A DNA stretch of 64,000 nt. Origin: Arenibacter catalasegens (GTDB lineage: Bacteria > Bacteroidota > Bacteroidia > Flavobacteriales > Flavobacteriaceae). Below, piece by piece: positions 1-64,000 of this stretch; positions within the stretch are counted from its first letter, which is position 1, and every line of letters begins with the position of its first letter. The translations under genes and the position numbers were made by a program. The stretch covers positions 143,515-207,514 of the forward strand of contig NZ_PHQQ01000006.1 of the NCBI RefSeq assembly GCF_002909235.1, given 5' to 3'. The notes below the pieces were generated by a model. The model was given only the letters and a program-made list of their open reading frames with translations, searched no databases and was not told the origin of the DNA.

Positions 1-2001
1 AAACCCTGTTGTGTTTATAAGAACGGATTGAGCATAGTTGACATCGAAGATATTGTTGATGCCAAAAGCGATGTCCATTGATAGATTTTTCCCCAATTGT
101 TTTTTATAACCCACCTTAGTATTAATTACATTAAATGCGGAACTGTAGAGACTATTGGCATCCGTTAATGGAATTTCTCCCACATATTGATGGGTAGTAT
201 ACCAGTAAAACCTATTGTTAAGTTGGGCCTGTAGGCCAGAATTTAATCTGTGTTTGGGAACTCCGGTCAATGGATTTCCGGAATAATTGTTGTCCTCGTC
301 CACAAAGGTCACAAAACTGTGGTTGTTTAAAGTATAGCTGATAAAGGGAGTAATCCTAAATTTTGAAGTAATATCCAAATTATATTCGGCTTCCAATTCT
401 AGGCCCTGATGTTGGGTCTTACCAGCATTTTTACCCACATATTGATCCTCGCCAACCCTTTGTGCCACTAAAAGATTTTTGATATCCATTCTATAAATGG
501 CAATGTTCATGTTTAATTTTCTGTCCAGCAAAAGTAATCTAGTGCCAATTTCATAATTCGTACCTGTCTCTTGGGCAATATCTGGGTTAATTACCCCATC
601 TGGAGTAAGTGTTTCTTCCAAAGTAGGGTTGGAAAATCCTCGACTTATATTGGCGTAAAGTGAATTTACTTCCGAAAAACTGTAGTTGAGGTTTAAGCTG
701 GGTAAAACAATGGCTTTAAAATTCCTTTCCGCACTCCTATTGCTAGGCCCTTGATTAAATTCATCCCTAAAATCGTAATAAGTCTTGTTAACGTTTAATC
801 CAATTTGTGTGTAAAAGTCCTTAGCTAGGGGAATAAGTATATTCCCAAAAGCATTGAACTGCCGCCTAAATTCCTTGTTTTCGGCAAATTGATCGCCTTG
901 TAGGCTTCCTTGCCCATTATTTTCTTGATATAGATTTTCGAATTCGCTCCACTGGTATTCATCTTTGTATAATTCTGCACCAAAATTATAATCGATCTTA
1001 GTTTTATTGGCAATCCATTCACCGGCAAATTTTGTCCTAAAGCCGTATCCATGAGTGTATTCATCCAAAATCCCAAAAGGTCTGGGTTCGTAGTGATCCA
1101 GATAGGAATAGAAAATACTACTTGTGTTTTTTAATTTATCTGAAATGGAGTGATTTAAGGTCAGCCCTGCCAGGCTATATTTGTTGTCCTCATAACCTTT
1201 GGACGATTTCCATGTAAAAGCGGCCTTCGATGGGTTTTCCTTAAAATCGGTTTCCCCCAAAGAACTAGGGATCTGCGCGTTATAATCTACATGGTTAAAG
1301 AGAAGCCCAATATTTGTTTTGGCGCTTATTTGGTAATTGGCATCCACGAGAACACCTTCACGTTGAAATCTATTATTTTCTCTGTAGCCATCTGTCTCCA
1401 AATAGCCATAATGCACATTTAGTGCAATCTTATTCTCCTTAAGGCTAAATTGGAGGTTATTTTTTAAAAGGTTGTAGGAACCAATGGTGAAGTTGTTTCT
1501 AAAGTAGGTAGCCCCATCATTGGGTTGTTTGGAATTCAGCAAAATGGCCCCTCCTAAATTGGCCCCAAAATTAGTGGCTTTTGGCCCTTTGATCACCTCT
1601 ACCGAGCTCAGATTTTCCAGATCGAAGGATTCTATAGTGGAGAAGCCAGAACCATTTGTAATCGGAATATCATTGTAGTATAGTCGCAGTTTATCCGTCC
1701 CGAACAAGGTTCTTGCACCAACTCCTCGGATGGTAATCCTATTGGTGTTTAATGCTCCGGACAATATATACACGCCAGATACCTGATTTATAGCTGAAAC
1801 CATATCAACGGGACTAAAGTTCTGAAATACCTTGGTGCCAATAATTTTGGTTGCAATTATACCATTGCCTGAAGAGGATTGTAGGGAGTCCAAAAGGATA
1901 ATTTCATCCAATTCCGTGATGCTGTCTGTTTGTACAGGTACTTGAGCGGAGGTTGTCAAGATAAAAAGAAGGGTAAATAGTAAACTAAGGGAGAATTTCA
2001 T
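1..2001 (-). CDS. TonB-dependent outer-membrane receptor, C-terminus cut by window edge
   Basis: Reading leftward from the ATG at 1999-2001, 667 codons stay open to the window edge, so the stop lies outside. The product starts with a signal peptide of about 19 residues (MKFSLSLLFTLLF, ending TTSAQ). A short linker and a TonB plug domain follow at roughly residues 45-150, with RITIRGVGART and the typical VEVIKGPKAT...GANLGG segment; after that comes beta-barrel sequence. There is no carboxypeptidase-like N-terminal domain, which makes it look like a siderophore or metal-chelate receptor rather than a SusC protein. It would import its ligand across the outer membrane using TonB-ExbBD energy. 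It is divergent from the exonuclease III gene across a 250-nt spacer. The ligand is unknown. Confidence 0.9.
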   Translation of the reverse strand, partial: MKFSLSLLFTLLFILTTSAQVPVQTDSITELDEIILLDSLQSSSGNGIIATKIIGTKVFQNFSPVDMVSAINQVSGVYILSGALNTNRITIRGVGARTLFGTDKLRLYYNDIPITNGSGFSTIESFDLENLSSVEVIKGPKATNFGANLGGAILLNSKQPNDGATYFRNNFTIGSYNLLKNNLQFSLKENKIALNVHYGYLETDGYRENNRFQREGVLVDANYQISAKTNIGLLFNHVDYNAQIPSSLGETDFKENPSKAAFTWKSSKGYEDNKYSLAGLTLNHSISDKLKNTSSIFYSYLDHYEPRPFGILDEYTHGYGFRTKFAGEWIANKTKIDYNFGAELYKDEYQWSEFENLYQENNGQGSLQGDQFAENKEFRRQFNAFGNILIPLAKDFYTQIGLNVNKTYYDFRDEFNQGPSNRSAERNFKAIVLPSLNLNYSFSEVNSLYANISRGFSNPTLEETLTPDGVINPDIAQETGTNYEIGTRLLLLDRKLNMNIAIYRMDIKNLLVAQRVGEDQYVGKNAGKTQHQGLELEAEYNLDITSKFRITPFISYTLNNHSFVTFVDEDNNYSGNPLTGVPKHRLNSGLQAQLNNRFYWYTTHQYVGEIPLTDANSLYSSAFNVINTKVGYKKQLGKNLSMDIAFGINNIFDVNYAQSVLINTTGF

Positions 2002-2200
2002 CAAAATAATAATAAGCCCCAAACTTAAGTATTATTATCTAATTTTTTGATCATTTTTACTGAATCTAGAGAATGTACACCTTAAACGGCCGTAAAATTC
2101 TTAACTATATCGATAGACCTTTTTGGTTACAAAAAACATTAACTATTTTTAGCCCGATTTTGGTTTGTTTGAAGCTAAATTAAACTCTAGGTCCACCTTT

Positions 2201-2220
2201 AATGTCATTAAATGTCATTA
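2201..2220. repeat. Tandem 10-mer in the divergent spacer
   Basis: AATGTCATTA occurs twice back to back in the spacer between the TonB receptor and the exonuclease III gene. It could be a regulator half-site pair or simple slippage. Nothing else in the 250-nt spacer (2002-2251) was recognised. Confidence 0.4.
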
Positions 2221-2251
2221 CAAGGGTTGGTTGGATGTAAAAAATATTTAA

Positions 2252-3013
2252 ATGAAAATTGTTTCTTATAATGTAAATGGAATTAGGGCAGCAGTAAACA
2301 AAGGTTTTTTGGATTGGCTTGAAAGTGTAGATCCAGATGTGGTGTGTTTACAGGAGATCAAGGCCAATCGCGATCAATTGGACCTCGGCATTTTTGAGGC
2401 TTTGGGTTATCACTATCACTATTGGTACAGTGCGCAAAAGAAAGGCTACAGCGGTGTAGCCATACTAGCTAAGACACAGCCAGATCATGTAGAATTTGGT
2501 ACCGGAATAGAATATATGGATTTTGAGGGGCGAAATATTAGGGCCGATTTTAACGGCGTTTCGGTCATGAGCCTTTACTTGCCATCGGGAACCAATATTG
2601 CTCGATTGGATCATAAACTACAGTATATGGCCGATTTTCAAGAATATATAGATAAATTGAAAATAGAAAAACCGAATCTTGTTATTTGCGGGGATTACAA
2701 TATTTGTCATGAGGCAATAGATATTCATGACCCGGTTAGAAACAAAAATGTTTCTGGGTTTTTACCGGCGGAAAGGGCCTGGATCAGCAATTTTATGGAA
2801 AACGGATTTATTGATAGTTTTAGGCATTTTAACCAAGAACCCGATAATTACACTTGGTGGAGCTATAGGGCAAATTCTAGGGCAAACAATAAGGGTTGGC
2901 GACTGGATTACGGACTTGTCAGCAGCCCATTGTTGAGCAGGTTAAAACGTTCCGTTATTTTATCCAAGGCCGTTCATAGTGATCATTGTCCTATATTGGT
3001 AGAATTGGAATAG
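2252..3013 (+). CDS. xth: Exodeoxyribonuclease III (AP endonuclease)
   Basis: The 253-residue protein belongs to the exonuclease III / AP endonuclease family, which cuts DNA 5' of abasic sites in base-excision repair and removes 3' blocking groups. Visible family motifs are SYNVNGIRAA with metal/active-site Asn7, LQEIKA with Glu35, SLYLPSG, the catalytic GDYNICH segment, WRLDYGLVS and the C-terminal HSDHCPI with the catalytic Asp-His. Length is normal for the family. The start is the ATG right after an A/T-rich leader, and the N-terminal MKIVSYN is the usual beginning. It is followed 51 nt later by the aldo/keto reductase on the same strand. Confidence 0.96.
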   Translation: MKIVSYNVNGIRAAVNKGFLDWLESVDPDVVCLQEIKANRDQLDLGIFEALGYHYHYWYSAQKKGYSGVAILAKTQPDHVEFGTGIEYMDFEGRNIRADFNGVSVMSLYLPSGTNIARLDHKLQYMADFQEYIDKLKIEKPNLVICGDYNICHEAIDIHDPVRNKNVSGFLPAERAWISNFMENGFIDSFRHFNQEPDNYTWWSYRANSRANNKGWRLDYGLVSSPLLSRLKRSVILSKAVHSDHCPILVELE

Positions 3014-3064
3014 TCCACATGCCATTTTTAAAATTAAATAGATAATAAATAGTTATTGTACCAA

Positions 3065-4105
3065 ATGAAATACACAAACCTCCCCCATACAGATGTTGAA
3101 GTTAGCAAAATATGCCTAGGCACTATGACCTGGGGGAATCAAAATACGGAGGAGGAAGGTCACCAACAAATGGACTATGCCCTGGAACAGGGGGTTAATT
3201 TTTTTGATACGGCCGAATTGTACCCCATACCGGCGGCCAAGGAACGCTATGCCGATACGGAGAGGATTATTGGCACTTGGTTTAAAAAGAAAAGAAACCG
3301 GGATAAGATTATTTTGGCTTCAAAAATCGTAGGTAAGGCGGAAATGACAAAGTTCATTAGAACAACAGGGATAAATCGTGAAACCATAAAATTGGCCGTG
3401 GAGGGAAGTCTCACGCGTTTGCAAACAGACTATCTGGATCTATATCAGTTGCACTGGCCTGATCGTACTACCAATTATTTTGGAAAAAGGGGATATAAAC
3501 ATAGTATCACTGACCATTGGGAAGACAATATCCATCAGATATTGGAAACCTTAAGAGACTTGGTTCGCGAGGGTAAAATTAGACATGTGGGTGTTTCCAA
3601 TGAAACTCCATGGGGGGCCATGAGGTACTTGGAGGAAAGTAAGGTACATGCTAGTTTGCCCAGAATGATTACCATACAGAACCCGTATAACCTTTTAAAC
3701 AGACTTTTTGAAGTTGGTTTGGCCGAAATATCCCATCGTGAAGATTTAGGACTATTAGCCTATTCACCTTTGGGTTTTGGGACTTTAAGCGGCAAATATT
3801 TGGGAAGTAGGAAACCGGAGAATGGCAGGATTACCCTTTTTCCAAATTACAATAGATATAGTAGTGATACAGCGGTTAAAGCAACCCAGAAATATTTTGA
3901 ATTGGCCCAGGCGAACGGTTTGTCATTGACACAAATGGCACTTGCCTTTGTAAATTCAAGACCATTTCTAACGTCTAATATAATTGGAGCCACCACAATG
4001 AATCAGTTAACGGAAAATATTGGCAGCATAGATATACAATTAAACGAGGAAGTACTTAAGGGTATTGAGGCGATACATAATGAAATTCCAAATCCAGCTC
4101 CTTAA
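3065..4105 (+). CDS. tas: Tas-like aldo/keto reductase
   Basis: A 346-residue NADPH-dependent aldo/keto reductase closely resembling E. coli Tas along its full length. It shows LGTMTWG, the FFDTAELYP segment with catalytic Asp-Tyr, the SKIVG lysine, DLYQLHWPDR with the catalytic His, GVSNETPWG, and the C-terminal IGATTMNQL cofactor region. The open frame can extend three codons to a TTG, but the ATG at 3065 gives the family's usual N-terminus (MKYTNLPHTD), so I chose it. The physiological substrate of Tas proteins is not settled. It lies downstream of exonuclease III and just before a tiny membrane ORF. Confidence 0.93.
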   Translation: MKYTNLPHTDVEVSKICLGTMTWGNQNTEEEGHQQMDYALEQGVNFFDTAELYPIPAAKERYADTERIIGTWFKKKRNRDKIILASKIVGKAEMTKFIRTTGINRETIKLAVEGSLTRLQTDYLDLYQLHWPDRTTNYFGKRGYKHSITDHWEDNIHQILETLRDLVREGKIRHVGVSNETPWGAMRYLEESKVHASLPRMITIQNPYNLLNRLFEVGLAEISHREDLGLLAYSPLGFGTLSGKYLGSRKPENGRITLFPNYNRYSSDTAVKATQKYFELAQANGLSLTQMALAFVNSRPFLTSNIIGATTMNQLTENIGSIDIQLNEEVLKGIEAIHNEIPNPAP

Positions 4106-4109
4106 CATT

Positions 4110-4217
4110 ATGATGACGATTAATTTTTTAAAAGTAGGTTTCGGGCAACTGGGATTAATAGTTGTCGTTATTGTATTAATGCTCGTTTTGGCAAGGATTT
4201 TTAATTCAAAAAATTAG
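4110..4217 (+). CDS. Possible 35-residue single-span membrane peptide
   Basis: A short open frame begins 4 nt after the aldo/keto reductase stop and ends 8 nt before the convergent radA stop. It encodes MMTINFLKVGFGQ followed by a strongly hydrophobic stretch (LGLIVVVIVLMLVLA) and a short basic tail RIFNSKN. The composition is that of a one-helix membrane peptide. The position suggests translational coupling to the upstream gene. No family is recognised and it could be chance, because A/T-rich DNA readily gives hydrophobic peptides. Confidence 0.45.
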   Translation: MMTINFLKVGFGQLGLIVVVIVLMLVLARIFNSKN

Positions 4218-4225
4218 GGATCTGT

Positions 4226-5587
4226 TTAGGAGAACAGGCTACTGGCAACATCCTCTATCCTTGCCGCCAATTGAATTCGGATTTGGGTATTTTTTAATGT
4301 AATCTTATTGTTTTTGGAGACATAGATTGTACTGAAACCTAATTTTTCTGCTTCCAGGATGCGCTGATCTATTCTCTGAACGGGCCTTATTTCACCTGCC
4401 AGACCTACTTCTGCAGCAAAACACACGCCTTTTTCAATAGGAATGTCCTCGTTGCTAGAGAGTATGGCTGCAATTACTGCTAGATCAATTGCCGGATCAT
4501 CCACGGATATTCCCCCCGTAATATTGAGAAAAACGTCTTTTGCCGCTAATTTAAATCCGGCTCTTTTTTCTAGGACTGCTAGAAGCATATTTAAGCGCTT
4601 TGCATTATAACCCGTGGTGGAACGTTGAGGTGTTCCATAAACGGCTGTACTTACCAAGGCCTGTATTTCAATCATTAGAGGGCGCATACCCTCTACAGTG
4701 GACGCAATGGACGTTCCGCTTAATCCTTCGTCGTTCTTGGAAATTAAAATTTCGGAGGGATTGTTTACTTCGCGCAACCCACTACCCTGCATTTCATAAA
4801 TGCCCAATTCGGAAGTAGATCCAAATCTGTTTTTAAGGGACCTCAAGATCCGGTACACATAATTTCTATCACCTTCAAATTGCAATACGGTATCTACCAT
4901 ATGCTCCAATATTTTTGGTCCGGCTATGGTGCCGTCTTTTGTGATGTGCCCAATTAGGATAACCGGAGTGTTGGTTTCTTTGGCAAATTTTATAAGTTCA
5001 GCAGTGCATTCCTTAATTTGGGAAATGCTACCAGCTGAAGATTCAATATAATCGGTATGAAGGGTTTGTATGGAGTCTATAACCACGATATCGGGCTCTG
5101 TGGCCTCGATCTGGCGGAAAATATTTTGTGTTTTGGTCTCGGTCAGTATAAAACAAGTTTCACTATTGGGATGTATACGATCCGCCCGCATTTTAATCTG
5201 TTTTTGGCTTTCTTCCCCTGAAACGTATAAGGTTTTATACGGGAGTTTAAGCGCAATTTGTAACATTAAAGTGCTTTTTCCCACTCCCGGCTCTCCACCT
5301 AAAAGCGTTAATGAGCCAGGGACCAAGCCGCCACCAAGGACTCTGTTAAATTCTAAATCGAAGGTGTTGAGCCTAATTTCCTTGTCGGAGCTAATTTCGT
5401 TGACTCTTAATGGTGTTGCAACTTTTTTGGTGGGTTGGGAAGAACTTTTCCAGGAAACTTTTTCCTCTTTCTGAATAACTTCTTCTACTATGGTATTCCA
5501 TTCTTTACAGGAGCCACATTGCCCCACCCACTTGGCATATTGCGTTCCGCAGTTCTGACAAAAAAATGCCGTTTTTGTTTTGGCCAT
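4226..5587 (-). CDS. radA: DNA repair protein RadA/Sms
   Basis: The 453-residue protein is a RadA/Sms ATPase that helps process recombination intermediates by driving branch migration. Domains in order are a C4 zinc finger (Cys10, Cys13, Cys24, Cys27), a RecA-like ATPase with Walker A GEPGVGKS at 98-105 and the Walker B region IVVIDSIQTL near 167-176, the RadA-specific KNRFG motif at 252-256, and a Lon-protease-like C-terminal domain. Length is normal. The stop is convergent with the aldo/keto reductase unit. It is transcribed away from the esterase gene, whose 3' end lies 200 nt upstream on the same strand. Confidence 0.97.
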   Translation of the reverse strand: MAKTKTAFFCQNCGTQYAKWVGQCGSCKEWNTIVEEVIQKEEKVSWKSSSQPTKKVATPLRVNEISSDKEIRLNTFDLEFNRVLGGGLVPGSLTLLGGEPGVGKSTLMLQIALKLPYKTLYVSGEESQKQIKMRADRIHPNSETCFILTETKTQNIFRQIEATEPDIVVIDSIQTLHTDYIESSAGSISQIKECTAELIKFAKETNTPVILIGHITKDGTIAGPKILEHMVDTVLQFEGDRNYVYRILRSLKNRFGSTSELGIYEMQGSGLREVNNPSEILISKNDEGLSGTSIASTVEGMRPLMIEIQALVSTAVYGTPQRSTTGYNAKRLNMLLAVLEKRAGFKLAAKDVFLNITGGISVDDPAIDLAVIAAILSSNEDIPIEKGVCFAAEVGLAGEIRPVQRIDQRILEAEKLGFSTIYVSKNNKITLKNTQIRIQLAARIEDVASSLFS

Positions 5588-5787
5588 TGTTTACTATAAG
5601 CTTTGTGCTAAGGTAGTAAGAAGTTTGAAAAATAAAATGGGATTTGCGGACTTAGATCAAAATGATGCTAACAACATTTTGGGTTATACCATAGGGATAT
5701 TGATTATTTGCGCTCTAGGGATTTTCAAATTTATCCTTTTCAAAAAACCCAGGATTTCAGTTTTTGTTTTATTGGAATTGCACTTCT

Positions 5788-6930
5788 TTAGTATCCAAAA
5801 TCAGCTTTTAGGGCATCAATTTTTTCTAATGCCATCTCTTTGGTGAGAAAATCTATTTCTTCCATACCAAAAGCTTTTTCAAAGGTTCTGAGCGCTTTTT
5901 TGGGTTCGCCCAATTGTTCATAATATTCCCCTTCAAAATAAAACCCCAACATAGTATTTGGATACTCTTTTTTACACAGATCGGACAATGGCTTAAGGGA
6001 TTCAAAATCTTCCTTTTTCCGAGAAGCTGCGTAAATGGCCATAATGTCGTTGAGACTTGTAGTTTTTCTAAAGCCAAAAAGGTTTTCTATTGAAGATTGC
6101 TTGTCAGCCAAATAATCGAATACAGGTCCCACCGAAGTTAGAATCTTTTCTTTGTACTCTTTGGGACTTATTGGCTTGAACATTCCAAAAATATTGTCAA
6201 AGGCTTTCCCTATTCCGTAGGTGGCTACTGAAATTTGGTCTGCATTCTCGTATTTATCAAAGAAATAGTGCAAATTATCGCTGTCCATCGCTTTTAAATT
6301 TTTATCCAGTGTCAATACCCTATTGCTATTTTCACTTCTTTCACCCTCCAAAATCAATTGATAGAAAATTTTCTTTTTCATGACCGATAACCTGGATGGC
6401 ACCCTTGTTTCCATTTCAGGGGCCAAATAAGGTGAAATGCTTATATAGGCATTGAATAGGGAATCGTCCTTAAATAGGTAGAAATTTCCAAAATTGGCGG
6501 TAATATCGTACCCCACGAACATTTTAAATGGAGCTGTGCTAAATTTGGTTTCCAAATAGGGAATAAGTTCCATTCCTAAAAATTCAAAAAATAATTTACC
6601 TTTTTCTGAGGGTAGGCCATTATCGGGCTCAAAGCCACAATCTTGATTCCTTAAATTAATTTTGGATTGATTTACGCCAACAATAATAGCTTCTGGCATA
6701 CCGTGAAAATTGCTATAAAACTTGGCATTGGCCACCACTTGATCAAACAGGTATTCTCCATCGAGCACTACGATTAACGGATATTTTTTATCTGCTGTGT
6801 AGCTCTCAGGGAAGTAGTATTGCACATCCCTACGTTCCTGTAATTTGAAGGATTCGAATATTTCCTGTGTTACTTGAGCGTTGCTGCCAAAGTATATAAA
6901 CAAGGCCAATAAAGTAAAAAAACGTTGCAT
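5788..6930 (-). CDS. Secreted esterase-like alpha/beta-hydrolase with C-terminal TPR-like tail
   Basis: The 380-residue protein has a signal peptide (MQRFFTLLALF...NAQ) and a putative-esterase fold: PLIVVLDGEYLFD, then AIIVGVNQ, an RNQDCGFEP segment, and later helical C-terminal sequence with a tetratricopeptide-like repeat (GEYYEQLGEPKKALRTFEKAF). At the nucleophile elbow the family's G-x-S-x-G is replaced by VGYDITANF, so the expected serine is Asp. The frame can extend six codons to a TTG; the ATG at 6930 directly precedes the signal peptide and is preferred. It follows the flippase-like gene by 25 nt and is the last gene of the panC-panD run. Whether it is catalytic is uncertain. Confidence 0.8.
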   Translation of the reverse strand: MQRFFTLLALFIYFGSNAQVTQEIFESFKLQERRDVQYYFPESYTADKKYPLIVVLDGEYLFDQVVANAKFYSNFHGMPEAIIVGVNQSKINLRNQDCGFEPDNGLPSEKGKLFFEFLGMELIPYLETKFSTAPFKMFVGYDITANFGNFYLFKDDSLFNAYISISPYLAPEMETRVPSRLSVMKKKIFYQLILEGERSENSNRVLTLDKNLKAMDSDNLHYFFDKYENADQISVATYGIGKAFDNIFGMFKPISPKEYKEKILTSVGPVFDYLADKQSSIENLFGFRKTTSLNDIMAIYAASRKKEDFESLKPLSDLCKKEYPNTMLGFYFEGEYYEQLGEPKKALRTFEKAFGMEEIDFLTKEMALEKIDALKADFGY

Positions 6931-6955
6931 AGAACAGTATTTGGGCAATAGAAGA

Positions 6956-7921
6956 CTATTTGTTTCTGTTCCATAACGGTAAAATCAGAAAAGATATTGC
7001 GCCAAAAACCACTACCATTAAAGTTTGTGAAATCCACATTATCCATCCAAAAGCATCTCCAGACACCTTGCTTATGCCAAAAATTGCCAATGCACTGCTT
7101 ACGGCGATGGGATAAATGCCTATTCCCCCATTGGTGGCAGACATGGCAAAGGCTCCGGCAACAAAGGCGACCAATAACTGGCTAATACTGAGATCTATGG
7201 TTTCCAAAACGGTATATTTTATCACCCAGAACATGGCAATATAGGCGAGCCATATAAATAGGGTATGAAAAACAAAACCCCATTTATTCTTCATTCTAAA
7301 GATACTAAGGATACCATCCAAAAGACCTTTTAAAAATAATCTCAATTTTACGGCCAATTTTGATTTGGATTTTTTTACCAGATATATCATTAAGGCCATG
7401 CCTAAAATTGCAGAACCCAACAATATGGATAGTAGTACAAGATTAATCCCCTTTTGCTCGAGGAAACCCCAGATAATTTCAGTTTGTAAAAACAGGGCAA
7501 TACCAACTATCAAAAATAGCATAATCAGGTCTATAACCCTCTCCGTTACTATAGTTCCAAACCCTTTTTCAAAAGGGACATGCTCGTAAGTAGCCAATGC
7601 CGTGGCCCTTAGTATTTCTCCTGATCTTGGTATGCCCAAATTTGTAAAATAGGCAGTTAAAATGATCAATATATTGTTGAATAATTTTGGTCTAAAGCCT
7701 AGCGGTTCTAATAAATAATTCCATCTTATGGCTCTGGATAGGTGGGTAAGGATACCTAAAAAAATGGATATACCGACCCAAAATAGGTCGGCATTTTTTA
7801 TATAATGTATTATTTCATCCCTATCCTCTTCAGAGGTGGAATTGTATGAATACCAAACTAAAAACACGCCCAATAATATAGGAAGAAATGTTTTTAAGGT
7901 TTTCTTTATGGAAGACTTCAA
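6956..7921 (-). CDS. Lysylphosphatidylglycerol synthase TM-domain / flippase-like membrane protein
   Basis: A 321-residue integral membrane protein of the UPF0104 / lysylphosphatidylglycerol-synthase transmembrane family. About eight hydrophobic spans are visible. The family signature segments are LSRAIRWNYLLEPLG near residue 65, the loop NLGIPRSGEILRATAL near 95-110, and the C-terminal GGIGIYPIAVS. Only the membrane half of MprF is present, with no aminoacyl-transferase domain. Such proteins are usually thought to translocate or bind lipids. It starts 2 nt after the panD stop, so it is probably co-transcribed with panC and panD. The link to pantothenate synthesis is positional only. Confidence 0.85.
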   Translation of the reverse strand: MKSSIKKTLKTFLPILLGVFLVWYSYNSTSEEDRDEIIHYIKNADLFWVGISIFLGILTHLSRAIRWNYLLEPLGFRPKLFNNILIILTAYFTNLGIPRSGEILRATALATYEHVPFEKGFGTIVTERVIDLIMLFLIVGIALFLQTEIIWGFLEQKGINLVLLSILLGSAILGMALMIYLVKKSKSKLAVKLRLFLKGLLDGILSIFRMKNKWGFVFHTLFIWLAYIAMFWVIKYTVLETIDLSISQLLVAFVAGAFAMSATNGGIGIYPIAVSSALAIFGISKVSGDAFGWIMWISQTLMVVVFGAISFLILPLWNRNK

Positions 7922-7923
7922 AA

Positions 7924-8274
7924 CTAGGTCAGTAGATTGGTTTCCTCATTGGGGAAAACCAAGGAAGGGTTGAATTTCTTGGCCAATTCAATATCCATTG
8001 TGGCGTAGGTTATTAATATCAATACATCGCCCACGGCTACTTTTCTTGCGGCAGCACCATTCAAGGTTACCTCACCACTTCCTCTGGCTCCGGGTATAGC
8101 ATAGGTCTCAAGTCTTTCTCCATTGTCGTTGTTGACAATTTGCACCTTCTCACCTCTAATAATATTGGCAGCATCCATCAAATCCTCATCAATGGTAATA
8201 CTGCCTATATAGTTGAGGTCAGCACCCGTCACTTTTACGCGGTGTATTTTAGATTTTACTACTTCTATTTGCAT
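7924..8274 (-). CDS. panD: Aspartate 1-decarboxylase precursor
   Basis: The 116-residue zymogen is cleaved between Gly24 and Ser25 (NYIGSITID) to create the pyruvoyl cofactor that decarboxylates L-aspartate to beta-alanine, the other substrate of PanC. Family features seen are [16 protein letters not shown], the IGS cleavage motif, the ANGE-like region [12 protein letters not shown], and [15 protein letters not shown]. Length is typical. It lies 76 nt downstream of panC on the same strand, so the two steps of pantothenate synthesis are encoded together. The flippase-like gene follows after 2 nt. Confidence 0.97.
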
Positions 8275-8350
8275 GGGACAAAGTTAATAATTTATGCCAA
8301 TTAGATTTCCAATTTTATTATTGGCGGCATTTTGGAATAAGAATGTAAAA

Positions 8351-9193
8351 TTAAAGGGCAATATTATCAATAAGCCTTACCTCTCCGGCATAAACAGCAA
8401 TAAAGGCCCTGTATTTTAAATTTTTGTTTTTTCTTATAACCGGCTTCAATTGATTTACATCGGCAATTTTAATATATTCCAGTTTTAAGTTTGGATAGGT
8501 CTTAAATTCATTTTCAACCCATTCCATTACAAAATTAGCACTTTTCGTGCCAAATTTTTGTTTGGCAGTTTTGAGGGTTTTGTAGATATGGGAGGCTTCT
8601 TGCCTTAGTTCCTTGGGCAATCGTTCATTTCTGGAACTCATAGCCAGTCCGTTGCTTTCCCTAACTATAGGGCAACCAATTATTTTTATGGGTAAATTGG
8701 TGATTTTTACTAATTTTTTGATAATCTGCAGTTGTTGAAAATCCTTTTCTCCAAAATATGCGCTTGTTGGTGTAGTCAAGCGCAGTAATTTTTCAACAAT
8801 AGTGCCTACGCCGTCAAAATGCCCTTCTCTAAATTCGCCCTCCATAACATTTTCCAATCCTTCAAAATCATAGGTCTTGGTGATAATACCTCCAGCATAC
8901 ATTTCTGGGGCAGATGGCGCAAAGACTATAATCTCGTCGGAAACAGCTTTTAAAAGGGATTTATCTGCCTCCAAGGTGTCCGGGTACTTGTCAAGGTCCT
9001 CCTTGTTATTAAATTGGGTGGGGTTTACAAAAATGCTTACAATGGTGACATCGTTTTCGCTAACTGATTTTTTAACCAGGGAAATATGTCCTAAATGTAG
9101 AGCTCCCATAGTTGGTACCAAACCGATAGTTTTAGATTTGGCCAAGGACGATAGATAAGATTGAAGCTCCTTTTTAGTGTTAATTAACTGCAT
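8351..9193 (-). CDS. panC: Pantothenate synthetase
   Basis: The 280-residue enzyme condenses pantoate and beta-alanine using ATP. Nucleotidyl-transferase motifs are present: VPTMGALHLGHISLV (the HIGH-type ATP motif) near residues 26-39, FVNPTQFN, GEKDFQQLQII, and the KMSKS-like SSRNERL. Length is normal. It is the first gene of the leftward panC-panD unit and is divergent from the glycogen-synthase-like gene across a 103-nt spacer, in which both directions have a TAnnTTTG box. Confidence 0.97.
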   Translation of the reverse strand: MQLINTKKELQSYLSSLAKSKTIGLVPTMGALHLGHISLVKKSVSENDVTIVSIFVNPTQFNNKEDLDKYPDTLEADKSLLKAVSDEIIVFAPSAPEMYAGGIITKTYDFEGLENVMEGEFREGHFDGVGTIVEKLLRLTTPTSAYFGEKDFQQLQIIKKLVKITNLPIKIIGCPIVRESNGLAMSSRNERLPKELRQEASHIYKTLKTAKQKFGTKSANFVMEWVENEFKTYPNLKLEYIKIADVNQLKPVIRKNKNLKYRAFIAVYAGEVRLIDNIAL

Positions 9194-9213
9194 GTGTTTT
9201 ACTTAAAAGTCAG

Positions 9214-9221
9214 CAAACTTA
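9214..9221 (-). promoter_or_regulatory. Candidate -7 box for panC
   Basis: On the minus strand this reads TAAGTTTG, matching the Bacteroidota consensus TAnnTTTG, 20 nt before the panC start. No clear -33 TTG at the usual distance was seen. Confidence 0.4.
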
Positions 9222-9252
9222 CTATAATTACTGCTAATCTGCATAATTTTTG

Positions 9253-9260
9253 TAATTTTG
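9253..9260 (+). promoter_or_regulatory. Candidate -7 box for the glycogen-synthase-like gene
   Basis: TAATTTTG matches the TAnnTTTG consensus and lies 36 nt before the ATG at 9297, back to back with the panC box. Confidence 0.45.
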
Positions 9261-9296
9261 CACTTTCGCTTACACTATAAATAAAATATTGCTTTT

Positions 9297-10106
9297 ATGA
9301 ATGGCAAAAAGATATTGTTTGTATCTTCAGAATTAGTACCCTATCTACCAGAGAACGAAGTTTCCTTAATGTCTTATGAAACCCCAAGAATGGTCAGCAG
9401 TAATGGTGGCCAAATAAGGATTTTTATGCCGAGATTTGGGAATATAAATGAGCGTAGACATCAGTTGCACGAGGTTATTAGATTATCAGGTATGAATCTG
9501 GTAATCAACGATATGGATATGCCGTTGATAATAAAAGTGGCATCCATTCCTAGAGAACGTATTCAGGTTTATTTCATTGATAATGACGAATATTTTAAAA
9601 GGAAGGCAACTTTTACTGATGAGGACGGAAACGCTTTTGCGGACAATGATGAAAGGGCGATTTTTTTCGCCAAGGGTGTTGTAGAGACAGTTAAGAAGTT
9701 AAATTGGTCCCCAGATATTATTCATGTACATGGTTGGATGGCGTCTTTGCTTCCCCTTTATTTGAAAAAGTTATATGCCGATGAGCCTCTGTTTTCTGAA
9801 AGCAAAATTGTCATGTCCGTCTATGGACAAGGCTTCGATGGCGCGTTAGATAAAGACCTCATCAAAAAGATTGCGTTCGACGGTGTTTCTGAAGATAGTA
9901 TAGTGGCTTTGGCTGAGCCCAATTATAATAATTTGTTAAAAGTAGCTGTGGATTATGCCGATGCTGTTATTTTAGCGGCCGCAGATATTCCAGCTGATTT
10001 GGAAGACTACATATCCAAGCTCGAAAAACCTGTTTTGCCCTTTGTTCCCTTACAGGAATTTGAGGAGGCTTACATGAATTTTTATAACACCAAAGTATTA
10101 AAATAA
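9297..10106 (+). CDS. Short glycogen/starch-synthase-like protein (GT5 N-terminal half only)
   Basis: The 269 residues align with the N-terminal catalytic half of glycogen/starch synthases: KILFVSSELVPY at the start, GGQIRIFMPRFG, and PDIIHVHGWMASLLPLYLKK near residue 140. Full synthases are about 470-550 residues and carry a second Rossmann domain, which is absent here. The KxGGL ADP-glucose motif normally found about 15 residues in is replaced by ENEVSLMSYET. Glycogen-synthase activity is therefore doubtful despite the usual annotation. The gene ends 5 nt before the DUF4270 lipoprotein gene, so the two are probably co-transcribed. Confidence 0.85.
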   Translation: MNGKKILFVSSELVPYLPENEVSLMSYETPRMVSSNGGQIRIFMPRFGNINERRHQLHEVIRLSGMNLVINDMDMPLIIKVASIPRERIQVYFIDNDEYFKRKATFTDEDGNAFADNDERAIFFAKGVVETVKKLNWSPDIIHVHGWMASLLPLYLKKLYADEPLFSESKIVMSVYGQGFDGALDKDLIKKIAFDGVSEDSIVALAEPNYNNLLKVAVDYADAVILAAADIPADLEDYISKLEKPVLPFVPLQEFEEAYMNFYNTKVLK

Positions 10107-10111
10107 TCTAA

Positions 10112-11947
10112 ATGAATTTACTGAACAGATTAAAATTACCTGCGGTTGCAGGTATATTGCTTGTTGTCATGGGGTCCTGTGAGGAGGATTTTACTACGAT
10201 TGGTAGTGGTGTGGTTGGTGGTGAACCATTTACTGCCAATAAGGCGGTTTATGATGTTTTTGCGTACAATAAAAAAATAGAGGCCGTTAGGACCAATAAA
10301 TTACCAGTTTATCAAATAGGTAATTTTAATGACCCGGTTTATGGAAAAACAGAAGCAAGTATAACTACTCAAGTGCAATTGTCGGCTACTTCCCCAATAT
10401 TCGGAGGATATTCGGCCCAGGTAGAAGAAGCTGCAGATACAGATTCCAGTACTCTTACCATCAAAGAGAATGAGACGGTAACTGATGTAATTCTGTTTAT
10501 TCCGTTTTTAACAAACCCCAAGGGAGATCGCGATTTGGACGGTGTTGCAGATATATTTGATGCGGATCCCGAAGATGCCAACAGCGATAGCGATGGGGAT
10601 ACCCTAACCGATATTCAGGAAAGATCCTTAGGTACCGATCCGCTAAACAAGGATACTGATGGCGATGGGATAAATGATAATTTGGATGATGATACGGCAG
10701 GGAATAGATTCCCCGTTAAATATGATCTGGATAGTATTTTTGATGCCGCGGGAAATATTCCGGAATCGTTTAATATTAAGGTGGAGAAGTCTACTTATTT
10801 CTTAAGGGATTTGGATCCCAATACCAATTTTCAGGAAGCACAGCAATATTATTCGTCCCAACAGTTCTCTCCTAGCTTTGTGTCGGACCTTATGTATGAA
10901 GGCCCAGTTGCAATTACGAATGTAGAACAATTGATTTTTCAGATAGATGACCCGGAAACGGAAGATGTGGATGAATCAGAGGAGGCTCCTACTCGAATTG
11001 CACCAGGTATAAGAGTTCAATTGAACTCTGCAATCTTTCAACAAAATATCCTTAATAAGGAAGGTTCCTCAGAGTTGTTGAGTCAGGCGAACTTTGTTGA
11101 GTTTTTTAGAGGTATTCATTTATCCGTTCCAGACGATGTTTTGGTGTTATTGGATTTGACCCGAGGCAATATTACCATAAATTATACGTATGATGCTGTA
11201 ACTAGTTCAACTGATGCCACAGTTGTTCAAAGAGAAAGGGAATATGTCCTAAATTTAATAGGGAGAGATAGCAATACTGGGGCAACCATAGGCAATGCCG
11301 TGAATACCTTTATAAATGAGGCCTATCCTGCCGAAATCACAAATGCCTTGGACAATGGCAGCAATGCTTCAAAAATTTACCTAAAAGGAGGGGCAGGTAG
11401 TTTTGCCCAGATTAAACTTTTTGACGACGTCAACGGGTATGAACTAATTAATCAGATCAAGAACCAAAATTGGATCATAAATGAGGCTAATTTGGTATTT
11501 TATGTGGATCGCAATACTTTGGATGCTGCAGGGAGTATTATTGAACCTTCAAAATTGTATCTGTATAAAGATAATACCAATAGGCCTGTATACAATCAAT
11601 TTCTAGAATCTGAAGCGGATTTTACCGCTGGTAACATTACCAACTATGGTGGTGGACTAAACAAGGTAAGCGGGAAAGGACAGAGTTATAAAATAAAGAT
11701 TACCAACTATATTAATGATCTTATAGTAAGGGATTCTACCAATGCTACGCTAAATCTGACATTGACATCGGACATTAGGATTAGCGCCACCGGAAAAGCC
11801 ATGTTGGCGAATAGTAAAGAGGGGGAAGTATCGGTCATGTCTTCTGTTAATCCTTTTGGGACAGTACTTTATGGAAGTAATAATGTGCCAAACGATCAGT
11901 TGGGTAAAAAATTAAAACTAGAGATTTTTTATACCAAGGCCAACTAA
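10112..11947 (+). CDS. DUF4270 lipoprotein with calcium-binding repeat insertion
   Basis: A 611-residue surface or periplasmic lipoprotein of the DUF4270 family: lipobox VVMGSC at the end of the signal peptide, then the family's start ([28 protein letters not shown]). At roughly residues 139-195 there is an acidic thrombospondin-type-3-like segment with repeated DxDxDG units ([27 protein letters not shown]) that should bind calcium. The C-terminal part is beta-rich. Function is unknown. It lies between the glycogen-synthase-like gene and glmS and ends before a strong terminator, so glmS has its own transcript or depends on read-through. Confidence 0.88.
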
Positions 11948-11998
11948 GGGCAAAAAAAGTACCATTCAAGGTAAATTTAGGTTAATTGTCTAAAAGAT

Positions 11999-12046
11999 AA
12001 AAGGTTTTATATAACAAGGTGTTAACTTTGTTATATAAAACCTTTT
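11999..12046 (+). terminator. Rho-independent terminator after the DUF4270 gene
   Basis: A 19-bp perfect stem (AAGGTTTTATATAACAA paired with its complement, extended by A-T pairs) encloses a 10-nt loop at 12018-12027 and runs into a T tract. It sits 51 nt after the DUF4270 stop and 28 nt before the glmS start. Confidence 0.85.
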
Positions 12047-12074
12047 TTAATTGCTAATCAATTAACGTTAAATT

Positions 12075-13922
12075 ATGTGTGGAATTGTAGGATATATTGG
12101 GCATAGGGACGCTTATCCCATTATTATAAAAGGACTTCAACGTTTAGAATACAGAGGCTATGATAGTGCTGGAATAGCATTATATGATGGCAATGATATA
12201 AATTTATCAAAGACAAAAGGGAAAGTAGAGGATTTAAAAAAGAAGGCCAAAAGTACTATTTCTTTGGAAGGTAAACTGGGAATCGGCCATACCAGATGGG
12301 CTACCCATGGTATACCCAATGACGTTAACTCTCATCCACATTATTCCAATTCAGGGGATTTGGTAATTATCCACAATGGAATTATAGAAAATTATGATTC
12401 CATAAAAAAGGAATTAACTAAAAGGGGCTATACATTTTCTTCGGACACAGATACGGAAGTATTGGTCAACCTTATAGAGGAAGTGAAGCGTAAGGAAGGA
12501 GTTAAGCTTGGTAAAGCCGTTCAAATTGCTTTGAACCAAGTTGTAGGGGCGTATGCCATTGCAGTTTTCGACAAGCAAAAACCAGATGAAATCGTTGTTG
12601 CCAAATTGGGCAGTCCATTGGCTATAGGCGTAGGGGAAAACGAATTTTTTATAGCTTCCGATGCATCACCTTTTATAGAATTTACCAACAATGCCATTTA
12701 CTTGGAGGATGAGGAAATGGCGGTACTTAGGTTGGGTAAGGAAATCAAATTGCGAAAAATAAAGGATGATGCTATTGCTTACCCATCAATTCAGGAATTA
12801 AAACTCAATCTTGAGGAGATTGAGAAGGGTGGTTTTGATCACTTTATGCTTAAAGAAATCTATGAACAACCAAGAGCTATTTTAGACACCTACCGGGGGC
12901 GCCTTTTGGCCAAGGAAGGAATTATTAAAATGGCGGGTATAGATGATAACCTGGAAAAATTTTTGAATGGCAATCGTATTATAATTGTAGCTTGTGGTAC
13001 CTCCTGGCACGCAGGACTGGTTGCCGAGTATATTTTTGAGGATCTGGCCAGGATACCTGTAGAAGTGGAATATGCCTCTGAATTCAGATATAGAAACCCG
13101 GTTATTACGGATAAGGATGTGCTTATTGCCATTTCTCAATCCGGAGAAACGGCGGATACCTTGGCGGCTATTAAATTGGCCAAGGAAAAGGGAGCTTTTG
13201 TATTTGGGGTATGTAATGTGGTGGGTTCTTCCATTGCAAGGGAAACAGATGCAGGGGCATATACCCATGCAGGTCCGGAAATTGGAGTAGCTTCAACCAA
13301 GGCATTTACGACACAAATTACAGTATTAACCCTATTGGCATTAAAATTGGCCAAGGAAAAGGGAGTTTTCAATAATACCCGCTTCCATGAGCATTTGACC
13401 GAATTGGAGAATATTCCCGCCAAGGTAGAAAAGGCGCTGCTTTCTAATCCACTGGTTGAAATAATAGCTGAGGTTTATAAAAATTCTACTAACTGCCTTT
13501 ATTTGGGAAGGGGCTATAACTTTCCAGTAGCTTTGGAAGGTGCTTTAAAATTAAAGGAAATAAGTTACATACATGCTGAGGGGTATCCTGCGGCAGAAAT
13601 GAAACATGGGCCAATTGCTCTAATAGATGAGCATATGCCAGTTGTAGTAATTGCAACCAATAAGGGCCATTATGAAAAAGTAGTAAGTAATATACAGGAA
13701 ATTAAATCTAGAAAAGGTAAAATTATTGCTGTGGTAACGGAAGGGGATGAGCAAGTAAGGGATTTGGCGGACCATGTTATTGAAATTCCTGAGACTTTGG
13801 AAAGTTTAACACCCTTATTGACTACTATTCCGTTGCAATTGTTGTCCTATCATATTGCGGTAATGAGAGGTTGTAATGTAGATCAGCCCCGTAATTTGGC
13901 AAAATCGGTTACGGTGGAGTAA
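12075..13922 (+). CDS. glmS: Glutamine--fructose-6-phosphate aminotransferase (isomerizing)
   Basis: The 615-residue enzyme makes glucosamine-6-phosphate from fructose-6-phosphate and glutamine, the entry step to UDP-GlcNAc for peptidoglycan and LPS. The N-terminal class-II glutamine amidotransferase domain begins with the nucleophile Cys2 (MCGIVGYIG), with HTRWATHG and HNGIIENY. Two SIS sugar-isomerase domains follow, with CGTSWHAG, SQSGETADT, and the C-terminal DQPRNLAKSVTVE. Length is normal. The start is fixed by Cys2. No glmS ribozyme-like leader is evident in the 28 nt between the upstream terminator and the start. Confidence 0.98.
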   Translation: MCGIVGYIGHRDAYPIIIKGLQRLEYRGYDSAGIALYDGNDINLSKTKGKVEDLKKKAKSTISLEGKLGIGHTRWATHGIPNDVNSHPHYSNSGDLVIIHNGIIENYDSIKKELTKRGYTFSSDTDTEVLVNLIEEVKRKEGVKLGKAVQIALNQVVGAYAIAVFDKQKPDEIVVAKLGSPLAIGVGENEFFIASDASPFIEFTNNAIYLEDEEMAVLRLGKEIKLRKIKDDAIAYPSIQELKLNLEEIEKGGFDHFMLKEIYEQPRAILDTYRGRLLAKEGIIKMAGIDDNLEKFLNGNRIIIVACGTSWHAGLVAEYIFEDLARIPVEVEYASEFRYRNPVITDKDVLIAISQSGETADTLAAIKLAKEKGAFVFGVCNVVGSSIARETDAGAYTHAGPEIGVASTKAFTTQITVLTLLALKLAKEKGVFNNTRFHEHLTELENIPAKVEKALLSNPLVEIIAEVYKNSTNCLYLGRGYNFPVALEGALKLKEISYIHAEGYPAAEMKHGPIALIDEHMPVVVIATNKGHYEKVVSNIQEIKSRKGKIIAVVTEGDEQVRDLADHVIEIPETLESLTPLLTTIPLQLLSYHIAVMRGCNVDQPRNLAKSVTVE

Positions 13923-13944
13923 ATTCTTATTGTTTAAATTTATT

Positions 13945-14001
13945 TGACATCCATATATAGTGGTTCGTAAAGAATCAATATATATGGATGTCATTTTTTT
14001 T
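13945..14001 (+). terminator. Terminator after glmS
   Basis: GACATCCATATATA at 13946-13959 pairs perfectly with 13979-13992 (14 bp, loop about 19 nt), followed by AT and a run of T. It lies 23 nt past the glmS stop. Confidence 0.8.
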
Positions 14002-14168
14002 GGACCTATTTTTTGTCAATTTTTTACTAAAAACTGTTAAATTTTGAACAAAAAATACTATGCATGCATAATTTATTTGATTTTGGTATTGTTAATTTGA
14101 AAATTAGTGTATATTGGCAAATAGATGATATATTACCATTAACTAATACTAATTTAACTCAATTTTTT

Positions 14169-16928
14169 ATGAGATCAATTCTTCTATTATTCTTTTTCAT
14201 GTTTGGAATACTATCCTATTCACAGACGATTATAAAAGGAAATGTGGTGGACCAAAACAGCGTTCCCGTGCCTGGGACCAATATTGTAATTGCGGGCAAA
14301 GCAATTGGAACGGTAACGGATTTTGACGGGAATTTTGTATTGAACACTACTGAGAACCCCCCATTTACATTGAATATTACTAGTATCGGTTTTGAAGGTA
14401 CTACCACCAATATTACACAAAATAATCAAACTATTTCGGTTACTTTAAACGAGGAACAGACAAGTTTGGACGAGGTGGTAATTTCTGCTTCAAGGACTCC
14501 GGAGCGTGTTTTTGAATCTCCGGTTACGGTGGAACGTTTTGGAACGCAAGATATTAAAAATACTACAGCGGCAGATTTTTACGGCGGATTGGAAAATTTA
14601 AAAGGTGTAGATGTAAACACTAACAGTTTAACTTTTAAATCAGTAAACACTAGGGGTTTTGCGTCTTTTGCCAATACTCGATTTATGCAATTGGTTGATG
14701 GTATGGATAATTCAACTCCGGCCTTAAACTTTCCTATTGGAAACTTAGTAGGGATGGTAGAGACAGATGTGCTAAGTGTTGAATTACTTCCTGGGGCATC
14801 CTCCGCATTATATGGTGCCAATGCCTTTAACGGGATACTTTTTATGCGCAGTAAAAGCCCTTTTGATCATGAAGGAATTAGTGTCTCTATAAAAAGAGGT
14901 GTCACCTCTCAAGAGTCGGCAGGAACAAATCCGTATACTGATTTTGGTATTCGTGCAGCACATAAATTCTCCGATAAATTTGCTGGAAAAGTAAACTTTG
15001 GATATTTAAAAGGGACAGATTGGGCCGCAACTAGTGAGGTTGATAAATTCGATCCAACTAGAACAAGAGCTAATTATAACTATGATGGAATTAATATATA
15101 CGGAGATGAAGTTTCTACGAACATTAGATCTGCATCTGGTGTAGGAATTATTCCAGATGTAGAGGTAAGTAGAACGGGTTACAATGAGCGTGATTTAACC
15201 AACTATAACGCTGAAAGTATAAAAGCAGATTGGGGTTTATACTATCGTCCAATTGAAGACAACAGCCTAGAGCTTTCCTACGTGGGTAAAGTGGGTACTG
15301 GTTCTACTATTTATCAAGGAACAAACCGTTACAATATCAATGGTTTTTTTCAAGAGCAACATAAACTAGAAATTAAAAATGACAATTTCTTTTTAAGAGG
15401 ATATGTTGTAGGTGATAAAGCAGGGAACTCTTATGACATGGTGTTTACAGGGATTAACATTAACAGATCTTGGAAATCTGATGAAGACTGGTTTGGAGAT
15501 TATATAGCAACTTATGCTGGAATAGAATTGTCTGGTAATCCTTCTGGTTTAACAGATGATCAAAAGCATGATAAGGCGAGAGCCGTTGCAGATACGGGTC
15601 GTTACTTGCCAGGAACACCAGAATTCGAAGCTGCATTTAATAAAAGTATAAATGATCCTGATCTATCAACAGGTTCTAAATTTCAAGATGCCTCTAAATA
15701 TTACCATGCTGATGGTAATTATAACTTTAGTCATTTGATTGATATTGCTGAAATTCAAATTGGAGGCTCCTATAGAAAATACAGTTTAAATTCTGGCGGT
15801 ACAATATACACGGATACTGATGGTCCAATTGATTATTCTGAATATGGTATTTATACCCAAATTCAAAAAAAGATTGAACTTTCTGATGTGAAAAGCATAA
15901 AATTAACAGGATCAGCACGTTATGATAAATCAGAATTTTTTGATGGCTTCTTATCGCCACGTATTTCTGCTGGGTTCACACTTAATAGAAATCACAACAT
16001 TAGGGCTTCCGTGCAAACTGGATTTAGAAACCCAACCACACAAGATTTATTTATTGGATTAGATGCAGGTAGAGCAATTTTAGTTGGTTCCGCACCTGAT
16101 AATTTGAATCGTTATTCTGATACCTATGATGTAAGTTCAACTGGTCAATTGTCGGGCCAGCCTGAATCAGTAGTACAAACAGGAAGAGCAGCTTATGAAA
16201 ATGCCTATTCAGCGCAGTCGGTAGAGACTTTTAAGCTTACTGATAACGTGGCTGATTTAAAGGTTGCAAATCCGGATTTGGTAAAACCCGAACAGGTTAC
16301 CTCAATTGAGGTTGGGTATAGAGGAAAGATAGATAAACTAGTAGTTGATTTTAGTGCCTATTACAATAGTTATAAAGACTTCATTTCTCAAGAAGTTGTA
16401 GATGCACCTTATTATGGTGTTGCCGGTGATGGCAACCTCTCTGTAGACGCTATCAGAAACGATGATATACAACGTTATAGTGCATACACTAATACGGATG
16501 CCGATGTTAACTCTTACGGAGCTTCTATTGGTTTAGACATGAAGGTACTTGGTAATTTTGATTTAGGGGGTAGTTATACTTTTACAAAGTTGGATTTTGA
16601 TCGAGAAGCAAATCCTGATGTTATGTTGAATTTTAATACTCCAGAACATAAGTTTAAAGCCTCTTTTGGGAATGAAGAATTATTCAAAAATTTCGGCTTT
16701 AATCTAGCATACAGATTTAGTGATGATTATTTTTGGGAAGCCACTTTTGGCGAAGGTGTTGTGCCGGAATTCCATACACTTGATGCTCAAATTAGCTACA
16801 CTGTACCTAGCATCAAATCTTCCTTTAAGTTAGGTGGAACCAACATTACCGGAAAGGAGTATTTTACTGCCTTCGGAACAGGTTTTATTGGGTCTATGTA
16901 CTACCTATCTTGGACAATTAATAACTAA
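14169..16928 (+). CDS. TonB-dependent receptor with carboxypeptidase-like N-terminal domain
   Basis: A 919-residue outer-membrane receptor. The ATG at 14169 begins a good signal peptide (MRSILLLFFFMFGILSYSQ); the frame could open 35 codons earlier, but that stretch has no signal-like features. After the signal come a carboxypeptidase-D-regulatory-like domain (VVDQNSVPVPGTNIVI...TDFDGNF), a plug domain (DEVVISASRTPERVFESPVTVE; VELLPGASSALYGANAFNG) and a beta-barrel ending ...YYLSWTINN. It is followed 24 nt later by an SGNH hydrolase lipoprotein, suggesting that uptake and ester hydrolysis are coupled. The pair looks more A/T-rich than glmS and atpD by eye. Ligand unknown. Confidence 0.92.
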   Translation: MRSILLLFFFMFGILSYSQTIIKGNVVDQNSVPVPGTNIVIAGKAIGTVTDFDGNFVLNTTENPPFTLNITSIGFEGTTTNITQNNQTISVTLNEEQTSLDEVVISASRTPERVFESPVTVERFGTQDIKNTTAADFYGGLENLKGVDVNTNSLTFKSVNTRGFASFANTRFMQLVDGMDNSTPALNFPIGNLVGMVETDVLSVELLPGASSALYGANAFNGILFMRSKSPFDHEGISVSIKRGVTSQESAGTNPYTDFGIRAAHKFSDKFAGKVNFGYLKGTDWAATSEVDKFDPTRTRANYNYDGINIYGDEVSTNIRSASGVGIIPDVEVSRTGYNERDLTNYNAESIKADWGLYYRPIEDNSLELSYVGKVGTGSTIYQGTNRYNINGFFQEQHKLEIKNDNFFLRGYVVGDKAGNSYDMVFTGININRSWKSDEDWFGDYIATYAGIELSGNPSGLTDDQKHDKARAVADTGRYLPGTPEFEAAFNKSINDPDLSTGSKFQDASKYYHADGNYNFSHLIDIAEIQIGGSYRKYSLNSGGTIYTDTDGPIDYSEYGIYTQIQKKIELSDVKSIKLTGSARYDKSEFFDGFLSPRISAGFTLNRNHNIRASVQTGFRNPTTQDLFIGLDAGRAILVGSAPDNLNRYSDTYDVSSTGQLSGQPESVVQTGRAAYENAYSAQSVETFKLTDNVADLKVANPDLVKPEQVTSIEVGYRGKIDKLVVDFSAYYNSYKDFISQEVVDAPYYGVAGDGNLSVDAIRNDDIQRYSAYTNTDADVNSYGASIGLDMKVLGNFDLGGSYTFTKLDFDREANPDVMLNFNTPEHKFKASFGNEELFKNFGFNLAYRFSDDYFWEATFGEGVVPEFHTLDAQISYTVPSIKSSFKLGGTNITGKEYFTAFGTGFIGSMYYLSWTINN

Positions 16929-16952
16929 ACGAAAATCAAATCATAATTTGAC

Positions 16953-18680
16953 ATGAAAAATTTAAAATATATATTCTTAGCTTCTTCACTATTTTTATTT
17001 ACGAATTGTAGCGATCCTGAAGATGTAGATTTGAACCCTATTGTTGAAGAGGAGGCAAAACCTGCATTGACTGCTGGTTCTGCTAATTTTTCCAAATATG
17101 TAGCTATAGGAAATTCATTTACTGCTGGTTTCACTGATAATGCATTATTTATTGCATCACAGCAAAATTCTTTTCCTAATCTATTGTCACAAAAATTTTC
17201 ATTAGTTGGTGGCGGTAATTTTTCCCAACCATTAATGAATGATAATTTTGGAGGACTTTTATTAGGAGGAAGTCCTGTTTTACATCCATTAACTGGAAAA
17301 AATCTATTCGGTCCAAGACTCTATTTTTATAATGATTCCAATTCAGCATGCCCTGACTATACTGGGCCTGTTGTTCTTGGAATTGACCCTAATGATACCA
17401 ATACACAGGTCTCTAGTTCTACAACAGATTTTTTATTAAATAATCCAACAGGGCCATTTAATAACATGGGTGTTCCTGGTGCAAAAAGTTTTCATTTATT
17501 AGCTCCAGGTTATGGAAGTTTGGCAAATGTTCCATTAGGGTTGGCAAATCCTTATTTTGTAAGAATGGCTTCAGAATCTAGCGCTAGCGTTTTAGGAGAT
17601 GTTCTTGCACAATCACCAACCTTTTTTACACTTTGGGTTGGGATTAATGATGTTTTAGGTTATGCCCTTTCTGGCGGAGACGGATCTAGTGCGATCACCC
17701 CAATAGATGGAGCTCCGGGAGTTGGTTTCAATCAAACTTATGCTACCTTGATCGGAGCAGTAACGGCAGGTGGCGCACAAGGCGTTGTGGCAAATATTCC
17801 AGATGTAACAAGTATTCCACATTTTACGACGGTACCCTTTGATCCTTTAGACCCTAATGATGAATGTTTACAAGCATATACTAATCAAATACCAACTTTA
17901 AATGGGGTATTTGGTCAGTTGAATCAGGTGTTTGCTTTTTTGGAGAGTCAAGGAGTTCCAAACGCCACAGATCGACAAATTATTTTTTCAACAACTGAGG
18001 CAAGTGCGGTTGTGGTCAAAGATAAATCTTTAGATGATTTGTCGGCTCAAATTGCTGGAGTATTGAAGTTAAGTCCTGCGTTTCCTGCGTTTGTGCAATC
18101 ATTTGGTTTGCCAGTTGAAGCCGCACCAGTGGTAGCTGATCTTTTTGGTTTTATTTACGGACAAGCAAGGCAAGCTACAGCTGGCGATTTGTTTGTATTG
18201 CCCAGTTCATCTATTATTGGTACTGTAAACACCAGTTCAGTAGCATTTTTAATGTCCCAAGGACTATCTCAAGCATTGGCTGGGCAATTTTCAGTAGAAG
18301 GGGTGTCTTTACCATTAGCAGATAAATGGGTTTTACTACCAAGTGAACAAGCAGAGATAGCAACAGCAACAAGTGTGTTTAATGCAACTATCGCAGCAAG
18401 TGCTACTCAGGCAGGTTTGGGTTTGGTAGACGCTAATAGTTTAATGAATAAATTAGCTAATGGAGGATTTACTAGTGGTAATTTTATCTTAACGTCTGCA
18501 TTGGTTAGGGGTGGGGCATTTTCTTTAGATGGTGTTCATCCAACAGCTAGAGGATATGCTTTGATAGCTAATGAATTTATGAAAGCGATAGATGTTACTT
18601 ATGGTTCAAATTTTGAAGCATCAGGTTCTTTATTGGATATAGGTGCCTATCCAACAAATTATTCTTCAACGCTTCAATAA
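16953..18680 (+). CDS. SGNH/GDSL-family hydrolase lipoprotein
   Basis: A 575-residue lipoprotein (lipobox LFTNC, Cys19). It carries the SGNH blocks: block I AIGNSFTAGF with nucleophile Ser55, a block II Gly in GVPGAKSF, block III WVGINDVLG with the Asn, and block V DGVHPTARG with the catalytic Asp and His near the C-terminus. Such enzymes cleave ester bonds in lipids or acylated sugars; the substrate is unknown. The long insertion between blocks III and V makes it larger than typical 200-300-residue GDSL enzymes. It is co-directional with and 24 nt after the TonB receptor, and is probably exposed on the cell surface. Confidence 0.88.
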   Translation: MKNLKYIFLASSLFLFTNCSDPEDVDLNPIVEEEAKPALTAGSANFSKYVAIGNSFTAGFTDNALFIASQQNSFPNLLSQKFSLVGGGNFSQPLMNDNFGGLLLGGSPVLHPLTGKNLFGPRLYFYNDSNSACPDYTGPVVLGIDPNDTNTQVSSSTTDFLLNNPTGPFNNMGVPGAKSFHLLAPGYGSLANVPLGLANPYFVRMASESSASVLGDVLAQSPTFFTLWVGINDVLGYALSGGDGSSAITPIDGAPGVGFNQTYATLIGAVTAGGAQGVVANIPDVTSIPHFTTVPFDPLDPNDECLQAYTNQIPTLNGVFGQLNQVFAFLESQGVPNATDRQIIFSTTEASAVVVKDKSLDDLSAQIAGVLKLSPAFPAFVQSFGLPVEAAPVVADLFGFIYGQARQATAGDLFVLPSSSIIGTVNTSSVAFLMSQGLSQALAGQFSVEGVSLPLADKWVLLPSEQAEIATATSVFNATIAASATQAGLGLVDANSLMNKLANGGFTSGNFILTSALVRGGAFSLDGVHPTARGYALIANEFMKAIDVTYGSNFEASGSLLDIGAYPTNYSSTLQ

Positions 18681-18706
18681 AATGAAGTTAATTTAAACAG
18701 ATATAT

Positions 18707-18730
18707 AGCACCTTATTTAAGGTGCTTTTT
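18707..18730 (+). terminator. Terminator after the SGNH gene
   Basis: AGCACCTT/AAGGTGCT stem with a 4-nt loop and a following T5 run, 27 nt past the stop. The rest of the 335-nt gap before atpD (18681-19015) holds the atpD promoter candidate and nothing else recognisable. Confidence 0.8.
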
Positions 18731-18933
18731 AATGGAACTGATTTTAGTTTTTTATGTTTAAGTGAAAATTGGGCATTATTTGAAAGCTTTTATATGTTGT
18801 ATAGCATAAGCTAAGAAAGGAGAAAAAGGTAATAAAGTGGTGGAATGGGAAGATTTTTTAGCAAATGGAAAAAGTATACATCAGTTCTTCTATAAAAATC
18901 AAAAAAAACAATTTCTTTTTAAAATGGAAAACA

Positions 18934-18941
18934 TATCTTTG
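18934..18941 (+). promoter_or_regulatory. Candidate -7 box for atpD
   Basis: TATCTTTG matches TAnnTTTG. It is 75 nt before the atpD start, with a T-rich block (TTTCTTTTT) in the expected -33 region but no exact TTG. Confidence 0.5.
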
Positions 18942-18997
18942 CAGCCTTAAAAACAAAGCGACAATTGCATTGTTTTTATTTTAAATGATAACAGTAA

Positions 18998-20524
<1,527 letters not shown>

Positions 20525-20598
20525 ACCAGTAAACAGTGGACAGTTTTAGTTGGTAAGAACAACTTAATTGAATATTGAAAACCGAATACTTGAAAAAT

Positions 20599-20877
20599 AT
20601 GTATCTAGAAATTGTATCACCAGAGGCTACTTTATTTGCCGGAGAAGTTACCGCAGTAACAGTTCCTGGAATTGATGGTGAATTTCAAATGTTGGACAAT
20701 CACGCCCCTATTGTTTCCCTATTACAAGAAGGAAAGGTAAGGTTTAAAGGAAATATAGTGCTGGACGAAGCTTATGGAAATAAATTTTCCAAAGCTCCCA
20801 ATGGCGATACTATCCTTGAAATTAGTAGTGGTACTGTTGAAATGAAGAAAAATAAAGTTATTGTATTGGCAGATTAA
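20599..20877 (+). CDS. atpC: F0F1 ATP synthase subunit epsilon (N-terminal domain form)
   Basis: A 92-residue epsilon subunit, the part of the rotor stalk that contacts the c-ring. It has the family start MYLEIVSPEATLFAGEV, the conserved GEFQMLDNHAP and the final IEISSGTVEMKKNKVIVLAD-like strand. The long C-terminal helical hairpin of the E. coli protein is absent, as is common in Bacteroidota. The frame extends eight codons upstream to a TTG, but the ATG at 20599 gives the family's normal start. Confidence 0.95.
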   Translation: MYLEIVSPEATLFAGEVTAVTVPGIDGEFQMLDNHAPIVSLLQEGKVRFKGNIVLDEAYGNKFSKAPNGDTILEISSGTVEMKKNKVIVLAD

Positions 20878-20904
20878 CAAAGTTTAAAGCCTTTCACAAA
20901 TAAA

Positions 20905-20937
20905 CAAAAGCCATACAGAACGTATGGCTTTTGTCGT
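20905..20937 (+). terminator. Terminator after atpC
   Basis: CAAAAGCCATAC pairs with GTATGGCTTTTG (12 bp, loop AGAAC), followed by a T-rich stretch. It lies 28 nt past the atpC stop and directly before the next gene. Confidence 0.85.
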
Positions 20938-20947
20938 TTTATAGTAG

Positions 20948-21469
20948 ATGTGTAAGAAGAAAATTATTATTTCAGAAGGAGTTAGGCCCATGTGGCAGAC
21001 CATGGTGGCTGCAGGCTGCTTTACTTTAACCATTATTCTGATGGTCATGTTCTTTTTTGGTTATGAAATATTTCCTGAGGACGGAATGGATAACAGGTGG
21101 AATTTTGGGGTATTCTATATTGCCATTGCCTGTGCAGCCCAGGGAATTTTATTTTCAAGTGTAAAAAGTGTTTTCTTCGATTTGGAAAATCAAAAATATA
21201 AGGAAGAATATAAGGTGGGCCCAGTGGGCCTAGGTAGGTGGAAAGAACTTCCCAAAATAGAATACGTATCGGTTTTTAGACAATTAAAAGCAAATGGTTC
21301 CTATACCTATGAGGTAAATTTGTGGATGAAGGGGAATAGAAATTTTACCATTTATGAAACTGGGGAGTTGGCAACGACCTTTGCTATGGGCGAGAGCACC
21401 GCCAAGGCTTTAAAAGTGGATTTATTGGATGCTACGGTGCCCAATGATTTTAAGTGGGTAAATCTTTAG
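20948..21469 (+). CDS. Hypothetical two-span membrane protein
   Basis: A 173-residue protein with no recognised family. Two hydrophobic helices lie at about residues 17-39 and 52-73, followed by a soluble C-terminal part with FDLENQKYKEEYKVGPVGLGRW and a strand-rich region (YTYEVNLWMKGNRNFTIYE). That layout resembles small membrane proteins whose tail forms a PH-like beta domain, but this is only a structural guess. It starts 11 nt after the atpC terminator, so it is probably expressed weakly by read-through or from its own promoter. Its stop is 17 nt from the convergent oxidoreductase gene. Confidence 0.7.
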   Translation: MCKKKIIISEGVRPMWQTMVAAGCFTLTIILMVMFFFGYEIFPEDGMDNRWNFGVFYIAIACAAQGILFSSVKSVFFDLENQKYKEEYKVGPVGLGRWKELPKIEYVSVFRQLKANGSYTYEVNLWMKGNRNFTIYETGELATTFAMGESTAKALKVDLLDATVPNDFKWVNL

Positions 21470-21486
21470 TATTCTTTATTCAATAA

Positions 21487-22593
21487 TTATTTTTTTAGCT
21501 TCACAGTACGTTCTATTTTAGAACTTTGAACGGCAGCTTCCAGGATTTCCATGGTAATCATATTGTTTTCCAAGGAATAGGGGTCGTAAGAACCAAGGGT
21601 AGTTTCTCCTTTGATAATAGAGGCGAACAAGGCGAAGGGTTCGTCATAGGGCGCATCTCTTTCACCTAGCTTAAAGGCTTCTTCCTCAAAACCACCATAG
21701 CCTTCAGAAATTCTTACCTTCAAGTCATGTTTATTTTCGGCATAAATGGCTCCTTTTACGCCATAGATTTCCATATCCTTACGGCCAATGGGCCAATTCC
21801 ATGAGGGTTCCAAAATGGCCATGGCAGTGTCATAGGTAAGTATTATGGTGGCATCATCATCAACTTTAAGGTTGTTTTCGGGCTGTAACTGCTGGGTGAC
21901 AGCGGTCACCGAATTCGGTCTTTTGCCTTGTTGCAACCAGGTCATAAGGTTGGCCCCGTAACATCCAAAGTCCATTATGGCTCCACCGCCATTTAGTTTG
22001 GGGTCCGTTAGGAATTCCAAAAATTCTGCGCTTACTCCAATTTTTTTAGGTCCTTTATGTCCATCGCGTACAATCACCTTCCTAAGATCGCCAATAGCAC
22101 CTTCATGGAGTAGTTCATAGGCTTTTACATTGGTAGGGTACCAGGAGGTTTCATAATTGGTGAGCAAATGAATTTTATGTTTTTTGGCCAGCGCCTCCAT
22201 TTTTTTGGCGTGCTCCAAGCTTACCGCCAAGGGTTTTTCTACCATAACATGGATGCCTTTAGGGGCACAAGTTTCTACAATGGCCAGGTGATCGTATATA
22301 TTGCCAAAGCCTGCCACTGCTTCAGGCTCAACGGCAGCAATCATTTCGTCCATGGTATTGAATACCATTGCCATAGGAAAACCGTGCTCGTCGGATAGGC
22401 GTTGTGCCAGATCACGATTGGTTTCCACTATTCCTACCATAACAATATCTCCCTTGGCTTCCCTACTTAAGATCCAGCCTACATGCCCATGGGTAAGGCC
22501 TACAACACCCAATTTTATTGGTTTTTCCTGTGCGAAGGTGCTCGTGAGCGTCAACAAAATAACACAAAGGGTTAGTATTAAGTAGTTTTTCAT
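21487..22593 (-). CDS. Exported Gfo/Idh/MocA-family oxidoreductase
   Basis: A 368-residue NAD(P)-dependent oxidoreductase. It has an apparent signal peptide (MKNYLILTLCVILLTLTSTFAQ), a Rossmann domain (IKLGVVGLTHGHVGW, GIVETN), the conserved EKPLAVS motif and a C-terminal alpha/beta substrate domain (GGAIMDFGCYGANLMTWL). Family members act on sugars, inositols or other polyols. Export to the periplasm is typical of many Bacteroidota members. It lies downstream of the monooxygenase gene, with a strong hairpin between them at 22612-22641. Its specific substrate cannot be read from sequence. Confidence 0.9.
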   Translation of the reverse strand: MKNYLILTLCVILLTLTSTFAQEKPIKLGVVGLTHGHVGWILSREAKGDIVMVGIVETNRDLAQRLSDEHGFPMAMVFNTMDEMIAAVEPEAVAGFGNIYDHLAIVETCAPKGIHVMVEKPLAVSLEHAKKMEALAKKHKIHLLTNYETSWYPTNVKAYELLHEGAIGDLRKVIVRDGHKGPKKIGVSAEFLEFLTDPKLNGGGAIMDFGCYGANLMTWLQQGKRPNSVTAVTQQLQPENNLKVDDDATIILTYDTAMAILEPSWNWPIGRKDMEIYGVKGAIYAENKHDLKVRISEGYGGFEEEAFKLGERDAPYDEPFALFASIIKGETTLGSYDPYSLENNMITMEILEAAVQSSKIERTVKLKK

Positions 22594-22611
22594 GGTTATA
22601 TGTTTACATAC

Positions 22612-22641
22612 AGACCACGGTAATATTGTTTACCGTGGTCT
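22612..22641. terminator. Perfect 12-bp hairpin between monooxygenase and oxidoreductase genes
   Basis: AGACCACGGTAA pairs with TTACCGTGGTCT around a 6-nt loop. On the minus strand, which is the direction of both neighbouring genes, no T run follows, so it may be a processing or attenuation structure rather than a simple terminator. Confidence 0.55.
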
Positions 22642-22674
22642 TTGAAAGATACTACATTTTTAAATATGAAATGT

Positions 22675-22971
22675 TTAACTGACAGAGGATAATTGACCGA
22701 TAACCACCTCTACTACGGCCCCTTCGGTAGCCTTTTTGTGGGCTGCTATATGTGTACTGTTGTTATGTTTTTGCCAATGATCGTAACTAGTCCAATTTTC
22801 ATAAAAGAAAAAACGATCGGGATTTTCATTGTCCTGGTGCAGATCGTAGTTTAGGCAGCCATCTTCTTTTAGCGTCGGTGGTATTAGTTTTAATAGGGCT
22901 TGTTTTACAAATTCCCTTTTATCTGGTTTGGCCAAAATACTGGCGGTGATGGTCAATTGCTTGTTGCTCAT
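22675..22971 (-). CDS. Antibiotic biosynthesis monooxygenase (ABM) domain protein
   Basis: A 98-residue ferredoxin-like-fold protein of the ABM / YgiN group: LTITASILAKPDKREFVKQALLKL, CLNYDLHQDNENPDRFFFYENW and the aromatic-rich WTSYDHWQKHNNS. YgiN-type proteins oxidise quinols or related aromatics without cofactors, or serve as small stress-related enzymes. Which applies here is unknown. It stands alone between the sulfatase (160 nt away) and the oxidoreductase, all on the minus strand. Confidence 0.88.
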   Translation of the reverse strand: MSNKQLTITASILAKPDKREFVKQALLKLIPPTLKEDGCLNYDLHQDNENPDRFFFYENWTSYDHWQKHNNSTHIAAHKKATEGAVVEVVIGQLSSVS

Positions 22972-23132
22972 TTTTATTTTAAGTTTTATGCTTTAAATAT
23001 ACAAACTTCAGCTGGTCGTAGGATGGTGAATTCATGGTTGATTCTACTGCCCTTTAGAATTATTTAAATGGAAATTTAAGTGTTATGGTGTTATTGCTTA
23101 TTCCAAGCAATTTTTATCGAATAGGCCCATGG

Positions 23133-24581
23133 TTAAAATTTCCCTTTTGCGTTATTCCTAGTGGCGTTCAACTTTTTACCTGGCATTTCTCCCCTTATGT
23201 TGTGAAACTCAGTTTTTATTAAACCGGCTTCTTTAAGATACCAATCTTTCGTGAGGTTTTCAGGGATGTTATCACCTGTATCCACCATCCATTCCGTCAA
23301 TGTTTTTCTCAAAGCACTAAGGGTTTCCTTATATTCTGGTAATGATGCCACATTAAGCAATTGTAGGGGGTCTCTCTTGTAATCATAAAGCTCTTCATGT
23401 GGCCTGGGTACCATAAACACATCGGCTTGGATTGCTGAAAGCTCCCCTTTATCCCTTAATCCTTCCAATTCCCTAAATGAAGGACTGCCAACGGCATCTA
23501 AAGGACCGTTTTGTGGCTTCATGGGTCTAGAATTTAAAATGTACATATAATCTTTATTCCTTACCATGCGTTCGTGTGCTTCATAATCGTGCCAATTGTG
23601 TTCGGCATATATATAGTTGCGAAATGTATGTTCAGGTTCTATTAAAAGTAGATCGAAGCTAATTCCTTGAAATTGATCAGGATAGTCTATTCCTGCTATG
23701 GTCAATAGGGTTGGCGCAATATCCACGGCACTTACCAGACTATGGCTACTAAGACCTTTATTTTTTATTCCTTTCGGCCAATGCATGACAAATGGAGTTT
23801 TCATGCCCCGGTCATTAACCCTTGTTTTACTGTGGGGGAAGGGTCGTCCATTGTCCGACATAATAATTATCAGGGTATTGTCCAGCTCTTTTTGTGCTTT
23901 TAATTCCGTGACCACCTCTCCTATATAGAAGTCGAATCTTTTAATTTCGTCATAATATTTGGCCAAATCGGATTTGGTGCCAGTGCCATTGGACAAATAG
24001 AATGGAGGTTCCATTTCGTCGGGCCGGTGTGTTCCAGAAAATTTATTGGGTCCCCATTCCCTGTGGGCGTCATATGAGGCGAACCACATAAAAAATGATT
24101 TATTTTTTGGCCTTTCCTTTAGGGAAATTACCCAGCTTTCTTCACCCCCATCACCATTGTCCTTGTGCCCCTCGTACATCTTATCAAATCCACGTTTCGC
24201 ATAAGGACCCATATGAAATTTTCCTGCTAGGACGGAATAGTAGTTGTTATTTCTTAATAATTCGGGAAAGGACATCATGTCCAAGGGGGGTGTGGTATGT
24301 AATTCGGCTGCTCCGGTATTATGGGGGTATCTACCCGTTATTATGGAATTTCTGCTGGGACTACATGAGCTTGCCGTTAAATAAAAATTATCAAATTTTA
24401 ATCCGTCTTTTGCAAGTTGGTCAATATTCGGAGTTTTAACCTGTGTATTCCCGTAGCAGCCTAAATCGTCCCAGCTAACATCATCGGCAATAAAAACAAT
24501 GATATTCAATTTTTCATTTTGGGAATGAACCGTGGAGTTGAAAGACAGATATAAAGTGACTAGAACAAATAATTGTTTCAT
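23133..24581 (-). CDS. Exported type I (formylglycine) sulfatase
   Basis: A 482-residue arylsulfatase-superfamily enzyme with a signal peptide (MKQLFVLVTLYLSFNSTVHS). The metal site begins with IADDVSWDDLGCYG (Asp33, Asp34). The maturation motif CSPSR at 73-77 would turn Cys73 into formylglycine. GKFHMG, SDNGRPFPHSKT and MKTPFVMHWP complete the active site. Overall it resembles the N-sulfoglucosamine sulfohydrolase-like branch. The enzyme would remove sulfate esters or N-sulfates from glycans in the periplasm or at the surface, which fits a marine polysaccharide degrader. No formylglycine-generating enzyme and no glycoside hydrolase lie in the window. Confidence 0.93.
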   Translation of the reverse strand: MKQLFVLVTLYLSFNSTVHSQNEKLNIIVFIADDVSWDDLGCYGNTQVKTPNIDQLAKDGLKFDNFYLTASSCSPSRNSIITGRYPHNTGAAELHTTPPLDMMSFPELLRNNNYYSVLAGKFHMGPYAKRGFDKMYEGHKDNGDGGEESWVISLKERPKNKSFFMWFASYDAHREWGPNKFSGTHRPDEMEPPFYLSNGTGTKSDLAKYYDEIKRFDFYIGEVVTELKAQKELDNTLIIIMSDNGRPFPHSKTRVNDRGMKTPFVMHWPKGIKNKGLSSHSLVSAVDIAPTLLTIAGIDYPDQFQGISFDLLLIEPEHTFRNYIYAEHNWHDYEAHERMVRNKDYMYILNSRPMKPQNGPLDAVGSPSFRELEGLRDKGELSAIQADVFMVPRPHEELYDYKRDPLQLLNVASLPEYKETLSALRKTLTEWMVDTGDNIPENLTKDWYLKEAGLIKTEFHNIRGEMPGKKLNATRNNAKGKF

Positions 24582-24724
24582 ATTTAGAAGTATGATTTAA
24601 ACTCAACCTAAAAGAAGGGATTCAAGAGGTCTATTTTTGTGCATAGGGTTGTTAAAAATATATAAAAAGTATTAAATGGTTTAAAAGGTGTCAGGTTTTA
24701 GGGTTAATGTAAAGCCATTATACA

Positions 24725-25849
24725 CTACTGTTGGACAATTGAGTCCGATTTTTTAAGTGTTTCCATTAAGCGGGTGCCAAGGTTATCTATATTCATACTA
24801 TTTTTGTGCCCTGCTGAAATATTGGAGAGAATAATTACTCCATTTTTGTTTGCGATATCAAGTACTATATTGGATCTATAGCCCCCAGTTCCACCGCTAT
24901 GCATAAACCTTATCCCGTGCTGGTTTCTAATAATGGCCCAGCCCAATCCCATGTCCGCTTTGTTGGCTTGCAGGTTAAAGGTAGGTTTTCTGGTCAATGC
25001 CAATACTGGGTTGGAATCAATGAATTGTGCTTGCGCAAATTGGGACAGGTCCGCTACAGAAGACAAAATTCCACCAGCCCCCATCAGTACATTTAAATCC
25101 CAGTTGGAAGTTTGGTTGCCATCGGCATCTAGCCCGCTAACCAATTTTTGCATAATACGGCTTCTGTCTGTTGTAGTACTGGCCATATCGTACTTCGTAC
25201 ATATTTTGGTCTGGAGTAGGCTTTCATAAGAGGTAGCATCTATTTCACTCAAAATAAAACCCAACAATCCAACGCCCAGATTTGAATATTCCGATTTTTC
25301 TCCTGGATTTTGGTTCAATTGAAGATCTTGGGTTAAATACTGTTTCAATTTATTCTCGTCATAATCTTTATATGGGTTCTCGTGATCTACGGAATCTGGA
25401 AGCAGGTTGGTGGGCAGTCTTGGTAGGCCAGAGGTATGATTGGACAACTGTTTAAATGTTATTTTCACATCACATTTAAGAGGCCATTCCAAATAATCGT
25501 TGATATTATCATCCAGGCCAAGTTGATTGTTCACTACCAAATCCGCCAATAAGGTCGCTGTAAATACTTTGGAAATAGAGCCAATTTCAAAAACCCCATC
25601 ATGATTATCAACAGTGAAAATGGTATCGTTCTCACGCTTTACACCATAGAATTTAGTAGTCCCGTCCTTTATGATGGCAAAGGACAGTTGGGTATTGTTT
25701 GGGAAGTCTTTGGACTCTGCAAAAATGTTTTTGGATTGAATGTCCGATATGCTTTGATTGAAATCTTTTTGGCCATTTACTGCAACTTTTTCGTGGCTAC
25801 ATCCATAGGATATAATAAATAGCAATATGAGCGTAAGATACTTTATCAT
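24725..25849 (-). CDS. Beta-lactamase-fold serine hydrolase lipoprotein
   Basis: A 374-residue lipoprotein (lipobox ISYGC, Cys17) of the class C beta-lactamase / penicillin-binding-protein-like family. The catalytic motifs are S-x-x-K at Ser91-Lys94 (IGSISKVFT), Y-S-N at 188-190, and HSGGTGG from His317 in place of KTG. Such proteins are often esterases, D-aminopeptidases or peptidoglycan amidases; resistance function should not be assumed. It lies upstream of the sulfatase gene by 143 nt and downstream of DoxX, all on the minus strand. Confidence 0.9.
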   Translation of the reverse strand: MIKYLTLILLFIISYGCSHEKVAVNGQKDFNQSISDIQSKNIFAESKDFPNNTQLSFAIIKDGTTKFYGVKRENDTIFTVDNHDGVFEIGSISKVFTATLLADLVVNNQLGLDDNINDYLEWPLKCDVKITFKQLSNHTSGLPRLPTNLLPDSVDHENPYKDYDENKLKQYLTQDLQLNQNPGEKSEYSNLGVGLLGFILSEIDATSYESLLQTKICTKYDMASTTTDRSRIMQKLVSGLDADGNQTSNWDLNVLMGAGGILSSVADLSQFAQAQFIDSNPVLALTRKPTFNLQANKADMGLGWAIIRNQHGIRFMHSGGTGGYRSNIVLDIANKNGVIILSNISAGHKNSMNIDNLGTRLMETLKKSDSIVQQ

Positions 25850-25896
25850 TATTTATATGGATTATCATAGTGGCCAATGATCTGAACGGTCATGGT

Positions 25897-26400
25897 CTAT
25901 AATTTTTGGTTTTTATTGCTGATGGTACTTCGGCCCGCAGCTGTTTTACTTGTTCTTATAACCGTAAGATAGACCCACACTATAAAAAATACTTGCAAGG
26001 GTACTCTAAACCACAAATAGCTCAGGCTATTGCCGTTTTGTTCCCCGGTCTGATAGTTGATGTTTTCCATGGCTGCTTTAATATTGCCTGGAAGAATGAG
26101 GATAAAAAATATGAGGAGCAACCATGCCGTACGGACTTTTAGTTTTGGAATAAGCAATCCGATCGCAAATAGTATTTCTATGACTCCGGTGGCATATACC
26201 ATTTCTTTTTTCATGGGGATAAAATCTGGCATCATGGCAATCATGCCTTCGGTATACATAAAATGCCCCAAGGAAGTAAACAATAACATAACGGCCATGG
26301 CAATTCGTCCGGCCAATGGCCATTGTATTTTTTTTGAGCGCAGATAAAGTACGAACAGTGCTATTAAAAACGAAACTAGGAGTACGATCAGAGGTTTCAT
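25897..26400 (-). CDS. DoxX-like membrane protein
   Basis: A 167-residue protein with four hydrophobic helices and the DoxX-like signature: GRIAMAVMLLFTSLGHFMY, then YATGVIEILFAIGLLIPK, TAWLLLIFFILILPGNI with the conserved NI, and WFRVPLQVFFIVWVYL. The family is linked to quinone- or thiol-related redox chemistry in other bacteria, but the role here is unknown. It is 47 nt upstream of the serine hydrolase gene and downstream of the VOC gene on the same strand. Confidence 0.88.
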   Translation of the reverse strand: MKPLIVLLVSFLIALFVLYLRSKKIQWPLAGRIAMAVMLLFTSLGHFMYTEGMIAMMPDFIPMKKEMVYATGVIEILFAIGLLIPKLKVRTAWLLLIFFILILPGNIKAAMENINYQTGEQNGNSLSYLWFRVPLQVFFIVWVYLTVIRTSKTAAGRSTISNKNQKL

Positions 26401-26486
26401 CTCACTTGGTTTATGTTGGTTTAAATATTGAATCTAAAAACTGTAGATTAAAAAAAGGAACATTTATAAATGGCCAAATTTTCAAA

Positions 26487-26858
26487 TTAAACATGTTGGT
26501 CAATTAGAATTTGGTTGCCATCGGGATCGGTGAGCATAATGCTTGCAGGTCCTGTCGTTTTTTCGTCAGCTTCTTGTTCCAACTTTAGGTTATTGTTTTT
26601 TAAATGGGTTTGAATCTTTCTAACATCATCAAAGGAGTTGAGGGCAGTGGCATTCTCGTCCCAACCCGGATTAAAGGCAAGAATGTTCTTAAGAAACATA
26701 TCTTGGAACAATCCAACGAGGGCGTTGCCATTTTTCATGATCAGATAATTCATTTTTAGGTCTCCCGCAAATAAGGAGAATCCCAGTTTCTCGTAAAATT
26801 CTTTGGAAACGTTTAAATCCTTCATGGCTAAACTAATAGAAAAGGCCCCTAGTTTCAT
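26487..26858 (-). CDS. VOC-family (glyoxalase-like) protein
   Basis: A 123-residue vicinal-oxygen-chelate fold protein: FSISLAMKDLNVSKEFYEKLGFSLF at the start and GPASIMLTDPDGNQILIDQ at the end, the two halves of the paired beta-alpha-beta modules. The metal ligands of true glyoxalase I are not clearly complete (His replaced near the start), so it may bind a small molecule or have another chemistry. It begins the leftward VOC-DoxX-hydrolase-sulfatase series. Confidence 0.88.
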   Translation of the reverse strand: MKLGAFSISLAMKDLNVSKEFYEKLGFSLFAGDLKMNYLIMKNGNALVGLFQDMFLKNILAFNPGWDENATALNSFDDVRKIQTHLKNNNLKLEQEADEKTTGPASIMLTDPDGNQILIDQHV

Positions 26859-27429
26859 AATTGTTTTTATTGGCTATTTAAACTATACAACAATTCGTTT
26901 AAGATGTGTCCGGGGGAAGGTGGTAGGAAATTGCCGACTATACTAAGATAGTTATTTTTAGGGATTTCTCGTAGGACGATTTCGAAGGGAACAATTGTTA
27001 ATCGAGGAGATTTTGAGCTAGTCTGCCCAAGTTCATTACTATCCTTAGAAATGTGCTGTTTTAACTTGGGGGCCCAGTGTGAACTTGAGAATTTAAGAGT
27101 TAAATTTTCAACAGTTAACAAGTTTTTTTAACAATATTTTCACTTATATTAACAAAACTTTAGTAAATTTTATATATTTGCAATGTAAGTGTTATTCTTA
27201 CGGTTATTGATATGTTGAAATAGAATTAAAGTTGGACTAGGAGGATTTTAATTTTATTATTCGATTTGGAATAGAAAAATTTCCACAAACATTTTTGAAA
27301 TATTACTCTGATTTAGGGAATCATTAAAAAGATTGTTTAGAAGTTCTACATGCCAAATTCTAAAAGTAACTATGTTGATGTACTGTAAAGTGCCGCTTAT
27401 ATTAACTAACTAACTTAACATTTGACATT
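26859..27429. other. 571-nt intergenic region upstream of susC
   Basis: No convincing gene. It contains the susC promoter candidate at 27173-27180 and three TTAACA words at about 27113, 27128 and 27148 just upstream of it, which could be regulator contacts. An 84-codon leftward frame (26867-27121) has no coding character. The leader of susC would be about 240 nt. Confidence 0.6.
27173..27180 (+). promoter_or_regulatory. Candidate -7 box for the susC operon
   Basis: TATATTTG matches TAnnTTTG. It implies a long 5' leader of roughly 240 nt before susC. Confidence 0.45.
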
Positions 27430-30400
27430 ATGGAGAAAAAAACTTGGTTTTCTGTCCAAACAGAAATCATTCAAAGAAGGAAGCTCACAATGAAGCTTTC
27501 GGTTTTGATGTTTGCCATGGCATTGTGCAGTGTACAGGCATTTGCAAATCTTAAAACCGAAGCGATTAATTCTGTATCGGTTCAACAAACCATTTCTGGA
27601 GTGGTATCCGACGCTAACGGACCATTGCCTGGAGCTAGTATTGTAGTCAAAGGGACCACTAATGGTACCCAAACCGATTTTGACGGTAACTATACCTTAT
27701 CTGGTGTAGCCAACAATGCAGTACTGTTATTTAGCTACATTGGTTATAAAACGCAGGAAGTGCCTGTGAATGGTCAATCCACGGTAAGTATTACCTTGGA
27801 AGAAGATGCCAGTCAGCTGGAAGAAGTGGTTGTAGTGGGTTATGGTGTGCAGAAAAAGGCCACTTTAACTGGATCTGTAGCTACGGTAGACGGAGATGCA
27901 CTTGAAAAATCTTCTTCACCCAACTTGGGGACGGCACTGGCCGGTAAGGTTGCCGGGTTGTATATAGATACTGGTAATGCGGCTCCCGGTGCAGAAAATA
28001 CCGGAATAAGGGTACGTGGTACCAATACCTTTAATAACTCTTCCGCCTTGGTGGTGATTGATGGTATCCCTGATAGAGCCGGGGGTATTACGAGGATTAA
28101 TCCTGCGGATATTGAAAGTATTTCGGTTCTTAAGGATGCTTCTGCGGCCATTTATGGAGCTAGGGCTGCGAACGGCGTTATCCTGGTAACTACCAAGCGT
28201 GGTAAGGTAGGTGCGCCAGAAGTAAAGATTACAAGTAATTACGGTTTACAAAACTTCACTACAACACCGGATATGTTGAAAGGTGCGGAATATATGGATT
28301 TAGTAAACCTTCTAAATGTATATAAGCTTCCTACAGCTGAGTGGGCAAATGCCAACGCAGTTAGGGGAACGCCTTTTACCCGTCCAAATGGAGAGGTTTT
28401 AAATCCAACCTATCCCACGGATAGAATCCAAAATACTGCTGCGGGTAATGACCCATGGTTATATCCGGATACGGATTGGATGAAGGAAGTAACCACTAGG
28501 GGGGCTCCTATTCAGCGCCAAAATTTACAAGTTTCAGGAGGTACGGAGCATGTTAGATATCTTGCATCTTTGGGCCACTTGAGGCAAGATGTAAACTTTA
28601 AGAATGCACCTAAAGGATACACCCAATACGACCTTAGACTTAATCTTGATGCAACTATCAATGATTATTTAAGTATGAATGTGGGGCTGTATTCTCGACA
28701 AGAAGAGAATTATACGTCTACCAATTCACCCAGTGGTGTGTTTAATGATTTGGTAAGGCAATATCCTTGGTTCCCGGCATACTGGCCTACTGGTGAATTT
28801 GGACCAGATATTGAAAACGGAAACAACCCGGCCATTAGGGTCACTGATCTACCTGGTTACACGAACAGAAGTACTAATTTTGTTCAGAGCAATATAGGGC
28901 TTACTTTTAAGGTTCCAGGAGTAGAAGGTCTGCAATTGATGACTACTATTTCTTATGACAAAATGAATTTTGATTATAAGCAATGGCAAAGACCATGGAA
29001 GTTATATACATGGGATGGGGTTAATAGAAATTCTTCTGGTCTTACAGCTGCCCAACGTGGTCCTGGTGACCCTAGTTTGAATCAACAGCATACCACATTA
29101 ACGGATTTTACTGCTTCTTTAAATGCTTCCTATGAAAAAGAATTTGGGAATCATTACTTCAAATTGCTTGGAGGGGTTACCCGTGAGGAGTCAGAACAAA
29201 GTTTCTTTGGTGCATTTAGAAGGTTTTTCCTTTCCAGTGATCTTGCACAATTGGACCTAGGTGGTAATGAAGGGCAAAATAGCTTTGGTAGTGGTTATGA
29301 GACTGCTCGTTTAAACTATTATGGCCGTCTAAATTACACCTATAAGGATAAGTATTTATTGGAGGGTCTATTTAGATATGACGGTTCTTACCTATTTCCT
29401 AAAAACAATCGTTTTGGGTTTTTTCCAGGAGTATCCGCAGGTTGGGTAGTTTCGGAGGAATCCTTCTTTAAAGAGGGCTTGCCATTTATTAATTTCTTGA
29501 AGTTCAGAGGTTCTTGGGGTGAGTTGGGTAATGATAATGTGGAACCTTTTCAGTATATTGCATCATACGAGTTGTCAGCTACAGGTTTAGGGCCTGTATA
29601 TACAACGGCGTATGAGAGCAAAGTAGCGAACCCGAATATTTCTTGGGAAACCGCCACATCAAGAAACGCAGGTTTCGATTTAAGAACGTTGAACAATAAG
29701 TTAACGATTGGTTTCGATATCTATAAAAACTCAAGAACGGACATTTTGACAACTCCTTTGAAAACGTTGCCAGAATATAGCGGTATTGCTGCACCGGCAA
29801 TAAATATTGGGGAGTTTGAAAATACTGGTTATGAAATTACCATGGGCCTAAGAGGCGGGAATGATTCTGGTTTCGATTATAGCATGACGTTTAACTTCAG
29901 TGATTCTGATAACAAATTGATTTTCTTTGATGAACCGGATTTGGCGGACCGCCCTTGGCAACGTGAAACTGGTGGGGAGATTGGAAGGCCACTTCGTTAT
30001 AAATTCGACGGAGTTTTTCGTTCCCAAGGTGAAATTGATTCTGAATCCTTGGATTATAGTGGGGTAACACCCGCCCTTAAACCGGGAGATGCCAGAGTAT
30101 TGGATATAAGTGGTGACGGGAAAATTGGTCCCGAGGACAGAACTAGGGTAGGGGGAAGTGCTTTTGCAGATACCCAATTTGGATGGAATACTGCCATAAA
30201 TTATAAAAACTTGGACTTTAATATGTATTGGACAGGTTCGGCAGGAGGTTATAATACCTACGAATGGAGTTTTATGTCGGGTACCCTTGCCAACGTGCAA
30301 CGAGATGTTCGTGATCGTGCTTGGTCTATTGACAATCCTAATGCTTATGGCCCAAGATTGGCGGATCGTGGAGATCAATGGTATTCTGGTCAAACGGATG

Positions 30401-30678
30401 CCTTTCTTATAACTAGGGATTTCTTCAGGTTAAAAACCTTGGAGTTAGGTTATAGTTTGGATAAAGACCTTATAAGTCAAATTGGAGTAAAAAGTTTACG
30501 TATTTCTGTATCAGGTACCAACTTGATTACGATTACAGACTTTCCTTTTGATCCAGAGGTGACCCAAGGTGGTGTAAATGTAGGTAGTACTAGAGATGCC
30601 AGTGGTGGAGCGGTCAATAATGGTGGTGCATACCCCATGTTGAGAACAATAATGACTGGATTGCAAATAACTTTTTAA
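27430..30678 (+). CDS. SusC/RagA-family TonB-linked outer-membrane protein
   Basis: The 1082-residue SusC-type transporter has an extended n-region and signal peptide (…MKLSVLMFAMALCSVQAFA). Then come a carboxypeptidase-like domain with GVVSDANGPLPGASIVVKG and TDFDGNYTLS, the SusC hallmark linker EEVVVVGYGVQKKATLTGSV near residues 130-150, a plug domain (VIDGIPDRAGGI, SISVLKDASAAIYGARAANGVI), and a 22-strand barrel. It works with the next gene's SusD lid to import oligomers, classically glycans. The spacing of 13 nt to susD indicates one operon. The substrate is not identifiable, and no degradative enzyme is encoded in the operon itself. Confidence 0.96.
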   Translation: MEKKTWFSVQTEIIQRRKLTMKLSVLMFAMALCSVQAFANLKTEAINSVSVQQTISGVVSDANGPLPGASIVVKGTTNGTQTDFDGNYTLSGVANNAVLLFSYIGYKTQEVPVNGQSTVSITLEEDASQLEEVVVVGYGVQKKATLTGSVATVDGDALEKSSSPNLGTALAGKVAGLYIDTGNAAPGAENTGIRVRGTNTFNNSSALVVIDGIPDRAGGITRINPADIESISVLKDASAAIYGARAANGVILVTTKRGKVGAPEVKITSNYGLQNFTTTPDMLKGAEYMDLVNLLNVYKLPTAEWANANAVRGTPFTRPNGEVLNPTYPTDRIQNTAAGNDPWLYPDTDWMKEVTTRGAPIQRQNLQVSGGTEHVRYLASLGHLRQDVNFKNAPKGYTQYDLRLNLDATINDYLSMNVGLYSRQEENYTSTNSPSGVFNDLVRQYPWFPAYWPTGEFGPDIENGNNPAIRVTDLPGYTNRSTNFVQSNIGLTFKVPGVEGLQLMTTISYDKMNFDYKQWQRPWKLYTWDGVNRNSSGLTAAQRGPGDPSLNQQHTTLTDFTASLNASYEKEFGNHYFKLLGGVTREESEQSFFGAFRRFFLSSDLAQLDLGGNEGQNSFGSGYETARLNYYGRLNYTYKDKYLLEGLFRYDGSYLFPKNNRFGFFPGVSAGWVVSEESFFKEGLPFINFLKFRGSWGELGNDNVEPFQYIASYELSATGLGPVYTTAYESKVANPNISWETATSRNAGFDLRTLNNKLTIGFDIYKNSRTDILTTPLKTLPEYSGIAAPAINIGEFENTGYEITMGLRGGNDSGFDYSMTFNFSDSDNKLIFFDEPDLADRPWQRETGGEIGRPLRYKFDGVFRSQGEIDSESLDYSGVTPALKPGDARVLDISGDGKIGPEDRTRVGGSAFADTQFGWNTAINYKNLDFNMYWTGSAGGYNTYEWSFMSGTLANVQRDVRDRAWSIDNPNAYGPRLADRGDQWYSGQTDAFLITRDFFRLKTLELGYSLDKDLISQIGVKSLRISVSGTNLITITDFPFDPEVTQGGVNVGSTRDASGGAVNNGGAYPMLRTIMTGLQITF

Positions 30679-30691
30679 AAAAAATACTGAA

Positions 30692-32563
30692 ATGAAGAAG
30701 AATATTTTAAAAATCACAGCCTTTTTGGCCTTCGGATTTCTGCTTGTAGGTTGTAACGAGGATTTCCTGGAAACTAGCCCACTAGGTGAAGTAGCAGAAA
30801 GCAGTGTATGGTCAGATTCAAAACTTGCCGAGGCAGCTGTTTTGGATTTGTACCAAGGAACATGGGCGGGTACGCTTACCCGTGAGGAAACTACTGATGC
30901 CTTTACCGACCAGGCTGTTTTTACACATCCAGGTAGGGGTGTAGATGGTTACACGGAAGGTAAAATGAACCCGGCAGGTAACTTTATGGACATGCAGTGG
31001 TTTAGTTGGCCACAATTATACCCATTTATTCGTAGTGCAAATGTCGCTATTCAAAAGCTTACCCTTAATGAGGCGGCGATGGATGCGGCTACGGTAAACC
31101 GTTTACTTGGGGATGCTTATTTTATGAGAGGGTATTATTACACCCAATTGATGAGACAATTCGGAGGCGTGGTATTGCTTACCGAGCCTTTAACGTTGGA
31201 TAGTGAAGCCAATAACCCAAGAGGTACTTTTGCAGAAACGGTAAATCTGATTTTGTCGGATTTGGACCAGGCAATCGATTTGTTGGAAGATGCACCTAGA
31301 GATCCTGCAAGGGCGGATAAGATTACCGCTTTGGCAATGAAGTCTAGAGTTTTGACCCATGTTGCTAGTGACCTGTACGAGCCCTCTAAAAATTCAGGGG
31401 TTTCTACTATAGCAGCCTATAGCAATCCTGAATTGATCGGGTGGACAAGTGGTTCTCAATTACAACGTTGGGAGGCAGCTAAAGTGGCCTCCAAAGCATT
31501 GTTGGATGCAACTACAGGATATAAATTGGACTATACATCGCCAGCTTCACAAGCAGAGGCTATCCAAAATTATGAGGATATATGGCTTCAAGGAGATGAA
31601 AACCAAGATTTTATTTGGGGAAGATTGGTTGAGGAATTTGGATTTGGTTCCAGAACGTATCCTGGTGGAGACGGATGGTCCCAAGGACCTGGAATGGTAG
31701 CCTTATATCATGGTCCTAACGGATATCATGAATGGGCGGGAACGACCCCAACAGAGGCTTTGGTTTCTAAATATGATTTTGCCGATGGTACCAAGTTCGA
31801 TTGGAACAATCCCGCACATGCAGCAGCACCCTATGAGAATCGTGAGGCTCGTTTTTATTCCACTTTCCTTTATGATGGTGGTGCATGGAAGCCTAGGACA
31901 GATGATGTGGTTAAATTTGATAAATTCAATGAAATCCAGACTGGTTATTATACTTTGTCCAATGGTACCATTATAAATGGAGTGGATACTCGTCAAGGGC
32001 CTATTGAGGATTGGAACGGTTCCAGGACAGGTTACTATTTTAGAAAATTTGCAGATCCAAGGCAACCAGCTTCATGGCCCAACGATCTTCAAAAAGTGGA
32101 TGCTCCATACATTAGATATACCGAGGTATTGTTGAACTATGTGGAGGCCAATATAAATACGAATGCTGAAGGGGAAGCCATAACTTGGTTGAACAAGCTT
32201 CGATTTAGAAATGGTCTGCCGGCAGTAACTGCATCCGGTTCTACACTACTGGAACTTTATAAAAGGGAGCGTGATAAGGAATTGGTCAATGAAGATGCCA
32301 GGCTCTTTGATATGAAGCGATGGCTAGAAGGCCCCCAATCCTTGAACAAACAAGTACAGCAAATCCTAATTCAGGCTACACAAAAACCAGGCACTATTGT
32401 TACTGACTATAGAAAGGATACATCTTCTTTTAATTATCTTTATAGGCCAACAGATATTGTTTTTGAAAATAGACTTTGGCAAGACCATGTTTATTTTATG
32501 CCCATAAAACAAGAAGAGATCGACAAGGATCCTTCTATAATCCAGAATCCTGGATATAATTAA
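30692..32563 (+). CDS. SusD/RagB-family nutrient-binding lipoprotein
   Basis: A 623-residue surface lipoprotein (lipobox LLVGC, Cys21) that caps the SusC pore. SusD features are NEDFLETSPLGE, the helical TPR-like region (MRGYYYTQLMRQFGGVVLLTEP), RADKITALAMKSRVL, and the late segment with APYIRYTEVLLNYVEA, LNKLRFRNGLP, LELYKRERDKELVNEDARLFDMKRW and the final MPIKQEEIDKDPSIIQNPGY. Length is typical to long. It lies 13 nt after susC; a hairpin follows before the next gene. Confidence 0.96.
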   Translation: MKKNILKITAFLAFGFLLVGCNEDFLETSPLGEVAESSVWSDSKLAEAAVLDLYQGTWAGTLTREETTDAFTDQAVFTHPGRGVDGYTEGKMNPAGNFMDMQWFSWPQLYPFIRSANVAIQKLTLNEAAMDAATVNRLLGDAYFMRGYYYTQLMRQFGGVVLLTEPLTLDSEANNPRGTFAETVNLILSDLDQAIDLLEDAPRDPARADKITALAMKSRVLTHVASDLYEPSKNSGVSTIAAYSNPELIGWTSGSQLQRWEAAKVASKALLDATTGYKLDYTSPASQAEAIQNYEDIWLQGDENQDFIWGRLVEEFGFGSRTYPGGDGWSQGPGMVALYHGPNGYHEWAGTTPTEALVSKYDFADGTKFDWNNPAHAAAPYENREARFYSTFLYDGGAWKPRTDDVVKFDKFNEIQTGYYTLSNGTIINGVDTRQGPIEDWNGSRTGYYFRKFADPRQPASWPNDLQKVDAPYIRYTEVLLNYVEANINTNAEGEAITWLNKLRFRNGLPAVTASGSTLLELYKRERDKELVNEDARLFDMKRWLEGPQSLNKQVQQILIQATQKPGTIVTDYRKDTSSFNYLYRPTDIVFENRLWQDHVYFMPIKQEEIDKDPSIIQNPGYN

Positions 32564-32590
32564 TTACAAATATTAATTAACATTAAATTT

Positions 32591-32624
32591 GAATAACCCT
32601 TAGCACATATGTGCGGGGTTATTC
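32591..32624 (+). terminator. Nested hairpin between susD and the FG-GAP gene
   Basis: GAATAACCC pairs with GGGTTATTC (9 bp), and inside it GCACATATGTGC forms a second palindromic stem. A weak T-rich stretch follows. It lies 28 nt after susD and 33 nt before the next start. It may partly terminate transcription, lowering expression of the downstream genes relative to susCD. Confidence 0.6.
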
Positions 32625-32656
32625 TTATTTTAGGGATGTTATGTCAATACCGATTT

Positions 32657-35600
32657 ATGATGCAAAGATTTAGTTATTTTATTTTTTTGGCACTGTCATT
32701 ATTATCATGTGAACCAAAGTCAACGCAATTATTCACCAAGCTTGATGCCACCAAGACAGGAGTGGACTTTAAAAATAAACTCACAGAAACTCATACCTAT
32801 AACTACTTTACTTATCCCTACATGTATCTTGGAGGAGGAGTTTCAATTGGAGATGTGAACAATGATGGTCTAGAGGATGTTTTTTTTACCGGTAATATGG
32901 TGGCCAATAGACTCTATTTGAACAAGGGCAATCTAAAATTCGAGGATATTTCGGAAAGTGCGGGAATAACCGGTGATGATCGCTGGTATTCCGGGACGAC
33001 CTTTGTAGATATCAATCAAGATGGCTATTTGGATATCTATTGCTCCGTAGGCGGAAAAAATGGTCCCAACAATAATGTGCTCTACATTAATAACCAAGAC
33101 AATACGTTTACCGAAAAAGCGGCAGAATACGGAATAGATTGTGACGGCATAAGCATGCAATCTACTTTTTTTGATTATGATAAAGATGGGGACCTAGATC
33201 TGTACGTAATTAATTATCCACCAACTAGTTTTACGGCTCCTGTGGAATACTACCAATATATGTTGGATAATCATGACATAAAGGATTCCGATAGGCTCTA
33301 TCGAAACGATAATGGGCAATTTACCGATGTAACCGTAGCGGCAGGTTTAAGTTCCTTTGGTCTAAGTTTGGGAGTTGTGGCCTCTGATGTTAATGATGAT
33401 GGTTACACTGATATTTTTGTTTCTAACGATTTTAATGCACCCGACTTTTTATTTATTAACAATCAGGACGGTACGTTCACCAACCAAATCAATACAAGTT
33501 TACAACAGACATCATTTTTTGGGATGGGCGTGGATATTGCCGATTTCAATAACGACGGGCTAATGGATATCTTTCAATTGGATATGTCCGCAGAGGATAA
33601 CTTCCGCTCCAAGGCCAATATGTCATCCATGGATCCCGCTGCATTTTATAAATCCGTAAATGTTGGTCTACACCGTCAATACATGCAAAATTCACTTCAA
33701 ATGAATAACGGAAATGAAACGGGTGAGCTTCCTTTATTCAGTAATGTCTCCCGCTTGGCAGGGGTTTCATCCACGGATTGGAGTTGGGGAGGTCTCATGG
33801 CGGATTTTGATAATGACGGGTGGAAGGATATCTTTGTTACCAATGGCATTCGCCGAGATGTGAACAACAAGGATTTTTATGCAAAATATAGGGAGTTTTT
33901 CAATAAAATGGAAAAAGACCCCAATTATAAAAACAAGGAGGAAGAGGTTGGGCTATTAAAATATTTGGAAGAATTGCCATCAGAAAAATTGAACAATTAT
34001 ATATTTCACAACAACAAGGACCTAACTTTTACTAAGAAAACAGAGGAATGGGGCTTTGAAGAAAAGACCTTTTCCAACGGAGTGGCCTATTCCGACCTGG
34101 ATAATGATGGGGATTTGGACCTGGTAATCAATAATTTGGAAGATACGGCAAGTATCTATCGCAACAATTCTACTGGCAGTAACCAATTGACTTTGGAACT
34201 TAAAGGGCAAGGGAAGGTTTTACCCAATGGAAGTAAGGTTTTTCTATTTACATCAGAGGGGTTACAGGTTCAGGAGTACAATACGGTTAGAGGCTATTTG
34301 TCCTCCGTTTCGCCATTACTTCATTTTGGGCTTGGATCAGTGCAGCAGGTGGACAGTGTCGTGGTGGCATGGTCCAATGGATCAACTACCAAGCTTGATC
34401 AAATAAAGGCGAATCAAAGGCTTACCATAAACTATGACAATACTAAACTGGTAGGTTCCCATAAATCTCAGAATAGGACTATAAAGCTATTTGAAACCAT
34501 TGATACCCCGGATATATTTAAGCACAATGAAAATATTTTCAACGATTTTGAGGTGGAAGTGTTATTGCCCCACAAGAATTCTACCTTGGGACCATCATTG
34601 GCTACTGGGGATTTAAATGGAGATGGACTGGACGATTATATTGTTGGGGGAGCTGTAGGGCAGCCTGTATCGGTGTTTTTACAAGGTAAAGATGGCAAAT
34701 TTTCTGAATTGGTCGTTCCGGATTTGGCTAATGATAAATATTACGAAGACCTTGGAATATTAATTTTTGATGCTGATAAGGATGGGGACAATGATTTTTA
34801 TATTGCCAGTGGTGGTAACGAGTTTAAGCCTAATTCTCAGGGATACGAGGATCGTTTTTATGAGAACATGGGGGATAATAAATTCAAACGTAATAAGGAG
34901 GCCATTCCGGACACCAAAATTAGTGGACTAAATGTTTCTGCCGCGGATTTTGATAAGGATGGTGATTTGGACCTATTCATTGGAGGTAGGCTTGTTCCTA
35001 AGAAATATCCCTACCCGGCGGATTCCTATATATTGGAAAATGTAAGTACGCCAGAGGGAGTAAAATTCGTTGATGCTACCGAAAAAGTACTTCCAGGCCT
35101 AAAATCTTTGGGACTAGTAACCTCTTCCAGTTGGGTTGATTTTGATAATGACGGTTGGGAAGATCTGGTAATTGTTGGCGAGTGGATGCCTATAAAATTC
35201 TTTAAGAATGTAAAAGGCATTTTCGAAGATGTATCGGACCAACTGCTACAAGGCAATACTTCTGGCTGGTGGTTCTCTGTTGAGAAGGGAGACTTTGACA
35301 ATGATGGGGACCAAGATTTGGTAGTAGGCAACCTAGGAAAAAATTATAAGTACCAAGCCAGTGACAAATCGCCCTTTAAAGTGTATTTGAATGATTTTGA
35401 CAGTAATGAAACCTCGGATATAGTACTTAGTTATAAAAAGGGAGAGAAAGAATTTCCATTGCGTGGACGCCAATGTTCTTCCCAACAAATGCCAGCAATT
35501 AAGGTAAAGTTCCAAGATTACAATTCGTTCGCAAGCGCAACATTGAATCAAATTTATACCGATAAATTATTGGAGGAATCATTGAGCTATGAAATTACCT

Positions 35601-35965
35601 CGTTTGCAAGTGTATATCTCGAGAACAATAATGGAAAGTTTACTGCAAAACAATTGCCCCAGATGGCACAAATTTCCAGTATAAACAAATTCATAGTGAA
35701 CGACGTTAACAAAGATGGTAATTTGGACGTTGTTTTGGCGGGGAATTTATATAATTCCGAAGTAGAAACCCCTAGGAACGACTCCAGTTTTGGACTCTTC
35801 CTCCAAGGGGACGGTAGAGGAAATTTTGTGCCGAAAACAATGAAGGAGTCCGGTTTGAAAATTGTAGGGGATGTTCGCGGAATGGAACTGTTATCTGTAA
35901 AAGGACAAAAACATATTCTGGTAGCCAAAAATGATGATTTTATGCAAATGATAAAAGTGAATTAA
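32657..35965 (+). CDS. Large FG-GAP/VCBS-repeat lipoprotein with ASPIC/UnbV domain (CRTAC1 family)
   Basis: About 1102 residues from the ATG at 32657 (an ATG also follows at 32660); the frame opens 16 codons earlier, but only this start directly precedes the lipoprotein signal FIFLALSLLSC. At least a dozen calcium-binding FG-GAP loops of the DxNxDGxxD type are present (DVNNDGLED, DYDKDGDLD, DFDNDGWKD, DLNGDGLDD, DVNKDGNLD). They are split into two groups that would make two beta-propellers. Between them, at about residues 505-593, lies an ASPIC/UnbV domain with NGSKVFLF, RGYLSSVSPLLHFGLG and VVVAWSNGS. It is likely anchored on the surface; function unknown. Its position after susCD and before the multiheme cytochrome suggests a shared system. 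Confidence 0.9.
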   Translation: MMQRFSYFIFLALSLLSCEPKSTQLFTKLDATKTGVDFKNKLTETHTYNYFTYPYMYLGGGVSIGDVNNDGLEDVFFTGNMVANRLYLNKGNLKFEDISESAGITGDDRWYSGTTFVDINQDGYLDIYCSVGGKNGPNNNVLYINNQDNTFTEKAAEYGIDCDGISMQSTFFDYDKDGDLDLYVINYPPTSFTAPVEYYQYMLDNHDIKDSDRLYRNDNGQFTDVTVAAGLSSFGLSLGVVASDVNDDGYTDIFVSNDFNAPDFLFINNQDGTFTNQINTSLQQTSFFGMGVDIADFNNDGLMDIFQLDMSAEDNFRSKANMSSMDPAAFYKSVNVGLHRQYMQNSLQMNNGNETGELPLFSNVSRLAGVSSTDWSWGGLMADFDNDGWKDIFVTNGIRRDVNNKDFYAKYREFFNKMEKDPNYKNKEEEVGLLKYLEELPSEKLNNYIFHNNKDLTFTKKTEEWGFEEKTFSNGVAYSDLDNDGDLDLVINNLEDTASIYRNNSTGSNQLTLELKGQGKVLPNGSKVFLFTSEGLQVQEYNTVRGYLSSVSPLLHFGLGSVQQVDSVVVAWSNGSTTKLDQIKANQRLTINYDNTKLVGSHKSQNRTIKLFETIDTPDIFKHNENIFNDFEVEVLLPHKNSTLGPSLATGDLNGDGLDDYIVGGAVGQPVSVFLQGKDGKFSELVVPDLANDKYYEDLGILIFDADKDGDNDFYIASGGNEFKPNSQGYEDRFYENMGDNKFKRNKEAIPDTKISGLNVSAADFDKDGDLDLFIGGRLVPKKYPYPADSYILENVSTPEGVKFVDATEKVLPGLKSLGLVTSSSWVDFDNDGWEDLVIVGEWMPIKFFKNVKGIFEDVSDQLLQGNTSGWWFSVEKGDFDNDGDQDLVVGNLGKNYKYQASDKSPFKVYLNDFDSNETSDIVLSYKKGEKEFPLRGRQCSSQQMPAIKVKFQDYNSFASATLNQIYTDKLLEESLSYEITSFASVYLENNNGKFTAKQLPQMAQISSINKFIVNDVNKDGNLDVVLAGNLYNSEVETPRNDSSFGLFLQGDGRGNFVPKTMKESGLKIVGDVRGMELLSVKGQKHILVAKNDDFMQMIKVN

Positions 35966-36046
35966 TTGGGTAACATTAAAATTAAAACCGGCACTATTAA
36001 TTAGTGTTGGGCATTCAGGATACAAAAGAAAGGTATAGGGGTTCAT

Positions 36047-37285
36047 ATGGCTAAAATGGATAAGAAGTTCTTTGCGAATAGCGTAATGGTTATAATGCTA
36101 TTGGGCCTTGCCACTTTTGTTCACTATTGTAAAAATGTGAAAACCGAATCTGATTATTACAACCCTGAAGTTTTGGCGACTCATGACAATGGGGAACATT
36201 TTGTAGGTTCTGAAACGTGTAAGGAGTGTCATGCCGATATTTATAAGACCCATTTGAAGACGGCCCATTATAACACCGGTGCTATGGCTGATTCTACCAA
36301 TATTAAGGGTAGTTTCAAGCTTGGGTCTAACATATTGGATCTTAAGGATGTGGAGTTTATTATGTCGGCAGTAGGGGATGATTTTTATCAGCATACCAGA
36401 ATTAAAAATAGGAGTACGGAAATTTCGCCATCAAAATTTGATATTGTAATTGGATCGGGTGTCAGGGGGCAGTCCTATCTTACTTGGGAAAATGACGATT
36501 TATATCAATTGCAAGCTTCGTATTATACACCAACGGACAATTGGGTTAACAGTCCTGGATATCCTACTTATTACGATGAACTAAGACCCATCCGTGATGC
36601 CTGTCTAAAATGCCATATTACCTTTTCCAAAGTCGTGGAACTCTCACCAAAGGGAAACCGCTATGACAAGACGGAAATGATTTATGGGATAGATTGCGAA
36701 AAATGCCATGGACCGTCTGCTAAGCATGTTATATACCATAGAGAGAATCCTGAGGCAATTGAGTCTGAATTTACCTTAATAATCGAGGGTCTTGCCCGCC
36801 AACAACGTTTAGATCTATGTGCCCAATGTCATTCTGGACCAAGAAATATCGTGGTTAAAGGCAATTCATTTTCCTATGCTACGGGTGAAGATCTTAATAA
36901 ATATTCCAAAAATGTTGATAATGGCAACTCCGAGGTTAAATTGGACGTTCACGGAAACCAGTATGGGCTGCTAACCAGAAGTGAATGTTTCAAACAAACT
37001 ACTACAATGGATTGTAGTACCTGTCACGACCCCCATAGCAATGAGAGAGGGAATACCTCCCATTTTAATAGTAAATGTATAAGCTGTCATAGTGATAGGG
37101 CAATGGTTTGTTCCAATGAAACCCAGGACACCCATATAATGGAAAATAATTGTATTACTTGTCATATGCCAACCACCCCTTCCCAAGCTATGATGGTACA
37201 ATTAACTAAGGATAGTCTTGAAACCTCATTTAATATAAGGACTCATTTAATAGCCATCTATGACAAGGAGTTATGGCGTGATTGA
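36047..37285 (+). CDS. Seven-CxxCH multiheme c-type cytochrome (cytochrome c554-like)
   Basis: A 412-residue protein with one N-terminal hydrophobic segment (residues about 9-27) and seven CxxCH heme-binding motifs, starting at Cys58, 186, 217, 258, 323, 344 and 369. Additional histidines that could be distal ligands are scattered between them. The spacing and the CEKCHGPSAKH and CHDPHS segments resemble the cytochrome c554 / c-prime family, electron carriers or small-molecule oxidoreductases outside the cytoplasm. No proper lipobox precedes Cys28, so the N-terminus is probably a membrane anchor or a cleaved signal. It starts 81 nt after the FG-GAP gene. A cytochrome in a susCD operon is unusual. 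Confidence 0.92.
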   Translation: MAKMDKKFFANSVMVIMLLGLATFVHYCKNVKTESDYYNPEVLATHDNGEHFVGSETCKECHADIYKTHLKTAHYNTGAMADSTNIKGSFKLGSNILDLKDVEFIMSAVGDDFYQHTRIKNRSTEISPSKFDIVIGSGVRGQSYLTWENDDLYQLQASYYTPTDNWVNSPGYPTYYDELRPIRDACLKCHITFSKVVELSPKGNRYDKTEMIYGIDCEKCHGPSAKHVIYHRENPEAIESEFTLIIEGLARQQRLDLCAQCHSGPRNIVVKGNSFSYATGEDLNKYSKNVDNGNSEVKLDVHGNQYGLLTRSECFKQTTTMDCSTCHDPHSNERGNTSHFNSKCISCHSDRAMVCSNETQDTHIMENNCITCHMPTTPSQAMMVQLTKDSLETSFNIRTHLIAIYDKELWRD

Positions 37286-37341
37286 TCAATAAGAAGATTT
37301 TGTTTTCCAAATCAGTTAATATAAAGTTGTAAGTAGCTCTT

Positions 37342-37509
37342 TTATTTCAAGATGATTTTTCTCAAGGAATTGCCATAGGGGGTTTCCAGCAGTACGGCAT
37401 ATACGCCCGATGGCAGGCCAGAGATATCGAAGGGAATGGAATAAGATGATGCTCCCCTTTCCGTCATGCAACTAGCAAAAGCTTGGCGTTTTCTTTTTTC
37501 TTTATTATT
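37342..37509 (-). pseudogene. Remnant of a C-terminal sorting-domain-like coding sequence
   Basis: Read on the minus strand, this 55-codon open stretch ends SIPFDISGLPSGVY, AVLLETPYG, NSLRKIILK and stop. This pattern (xFDISxLPSGxYxVxLxT...xxKKxxxK) is the C-terminal domain used by type IX secretion cargo. Only the last 35-40 residues look genuine; there is no start codon at a sensible place and no upstream body, so it is a truncated relic. The rest of the 37286-37600 gap holds nothing else recognisable. It marks the left edge of the accessory island. Confidence 0.6.
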
Positions 37510-37598
37510 TCAAAAGCAAAATCCCAAAGATTTTGCGGACTTCATAAAAATACACAAACCTTGTGATTAAGCCCGAAGCCCGTATTGTTTATAGGTTT

Positions 37599-37608
37599 TG
37601 TTATATGC
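37599..37608. repeat. Left inverted boundary motif of the HEPN-like gene
   Basis: TGTTATATGC, inverted relative to GCATATAACA at 38584-38593. Both are followed (in their own orientation) by two variable bases and CC. The stop codon of the HEPN-like gene lies inside this copy. The pair resembles the inner ends of cassette recombination sites. Confidence 0.5.
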
Positions 37609-38557
37609 TGCCCTTTTTTAGTTTCGATATTTCCGTCAATAGATTTATTGCCAGATTCCCTAAAATTAGAGTATCATTTGATTTAATTACAAGTCTCTCA
37701 CCTTCTTGATATTGAGTATCCCCAGTTTTCTCTATGTACTTAGAATCTATAATTCCAGACCTATGTTCTAGTATGTGTCTTTTTTGCGTATAATTAGTAA
37801 GTTGTATTAATTCAGTTTCCGATAGCCAATCACTATATCCTAAGCCAACTAAACCAATCCAAAGTTTATTGCTTTTTTCTACATTTTGAAATGCATTAAA
37901 AGGGGCGTTACTACTAGATAAAGAGTTGTATTTGATTTCGCTATAACTTTGCAGGGTCCCAATAATCTCTGAAATCGACTTTTCTATTATTGATTTAGTG
38001 ATTATTGTCGCTTCGTCTTTATTTAAACTATTTTCTAATGTCTCCTGAATCAATGATATTTTATTGGCATTAGAGATTATTTTCTTTACGGTTTTTTTAG
38101 CGTTTTTCTCAATATTATTGTCCCCGCAAGATGGGCAGAAATATGCCGAGCCAACTACCGAGTATCTGCATTCGCATTTGTTACACTTAATATTTAACTC
38201 AAATTCTTCTCTTGGATTAACAGATATGTTATCTCCAGTTACTGAATATCCGTAATCCCAAAATTCTCGAATGGATTTTCTTAAATCACCGACAATTTCA
38301 TTATTCTGTTCAATAAGTAAATATTCTTTTGCTAAAGAATTGTTTCGGCAAAATGGACAAAACAATTCTTCATCACGTACAATACTTAGCCAATCTTCTT
38401 TATGTACTTTGAAAAATGATTCACATTCATTTTTAGGACATTGCCTATCAATCATTCCGTTTTTATCTGGTATAATTGGGATTTCCTTATTCGATATATC
38501 CTCGATATGATTTTTGAATTCATCGAATTTGTTAATCAAATCTTGAATAGTGCCCAT
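37601..38557 (-). CDS. Zinc-ribbon protein with HEPN-like C-terminal domain
   Basis: A 318-residue A/T-rich gene with no close family recognised. Two zinc-ribbon-like cysteine sets are visible: Cys40/Cys45 with Cys67/Cys70, and Cys125/Cys128 with Cys141/Cys144. The C-terminal part is helical and carries QKRHILEHRSGIIDSKYI, where Arg260-x4-His265 fits the R-x4-6-H motif of HEPN ribonuclease-like domains found in toxins and defence proteins. Inverted 10-bp motifs (37599-37608 and 38584-38593) enclose the gene closely, as in a mobile cassette. A role in defence or RNA cleavage is inference. It could instead be a nucleic-acid-binding protein with a non-catalytic HEPN. Confidence 0.7.
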   Translation of the reverse strand: MGTIQDLINKFDEFKNHIEDISNKEIPIIPDKNGMIDRQCPKNECESFFKVHKEDWLSIVRDEELFCPFCRNNSLAKEYLLIEQNNEIVGDLRKSIREFWDYGYSVTGDNISVNPREEFELNIKCNKCECRYSVVGSAYFCPSCGDNNIEKNAKKTVKKIISNANKISLIQETLENSLNKDEATIITKSIIEKSISEIIGTLQSYSEIKYNSLSSSNAPFNAFQNVEKSNKLWIGLVGLGYSDWLSETELIQLTNYTQKRHILEHRSGIIDSKYIEKTGDTQYQEGERLVIKSNDTLILGNLAINLLTEISKLKKGSI

Positions 38558-38881
38558 TTTCTAAAAGTTATTTTTTTTTGGTTGCATATAACATTCGGAT
38601 ATAGATACTATATTCCTTATATAGACCTAATGTAGTAATTTTTTGTTATAGCAATGTATATTTAATGACTGTGGTAGCCCTTTACAACACATAGTATGTA
38701 CTTATTGTAATGCGCTACATTTGTTGGCATGGACAAGCTCTACAAAAAATGTGATTAAGTGGACTAGTCTGGCGTAAAATCGCAGTGGTGATTTTTTTAT
38801 GGGTGTTGGTAAGACATGGTAGGGCAAAGTCTGAAAGCAATGCGAAGCGCAATCAATTTACATTTATTTAAACCGGAAGGT
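38558..38881. other. 324-nt intergenic region downstream of the orphan antitoxin
   Basis: It contains the right boundary motif GCATATAACA (38584-38593) and A/T-rich sequence. I looked here for a PIN-domain toxin, the usual partner of the adjacent antitoxin, and saw no remnant in any frame. Confidence 0.55.
38584..38593. repeat. Right inverted boundary motif of the HEPN-like gene
   Basis: GCATATAACA, the inverse of TGTTATATGC at 37599-37608, 27 nt upstream of the HEPN-like start. Confidence 0.5.
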
Positions 38882-39130
38882 TCATTTATATTTATTAGTC
38901 AAATAATTGGAGTATTCAGATTTATAATCAAAATCAGCAGGAATTCTAGTTCCTGTAGAAATGCTTTTTACAAAGGGTGAAATTTCAAAATCTAGGGAAC
39001 TTTTTTCAGAGACCAGGGATTGAAGGTAAGCTTCTACTATTCGTGATAAACTCATTTTTTTGTCGGAGGCATATTCTTTTGCTCTTTTAATTGTCTTCTT
39101 ATTAAGCCTCAAGGTTAATTTTGTGTCCAT
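38882..39130 (-). CDS. Orphan DUF6364-type antitoxin
   Basis: An 82-residue ribbon-helix-helix-type protein: MDTKLTLRLNKKTIKRAKEY, then KKMSLSRIVEAYLQSL, and a C-terminal arm FVKSISTGTRIPADFDYKSE. This is the layout of DUF6364 antitoxins that normally precede a PIN-domain (VapC-like) RNase and neutralise it through the C-terminal arm. The frame extends eight codons further (ATG at 39154), but MDTKLTL is the usual start. No toxin gene follows, so it is either a relic or an anti-addiction gene acting on a toxin elsewhere. Confidence 0.75.
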   Translation of the reverse strand: MDTKLTLRLNKKTIKRAKEYASDKKMSLSRIVEAYLQSLVSEKSSLDFEISPFVKSISTGTRIPADFDYKSEYSNYLTNKYK

Positions 39131-39261
39131 TATAAATTCATCCAACTTTATCATAATAAGAAATTATATGTTATTAGATATAAAAATAGCAAAAATTTTA
39201 AATTTATATTCTTTTGCATATAGTTTGACTATTGTTATCTGTAAATATCGAGATTGTACCC

Positions 39262-39744
39262 CTACCTCAAAACAATCAATTTCCAATCCTGTCCGCCTGC
39301 ATTGTAGGTTTTTAGGTCCCTAAACCCTACCGTATAATGTGCCTCCAAGGAACGCAGGTTGGTGGCATCTACCTCTGTGATGATTTTGTTAAACCGAGGT
39401 TGAAGGTTATTTTTCATGGTCTCGTACCGTTTTCTAAAAATGCCCTGCCGCCGATACTCCTTGTCTATACAGCTTTGCCCCATTACCATATAAGATTCCG
39501 CTTTGGGCATTACTGTTGCTATCTTCTTGAACATGGGTTTTAACACCTCTATATCGTTCCTAAAACTGGGATGCATGCAAAGCGCATAGCCTACCACTTT
39601 CTCTTGGTCCTTGGCTATGATATGTGGACAAGCGGTATTCATCTTTGTTAGGAGTTCCAAAGTATGGGATACGGTTACAAAACCTTCTTTTTCTTCTTCG
39701 TCTAAAGGTGTTTGCCCATCATGATAGTTTAACTCTAATCCCAT
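39262..39744 (-). CDS. Chimeric GNAT acetyltransferase with mobile-mystery-protein-B N-terminus
   Basis: The 160-residue protein joins two sources. Residues 1-21 (MGLELNYHDGQTPLDEEEKE) are the start of mobile mystery protein B, a Fic-domain partner of mobile mystery protein A. From about residue 18 on it matches the C-terminal ~143 residues of the GNAT protein at 40385-40918 with about 86% identity by eye. GNAT motif A is present as DKEYRRQGIFRKRYE, where the paralog has RRRGIFRKLYE. It lacks the first ~33 residues of the paralog. Its ATG overlaps the mobile mystery protein A stop by 10 nt, the usual mobA-mobB arrangement, so it is expressed from that promoter. Substrate unknown, and activity uncertain. 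Confidence 0.8.
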   Translation of the reverse strand: MGLELNYHDGQTPLDEEEKEGFVTVSHTLELLTKMNTACPHIIAKDQEKVVGYALCMHPSFRNDIEVLKPMFKKIATVMPKAESYMVMGQSCIDKEYRRQGIFRKRYETMKNNLQPRFNKIITEVDATNLRSLEAHYTVGFRDLKTYNAGGQDWKLIVLR

Positions 39745-40196
39745 AATGATTTTCTTAACTCTCTTTTAATTTCAATAGCAAGGTCTTTTATTGTTTTATT
39801 GATTTTTTCATCTCCAATTCCTTGGTTCTCTAGTTTCATATTTTGATTGGTCCTCAATACTATTTTTTGAGCCAGTTTTTGAGATTTTAGGGTGATTAAA
39901 TTGTCAATGGCTCCATCGTTCGGGACAAATCCATATACAAATTTCATGTCCAATGCATGGCCAACATCTCTTAATTTATTAATTGTAATTTGGCCTGAAG
40001 CTTCACGTTCTTCAATTTTTTGTATCGCTCCTTTTGTTAATTGTAGTTTGGCCCCTAGCTGTTCCCTTGTCATGTTAAGTGTAGTCCTAATTGCGTTTAT
40101 CCATCCTTTTTCTGGGACCAAGACCATCTCAGCATCTTTAAATTTATCTAATTTTAGGTCTAGTTGTTCTATTAGTAGTTGTTTTTTATTTCTCAT
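39735..40196 (-). CDS. Mobile mystery protein A (XRE-family regulator)
   Basis: A 153-residue helix-turn-helix protein. The mobile mystery protein A hallmark PEKGWINAIRTTLNMTREQL leads into the HTH (residues about 36-86: QLGAKLQLTKGAIQKIEERE), followed by TINKLRDVGHALDMKFVYGFVP and a helical C-terminal tail. In the family it sits directly before mobile mystery protein B (Fic) and behaves like the regulator/antidote half of a mobile pair. Here B is reduced to its first ~20 codons fused to a GNAT domain. Two palindromic sites upstream (40237-40250, 40268-40283) are likely operators for autoregulation. Confidence 0.88.
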   Translation of the reverse strand: MRNKKQLLIEQLDLKLDKFKDAEMVLVPEKGWINAIRTTLNMTREQLGAKLQLTKGAIQKIEEREASGQITINKLRDVGHALDMKFVYGFVPNDGAIDNLITLKSQKLAQKIVLRTNQNMKLENQGIGDEKINKTIKDLAIEIKRELRKSLWD

Positions 40197-40236
40197 TTGT
40201 TCTCAATAATATACGTACGATTAAAAAATTAAAAGT

Positions 40237-40250
40237 ATACTTATATGTAT
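40237..40250. promoter_or_regulatory. Operator-like site 1 upstream of mobile mystery protein A
   Basis: ATAC-N6-GTAT inverted repeat, 41 nt upstream of the regulator start. It has the same half-sites and spacing as the second site, whose centre is 32 bp (three helical turns) away. Confidence 0.5.
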
Positions 40251-40267
40251 TCTTTTTTTAAAAAAGG

Positions 40268-40283
40268 TATACGGATAAGTATA
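40268..40283. promoter_or_regulatory. Operator-like site 2 upstream of mobile mystery protein A
   Basis: TATAC-N6-GTATA, a perfect 5-bp inverted repeat with a 6-bp spacer, matching site 1. Confidence 0.5.
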
Positions 40284-40303
40284 AAATAAATGGTTTATAG
40301 AAC

Positions 40304-40358
40304 GTCTGCCCCGCTAGTCCGAAGCCCCGCTGGCGCGAGCGTCACCCTAGTTCCCGAG
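40304..40358. repeat. GC-rich REP-like patch
   Basis: A short GC-rich stretch with CGCTGGCGCGAGCGTCAC between A/T-rich sequence and the GNAT gene end. It resembles extragenic palindromic repeats seen in many Bacteroidota genomes, here with a degenerate second arm. Other copies could not be checked. Confidence 0.35.
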
Positions 40359-40384
40359 TCTTACGATTATTCCATAAAATTCCG

Positions 40385-40918
40385 TTACCCCAAAACAATC
40401 AATTTCCAATCCTGCCCGCCTGCGCTATAGGTTTTTAGATCTTTAAACCCTACCGCATAATGGGCCTCCAGCGAACGTAGATTGCTGGCATCCACCTCCG
40501 TGATAATGCTGGTAAAATAAGGTTGAATGGTGTTTTTCATGGTCTCGTACAGCTTTCTAAAAATGCCCCGCCGCCGGTACTCCTTGTCTATACAGATTTG
40601 CCCCATTACCATATAGGGTTCCGCTTTGGGCACTACAGAAGCTATTTCCTTGAACATGGGTTTTAATACTTCTATATCGTTCCCAAATAGGGGATGCATG
40701 CAGAGCGCATAGCCCACCACCTTCTCTTGGTCCTTGGCTATTATATGTGGACAAGCGGTATTCATCTTTGTCAGGAGTTCCAAAGTATGGGATACGGTAA
40801 CAAAACCTTCTTTTTCTTTTTCGCCAGGACCTAGGTTGGTAATCAGGTTCTTTTGTTGCAAGCTCAGTATTTGCTGTAATTCGCTGTCCTTGGTACAGCT
40901 TGTAACGACTACCTCCAT
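40385..40918 (-). CDS. GNAT-family N-acetyltransferase (intact copy)
   Basis: A 177-residue acetyl-CoA-dependent acetyltransferase. The GNAT core is clear: HIIAKDQEKVVGYALC (beta-strand 3-4), YMVMGQICIDKEYRRRGIFRKLYE (motif A with R-x-x-G-x-x-R), TEVDASNLRSLEAHYAVGF (motif B region). The N-terminal ~33 residues (MEVVVTSCTKDSELQQILSL) are missing from the chimeric paralog at 39262-39744. Its ATG is 1 nt past the M61 peptidase stop, so it is the native second gene of that unit. The accessory island begins just downstream. Substrate unknown. Confidence 0.9.
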   Translation of the reverse strand: MEVVVTSCTKDSELQQILSLQQKNLITNLGPGEKEKEGFVTVSHTLELLTKMNTACPHIIAKDQEKVVGYALCMHPLFGNDIEVLKPMFKEIASVVPKAEPYMVMGQICIDKEYRRRGIFRKLYETMKNTIQPYFTSIITEVDASNLRSLEAHYAVGFKDLKTYSAGGQDWKLIVLG

Positions 40919-40919
40919 C

Positions 40920-42728
40920 TTATTCCACTTTTAACCAATCCTTTCTATTTTTTAGTACCTGCTTGCTCGGTTTTTCGCCATCCTTTTCCATAAGTTCTAT
41001 GGTATAGGTGGGATCTCCTGTTAAGACAACAGTGGTGGATTTTGGAATCCCGTAACGGGTGTAGGCTACTTGCACACTTTCCCCTACCTTAAATGATCCA
41101 ATTAATTCCCCAAAACTCTGGTTAGAAGTGAGGGGGAAATTGTTTATTGAGGTAATCACATCCCCATAATCTAGCCCTGCGGTATAGGCTGGACTTCCCA
41201 TGACGGTATTCCGTTGAATATTGCCCACCCCAAATTGGTTGATGTTTAAACTGGCCCCAAAATAAGGTTTGTCAGTGGCACGCTTTAGCACTATGCCAAC
41301 AGATTTGAACAGCTCCTCATAATCGGGCATATCACTGTTATGGATATATTGATCAAAAAAGCGATTTCCAAATTCCTTTCCGGCGTATTGTACCAAGGTT
41401 AAACGCAGATCGGACAGCGTATAGGGAATTTCCTGTTTCCCATAGGTCTGCCAAACTAATTTCATGTAATCATCCAAGTTCAACTTGTTTTGTCGCAACG
41501 AAAGGTCTAGGGCCAATCCCAAAACACTGCCATAGGAATAATAGGAGATAAAGGTATTGTCCCTATTTACAGGATCTACGGAAGTTGAGGCGTCCACAAA
41601 GGGTGCCTGATAGCTCATTTCTATGGGATTAAAGAACTGTCGGGCGGGCGAGTTCCAAACATAGTTGAAAGTGCCCGCAAGGCCCTCTACATATTCCTTA
41701 GGAGTGATGATGCCTGCGCGACAAAGGATAAAATTGGTGTAATAACTGGTAAAACCTTCCGCAAACCAAAGCTCCCCGCTCATATTAGCTTCGGCAAAAT
41801 TGAAGGGTTCCAAAGCCTGTGGCCGAATACGTTCTACATTCCAACAATGAAAAAATTCATGGGCAACGGTGCCTATATTATTTTTCATGCCACCTTCTGC
41901 GAATCCTTCCCTGTCCGTAAGAATGGTAGAATTTCTATGTTCCATACCATCACCGGAAGCATTGGGAATATAGCATGCCAAAAAGGTGTAGGTTCCATAA
42001 TCATAGCTGGGAAGTTCCCCAAAAACGTCTTTTTCGGCCAATACCACTTTTTTCACCTGCTCAAAATAGGTGTCCAGCTCTGCTTCCGTACCGTTGTGGT
42101 GCAATACAAATTCTATGGTTTGTTGCTGGCCATTATGGTCCACTGTAAATTGGCGTAGTCCATAATTGCTGATTTCCGTGGGGCTATCCATAAAGTACTG
42201 TAGGTTGGGCGCGGTATAGGTATTGCCCATAACCTTGGGCATTTGGGTGGCCACTTTCCAGTTGAGGTCTTCCCGGACCTTAAAGTCCACTTCTATTTTC
42301 CGATTACTTAGATCGGTCACGTACATAAAGGTGGCCGGGATATTTAGATGGGCATGGGTCTCATCTATTTGTGCATAGGTGCCGTCCCCACGATTGGCAA
42401 AAAGGGTATAACTTATCTTCACCTCTCCATCATGACCGCTAATATCCCATTGGTAGGGATTGGGCCTATTAATTTCCAAGGCTTTTCCCTTGCTATCGGT
42501 GGCCCTAAAATTATATACGTTCTTGGCAAACTCGTGCAGGGCATAGCGCCCAGGGGAGGAGCGGCCCATACGTACCGATAGTACAGCTGCATCCAGCTCG
42601 GGAAAGGTCGCTGTGATTTCCGCTTCGTGATGTACGGCATTCTCAAAGGATATGGTGTAGTGGTTGGTCTGACCTTGCAAACTCATGGAAATGGCAAGGA
42701 ATAAAAGGCTAAGGATTCTAAATTTCAT
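40920..42728 (-). CDS. M61-family metallopeptidase with PDZ domain
   Basis: A 602-residue exported peptidase of the glycyl-aminopeptidase family M61. It has a signal peptide (MKFRILSLLFLAISMSLQGQ), an N-terminal beta domain, and a zinc site HEFFH at 290-294 within TVAHEFFHCWNVERIRP. The downstream Glu ligand lies in GELWFAEGFTSYY, and a C-terminal PDZ domain at about 500-570 contains MGSPAYTAGLDYGDVITSIN. It cleaves N-terminal residues from peptides in the periplasm. It is followed directly by the GNAT gene. Length is normal for M61. Confidence 0.95.
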   Translation of the reverse strand: MKFRILSLLFLAISMSLQGQTNHYTISFENAVHHEAEITATFPELDAAVLSVRMGRSSPGRYALHEFAKNVYNFRATDSKGKALEINRPNPYQWDISGHDGEVKISYTLFANRGDGTYAQIDETHAHLNIPATFMYVTDLSNRKIEVDFKVREDLNWKVATQMPKVMGNTYTAPNLQYFMDSPTEISNYGLRQFTVDHNGQQQTIEFVLHHNGTEAELDTYFEQVKKVVLAEKDVFGELPSYDYGTYTFLACYIPNASGDGMEHRNSTILTDREGFAEGGMKNNIGTVAHEFFHCWNVERIRPQALEPFNFAEANMSGELWFAEGFTSYYTNFILCRAGIITPKEYVEGLAGTFNYVWNSPARQFFNPIEMSYQAPFVDASTSVDPVNRDNTFISYYSYGSVLGLALDLSLRQNKLNLDDYMKLVWQTYGKQEIPYTLSDLRLTLVQYAGKEFGNRFFDQYIHNSDMPDYEELFKSVGIVLKRATDKPYFGASLNINQFGVGNIQRNTVMGSPAYTAGLDYGDVITSINNFPLTSNQSFGELIGSFKVGESVQVAYTRYGIPKSTTVVLTGDPTYTIELMEKDGEKPSKQVLKNRKDWLKVE

Positions 42729-42980
42729 CTATTTAAATTTTTTGTTTGAATCTATAAATGAACTTAATAAACATTTCTGCCTAGATTAATCGCTTCCCTG
42801 GCGCCTAAAACATTTAATTATTTAGGGGGGTAAGCAAAAAATCAATTCTGTTTATGCCCATTTCATAGAATTCAATCTCGATACGATTAGTTTTTTCGGG
42901 AACGAAGCCAATAGCCTGCCCCAATATTATTTTTCCAAGGCTTTGTATTAACGAATATACTATTTAAATACAGGATATGC

Positions 42981-42988
42981 TACATTTG
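42981..42988 (+). promoter_or_regulatory. Candidate -7 box very close to bioF
   Basis: TACATTTG fits TAnnTTTG and ends only 4 nt before the bioF ATG. Transcription would begin at or next to the start codon, giving a leaderless bioF message. No good -33 element was found. Confidence 0.35.
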
Positions 42989-42992
42989 TAAT

Positions 42993-44141
42993 ATGACGGA
43001 ATTTCCAAAAAAATTAACGGCAAAGCTCACCGAAAGACAGGCCAATAACGCCCTTAGGAAGTTGCCCGTGCCCATTGGTTTGATCGATTTTTCTTCTAAT
43101 GATTACTTGGGATTAGCCAGAAACCAGACCATTTTTAAAAATGCCGCCAATATCCTGAAAAAGAAAGGTAGTATTGCCAATGGGGCTACGGGATCTAGGT
43201 TGTTAACGGGAAATAGTGGACTATATAGTGAATTGGAAGATTTTTTGACAGATTTTTTTGGTTCAGAGTCATCCCTGGTCTTCAATTCGGGCTACGATGC
43301 CAATATCGGATTTTTTAGTGCCGTGCCCCAGCGTACAGACATTGTATTTTATGATGAACTGTCCCACGCCAGTATTCGTGACGGCATTGGAATGGGCCGG
43401 GCACAAAGCTATAAATTTAAACACAATGCTGTAGCCGATTTAAGCCGGCAGCTAGACCGTGTGCTGGAAAGCAAAACCGATAGTGATATCTACGTGGTTA
43501 CGGAGTCTGTCTTTTCCATGGATGGGGATACACCGGATTTGGAAGCCTTGGTAGCGTTATGCGAATCCAAGGGAGCCTATTTGGTAATCGATGAAGCCCA
43601 TGCCATAGGAGTATTTGGTAAGAAAGGAGAGGGATTGTTGAAAGAACTGCAATTGCAGGATAGGGTATTTGCCAGGATCGTCACCTTTGGGAAAGCTATG
43701 GGCTGCCATGGTGCGGCAATTTTGGGGAGTGATGCCCTTAAAAGTTATTTGGTGAATTTTGCGCGCAGTTTTATTTATACCACGGGTATGCCCCCGCATT
43801 CGTTGGCGACCATATTGGCAGCCTGCGAACAGGTAGCGGGCACAAAAGGGGAGCAAAATCAACTTAGGAATAATATTGATTTTTTTAAAAATGAATTGAA
43901 GACTAATAACCTTCAGACTAATTTTATTTCTAGCAATTCCGCCGTACATTGTTGTCTGGTGGAAGGCAATGAAAAGGTGAAAAAATGGGCTCAGCATTTA
44001 CAGGAAAACGGATTTGATGTAAAGCCTATAATGTCGCCCACAGTACCAGAAGGAAAGGAACGTTTGCGGTTTTGTTTGCATAGTTTTAATACCGAAAAGG
44101 AAATTAGTGAGGTGCTTTTACAATTGTCCAATTTATTTTAG
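42993..44141 (+). CDS. bioF: 8-amino-7-oxononanoate synthase (KAPA synthase)
   Basis: The 382-residue PLP enzyme condenses pimeloyl thioester with L-alanine to give KAPA, the first step of biotin ring assembly. Alpha-oxoamine-synthase features are DFSSNDYLGLA, GATGSRLLTGNS, DELSHASIRDGI with His125, VIDEAHAIGVFG (Asp200/His203) and the PLP lysine Lys234 in TFGKAMGCHG. Length is normal. It heads the bioF-DUF2007-bioD cluster with 4 nt to the next start. Identity as bioF rather than a related oxoamine synthase is supported by bioD, bioA and bioB nearby. Confidence 0.94.
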   Translation: MTEFPKKLTAKLTERQANNALRKLPVPIGLIDFSSNDYLGLARNQTIFKNAANILKKKGSIANGATGSRLLTGNSGLYSELEDFLTDFFGSESSLVFNSGYDANIGFFSAVPQRTDIVFYDELSHASIRDGIGMGRAQSYKFKHNAVADLSRQLDRVLESKTDSDIYVVTESVFSMDGDTPDLEALVALCESKGAYLVIDEAHAIGVFGKKGEGLLKELQLQDRVFARIVTFGKAMGCHGAAILGSDALKSYLVNFARSFIYTTGMPPHSLATILAACEQVAGTKGEQNQLRNNIDFFKNELKTNNLQTNFISSNSAVHCCLVEGNEKVKKWAQHLQENGFDVKPIMSPTVPEGKERLRFCLHSFNTEKEISEVLLQLSNLF

Positions 44142-44145
44142 CAGT

Positions 44146-44532
44146 ATGGAGAACCAAGAATTTTATACCCTGGCCGCTTTTGAATATGTGGCCGATGTTC
44201 AAATATTAAAAGGCCGCTTGGTGTCGGACGGTATCCCTGTTTTTCTCAGGGATGAGAACACCCTTAATTCAGATCCCCTAATCAGTAATGCCATAGGTGG
44301 AGTGAAGCTACAAGTGTATTATTCCGATAAGGAAAGAGCTACCGAAATATATAATGAAATAAGATCTTATACCATGGATGATCATGGCAATATTAGAACT
44401 TGCCCCAATTGTAGCGCGCAAAGAATGGAGATATATTTTAACAGGAAAGGCCTATTTTATAAACTTTTTCCTTTTTTTGAAAAAAGAAAGTATAAATGTC
44501 TAAATTGTGAGTTTATAACAGAACCAAATTAG
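44146..44532 (+). CDS. DUF2007-domain protein with C-terminal zinc ribbon
   Basis: A 128-residue protein from the ATG at 44146 (the frame opens earlier inside bioF, but MENQEFYTLAAFEYVADVQI is the normal DUF2007 start). The DUF2007 / putative signal-transducing domain (LKGRLVSDGIPVFLRDEN, GGVKLQVYYSDKERA) is followed by two Cys pairs (CPNC and CLNC), giving a zinc-ribbon-like tail. It sits between bioF and bioD with 4-nt and 1-nt gaps, so it is in the biotin operon. A role in biotin synthesis is not known. Confidence 0.85.
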   Translation: MENQEFYTLAAFEYVADVQILKGRLVSDGIPVFLRDENTLNSDPLISNAIGGVKLQVYYSDKERATEIYNEIRSYTMDDHGNIRTCPNCSAQRMEIYFNRKGLFYKLFPFFEKRKYKCLNCEFITEPN

Positions 44533-44533
44533 A

Positions 44534-45145
44534 ATGAAGCAGTTTTTTGTAACAGGAATATCCACAGATGTAGGAAAAACAATCACCTCTGCCGTTATGG
44601 TCGAGGCTTTGGAAGCAGATTATTGGAAACCCGTCCAAACAGGGGACGATTCCGATAGCGAAAAGATTTCCGAATTAATTTCAAATACCAAAACTGTAAT
44701 ACATAAAAGCAGCTACTCCTTAAAAGCACCTATTAGTCCACATGCCGCCGCTGCTCTGGAAGGTGTTTATATAGATCACAATAAAATAAACGAACCCAAA
44801 ACCGAAAACCATATGGTAATCGAAGGAGCGGGTGGCGTATTAGTGCCCCTAAACGATTCCGATACCATGCTGGATATCATTATGCCTACCTATTACGTAA
44901 TTGTAGTGGTGAAGCATTATTTGGGAAGTATTAATCATTCCCTCTTGACCATTAAATGGCTTTTGTTAAAAGGTTATGATGTGGCCGTACTTTTTAATGG
45001 GGAACCTAATTCCGCTTCCGAGGATATAATTACCAAGATTACAGGAGTCCCTGTTCTGGGAAGAATTGGTCAAGAAGCAAATTTGACCAAGGAAGTTGTT
45101 AAGAAATATGCAGAACAATTGCGTCCTGCGCTTATGGCTCTGTAA
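44534..45145 (+). CDS. bioD: Dethiobiotin synthetase
   Basis: A 203-residue ATP-dependent carboxylase that closes the ureido ring of biotin from DAPA and CO2. The P-loop TGISTDVGKT is at residues 7-16, with YWKPVQTGDDSDSE, APISPHAAA and the conserved EGAGGVLVPL. Length is slightly shorter than E. coli. It starts 1 nt after the DUF2007 gene. A 139-nt gap separates it from bioA. Confidence 0.95.
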   Translation: MKQFFVTGISTDVGKTITSAVMVEALEADYWKPVQTGDDSDSEKISELISNTKTVIHKSSYSLKAPISPHAAAALEGVYIDHNKINEPKTENHMVIEGAGGVLVPLNDSDTMLDIIMPTYYVIVVVKHYLGSINHSLLTIKWLLLKGYDVAVLFNGEPNSASEDIITKITGVPVLGRIGQEANLTKEVVKKYAEQLRPALMAL

Positions 45146-45284
45146 TATTTTTAAATGGTGAACTAATTCCTTGGGATTTGTAGGGATTGTTGTTTCGTTA
45201 TTCCGCTTAAATGAAATGGGATCAGGGTAGTGTTTTTAGTCATTATTCCCCATCTTTGCACCTCTATTTAAAAAGGATATTCAA

Positions 45285-46553
45285 TTGAAAAATCTTTCGG
45301 AAAGGGATCAGAAGCACCTTTGGCACCCACTTACGCAACATAAGCTACACCCCAAAATGCTTGGCATAATTAAGGCTAAGGGAGCTGTGCTATATGATGA
45401 ACAGGGCAAGGAATACATAGATGGGATATCCTCTTGGTATACCTGTATGTATGGGCATTGTAATGATGCCATAATTGAGAAAGTCTACGCTCAAATGCAG
45501 CAATTGGATCAAGTGGTCTTTAGTGGATTTACCCACGAGCCTGCCATTGCGCTTTCTGAGGCGTTGATCTCTTTGTTGCCTTCCAATCAAGAAAAATTAT
45601 TTTTTTCGGACAACGGTTCCACTTCAACCGAAATCGGAATAAAGATGGCCTTGCAGTATCATCAGAACCAAGGGAAAAAGCGTTCTGTTTTGTTGGCTTT
45701 TGAGGATGGTTTTCATGGGGATACTTTCGGGGCGATGTCCGTCTCTAGCCTTTCCGTATATAACGGCCCTTTTGAGGATTATTTTATTGATGTAAAAAGG
45801 ATTCCCGTTCCTACGGATGACAATATTGAGAGCCTGTTACATGAATTGGAAAATACCATAGCGCTTGATGCCATTGCCGGATTTATCTATGAACCTTTGG
45901 TACAGGGAGCGGCGGCCATGAAAATGCACAAGCCGGTACATCTGGAGAAAATTTTAAAGGTGATAAAATCCCATGGCGTATTGGCCATAGCCGATGAGGT
46001 TATGACGGGATTTGGAAAGACGGGAAAACACTTTGCTTCAGATTATATGGAAGTAAAGCCAGATATTATATGCATGTCCAAGGCTCTTACGGCTGGAATG
46101 TTGCCCATGGCGGTGACCAGTTGTACACAAGAAGTTTACGATGCTTTTTACAGTGATGATATTGCAAAGGGGCTATTCCATGGCCATACCTATACAGCAA
46201 ATCCGTTGGCATGTGCTGCAGCCTTGGCGGGAATTGAATTGCTTACATCAGACGAAATTCAAAAAAATATTGGTCAAATAATCCAATGGCACCAGGAGTT
46301 TGATGCTGAAATAAAAGATCATCCCAAAGTAGGAGCCACTAGGCAAACGGGGATTATCTACGCGCTGGACCTTAATATTGTTATGGAACGCTATGGAAAT
46401 GTGAGGGATAAATTGTTTAAGCATTTTATGGATTCCGGAGTTTTTCTTAGACCTCTTGGCAATACCATTTATATTTTGGCGCCCTATATTACAACTAAGG
46501 TGCAGATGCAAAAAATCTACAACAGTATAAAAGAAGTTCTTAATTCATTTTAA
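45285..46553 (+). CDS. bioA: Adenosylmethionine--8-amino-7-oxononanoate aminotransferase
   Basis: A 422-residue class-III PLP aminotransferase making DAPA from KAPA. It has LWHPLTQHK, DGISSWYTCMYGHCN, DNGSTSTEIGIKMALQY, the DEVMTGFGKTGK pocket and the PLP lysine Lys266 in DIICMSKALTAG. The start is a TTG at 45285: the family N-terminus DQKHLWHPLTQ lies only a few residues in, and no ATG is available before it. A CATCTTTG box 26 nt upstream resembles the -7 consensus. Ketoacyl synthase follows 3 nt after the stop. Confidence 0.95.
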   Translation: MKNLSERDQKHLWHPLTQHKLHPKMLGIIKAKGAVLYDEQGKEYIDGISSWYTCMYGHCNDAIIEKVYAQMQQLDQVVFSGFTHEPAIALSEALISLLPSNQEKLFFSDNGSTSTEIGIKMALQYHQNQGKKRSVLLAFEDGFHGDTFGAMSVSSLSVYNGPFEDYFIDVKRIPVPTDDNIESLLHELENTIALDAIAGFIYEPLVQGAAAMKMHKPVHLEKILKVIKSHGVLAIADEVMTGFGKTGKHFASDYMEVKPDIICMSKALTAGMLPMAVTSCTQEVYDAFYSDDIAKGLFHGHTYTANPLACAAALAGIELLTSDEIQKNIGQIIQWHQEFDAEIKDHPKVGATRQTGIIYALDLNIVMERYGNVRDKLFKHFMDSGVFLRPLGNTIYILAPYITTKVQMQKIYNSIKEVLNSF

Positions 46554-46556
46554 TCT

Positions 46557-47726
46557 ATGCAGCAGGAACCTATTTATATCACCGCATTATCGTCCATCTC
46601 CCCTTTAGGCACTTCTTTGAAGGAGACTTGGGAAAATTATAAGCGGCCAAAACATTTTTTACAGCAAAAAAATTATGGCAATGTAATCGCCTGGGGTTCT
46701 TCCCTAGCGGAGGAGGCACAACAGAAGATAGAGGAATTAAAAAATTCGGATTCCAAATATAAAAACCTTGACCCATCTGTGTTGTACGCCATTTATGCTT
46801 CTAGGGGAGCCATAGGTCAAGCGGGTTGGAAGGATGACGATTTTGGGGTAAACATTGGATCTTCAAGAGGTGCTACCGGCCTTTTTGAAAAGTACCATAG
46901 CGAATTTATCCAAAATGGAGAGGCCTCTACCTTATCTTCCCCTACCACCACTTTGGGGAATATTTCTTCTTGGGTGGCTCATGATCTGCAGACACAGGGC
47001 CCGGAAATATCACATTCTATTACTTGTTCCACGGCCCTTCACTCCTTGTTGAACGGTGTGGCATGGTTGAAAAGTGGTATGGCAAACAAATTTTTAGTGG
47101 GGGGTAGTGAGGCGCCATTAACGCCTTTTACCATTGCACAGATGAAGGCCTTAAAGGTGTATTCACGGTTTGAGACGAACGACCCCGAGGGGTATCCTTG
47201 TCGCGCCTTGGATTTGGATAAGAAACAGAATACCATGGTTTTGGGCGAAGCTGCTTCTATGGCGTGTTTGGAGAAAGGTAGGATAGAAAATGCCCTTGCC
47301 CGTATTGAAGGCCTGGGATACGCAACTGAAATATTGGAACACAATATTTCCATTTCCACCGATGCTGTCTGTTTTCAAAGATCCATGAAAATGGCTTTGG
47401 GTGGGATAAATCCCAAGGAGGTAGATGTGATAGTATTACATGCCCCTGGAACCATTAAAGGCGATTTGTCCGAAATAAGGGCCATTAAAAAAATATTTGG
47501 AGATCAGGAGCCAGCAATGACCACTAATAAATGGAAGCTAGGGCATTCTTTTGGGGCCTCTGGAATGTTGAGTTTGGAATTGGCAGTTTTAATGTTGCAG
47601 CACCAAGAGTTTATAGGCGTGCCTTATGTAAAGTACGATTCCGTTCCAAAACAGATTAACAAGGTAATGGTGAACGCAGTGGGTTTTGGGGGGAATGCTG
47701 TGAGTATACTTTTGGGTAGGGTTTAA
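46557..47726 (+). CDS. Beta-ketoacyl-ACP synthase-like protein in the biotin cluster
   Basis: A 389-residue thiolase-fold condensing enzyme. The Cys-His-His set of KAS I/II is recognisable: ITCSTALHSLL with the nucleophile Cys, VLHAPGTIKGD with the first His, and NKWKLGHSFGASG with the Lys and second His. It is more divergent and shorter than FabF. It starts 3 nt after bioA. Biotin needs a pimeloyl thioester, which many bacteria build with a modified fatty-acid cycle. This enzyme is a candidate for that step, but it has not been shown and no bioC/bioH pair is seen here. Confidence 0.85.
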   Translation: MQQEPIYITALSSISPLGTSLKETWENYKRPKHFLQQKNYGNVIAWGSSLAEEAQQKIEELKNSDSKYKNLDPSVLYAIYASRGAIGQAGWKDDDFGVNIGSSRGATGLFEKYHSEFIQNGEASTLSSPTTTLGNISSWVAHDLQTQGPEISHSITCSTALHSLLNGVAWLKSGMANKFLVGGSEAPLTPFTIAQMKALKVYSRFETNDPEGYPCRALDLDKKQNTMVLGEAASMACLEKGRIENALARIEGLGYATEILEHNISISTDAVCFQRSMKMALGGINPKEVDVIVLHAPGTIKGDLSEIRAIKKIFGDQEPAMTTNKWKLGHSFGASGMLSLELAVLMLQHQEFIGVPYVKYDSVPKQINKVMVNAVGFGGNAVSILLGRV

Positions 47727-47830
47727 TTGTAGGAGCTATCAGAACGATGAAAGATCTATTGTGCCAAACGCTTAGGGGAAGTATTCATTATAAATTGTAC
47801 TGATGATTATGAATTGGCGCGGAATTAGAA

Positions 47831-48121
47831 TTATTTTTTCTTTTTCTTGGGATTTTGCCAAGTATTGAAAACGGAATAAACAATCACTTTGTTTTTACTG
47901 ATTTCATATATAATCAAGAATGGAAAGCGTTTTAAAAATGCTTCTCTATAGGGTTTACGTTTTTGGGGAAAGCATTTAGGGTTGGCTACGATTCGGTCAA
48001 AATAAATTTCCAAATGTTCCAAAAATTCCTCACCTAATCCATTTCGTTTTCCTTCGTAATAAAGATAAGCCTCGATAATTTCTAGATTGGCATCGTTTTG
48101 AATCTCTAAATTATAGGCCAT
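47831..48121 (-). CDS. RelE/ParE-family toxin
   Basis: A 96-residue RelE/ParE-fold protein from the ATG at 48121: MAYNLEIQNDANLEIIEAYLYYE, LGEEFLEHLEIYFDRIVANP, and the C-terminal LKRFPFLIIYEISKNKVIVYSVFNTWQNP. Family members cut ribosome-bound mRNA or poison gyrase; which applies here is not clear. The start overlaps the antitoxin stop by one base (TAATG), which couples the two. The frame could run further upstream, but that would lie within the antitoxin gene. Confidence 0.88.
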   Translation of the reverse strand: MAYNLEIQNDANLEIIEAYLYYEGKRNGLGEEFLEHLEIYFDRIVANPKCFPQKRKPYREAFLKRFPFLIIYEISKNKVIVYSVFNTWQNPKKKKK

Positions 48122-48357
48122 TACTGTCCAGCATTTCTGGCATTTTGTTTGACTTGTTCCCAAGAAAATGAATTACTTTCTCCATTTAAATGGGCTTCTT
48201 TACGCTCATCGATCATTTGATATTGTTCTTCGCTTAAAGTTAGCTCCTGCTCGTCATTTTGATAGCTTTCTGCCAATGCTTTTATCATTTTTAAAAGCCT
48301 TATATCTGCATTGTCTATGTACTCCCTGACCGTATTTCTTAAATCTATGCTTGCCAT
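48121..48357 (-). CDS. Antitoxin of the RelE/ParE pair
   Basis: A 78-residue acidic protein preceding the toxin: MASIDLRNTVREYIDNADIR, a helical middle (LLKMIKALAESYQND) and an antitoxin-type tail with LTLSEEQYQMIDERKEAHLNGESNSFSWEQV. This layout is common for antitoxins of RelE/ParE pairs in Bacteroidota. It overlaps the toxin by one base. The pair sits within the biotin region, between the ketoacyl synthase and the two-component system. Confidence 0.82.
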   Translation of the reverse strand: MASIDLRNTVREYIDNADIRLLKMIKALAESYQNDEQELTLSEEQYQMIDERKEAHLNGESNSFSWEQVKQNARNAGQ

Positions 48358-48463
48358 AATAATTTCTTATTTCTTAAAGTAAAGATACAATTTATGTTCC
48401 ATAAGTGTTAATTATAGCTATATAGGTGGTTATAAAGTACTGTTGTTTTTTATAGGAGGTACC

Positions 48464-49144
48464 TTACCCCAAATTCAATCGTTTGTAAAATTGCTCTTTG
48501 AATTTAAGGCTGATAGGAATTTGATGTTTCGCTAGGTAGATATGATTGTCTTCAATTTTATCTACCTGCTCTAGATTTACCAGATAAGATTGATGTACCC
48601 TAATAAAAAGATTGGAAGGGAGAATATCCACTATACCGTTAAAAGTCATTCTGGGGGAATGTGTCTTTTCTTTGGTAACAATTTCCAAATAATTCCCTGA
48701 ACCTTTTATAAACAGGATTTCATTAAACCATATTCTAACAGTTGCAAATCCGTCTTTAATAAAGAAAAAAGTGTTTTGCAATAATTGTGCATCCAATTGT
48801 GCTTTGGCTTTATCAACTGCCATTTTGAATCGCTCGAATTCAAAAGGCTTTAATAAATAATCAATTGCATTGTGGTCGTAGCTTTCCAATGCATATTCGG
48901 AATATGCGGTGGTGAAAATCAATACTGGCTTTATCTGTAGTTCATGTAGGAGATCTAATCCTGATAAATGGGGCATATTGATATCTAAAAAAACTAAATC
49001 GACCGGGTTTTCTTTTAAAAAAGAGAGTGCTTTTATGGGGTCGCAAAACCCATGCAATAAAGTAACCCCGTCCATTTTTGATATATGGGAGACAATGACA
49101 CTAATTGCTTTTGGCTCGTCATCTATGGCAATTGCATTTATCAT
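48464..49144 (-). CDS. LytTR-family response regulator
   Basis: A 226-residue response regulator. The receiver domain has AIDDEP at the acidic pocket, the phospho-acceptor Asp54 in VFLDINMPHLSG, TTAYSEYALES and the LLKPFE lysine. The C-terminal LytTR DNA-binding domain (about 130-225) has ILFIKGSGNYLEIVT, RMTFNGIVDILPSNLFIRVHQSYLVNL and an ending FKEQFYKRL. It overlaps the histidine kinase gene by 4 nt (ATGA), so the two form a pair. Its targets are unknown. Confidence 0.94.
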   Translation of the reverse strand: MINAIAIDDEPKAISVIVSHISKMDGVTLLHGFCDPIKALSFLKENPVDLVFLDINMPHLSGLDLLHELQIKPVLIFTTAYSEYALESYDHNAIDYLLKPFEFERFKMAVDKAKAQLDAQLLQNTFFFIKDGFATVRIWFNEILFIKGSGNYLEIVTKEKTHSPRMTFNGIVDILPSNLFIRVHQSYLVNLEQVDKIEDNHIYLAKHQIPISLKFKEQFYKRLNLG

Positions 49145-50580
49145 TTATTGCTAGTGATATTTAGTTTTACTGTAAATATGTGGTTTGCTTTTGAAATATC
49201 CAAGGTATAGTTTTTAGGATATACCAGGTCCAAGCGTTGTTTTGCATTTTTAATTCCCATTCCAAAACCTTGTTCTTTATAATAGGTATTAAAATTGTCG
49301 TCATAACTGTTTACACATTCAAAATTGATTTTACTGGCATCACAAATCACTGAAACCTTTAGTTTTGATGGTTTGGAGGGGTCAATACCATATTTAAAGG
49401 CATTTTCAACAAATGGAATTAATAAGCCTGGGCTCAATGTTTTGCCTTCACAATTTTTAAAGATAGTTTCCACCTGCGGTTTTACTTCACAACGTAATTT
49501 TTGTATGGTAATGTAGTCCTCTAAATATTTTATTTCGTTTTCCAAGGGGATAAAATCCTTGGTAATGTCATTTTGCATATATCGCAATAAATTGGCCAGT
49601 TTTGCGGTGCTCTCCGCAGTTTTGGGAGCATTTTCTTCCAAAGCGGTTGCGTATAACGTATTCAGGGTGTTGAATAAAAAATGTGGGTTTACTTGTGATT
49701 TTAAAAGTTGAAGTTCTGAGTCTTTTGCACCTAGTTTAAGATTGAAAATAAGTTGATCTTTTTTTAATTTAAGGCGCACATAGCAGTAGATAAGAGATAA
49801 TAATGCCGTTAGCATAAAGTGGATAGCGAATACCAATAAATTTGGGGAATAACGAATACCATAAATTAATTTTGTTCCTATTCCGATAATAATTAGAGAA
49901 GTAATAATCAAAAACAAATATTTACCCAATTTTTTATCACTCAATAAAACTGGTCCAAAAAAAAGAACATTGAGGTAGAAAAATAGTAAGAACATAAGTA
50001 GTTCTAAGAAGATTTTAATGTGTTCTAAACCCGAACCTGAATTAAGAATGAACAATTGATAAATTAGCAGCAAAACAATTATATTTCCTGTGATTTCCAA
50101 TTGTTTAGCAGTAAAATTGTTTTGTAGGCAAGTTTTATCCATTACTGAGATGCAGTACAAAAAAGAAATAAAAACAAAAGGTGTAAAGTCTAAAAAGCTA
50201 TTAAAAAGGGTTTTAAAGTTTAAAAAAGTATCGAGAATTGTTTCTGGCTTATCTAAATTATAAATAATACTGTTTACGTTCAGGTGAGACCATGAGATAA
50301 ATAACGTATATGTTGTGGCACAAATTACAACGTAAATTATACCTTTTTTTCTTTTTATGATTACTAGAGGAATAAGCCGCCAAGACAAAAGATAGAAGGT
50401 TAAAACTTGTATTGTAATATTAAATACATTGTAATATTTGAAATTTTCATGGTAGTTAAATAATTGGCTCATGTAGAGAGTTGATCTCATTGAATGAATA
50501 ACTGCCCAAACTAATAAAGTAATAACTAAACCGTGAAATAAAAATTTGTATCTCGGAGTAAAAAATGCTGTAATAGACAT
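49141..50580 (-). CDS. LytS-type sensor histidine kinase
   Basis: A 479-residue membrane kinase of the His_kinase (LytS/YehU) family. About eight hydrophobic helices fill the first ~290 residues. The kinase core follows, with the phospho-accepting His in QVNPHFLFNTLNTLYA near residue 300 and an ATPase N-box LIPFVENAFKYGID near residue 390. No separate sensory domain is visible, so the membrane part probably senses the signal. It is co-transcribed with the LytTR regulator that overlaps its 3' end. Confidence 0.93.
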   Translation of the reverse strand: MSITAFFTPRYKFLFHGLVITLLVWAVIHSMRSTLYMSQLFNYHENFKYYNVFNITIQVLTFYLLSWRLIPLVIIKRKKGIIYVVICATTYTLFISWSHLNVNSIIYNLDKPETILDTFLNFKTLFNSFLDFTPFVFISFLYCISVMDKTCLQNNFTAKQLEITGNIIVLLLIYQLFILNSGSGLEHIKIFLELLMFLLFFYLNVLFFGPVLLSDKKLGKYLFLIITSLIIIGIGTKLIYGIRYSPNLLVFAIHFMLTALLSLIYCYVRLKLKKDQLIFNLKLGAKDSELQLLKSQVNPHFLFNTLNTLYATALEENAPKTAESTAKLANLLRYMQNDITKDFIPLENEIKYLEDYITIQKLRCEVKPQVETIFKNCEGKTLSPGLLIPFVENAFKYGIDPSKPSKLKVSVICDASKINFECVNSYDDNFNTYYKEQGFGMGIKNAKQRLDLVYPKNYTLDISKANHIFTVKLNITSNK

Positions 50581-50748
50581 ATTTTTTATTTTAATTTTCA
50601 GCCAAGTTATTCTAGACTGTAAGTCTATAAAAAATAATGTGATGCTATGCCCATTTCTTGTTATGATTTACCGTCTTTTTGTGATTTGGGTTTTAGAAAT
50701 TGGATTTTCTAATGAATAAGGTTTATTTTTGACCCTTAAATCGATGTT

Positions 50749-50829
50749 GGCTTAGGGATTGCAGCGGCATCCTTTTTCAGTTTACCGCGCCTGGCGAAGG
50801 TAAACTGAAAAAGATATAGCGAATAAGCC
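50749..50829 (+). ncRNA. Structured RNA-like element before bioB (possible Flavo-1-type motif)
   Basis: An outer stem GGCTTA (50749-50754) / TAAGCC (50824-50829) encloses an internal loop with GGGATTGCAGCGGCATCC on one side and GATATAGCGAA on the other. Inside is a perfect 15-bp stem: CTTTTTCAGTTTACC (50772-50786) with 50799-50813, plus a small inner CGC/GCG stem. Conserved single-stranded segments around a variable stem are typical of a structured RNA. I associate this sequence with elements common between genes in Flavobacteriia, perhaps the Flavo-1 motif, but could not check it. Confidence 0.55.
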
Positions 50830-50837
50830 CGACCCTG

Positions 50838-50930
50838 ACTTCCTTCTCCTGCAAGGAGGACCTGCAAGGTCTTGACGACCTTGTAGGTCTACACCTTGCA
50901 GGTGTCAAAGGAAGTTGGGGAAAGCCCCAA
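50838..50930. repeat. Clustered palindromes forming a multi-branch fold just before bioB
   Basis: ACTTCCTT (50838-50845) pairs with AAGGAAGT (50908-50915) and encloses three hairpins: CTCCT-GCA-AGGAG; a 13-bp stem 50859-50871 / 50877-50889 (GACCTGCAAGGTC type, one G-U); and ACACCT-TGC-AGGTGT. A fourth hairpin TTGGGG-AAAG-CCCCAA (50915-50930) ends 12 nt before the bioB start. The ACCTGCAAGGT palindrome resembles widespread Bacteroidota repeats. The 50581-50942 gap otherwise holds no gene. Confidence 0.65.
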
Positions 50931-50942
50931 GAACTAAAATGT

Positions 50943-52037
50943 ATGAGCGAAGTAAGACATAACTGGACCAAACAGGAAATACTGGATATTTACAACAAAC
51001 CTTTTATGGAGCTGCTTTATGAGGCGGCTACCATACACAGGGAAAACCATGATCCCAATACTGTGCAGGTATCTACCTTGCTGTCCATTAAAACAGGTGG
51101 CTGCCCTGAGGATTGTGGATATTGTCCACAGGCCGCACGCTACCACACCAACCTTGAGGGCAATGATCTTATGTCCGTTCCCCAGGTTAAGGCCCAGGCC
51201 TTGCGTGCTAAAACGGCAGGGAGCTCTAGGGTGTGTATGGGAGCTGCATGGAGAAATGTAAAGGACGGACCCGAGTTTGACCAGGTGTTGGAAATGGTAC
51301 GTACCATTAACAAGCTGGATATGGAAGTTTGTTGCACCCTGGGAATGATTACAGAAAATCAGGCGCATCGTTTGGCCGAGGCCGGACTTTATGCTTACAA
51401 CCATAATTTGGATACTTCAGAAGACTACTATAAAGACGTAATATCTACCCGTGCATTTAAGGATCGTTTAGATACCATTGACAATGTACGTAAGAGTAAT
51501 GTCACCGTTTGTAGCGGTGGAATTATTGGTATGGGCGAGGCGTTGGAGGATAGGGCGGGAATGTTGGTGGCCCTTTCTACATTGGACCCACAACCGGAAT
51601 CCGTGCCCATTAATGCCTTGGTGGCAGTAGAAGGCACGCCTATGGCGGACCTACCCCCTATTCCAATTTGGGATATGGTACGTATGGTAGCTACTTCTAG
51701 AATTATTATGCCCGAAACCCAAGTCCGCCTATCTGCTGGACGTACTCAAATGAGTAGGGAAGGACAGGCCATGTGTTTCTTTGCCGGTGCTAATTCTATT
51801 TTTGCTGGGGATAAATTACTTACTACACCCAATCCTGATGTTAATGAGGATATGGCCATGTTTAAGCTTTTGGGGTTAAACCCACAAAAGGCCTTTACCA
51901 AGGTTTCCCAGCCCCAAACTGTAGAAGCGGAGAATTCCCAGTATCAGGGCAAGGGCGAAAAGCCAAGATGGACCAGACCAGGGCATACCATTGAACGTAA
52001 TGAAGCTGCTAAAAAGAAGGCCAAACTAACGGAGTAA
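50943..52037 (+). CDS. bioB: Biotin synthase
   Basis: The 364-residue radical-SAM enzyme inserts sulfur into dethiobiotin. The SAM-binding cluster cysteines are Cys54, Cys58 and Cys61 in KTGGCPEDCGYCPQ. CCTLGMITENQAHRLAEAGL, YNHNLDTSEDYY, CSGGIIGMGE and the second-cluster region with the RLSAGRTQMS arginine are present. Length is normal. It is separated from bioF, bioD and bioA by the toxin-antitoxin pair and two-component system, and lies directly behind a heavily folded leader. Confidence 0.97.
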   Translation: MSEVRHNWTKQEILDIYNKPFMELLYEAATIHRENHDPNTVQVSTLLSIKTGGCPEDCGYCPQAARYHTNLEGNDLMSVPQVKAQALRAKTAGSSRVCMGAAWRNVKDGPEFDQVLEMVRTINKLDMEVCCTLGMITENQAHRLAEAGLYAYNHNLDTSEDYYKDVISTRAFKDRLDTIDNVRKSNVTVCSGGIIGMGEALEDRAGMLVALSTLDPQPESVPINALVAVEGTPMADLPPIPIWDMVRMVATSRIIMPETQVRLSAGRTQMSREGQAMCFFAGANSIFAGDKLLTTPNPDVNEDMAMFKLLGLNPQKAFTKVSQPQTVEAENSQYQGKGEKPRWTRPGHTIERNEAAKKKAKLTE

Positions 52038-52082
52038 TCCTGCGTTGGAATAAATTGCCAAGAAAATTATTTTTGGTTTTTT

Positions 52083-52090
52083 TAACTTTG
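52083..52090 (+). promoter_or_regulatory. Candidate -7 box for the cupin-like gene
   Basis: TAACTTTG matches TAnnTTTG and lies 24 nt before the TTG start at 52114, giving a very short leader. Confidence 0.4.
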
Positions 52091-52113
52091 CTAGATTAAA
52101 CAATCAGGTTATT

Positions 52114-52971
52114 TTGAATTTAAAAGAGATTCCAAGGGTAGCGAATATTACCAAAGAAGAGTTTCTCAATAACTATTTTAGGCCACAGAAACCAGTGGTT
52201 ATAGAAAAGTGTATTGAGCAATGGCCTGCCTATACCAAATGGAATTTTGATTATATGCGGCAAGTTACCGGCAAGAAGACAGTACCGCTTTATGATGATC
52301 GCCCGGTGCATTGCAAGGATGGCTTTAATGAGCCACATGCTACTATGAAAATGTCCGATTACCTGGACCTTTTGGAAAAGGAGCCTACAAAATATCGCAT
52401 ATTCTTGTGGAATATTCTTAAAGAGGTGCCAGAGTTGCAAAAGGATTATTCTTTTCCCGATTTTGGACTGAACTTAATGAAGGGCCTACCCATGCTTTTC
52501 TTTGGAGGGACCAATTCCCATACTTTTATGCATTATGATATTGATCTTGCCAATATCTTTCATTTTCATTTTGCAGGTAAAAAAGAGGTCATTCTTTTCT
52601 CCCAGTCACAAAATAAACACTTGTATAAAGTACCACATTCCTTGATTACCCATGAAAGCATAGATTTTTCTGATCCAGATTACGAGAAATGGCCCGCTTT
52701 AAAAAATGCCTCCGGATTTAGGACCCACTTGGAACATGGGGAAGTACTGTATATGCCGGAAGGGTATTGGCATTATATGAAGTACCTAAGTCCCGGTTTT
52801 TCGATGAGTTTACGTGCTATTGCCAGAAACCCTGCGAATTTGGGAAAAGCGTTTTACAATGTTTTGGTAATGCGTTATTACGATAGTATAATGCGAAAAC
52901 TAAAAGGGCAGGAGTGGATCGATTGGAAGAATGAACAAGCCATTGAAAGAACAAATAAGCAGTTGTCTTAG
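52114..52971 (+). CDS. Cupin-like / JmjC-type 2-oxoglutarate oxygenase-like protein
   Basis: A 285-residue cupin-like protein related to JmjC hydroxylases. The fold signs are PVVIEKCIEQWPAYTKWNF near the start, HTFMHYDIDLANIFHFHFAGKK with the H-x-D metal pair, and GEVLYMPEGYWHYMKYL with the distal His. Members hydroxylate proteins or small molecules using Fe(II) and 2-oxoglutarate; the target is unknown. The start is a TTG (no ATG before the conserved region). It stands alone downstream of bioB with its own promoter candidate. Confidence 0.88.
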   Translation: MNLKEIPRVANITKEEFLNNYFRPQKPVVIEKCIEQWPAYTKWNFDYMRQVTGKKTVPLYDDRPVHCKDGFNEPHATMKMSDYLDLLEKEPTKYRIFLWNILKEVPELQKDYSFPDFGLNLMKGLPMLFFGGTNSHTFMHYDIDLANIFHFHFAGKKEVILFSQSQNKHLYKVPHSLITHESIDFSDPDYEKWPALKNASGFRTHLEHGEVLYMPEGYWHYMKYLSPGFSMSLRAIARNPANLGKAFYNVLVMRYYDSIMRKLKGQEWIDWKNEQAIERTNKQLS

Positions 52972-52993
52972 GCTTTTTATTTGTGGAAAGGAA

Positions 52994-53001
52994 TATCTTT
53001 G
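52994..53001 (+). promoter_or_regulatory. Candidate -7 box for the small outer-membrane protein
   Basis: TATCTTTG, 29 nt before the ATG at 53031. Confidence 0.45.
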
Positions 53002-53030
53002 TCGCCTTAAATTAAAATTTTAAGCTAACT

Positions 53031-53528
53031 ATGAGAAAATTATTAATTGCATTGGTATTTATTTTGGCCGTAGCATCTGTTAACGCACAGGCTTTTGGAG
53101 GTAAGGAAGATATGAAATTTCAGATAGGCGCCAATTTTCAGGAAAATGGTACTGGAATTGTTGTGACCTATGATTATGGTTTGGGAGAAAACTTCTCTCT
53201 TGGCCTGTCTTCTTCCTATATTTTGGGGGTAGAGGAATTGATCAATGCCGACTTTGGAGACAGAATAGATCTGAAGGCAAGGTTTAATGCCAATTTGGGC
53301 AGTGTTTTTCAATTGGGAAACAATGTGGATATTTATCCAGGATTGGATCTTGGACTCAAGAATTTTGGGGGTCATTTAGGTATTAGATACTTCTTTAGCG
53401 ATGGCTTTGGTGTTTTTACTGAAGTTGCCACACCTCTTGCAAAATACAAGACGGAAACTTTGACTCCGGCCGAAGAATTGCACAATCAATTTGTCTTTAG
53501 TATAGGGGCTTCCTTCAATCTTAATTAA
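53031..53528 (+). CDS. Small outer-membrane beta-barrel-like protein
   Basis: A 165-residue exported protein with a signal peptide (MRKLLIALVFILAVASVNAQ). Alternating polar and hydrophobic strands follow: KFQIGANFQENGTGIVVTYDYG, NFSLGLSSSYILG, VDIYPGLDLGLK, HLGIRYFFSDG, ending with an aromatic/hydrophobic strand FVFSIGASFNLN. This pattern fits an eight-stranded barrel (DUF6646-like in flavobacteria). Function unknown. Its own promoter candidate lies upstream and a GC-rich hairpin lies downstream. Confidence 0.75.
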   Translation: MRKLLIALVFILAVASVNAQAFGGKEDMKFQIGANFQENGTGIVVTYDYGLGENFSLGLSSSYILGVEELINADFGDRIDLKARFNANLGSVFQLGNNVDIYPGLDLGLKNFGGHLGIRYFFSDGFGVFTEVATPLAKYKTETLTPAEELHNQFVFSIGASFNLN

Positions 53529-53535
53529 AACATAC

Positions 53536-53575
53536 GGTCCTTCGCCCCTTTCTTGATGGAGGGGCGCTAAGGGCC
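53536..53575. terminator. GC-rich two-part hairpin between convergent genes
   Basis: CGCCCCT (53543-53549) pairs with AGGGGCG (53560-53566), extended by GGTCCTT/AAGGGCC with one G-U pair. It sits between the convergent outer-membrane-protein and recX stops. No strong T run, so termination efficiency is uncertain. Confidence 0.45.
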
Positions 53576-53580
53576 ATCAT

Positions 53581-54063
53581 TTATTTGTTGGGAACTAGTT
53601 CGTATACTTTCTCATACACCATTGCACTTTCCCAACCCCTGTATAAGAGGTAATCTGCTAATTTTTTTCGACGTTTCTGAAGGTCCTTTTCTCTTATTTC
53701 GGCCAAGCGTTTTTTGGCAAGGGCGTTAAAGGATTCTAGGTATTCTGTGGGTTCTATTTCTTCCATGGCAAACCTAATATTGTATTTTGAGATTTCCCTG
53801 TACTTCAGCTCATTTAAAATTCTATTTTTTCCCCATTTTTTTATTTTGAATTTGCCCCTGGCAAAACTTCTGGCAAAGCGTTCTTCATTCAGGTAATTAT
53901 CTTTAATTAGATGTCCCACAATAACGTCTATGGCCGCAGGAATCATATTCATGCTCCTGAGTTTGGAAATTACCTCTTTGTGGCAACGGTCCTGATAGGC
54001 ACAGTATCCTTCCAATTTCTTGGTGGCTTCCGCTACGGAATAGGAGTTTTTGGGAGTCATCAT
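53581..54063 (-). CDS. recX: Regulatory protein RecX
   Basis: A 160-residue helical protein of the RecX family, which binds RecA filaments and limits recombination. It shows CAYQDRCHKEVISKLRSM, GHLIKDNYLNEERFARSFARGKFKIKKWGKNRI (the family's core) and the C-terminal RRKKLADYLLYRGWESAMVYEKV. Length is typical. It is convergent with the outer-membrane-protein gene and divergent from the DUF1080 gene. recA is not in the window. Confidence 0.93.
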   Translation of the reverse strand: MMTPKNSYSVAEATKKLEGYCAYQDRCHKEVISKLRSMNMIPAAIDVIVGHLIKDNYLNEERFARSFARGKFKIKKWGKNRILNELKYREISKYNIRFAMEEIEPTEYLESFNALAKKRLAEIREKDLQKRRKKLADYLLYRGWESAMVYEKVYELVPNK

Positions 54064-54378
54064 TAGATTAATAAGGCGCTTGCTTGTTAATTGCTATCGT
54101 TGATTTTGTGGGGTAAGTCTGTAAATATACGGTGGTTTACGGTATTGATAAATATACCCTGTTAATTTATTTAAAGTCCTAAAGTTACTAGGTCATTAGT
54201 GTAGTTATTTTGGGTGGTTAAATTGGAGAACTAGGTAGAATGTAATTATATTTACGTTTCATAAAAAAACAATCATTGAAATGAGCTATGACAATTTTGG
54301 ATACCTTCCGATTGTTTTCGGGACCAAATGATTATTGGCGAATTCTATCTGACAACTAAAAACAATTAATATAAACAG
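54064..54378. other. 315-nt divergent spacer between recX and DUF1080
   Basis: A/T-rich, no gene or RNA recognised. TATATTTA words near 54131 (minus) and 54248 (plus) are near-matches to the -7 box for the two directions. Confidence 0.4.
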
Positions 54379-55323
54379 ATGAAAATGAACAACAATTTTA
54401 AAATGTGTTTAATGGCATTTAGCCTGCTATTGGCCTTTACTACTTTCTCTTTTGCCCAACAAATAAACCCTATTGAGGGGCGTTGGGATATGGTTATTTC
54501 ACAAGATGGGGAAGAACTTCCTTCCTGGTTGGAAATCCGTCACTCGGGTGGGCGAACTTTAGTAGGAAGGTTTGTGTACGCTATGGGTAGTGCCCGTCCT
54601 ATAGCTGAGGTTAAAATGAACGACGGACAATTTAGTTTCGCCATTCCACCGCAATGGGAAGACGGAAATACTGATATGGAGTTTGAAGGAAGCATGCAAG
54701 GAGATGTATTAAAGGGCACTATGTTGTACACCAATGGCCAAACATACAATTGGGTGGCTACACGCGCCCCTAAATTGGGGTATACTAAAAATCCAAAGTG
54801 GGGCAAGGCTATTAAATTGTTCAACGGTAAGGATTTAAAGGGATGGCAAGCTATGGGTGAAAATCAGTGGATTGTAGAATCAGGAGTACTAAAAAGTCCT
54901 AAATCGGGCTCCAATTTGGTTTCTGAGCAAATATTCGACGACTTTAAATTGCATTTGGAATTCAAGTACCCCAAAGGGAGTAATAGTGGGGTTTATCTAA
55001 GGGGGCGCTATGAGGTGCAGATAACCGACAGCAAGGGAGCGGAACCTTCCGATGTTGAATATAGTGGCGTATATGGCTTCCTTACCCCTAGTGAGGTTGT
55101 GGCCAAAGCTGCCGGCGAATGGCAGGAATATGATATTACCTTGATAGGGAGAAGGGTTACTGTTGTGGCAAACGGAACTACGGTAATTAGCGATCAAATA
55201 ATCCCTGGAATTACTGGAGGAGCTTTGGACAGCATGGAAGGTAAGCCGGGGCCATTGTATTTTCAGGGCGATCACGGTCCTGTAGAATTTAGGAATATAA
55301 TTGTTACTCCAAGGGTAAAGTAA
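54379..55323 (+). CDS. DUF1080 / 3-keto-disaccharide-hydrolase-like secreted protein
   Basis: A 314-residue exported protein (signal peptide ending FAQ). An N-terminal beta domain (INPIEGRWDMVISQDGEELPSW) precedes a DUF1080 concanavalin-like domain at about 145-314. That domain has IKLFNGKDLKGWQAMGE, the KYPKGSNSGVYLRGRYEVQ segment, WQEYDITLIG and the closing QGDHGPVEFRNIIVTP. The family includes 3-keto-glycoside hydrolases that act together with Gfo/Idh/MocA oxidoreductases; one of those lies 32 kb away. Substrate unknown. The terminator at 55364-55396 can serve this gene. Confidence 0.9.
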   Translation: MKMNNNFKMCLMAFSLLLAFTTFSFAQQINPIEGRWDMVISQDGEELPSWLEIRHSGGRTLVGRFVYAMGSARPIAEVKMNDGQFSFAIPPQWEDGNTDMEFEGSMQGDVLKGTMLYTNGQTYNWVATRAPKLGYTKNPKWGKAIKLFNGKDLKGWQAMGENQWIVESGVLKSPKSGSNLVSEQIFDDFKLHLEFKYPKGSNSGVYLRGRYEVQITDSKGAEPSDVEYSGVYGFLTPSEVVAKAAGEWQEYDITLIGRRVTVVANGTTVISDQIIPGITGGALDSMEGKPGPLYFQGDHGPVEFRNIIVTPRVK

Positions 55324-55359
55324 TTTGAGCTTGTATTATAAGCAGGCTATAAGTTTTAG

Positions 55360-55476
55360 AAACAAAAAAAGCGACTCCGTTATGGAAGTCGCTTTTCTTT
55401 TAGTATATGGTTTTACCGTCTTTGTTCTTAAAACGATATTCAAGATATGTATAAGCATCCCAAGGTTGAATTTTAA
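55360..55476. repeat. 117-bp direct repeat, copy 1 (duplicated 3' end of rng)
   Basis: Identical to 55849-55965 except at two adjacent-codon positions (AA versus TG near its right end). It contains the rng terminator and the last ~25 codons of rng, and the two copies are 489 bp apart. Confidence 0.92.
55364..55396. terminator. Terminator, duplicated copy
   Basis: AAAAGCGACT/AGTCGCTTTT stem with T runs on both strands, so it works for the DUF1080 gene (plus) and the fragment to its right (minus). Confidence 0.8.
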
Positions 55477-55609
55477 GATTTGGAAACAACAACGCCTTTG
55501 AGTCTACTGAAAACTTTTGTCTATTATGTTTATAGCTCCTTGTGGGCTGATCTCCTTCTATAGTGTAGGAGGCGTGGCCGTGAAGAATTATTGAAGCCTT
55601 GGAGATAAT
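55400..55609 (-). pseudogene. Truncated coding fragment fused to the rng C-terminus
   Basis: On the minus strand, 69 codons are open between a TAA at 55610-55612 and the stop at 55400. The last part (KIQPWDAYTYLEYR...KDGKTIY) repeats the rng C-terminus except Trp for Arg. The first ~44 residues (SKASIILHGHASYT...KALLFPNL) are unrelated to RNase G and look like the end of another protein. No start codon or body is present, so it is a recombination relic. Confidence 0.6.
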
Positions 55610-55848
55610 TTAGGCCGGGCCACCGGTCACAAAAATCCCTAGATTTTTGGGGACACATAATGAAGGAGTGTCTTTTCTTTTGTTTCGTTTTCTTTGGACA
55701 AGCAAAGAAAATGACAGAATAATTTTATTGTGGGCAAATGGTTCTTGGCATATCAGTTTTACTCTTTTAGTATGGTGATATCGAAGCTTCAAAAAACCCT
55801 GTTCCAATGTTTTTTTATTGACACCTAAAAGGATAATCATAATCATTA

Positions 55849-55965
55849 AAACAAAAAAAGCGACTCCGTTATGGAAGTCGCTTTTCTTTTAGTATATGGT
55901 TTTACCGTCTTTGTTCTTAAAACGATATTCAAGATATGTATAAGCATCCCTGGGTTGAATTTTAA
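55849..55965. repeat. 117-bp direct repeat, copy 2 (native rng 3' end)
   Basis: Original location of the repeated segment. It includes the rng terminator (stem 55856-55865 / 55876-55885) and the last codons of rng. The sequence between the copies (55610-55848) has no gene; a 78-codon leftward frame there has no family resemblance. Confidence 0.92.
55853..55885 (-). terminator. Terminator of rng
   Basis: AAAAGCGACT and AGTCGCTTTT form a 10-bp stem with a T tract on the minus strand, directly after the rng stop. Confidence 0.8.
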
Positions 55966-57436
55966 CCCATCTTTTATGTTCCAAAAACCATTTGGAACGT
56001 ATGGATGGAAAACCTTTGGTTAAATACGCGGCAATAAATGGATGTATGTTTAAAATAATTCCATCATCCTTAGCCGGACCTTTCAAGAGTTTTTCCAAAT
56101 CTGAATTTATCTTGTCGATCAAAACTATTGGGGCTTCTACCTCTTGGCCGGAGCCATTGGGATTCTCCTCACTTGTTTTAATGTTCATTTCGGGCCTAAC
56201 CCGTTGTCTTGTAATTTGTATAAGTCCAAACTTACTTGGGGGCAGTATTTTGTGTTTGGCCCTGTCGTCTTTCATCTCATCCCTAAGGTGATCAAAAAGG
56301 CGTCTTCTGTGTTCGCCTTTACCCATGTCGATAAAGTCCACGACGATGATTCCTCCCATATCGCGTAATCGCAATTGTCTTGCAATTTCTGAAGCAGCTA
56401 ATAAATTTACTTCAAGGGCTGTGTCTTCCTGATTTTTGGCCTTATTGGAACGGTTACCGCTGTTGACGTCTATAACGTGCAGCGCTTCTGTATGTTCAAT
56501 AATTAAATAAGCACCTTTGCTCATGGAAGCCGTACGGCCAAATGAGGTTTTTATTTGTCTTTCTATCCCAAATTTTTCAAATATGGGCACAGTAGAATTA
56601 TACAACTTTACAATAGATTCTTTTTCTGGTGCAATTTCGTGCACATAATCTTTTACTTGTTCAAAAAGCGTTTCATCATCAACTTGGATTCCCGTATAAG
56701 AATCGTTGAAGACATCCCTAAGAATGGAGGAAGCTCTAGTGAGCTCAACCAATACTTTGGATGGATGTGGTGCTGTTTGAATTTTGTCGCACATTACTGA
56801 CCATTTGTTCAGTAAATTCTGCAAGTCTTTGTCTAGTTCTGCAACTTTTTTACCTTCTGCTACTGTTCGGATAATAACGCCAAACCCTTTAGGTTTAATA
56901 CTTCTTACGAGTCTTTTTAACCTATCTTTTTCTTCTTTGCTTTCTATTTTTTGAGAAACAGAAACACGGTCGGAAAAAGGGACCATGACCAAGTAACGGC
57001 CAGCTATGGAAAGTTCAGAGCTTATTCGAGGTCCTTTTGTGGAAATGGGTTCCTTTACTATTTGTACCAGTAAAGATTGATTGGCTTTAATAACATCATT
57101 GATGCTACCATTTTTGTCAATATCTTCTTCAAACTGAAAATTATTTAAGGAATAGTCCTTAAGTTTTCCAGTGCTAACTTTTTTAATGAATTTCAACATA
57201 GAAGCTAGTTGCGGCCCCAAATCGTGGTAATGTAGAAAGGCATCTTTCTCGTACCCTACATTTACGAAGGCTGCATTAAGTCCAGTAACAGGCTTTCTAA
57301 CCTTGGCAATTAAAATATCGCCTACGGCAAAGTCGTTACTTTCTTCTTCTTTGTGTAATTCAGTGAGTTTTCCATCCTTTAGCAAGGCAAAATCAACGGC
57401 ATTGGAACTAGATCTTACGATTAATTCTCTATTCAC
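55889..57436 (-). CDS. rng: Ribonuclease E/G family protein
   Basis: A 515-residue endoribonuclease of the RNase G type, processing rRNA precursors and decaying mRNA. The N-terminal S1 region is VGDILIAKVRKPVTGLNAAFVNVGYEKDAFLHYHDLG, followed by the RNase H-like and DNase I-like catalytic parts. The metal-binding HVIDVNSGNRS and GGIIVVDFIDMG carry the active-site Asp residues. The end is IQPRDAYTYLEYRFKN. The long RNase E scaffold tail is absent, as expected for RNase G. Its 3' end has been partly duplicated 0.5 kb downstream. Confidence 0.96.
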   Translation of the reverse strand: MNRELIVRSSSNAVDFALLKDGKLTELHKEEESNDFAVGDILIAKVRKPVTGLNAAFVNVGYEKDAFLHYHDLGPQLASMLKFIKKVSTGKLKDYSLNNFQFEEDIDKNGSINDVIKANQSLLVQIVKEPISTKGPRISSELSIAGRYLVMVPFSDRVSVSQKIESKEEKDRLKRLVRSIKPKGFGVIIRTVAEGKKVAELDKDLQNLLNKWSVMCDKIQTAPHPSKVLVELTRASSILRDVFNDSYTGIQVDDETLFEQVKDYVHEIAPEKESIVKLYNSTVPIFEKFGIERQIKTSFGRTASMSKGAYLIIEHTEALHVIDVNSGNRSNKAKNQEDTALEVNLLAASEIARQLRLRDMGGIIVVDFIDMGKGEHRRRLFDHLRDEMKDDRAKHKILPPSKFGLIQITRQRVRPEMNIKTSEENPNGSGQEVEAPIVLIDKINSDLEKLLKGPAKDDGIILNIHPFIAAYLTKGFPSIRSKWFLEHKRWVKIQPRDAYTYLEYRFKNKDGKTIY

Positions 57437-57570
57437 CTGAATTAATTTATATTCATCCCACTACTCAATAATTTTCAAGCGGGGACAAATGATTAAACAA
57501 TGATTTGTACAGGTTGTGTAAACCCGTCGAAATTCTTTTACGAATTTCTATGTCAAGGAACGTATAAAAG

Positions 57571-57599
57571 GAAAAAGTAGTTGATACAACTACTTTTTC
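57571..57599 (-). terminator. Terminator overlapping the end of the tiny ribosomal-protein gene
   Basis: GAAAAAGTAGTT pairs perfectly with AACTACTTTTTC around GATAC. On the minus strand it includes the final Lys codon and stop of the 29-residue gene and then a T-rich run. Confidence 0.8.
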
Positions 57600-57679
57600 T
57601 TGTGTCGGTTAGCTCTCCGGCGCTTTTTACGCTTGTGGGTAGCTACCTTATGTCTTTTTCTTTTTTTACCGCTAGGCAT
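57590..57679 (-). CDS. AURKAIP1/COX24-domain (bS22/mS38-like) ribosomal protein
   Basis: A 29-codon frame beginning MPSGKKRKRHKVATHKRKKR and ending RRANRHKKK; more than half of the residues are Lys or Arg. It matches the short AURKAIP1/COX24 domain proteins of Bacteroidota, relatives of mitochondrial mS38 and mycobacterial bS22, which bind the small ribosomal subunit. It is too short for most gene callers. It lies 29 nt downstream of the HU gene on the same strand and shares its terminator, which overlaps the last codons. Confidence 0.9.
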   Translation of the reverse strand: MPSGKKRKRHKVATHKRKKRRRANRHKKK

Positions 57680-57708
57680 AGAGGTCTATTTTTTAGATTA
57701 ATAATATG

Positions 57709-57999
57709 TTATTTGACTTGTACATTACTTTTTACTCCTTCAACAAAAACCTTTGCCGGTTTAAAGGCAGGGATGTTGTGTGCGGGGATTTTGATGGTAG
57801 TATTTTTTGAAATATTCCTACCTGTTTTTTCAGCTCTTGTTTTAATGATAAAACTGCCGAAACCTCTTAAGTATACGTTGTCTCCGCTTTCTAAAGATGT
57901 TTTAACTTCATCCATGAAAGATTCCACAGTTGCTTGTACATCTCCTTTTTCAATTCCCAGTTTTTCTGAGATTTTCGTTACAATTTCCGCTTTCGTCAT
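57709..57999 (-). CDS. HU-family DNA-binding protein
   Basis: A 96-residue histone-like protein. MTKAEIVTKISEKLGI with the N-terminal helices, then the beta-arm (GDNVYLRGFGSFIIKTRAEKTGRNISKNTTIKIPAHNIPAFKPAK) with the conserved GRNP-like GRNI turn and the Phe-Lys-Pro core. It bends DNA and packs the nucleoid. It heads a short leftward unit with the 29-residue ribosomal protein. Confidence 0.96.
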   Translation of the reverse strand: MTKAEIVTKISEKLGIEKGDVQATVESFMDEVKTSLESGDNVYLRGFGSFIIKTRAEKTGRNISKNTTIKIPAHNIPAFKPAKVFVEGVKSNVQVK

Positions 58000-58039
58000 T
58001 TTAACTAAATAGATTTCTTAGTATTTTTTTTTCGGGATG

Positions 58040-58047
58040 CAAATATA
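58040..58047 (-). promoter_or_regulatory. Candidate -7 box for the HU gene
   Basis: On the minus strand TATATTTG, 40 nt before the HU start. Confidence 0.5.
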
Positions 58048-58103
58048 TGAATTAAATTGAATTTTTCATTGCTAAGGAACTTAATTTTAAGTTGGTAAAC
58101 CAT

Positions 58104-58111
58104 TACTTTTG
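58104..58111 (+). promoter_or_regulatory. Candidate -7 box for mutY
   Basis: TACTTTTG matches TAnnTTTG, 18 nt before the mutY start. Confidence 0.4.
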
Positions 58112-58129
58112 TAAATCATTCCCTAGTAA

Positions 58130-59167
58130 ATGAACTTTTCCAGAAAAATTTTAGAGTGGTACCAGGTAAATAAAAGACTTCTTCCGTGGCGAAATACCAA
58201 TGAGGCCTATCTAATTTGGCTATCGGAAATTATGCTTCAACAGACCCGTGTGGCGCAGGGTATACCTTATTATTTAAAGTTTGTGGAGGCCTTTCCGGAA
58301 GTGCAGGATTTGGCAGGAGCATCAGAGGAAAGGGTCCTTAAATTGTGGCAGGGATTAGGGTATTATTCGAGGGCAAGAAATTTACATGCCACCGCAAAAA
58401 TAATTACGGAAAAATATAATGGCAGGTTTCCAAATACCTATAAGGAGCTTTTAAAACTAAAGGGAATAGGGGATTATACGGCTAGTGCAATTGCTTCTAT
58501 TTGTTTCAGCCAACCAGAGGCCGTTGTAGATGGAAATGTATATAGGGTTTTGTCTCGTTATTATGGAGTTGAACTTCCTATAAACAGTTCTGAGGGCGTT
58601 CTCTACTTTAAGGAATTGGCCTTAAAAGTTATGGATGTCAAAAATATTAGGGACTACAATCAGGGGATAATGGAATTTGGGGCCCTGCAATGTACGCCTA
58701 AGCGGCCAGATTGCAGTGTGTGTCCTTTGCAGAAAGACTGTGTGGCATTTTCTACGAACAACATTGACGGCCTACCCGTAAAAATTAAAAAGAATAAGGT
58801 GCGCAATCGTTATTTTAATTATTTGGTCGTGGTGGACGAAAAAAAGCAGACCTTGTTACAGCAACGAAAAGGGAGGGGTATTTGGCAAAACCTATATCAA
58901 TTTCCATTATTTGAAACGGAAAAGTATATTGAACAAAATGAAGTTGAGGGAAATCTAAAGGAATATGTTGCGGTCGAAGAACCCTCCGAAATATACTTGT
59001 ACAATGAAAATAAAATAGTGCATAAACTTTCACATCAACATTTGCATACCAGGTTTTGGATCATCACTATTGACTCTAATCTTAAAAATGGAATACAAAT
59101 AGCTGAACTTCATAAATATCCTGTTCCAGTTTTAATTGCAGATTTCATAAAAACGTTTAAAATTTAG
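58130..59167 (+). CDS. mutY: A/G-specific adenine glycosylase
   Basis: The 345-residue base-excision enzyme removes A mispaired with 8-oxoG. The helix-hairpin-helix LKGIGDYTASAIASICF leads to catalytic Asp in VVDGNVYRVLSRY. The EIMLQQTRV catalytic Glu segment lies near residue 32, and the 4Fe-4S loop is CTPKRPDCSVCPLQKDC. The C-terminal NUDIX-like 8-oxoG domain has YLVVVDEKKQTLLQQRKGRGIWQNLYQFP. Length is normal. It precedes ssb-gldE-gldD, a conserved flavobacterial order. Confidence 0.97.
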   Translation: MNFSRKILEWYQVNKRLLPWRNTNEAYLIWLSEIMLQQTRVAQGIPYYLKFVEAFPEVQDLAGASEERVLKLWQGLGYYSRARNLHATAKIITEKYNGRFPNTYKELLKLKGIGDYTASAIASICFSQPEAVVDGNVYRVLSRYYGVELPINSSEGVLYFKELALKVMDVKNIRDYNQGIMEFGALQCTPKRPDCSVCPLQKDCVAFSTNNIDGLPVKIKKNKVRNRYFNYLVVVDEKKQTLLQQRKGRGIWQNLYQFPLFETEKYIEQNEVEGNLKEYVAVEEPSEIYLYNENKIVHKLSHQHLHTRFWIITIDSNLKNGIQIAELHKYPVPVLIADFIKTFKI

Positions 59168-59191
59168 TACTTTTGGGGTATATTTTGAGTT

Positions 59192-59668
59192 ATGAGCGGA
59201 ACACTAAATAAGGTAATGCTGATCGGGCATTTGGGAGATGAGATTAAGGTCCACTATTTTGAAGGCGGTAATTGTATAGGGAGATTTCCATTGGCTACCA
59301 ATGAAACATATACGAATAAGCAGACTGGAGAAAGGGTAACCAATACGGATTGGCATAATATTGTTATAAGGAACAAGGCCGCGGAAATATGTGAAAAATA
59401 CCTTAGTAAAGGAGATAAAATATACGTCGAAGGCAGGCTTAAAAACCGTCAATGGCAAGGTGAAGATGGCAATACCAGGTATACTACCGAGGTGCATGTA
59501 CAGGATTTTACTTTTTTGACCACCAAAAAAGAGAGTACGGCCAACGCCCAATCTAGTAGCCAGAATCAACCACAGCAGGGATCACCCGCTACAACAAACA
59601 CAACAAACAAGGTTAATGAATCCTCAGGTGCCAACGCGCCCGAAGAGGAGGATGACCTACCATTTTAG
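59192..59668 (+). CDS. ssb: Single-stranded DNA-binding protein
   Basis: A 158-residue SSB: OB-fold start MSGTLNKVMLIGHLGDEIKV, NTDWHNIVIRNKAAEICEKYLSKGDKIYVEGRLKNR, TTEVHVQDFTFL. A Gln/Ser/Asn-rich linker ends in the acidic tip PEEEDDLPF that recruits partner proteins. A TACTTTTG box (59168-59175) lies 16 nt before the ATG. It is 24 nt after mutY and 25 nt before gldE. Confidence 0.96.
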   Translation: MSGTLNKVMLIGHLGDEIKVHYFEGGNCIGRFPLATNETYTNKQTGERVTNTDWHNIVIRNKAAEICEKYLSKGDKIYVEGRLKNRQWQGEDGNTRYTTEVHVQDFTFLTTKKESTANAQSSSQNQPQQGSPATTNTTNKVNESSGANAPEEEDDLPF

Positions 59669-59693
59669 ACTAATTAAATTTAAAGACTGACTA

Positions 59694-61022
59694 TTGGACC
59701 CAGACCCCCTTAGTTTATTATTGAATTTTATTGCAATCGATAGCGGTTTGGCCCTAAAAATCGCGATACTTTTTATATTGTTGTTTTGTTCTGCCCTTAT
59801 ATCAGGGGCTGAGGTTGCGTTTTTTGGCCTATCCCAAACAGATGTCAACGAAATAGAGGAAAAAAAGACGGCAAAAGGAAAGATTATTGTTCAGCTTTTG
59901 GACCGTCCAAAAAAACTATTGGCCACAATACTCATTGCAAATAATGCCATAAATATTGCCGTCGTATTGCTGTTCAATAACATCGGCGATACTATTTTTG
60001 CCGATATTACCTATATTATTTTTGGAATTGTACCTGTACGTTTTCTCTTGGAGGTGGTAGTGGTCACCTTTTTAATATTGATGTTCGGGGAGATTTTACC
60101 AAAAGTATATGCCAATAGAAATAGATTCACTTTTGCCTATTTTATGACCTTCCCATTAAAGGTGTTGGATTTTTTATTTTCCCCTTTAAGTTTACCTATG
60201 AGGTCTGCCACAATTTACCTCTACAATAAATTGGGCAAGCAGAAATCTAACCTGAATGTGGGACATTTGTCCCAAGCACTGGAACTTACTTCCGAAGGGG
60301 ATACCACCATGGAGGAGCAAAAAATACTTGAAGGGATCGTATCCTTTGGAAATACGGATACCAAACAGGTGATGCGTCCAAGAATAGATATTTTTGCGCT
60401 TAATGAGGAAATGAAATTTTTGGAAGTATTGACCGAGATAAAAACTCATGGTTATTCTCGGATACCTGTTTTTACCCAAAATATGGACAATGTCTTGGGA
60501 GTTCTTTATGTCAAAGACCTTCTGCCTTACATAGATAGAAAGTCTTTTAATTGGATGTCCTTGATAAGGGAGCCCTATTTTGTTCCGGAAAATAAAAAAT
60601 TGGATAACTTGCTGCTGGAATTCCAGACCAAGAAAAATCATTTGGCCATTGTAGTGGATGAGTACGGGGGCACTTCGGGGATAGTAACCCTAGAGGATAT
60701 TATAGAGGAAATAGTTGGGGATATAAGTGATGAATTTGATGATGAGGATTTAATTTTCTCCAAGCTGGACGATTTTAACTATATTTTTGATGGTAAAACG
60801 GCTTTAAAGGATTTTTATAGGGTTGCCAAAATTGAGGATGAAGATGATTTTGAAGAGAAAAAAGGGGAATCGGAAACGGTGGCGGGTTTTGTTTTGGAGA
60901 TTGCCGGTAGTTTCCCTAAAAGAGGAGAACTGGTGGTGTTCAAAGATTATCAATTTATCGTGGAGAGCTTGGATAAAAAGCGTTTGAAACAAATAAAAAT
61001 CACATTGCCACATGAAGCTTAG
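59694..61022 (+). CDS. gldE: Gliding motility-associated protein GldE
   Basis: A 442-residue membrane protein of the HlyC/CorC-CNNM type. The N-terminal DUF21 membrane domain (ILFILLFCSALISGAEVAFFGLSQTDV, further helices to about 150) is followed by two CBS domains (about 210-330) and a C-terminal CorC_HlyC domain (GESETVAGFVLEIAGSFPKRGELV). The TTG start at 59694 is needed because no ATG precedes the conserved N-terminus. It overlaps gldD by 11 nt, and the mutY-ssb-gldE-gldD order supports the GldE assignment; the protein supports gliding/type IX secretion by an unclear mechanism. Confidence 0.93.
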   Translation: MDPDPLSLLLNFIAIDSGLALKIAILFILLFCSALISGAEVAFFGLSQTDVNEIEEKKTAKGKIIVQLLDRPKKLLATILIANNAINIAVVLLFNNIGDTIFADITYIIFGIVPVRFLLEVVVVTFLILMFGEILPKVYANRNRFTFAYFMTFPLKVLDFLFSPLSLPMRSATIYLYNKLGKQKSNLNVGHLSQALELTSEGDTTMEEQKILEGIVSFGNTDTKQVMRPRIDIFALNEEMKFLEVLTEIKTHGYSRIPVFTQNMDNVLGVLYVKDLLPYIDRKSFNWMSLIREPYFVPENKKLDNLLLEFQTKKNHLAIVVDEYGGTSGIVTLEDIIEEIVGDISDEFDDEDLIFSKLDDFNYIFDGKTALKDFYRVAKIEDEDDFEEKKGESETVAGFVLEIAGSFPKRGELVVFKDYQFIVESLDKKRLKQIKITLPHEA

Positions 61023-61566
61023 TATCGGACTTTTAATTTTTATGGTTTGTTTTATATCGGCATGTGAAGACGATGTCCTGCCCAAGCCCAAGGCGATGCT
61101 TAGACTAGAATACCCATCCGGCAAGGAGGGTGTTTTGGAAACAGCGCACTTTTCTATAAAGTACAATGAAATGGCCAGACTAAAATCTGAATCCAATACT
61201 TCCTTTGTTTTGGATTATCCCCTAATGAGGGGTTCTATTTTTGTTAATTACAAGGAGGTAAACGGTAATTTGGACAAGCTTTTGACCGATGCACAGAAAT
61301 TAAGCTATGAGCATGTATTAAAGGCCGACGGTATTTATGAGGAACCTGTAGAGAATGCCCCCCATAATGTCTATGGAATGTATTATGAGGTAAAGGGTGA
61401 TGCCGCTTCCCAGTCCCAGTTTTATGTGACAGACAGTACAAAACATTTTGTAACCGGTTCGTTGTATTTTTATGCCAAACCTAATTATGATTCTATTTTG
61501 CCTGCAGCTGTTTACTTGCAGAAAGATATACGCAACCTTATTGAATCGTTACGTTGGAAAGAATAA
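61012..61566 (+). CDS. gldD: Gliding motility lipoprotein GldD
   Basis: A 184-residue lipoprotein (signal MKLSIGLLIFMVCFISAC, lipobox ISAC). GldD features are EDDVLPKPKAMLRLEYP, HFSIKYN, LDYPLMRGSIFVNYKEVNGNLDKLLTDAQKLSYEH and the C-terminal GSLYFYAKPNYDSILPAAVYLQKDIRNLIESL. It is required for gliding and type IX secretion in Flavobacterium. It overlaps gldE by 11 nt, so they are translationally coupled. Confidence 0.95.
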   Translation: MKLSIGLLIFMVCFISACEDDVLPKPKAMLRLEYPSGKEGVLETAHFSIKYNEMARLKSESNTSFVLDYPLMRGSIFVNYKEVNGNLDKLLTDAQKLSYEHVLKADGIYEEPVENAPHNVYGMYYEVKGDAASQSQFYVTDSTKHFVTGSLYFYAKPNYDSILPAAVYLQKDIRNLIESLRWKE

Positions 61567-61575
61567 TAGTCTTAT

Positions 61576-61995
61576 TTAATTGCCTTTGAGTAAGGCCTCT
61601 GCCTTTTCAATGCTGGAATTTATTTGATTTCTGAGCGTCTTAACTTTGGTCTCTTCTTCGTCCAACCACTTTTGCTTTGTTTCCGTCAATGCTTTTGCTT
61701 TCAATATTTCATCTCCGTCAAAGCGGTCTCCAAACCCTTTCATCCAATCCATCATAGCCTTGTGCGCTGCCTTTAACTCTTCCCTGGCCGTGGCATAGTT
61801 ATCGGAAGATGCTTCGTTGGTTATTTTTTCATCCAATTGTGAGACTAATTTTCCAATGGTCCCCATTTTGGGCATTAGCTCATCATGAATGGCCATTACC
61901 TCCTTCATTTGGGAACCTTCATTGTTTTTATCCTTACAGGAGTAGGTGATTGCGGTTAAAATGCACAGTACAAGTGTTAGTTTTATTTTAGTCAT
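61576..61995 (-). CDS. Small coiled-coil-like lipoprotein
   Basis: A 139-residue lipoprotein from the ATG at 61995 (MTKIKLTLVLCILTAITYSC). The mature part is helical and charged: MKEVMAIHDELMPKMGTIGKLVSQLDEKI and TKQKWLDEEETKVKTLRNQINSSIEKAEALL, suggesting a coiled-coil, similar to proteins annotated as viral A-type inclusion protein-like. The frame extends to 62037, but that adds no signal-like residues. It is convergent with gldD with a 9-nt gap. Function unknown. Confidence 0.78.
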   Translation of the reverse strand: MTKIKLTLVLCILTAITYSCKDKNNEGSQMKEVMAIHDELMPKMGTIGKLVSQLDEKITNEASSDNYATAREELKAAHKAMMDWMKGFGDRFDGDEILKAKALTETKQKWLDEEETKVKTLRNQINSSIEKAEALLKGN

Positions 61996-62418
61996 CGGGT
62001 AAATTTTATTGCTTTTGGACAGGGCCAAAATAGCCAATTAATTTAAATTTCAAGTAAGGTCGTTTGTTTTTCCAGTGCTCGATACCACACTTTTTTACCT
62101 GATCAAAGATACTGAATTGGGGTTGTTAAATGCTGGATTTGAATTCCGTTTTTATAAAATTTGATAGATGTTATGTCATCGCTTTGGATTATTTCCTTGC
62201 GGATTGTCCAAGAAAATTGTTTTAATTTCTGAAATCCCAATGTCTTAAACAGTGCTCTAAGAAAAGAAGATTTGGTCTGCCTAATAAATTTTCAGTCTTT
62301 AAATTGATGTTTATGGATTTAAATGAAAAATAGACTTCAATATCAATTCCTTGTTAATTTGTATGCTTAAATCATTAAAATTCTGTAATTTAAATGCATA
62401 ACCTATAAATTTAATACA
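61996..62418. other. 423-nt intergenic region
   Basis: A/T-rich spacer between the divergent lipoprotein and DUF4199 genes. No gene, RNA or repeat was recognised. Confidence 0.5.
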
Positions 62419-62874
62419 ATGAAAGAATTTGCGCTCCCTATTAGGTTTGGAATAGCTGTTAGCGGCTCATTAATTGCCTATTTCTTATTATTGTCTCTTT
62501 TTAATTTGCATACCAATATATTTTATAGCCTTTTTAATGGTGTAATAACCGGTTTCGGGATATATGAGGCTATAAAATACTTTAGGATGAAAGAAGGGCC
62601 TGCCTTTAATTATGGCAAAGGTTTTACTGCGGGACTTGTTACAGGCTTTGTAGGTACTTTGATATTCACATTGTTTTTCGCCTTTTATGCCACGGAGATT
62701 AATGTTGGATTTTTGGGGGAACTGTCCAAAGTATGGTTTAGGGACTATAATACTTCCGAGGGCATTGTGTTCTTTACCGTAGCCATTATGGGTTTTGCTA
62801 CTAGCCTTGTGTTGACGCTCTCATTTATGCAATTGTTTAAGGCCTCCAACAACCTCAAAAGAAAATCAGCTTAA
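62419..62874 (+). CDS. DUF4199 membrane protein
   Basis: A 151-residue protein with four hydrophobic helices (about 9-27, 33-50, 70-93, 114-138). The DUF4199 pattern FRMKEGPAFNYGKGFTAGLVTGFVG in the second loop and the RDYNTSEGIVFFTVAIMGF segment support the assignment. Such proteins are common in Bacteroidota and have no known function. It lies upstream of the rplU promoter. Confidence 0.85.
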   Translation: MKEFALPIRFGIAVSGSLIAYFLLLSLFNLHTNIFYSLFNGVITGFGIYEAIKYFRMKEGPAFNYGKGFTAGLVTGFVGTLIFTLFFAFYATEINVGFLGELSKVWFRDYNTSEGIVFFTVAIMGFATSLVLTLSFMQLFKASNNLKRKSA

Positions 62875-62890
62875 AAATCTTAAAAATCAC

Positions 62891-62920
62891 TTGTGGATTA
62901 AGGATTTAGGAGTATATTTG
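62891..62920 (+). promoter_or_regulatory. Promoter of rplU-rpmA
   Basis: TTG at 62891-62893, a 19-bp spacer and TATATTTG at 62913-62920: the best match in the window to the flavobacterial TTG-N17-23-TAnnTTTG consensus. It is 57 nt before rplU. Confidence 0.65.
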
Positions 62921-62977
62921 CAGCCGCCTAAGTAAATATTAGGCTTGTTCTTAAATTTATAATAAATAACACAAGCT

Positions 62978-63511
62978 ATGTACGCAATTGTAGAGATAGC
63001 AGGGCAGCAATTTAAAGTTGCGAAAGACCAAAAAGTGTATGTTCACCGTTTACAAGACGAAGAAGGTAGCAAAGTAACCTTTGATAACGTTCTTTTATTG
63101 GAAGATGGTAGTGACATTACGATTGGCGCCCCAGCTATAGACGGAGCCGCTGTTGAGGCAAAAGTCATTAAGCACCTTAAAGGTGACAAGGTAATTGTCT
63201 TTAAAAAGAAAAGACGTAAAGGTTACAAAAAGAAAAACGGTCACCGTCAATATTTGACAGAAATAGTAATAGAAGGTATCATTGCCTCTGGAGCTAAAAA
63301 ATCTGAGAAAAAGGCGGAACCAAAAAAAGCAGCTAAACCTGCCGCTAAAAAAGCAGAGGTAAAAGCTGAAGCACCTAAGAAGGTAGAAGCTAAGGTTGCT
63401 GAAGATTTGAGTAAAAACACGGTTGCCGAGCTAAGAGAATTGGCAAAAGCTAAGGGCGTTGAAGGTTATTCTTCAATGAAGAAAGCTGAATTAATTGCCG
63501 CTTTAAGTTAA
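62978..63511 (+). CDS. rplU: 50S ribosomal protein L21 with C-terminal extension
   Basis: The first ~103 residues are a normal L21 (MYAIVEIAGQQFKVAKDQ, VYVHRL, KKKRRKGYKKKNGHRQ). The protein is 177 residues because of a Lys/Ala-rich linker (AKKSEKKAEPKKAAKPAAKK) and a compact helical end, about 142-177 (EDLSKNTVAELRELAKAKG, then VEGYSSMKKAELIAALS), that resembles a Rho-N / SAP-like helix-extended-loop-helix nucleic-acid module. L21 binds 23S rRNA; the extension's role is unknown. It is followed by rpmA after 24 nt. Confidence 0.96.
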   Translation: MYAIVEIAGQQFKVAKDQKVYVHRLQDEEGSKVTFDNVLLLEDGSDITIGAPAIDGAAVEAKVIKHLKGDKVIVFKKKRRKGYKKKNGHRQYLTEIVIEGIIASGAKKSEKKAEPKKAAKPAAKKAEVKAEAPKKVEAKVAEDLSKNTVAELRELAKAKGVEGYSSMKKAELIAALS

Positions 63512-63535
63512 TAACAAGAATTAAAAAAATATATC

Positions 63536-63796
63536 ATGGCACATAAGAAAGGTGTAGGTAGTTCTAAAAACGGTAGGGAATCAGAATCGAAACGTTTGGG
63601 CGTTAAGATTTATGGTGGACAAGCTGCCATTGCAGGAAACATCATTGTAAGACAACGTGGTACTAAGCATAACCCAGGTGAGAATGTTTACGCTGGAAAA
63701 GATCATACCTTGCACGCAAGGATAGATGGTCTTGTTAAGTTCCAAAAGAAAGCTGGAGGTAAATCTTATGTTTCTATTGAACCATTTGAAGCTTAA
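63536..63796 (+). CDS. rpmA: 50S ribosomal protein L27
   Basis: An 86-residue L27: [28 protein letters not shown], then [30 protein letters not shown]. The N-terminus begins directly with MAHKKG, so the extra leader that is cleaved in Firmicutes L27 is absent and the protein ready to reach the peptidyl-transferase centre. It is co-transcribed with rplU and followed by a strong terminator. Confidence 0.98.
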
Positions 63797-63820
63797 AAAG
63801 CAAGTCTTTTAAAATATAAG

Positions 63821-63855
63821 AACCCTCTTTGGAAACAAAGAGGGTTTTTTGTTTT
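63821..63855 (+). terminator. Terminator of rplU-rpmA
   Basis: AACCCTCTTTG-GAAA-CAAAGAGGGTT (11-bp perfect stem) followed by T runs. A TATTTTTG box at 63976-63983 may belong to a gene beyond the window edge. Confidence 0.9.
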
Positions 63856-64000
63856 AGTTTATTAATGATTATTACGGATCAAGACCAATTGTTGTGTTTA
63901 TGCAAAGATTGTAGTTAGTCTATAAAGGAAGAATTCTACATTTTTCACACCCCTGAACTGTGCCCTAAAAGCTTTTATTTTTGCATTGAACGATTCTGCC

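Follow-up and report, generated by a model that had tools for sequence, protein, structure and literature searches.

A chimera of the mobile mystery protein B start and a probably inactive GNAT acetyltransferase remnant behind mmpA in Arenibacter catalasegens

GNAT acetyltransferases are the toxins of type II toxin–antitoxin pairs of the TacT/AtaT type, where the antitoxin is an RHH protein. In the mobile mystery A/B pair (TIGR02612/TIGR02613), the gene for the HTH-type regulator MmpA overlaps the start of mmpB, which encodes a protein with a Fic domain whose motif we take to be HxFxxGNGR. Passages in two papers (PMC4750851, PMC4886054) only name mobile mystery proteins in lists. Homology-facilitated illegitimate recombination, as outlined in PMC3240628, creates a new junction next to homologous sequence. 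Here we describe an open reading frame (ORF) in A. catalasegens in which the start of mmpB is joined to part of a GNAT gene; coordinates refer to the window, i.e. the whole 64,000-nucleotide stretch of DNA that was analysed, unless they are given for a locus of a relative. We consider it probable that this chimera arose when recombination took place at a short sequence common to the two parent genes, and that it is now a decaying, inactive remnant of a GNAT gene.

The hybrid ORF lies on the minus strand at positions 39262–39744 and has 160 codons, beginning within the last codons of mmpA with a 10-nt overlap; its coordinates, frame and overlap are as given in the original prediction. Codons 1–20 of mmpB are joined in frame to residues 38–177 of GNAT, with codon 21 of the hybrid corresponding to residue 38 of the complete GNAT protein. 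The mmpB-derived part, start codon included, occupies positions 39685–39744 (minus strand). These first 60 nt are identical to mmpB of the relative G008 at 54 positions and the 57 nt past the join at only 14, bearing out the earlier claim that the first ∼20 residues are an mmpB start. Residues 1–40 of the G008 protein matched positions 39744–39637 in a tblastn search (E = 4e-8), and the hybrid opens with an mmpB segment of the MGLxxxYxxGQTPLDEEEKEG type overlapping mmpA. When G008 mmpB was compared with the window, only the 5′ start was matched, apart from one match at chance level (E = 0.99).

The TIGR02613 profile gave no match to the hybrid ORF, which lacks the Fic domain of mobile mystery protein B. 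As this profile starts at about residue 12 of mmpB (residues 12–197 of the mmpB product of G342 align to profile positions 2–186), it is unable to score residues 1–21 of the hybrid, and DNA and tblastn comparisons were used there in its place. Across the whole A. catalasegens genome no TIGR02613 match exceeded the cut-off, the single weak match (24.4 bits) lying elsewhere. Therefore, the Fic body was either lost or never arrived.

The GNAT-derived part (39262–39684, minus strand; identified by blastn and Acetyltransf_1) corresponds to residues 38–177 plus the stop codon of a complete GNAT acetyltransferase of 177 residues encoded nearby (40385–40918, minus strand; profile search). An ungapped blastn alignment of the hybrid with the complete gene, the shared stretch included, gave 385 identities in 438 nt (88%, E = 8e-161); the first 60 nt past the join are identical at 58 positions, and the protein identity of the GNAT part is 86%. 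Pfam Acetyltransf_1 (PF00583) scored 23.9 bits over hybrid residues 34–141, passing the gathering cut-off of 20.7. The join falls on a purine-rich stretch of 13–14 nt, AAGAAAAAGAAGGT (39682–39695, minus strand), which is common to GNAT and several mmpB genes and has one mismatch in G008 mmpB; the placing of the junction on a shared EKEG-coding stretch had thus been read correctly.

The mmpA gene beside the hybrid (39735–40196, minus strand) is intact, scoring 128.3 bits against the TIGR02612 cut-off of 122.6, and is without an mmpB body. The upstream neighbour of the complete GNAT gene encodes an M61 peptidase (40920–42728, minus strand; profile search), and a bio cluster (42993–46553) adjoins the M61–GNAT pair; bioD and bioA scored over their cut-offs, and bioF is the best name for its gene yet fell below its cut-off. 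On the other side of the hybrid lies an antitoxin-like DUF6364 gene (38882–39154, minus strand; profile search). No adjoining PIN-domain partner was found for this gene, one PIN protein from G011, whose DUF6364 relative has such a partner, giving no match in the window.

The GNAT gene is present in 14 of 18 Arenibacter genomes, that of A. catalasegens included, and only the latter has two copies; the hybrid occurs in this genome alone (1 of 18). Among the 120 protein relatives listed of 1241, only the window's own protein has an mmpB-type start. The original prediction had named the same N-terminus on this GNAT in many genomes, independent of protein A, as an argument against itself; no such case was seen in the 18 genus genomes or the 120 relatives listed. 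A scan of genome contigs, which may not have covered the A. catalasegens genome, returned two loci, neither with the hybrid. The hybrid protein is the sole member of its cluster and comes from one contig. This, together with the single assembly, is what an assembly artefact joining two loci might produce, but we regard such an artefact as extremely improbable: 12% of sites differ between the two GNAT copies, only 13–14 nt are shared at the join, the frame is kept, and a misjoin cannot produce the private changes described below.

mmpA is present in 4 of the 18 genus genomes; in a sample of 397 genomes of the family, 37 contained it, at 38 loci counting that of the window. When each mmpA locus was counted once, there were 39 others, or 40 with that of the window. 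An mmpB-like gene with the Fic motif follows mmpA in all 39 other loci, its frame being broken in three. mmpA stands beside a GNAT hybrid in just 1 of the 40 loci, that of the window, and the two do not form a conserved two-gene toxin–antitoxin pairing. In the three loci where the mmpB frame is broken (L071, L081 and L083; 3 of 39), mmpA is intact, assembly errors being possible; loss of the Fic partner by mmpA may not be rare.

The private codon changes of the window's mmpA comprise 3 nonsynonymous and 10 synonymous (1 and 13 in G008 mmpA), and by these counts the gene looks constrained. Upstream of it, near-palindromes of the ATACATAT/GTATAC type (40222–40297, minus strand) are a likely candidate for an MmpA operator. 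Near-palindromes of the ATACATATNTGTATACTTTT type lie upstream of mmpA at 40200–40300 in the window and in 10 of the 16 relatives' loci inspected (16 of the 39; L064, L104, L118, L127, L129, L131, L132, L134, L136 and L139), frequently in multiple copies on visual inspection. Five of these 16 loci have TTTGTAAAC-type repeats upstream of mmpA instead.

A sigma-70-like site with 9 of 12 matching positions (39775–39746) lies ahead of the hybrid start. The scan for promoters and terminators found 7 sites against 6.9 in shuffles, which is the chance level, and therefore no promoter is shown for the hybrid. The suggestion that GNAT had captured the promoter and first codons of mmpB thus stands for the start codon and the overlap, which are kept, and not for the promoter. 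It is likely that the hybrid is still co-translated with mmpA.

We then compared structural models of the two GNAT copies. In the model of the complete protein, beta1 spans residues 4–7 and alpha1 residues 11–23, with a mean pLDDT of 91 for residues 1–10 and 96 for residues 11–20. In the hybrid model, these two intervals have mean pLDDT values of 48 and 58 and there is no beta1, so that the hybrid does not have the complete GNAT fold with beta1–alpha1. Seven columns that are at least 90% conserved (L14, Q16, I17, L18, L20, Q21 and N24) lie within the part lost from the hybrid. The rest of the hybrid model is GNAT-like (mean pLDDT 81.9), which counts against an inactive remnant. Fold searches with both models returned GNAT-fold proteins (Ard1, NatA/NatC, RimI, ArsN and others), and no match naming a substrate.

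Conserved residues are also changed. Among the 57 aligned relatives (of the 120 listed), Leu123 is present in all 57 and is Arg in the hybrid; Ile108 (48 of 57) has become Ser and Ala155 (53 of 57) has become Thr. None of the 57 relatives has Arg at 123, Ser at 108 or Thr at 155. Other changes in the hybrid are known in relatives (Gly79Arg in 4 of 57, Glu91Lys in 1 of 57), a point against decay. The invariant residues R115 and G118, which belong to the presumed acetyl-CoA loop, are kept.

The hybrid has 9 nonsynonymous and 6 synonymous private codon changes. The corresponding counts are 1 and 9 for the complete copy (Fisher p = 0.018), and they total 8 and 26 when the complete copy is pooled with G008 and G005 (p = 0.022). 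This excess of amino-acid change is a modest signal, because other GNAT genes also show many such changes: the single-copy GNAT gene of G008 has 4 nonsynonymous and 3 synonymous private changes, and private residues number 8 in G015, 8 in G016 and 19 in G004, with 9 in the hybrid. In simulated trials, 15–25 random substitutions left the 160-codon frame open in 56–38% of cases, so that its being open says little in favour of function; together with the Acetyltransf_1 score over the cut-off, the open frame counts against the explanation that we favour.

A working partner swap, in which MmpA would control a GNAT-derived toxin or modifier instead of a Fic protein, would fit the in-frame fusion with its retained start and mmpA overlap, the retention of R115 and G118, the 3:10 ratio in mmpA, the operator-like repeats that remain upstream and the Acetyltransf_1 match. 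We nevertheless find it quite unlikely, since the beta1–alpha1 part is lost, Leu123Arg and Ile108Ser fall at positions conserved in 57 of 57 and 48 of 57 relatives, there is more amino-acid change than in the complete copy, and no second occurrence was seen in the 18 genus genomes or among the 120 relatives listed. The original prediction that a working acetyltransferase had taken the place of Fic was not upheld, given the missing beta1–alpha1, one invariant and two well-conserved positions changed, and the excess amino-acid change. It is very unlikely that MmpA gained an acetyltransferase-derived partner when recombination on the shared EKEG-coding stretch put the GNAT domain where the Fic body had been, so that a toxin–antitoxin-like module would have switched effector class at a stroke. 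On the models and codon changes, we predict that the hybrid is inactive and probably a decaying by-product of recombination.

The two GNAT copies have different downstream flanks, which were compared with those of relatives using the first 160 nt behind GNAT in 13 genomes and 300 mononucleotide shuffles. The flank of the complete copy scored above all 300 shuffles in 6 of the 13 relatives, with margins of 5 to 11 points in G001, G007, G011 and G015 and of only 1 and 2 in G012 and G017; the segment at 40353–40375 (minus strand) is common to the GNAT flanks of the first four, and by the small margin to those of the other two. The flank of the hybrid (39161–39261, minus strand) scored above all shuffles in 1 of 13: within 160 nt of GNAT, it matched G008 alone (score 99, best shuffle 31). 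Each of the remaining comparisons was matched or beaten by at least 22 shuffles. The G008 match is continuous from GNAT and unbroken, and there the hybrid-type flank leads into HTH, HipA_N and HipA_C genes. Part of this flank is found again ∼330 bp behind GNAT in G016, where an operon of similar make-up follows it, and at a distance of 3.6 kb in G007; this part may travel with a toxin–antitoxin module. An AT-rich stretch before the G008 HTH gene recurs away from GNAT in G007 (L055, 11910–11969) and G016 (L059, 7302–7365), and may be a promoter shared by toxin–antitoxin modules. The GNAT gene of G008 has itself lost its stop codon, extending the frame by 10 residues (L054, near 7480–7516).

Synonymous divergence (dS) between the complete and hybrid copies is 0.40, compared with 0.30 for complete–G008, 0.35 for hybrid–G008 and 0.35 for G008–G005; the two copies of one genome are about as divergent as those of different species. 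Because the flanks differ and dS is at the species level, an origin from two haplotypes is favoured over a recent local duplication, and the join most likely arose where GNAT haplotypes of two lineages met. The original prediction of a diverged copy of the neighbouring gene thus holds as regards the ∼86% identity, but a simple local copy is unlikely with flanks known from different species.

Several results point the other way. In the site patterns, 6 sites group the two copies as sisters, 5 join the complete copy to G008 and 2 join the hybrid to G008; and none of six topologies, using 10 of the 15 sequences, was rejected by the AU, KH or SH test (lowest AU p = 0.098). One of the six was excluded by the RELL set alone, with 5000 replicates, fewer than the program advises. 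The tree of the GNAT 3′ part has support of 28–41 at the nodes placing the two copies. The sister-leaning site counts, the 58 of 60 identical nt past the join and the unrejected topologies are points against a meeting of two haplotypes. They would suit a tandem duplication of GNAT within this genome, after which mmpAB would have inserted between the two copies and a deletion would have occurred; so would the nearness of the copies. This course of events is unlikely, however, as each of the two flanks stands behind GNAT in other species and dS between the copies is as great as that between species.

If an element carrying a replacement 3′ end had integrated site-specifically into GNAT, this could account for the direct repeat of more than 420 nt on both sides of mmpA. 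The only ORFs of at least 60 residues between the repeats are mmpA and a 105-residue antisense frame, so there is no recombinase gene between them, and the fused stretch is a truncated mmpB rather than a recognisable element end. We consider such an integration highly improbable.

The 3′ side of the M61–GNAT pair is a variable slot (L051–L063; 37600–39262 in the window). Of 13 relatives inspected over 3.5 kb behind GNAT (588 bp for G009), 7 have a toxin–antitoxin-like module there: ParD–ParE in G001, G007, G017 and G012, HTH–HipA_N–HipA_C in G008 and G016, and DUF6364–PIN in G011. One example of each type was scanned, ParD scoring under its curated cut-off, and the modules of G007, G017, G012 and G016 were classed by their resemblance to the scanned examples. 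In G015, a DUF2652-like gene lies directly behind GNAT, and in the window the slot holds mmpA and the DUF6364 gene. The slot looks like a site of repeated turnover, in which mmpAB would be one more guest.

A precedent for mmpAB beside GNAT is seen in the corresponding slot of G342, from another genus of the family, where the order is bioA–bioD–bioF, mmpA–mmpB, a short HTH-like piece (read from the sequence letters), a GNAT relative (51% identical) and a umuC-like gene. Both mobile mystery genes exceed their cut-offs (mmpA 133.4 bits, mmpB 248.1 bits). The bio cluster is the same one that adjoins M61–GNAT in the window; M61 had no match on the G342 contig. The order bioF–mmpA–mmpB–GNAT (L104, 5006–6809) was found in 1 of 39 mmpA stretches, which mostly extend ∼6 kb on each side, some being ended early by contig ends. 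In G342, mmpAB and GNAT run in the same direction, and 857 bp separate the stretch coding for EEEKxG in mmpB from that coding for EKxKEG in GNAT. A single deletion between such stretches in a G342-like order would give a fusion of the hybrid type.

We therefore favour the following sequence of events. GNAT haplotypes of two Arenibacter lineages would have met at this site, a slot in which toxin–antitoxin modules seem to turn over, with mmpAB either standing between two GNAT copies or arriving with one of them. A deletion between short repeats would then have removed the mmpB body and roughly 34 codons from the start of the second GNAT gene; a one-step homology-facilitated illegitimate recombination could have had the same result, and the data favour neither. 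The order GNAT–mmpA–mmpB–GNAT was not found in any genome examined, which counts against this explanation. MmpA would thereby probably be left as a regulator lacking its Fic partner, and the truncated GNAT encoded behind it would fold poorly and be neither enzyme nor toxin.

The locus provides a readable example of gene fusion in a toxin–antitoxin turnover slot, as relatives hold counterparts of each parent, of the join and of either flank. It also illustrates the loss of a Fic partner by an HTH regulator. An active hybrid would mean that the effector class had changed in one step, but the evidence points to decay. The hybrid is most likely a record of gene shuffling and not a new working module, and is unusual mainly for its readability.

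Compared with the mobile mystery A/B pair, the locus has the same mmpA, the same 10-nt overlap and the mmpB start with 20 codons, whereas the mmpB Fic body is absent and a GNAT remnant stands in its place. Compared with the M61-linked GNAT of Arenibacter and its relatives, residues 38–177 are alike (86% to the nearby complete copy), whereas the N-terminal beta1–alpha1 part has been swapped for an mmpB tail and conserved residues are changed. Homology-facilitated illegitimate recombination, as described in PMC3240628, would yield a join of this kind, although here we infer it from one product, which a two-step deletion explains equally well. As in pairs of the TacT/AtaT type, a GNAT domain lies directly behind the gene for a DNA-binding protein. 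The hybrid differs from these pairs in that its fold is truncated, its regulator is the HTH-type MmpA rather than an RHH protein, and it is predicted to be inactive.
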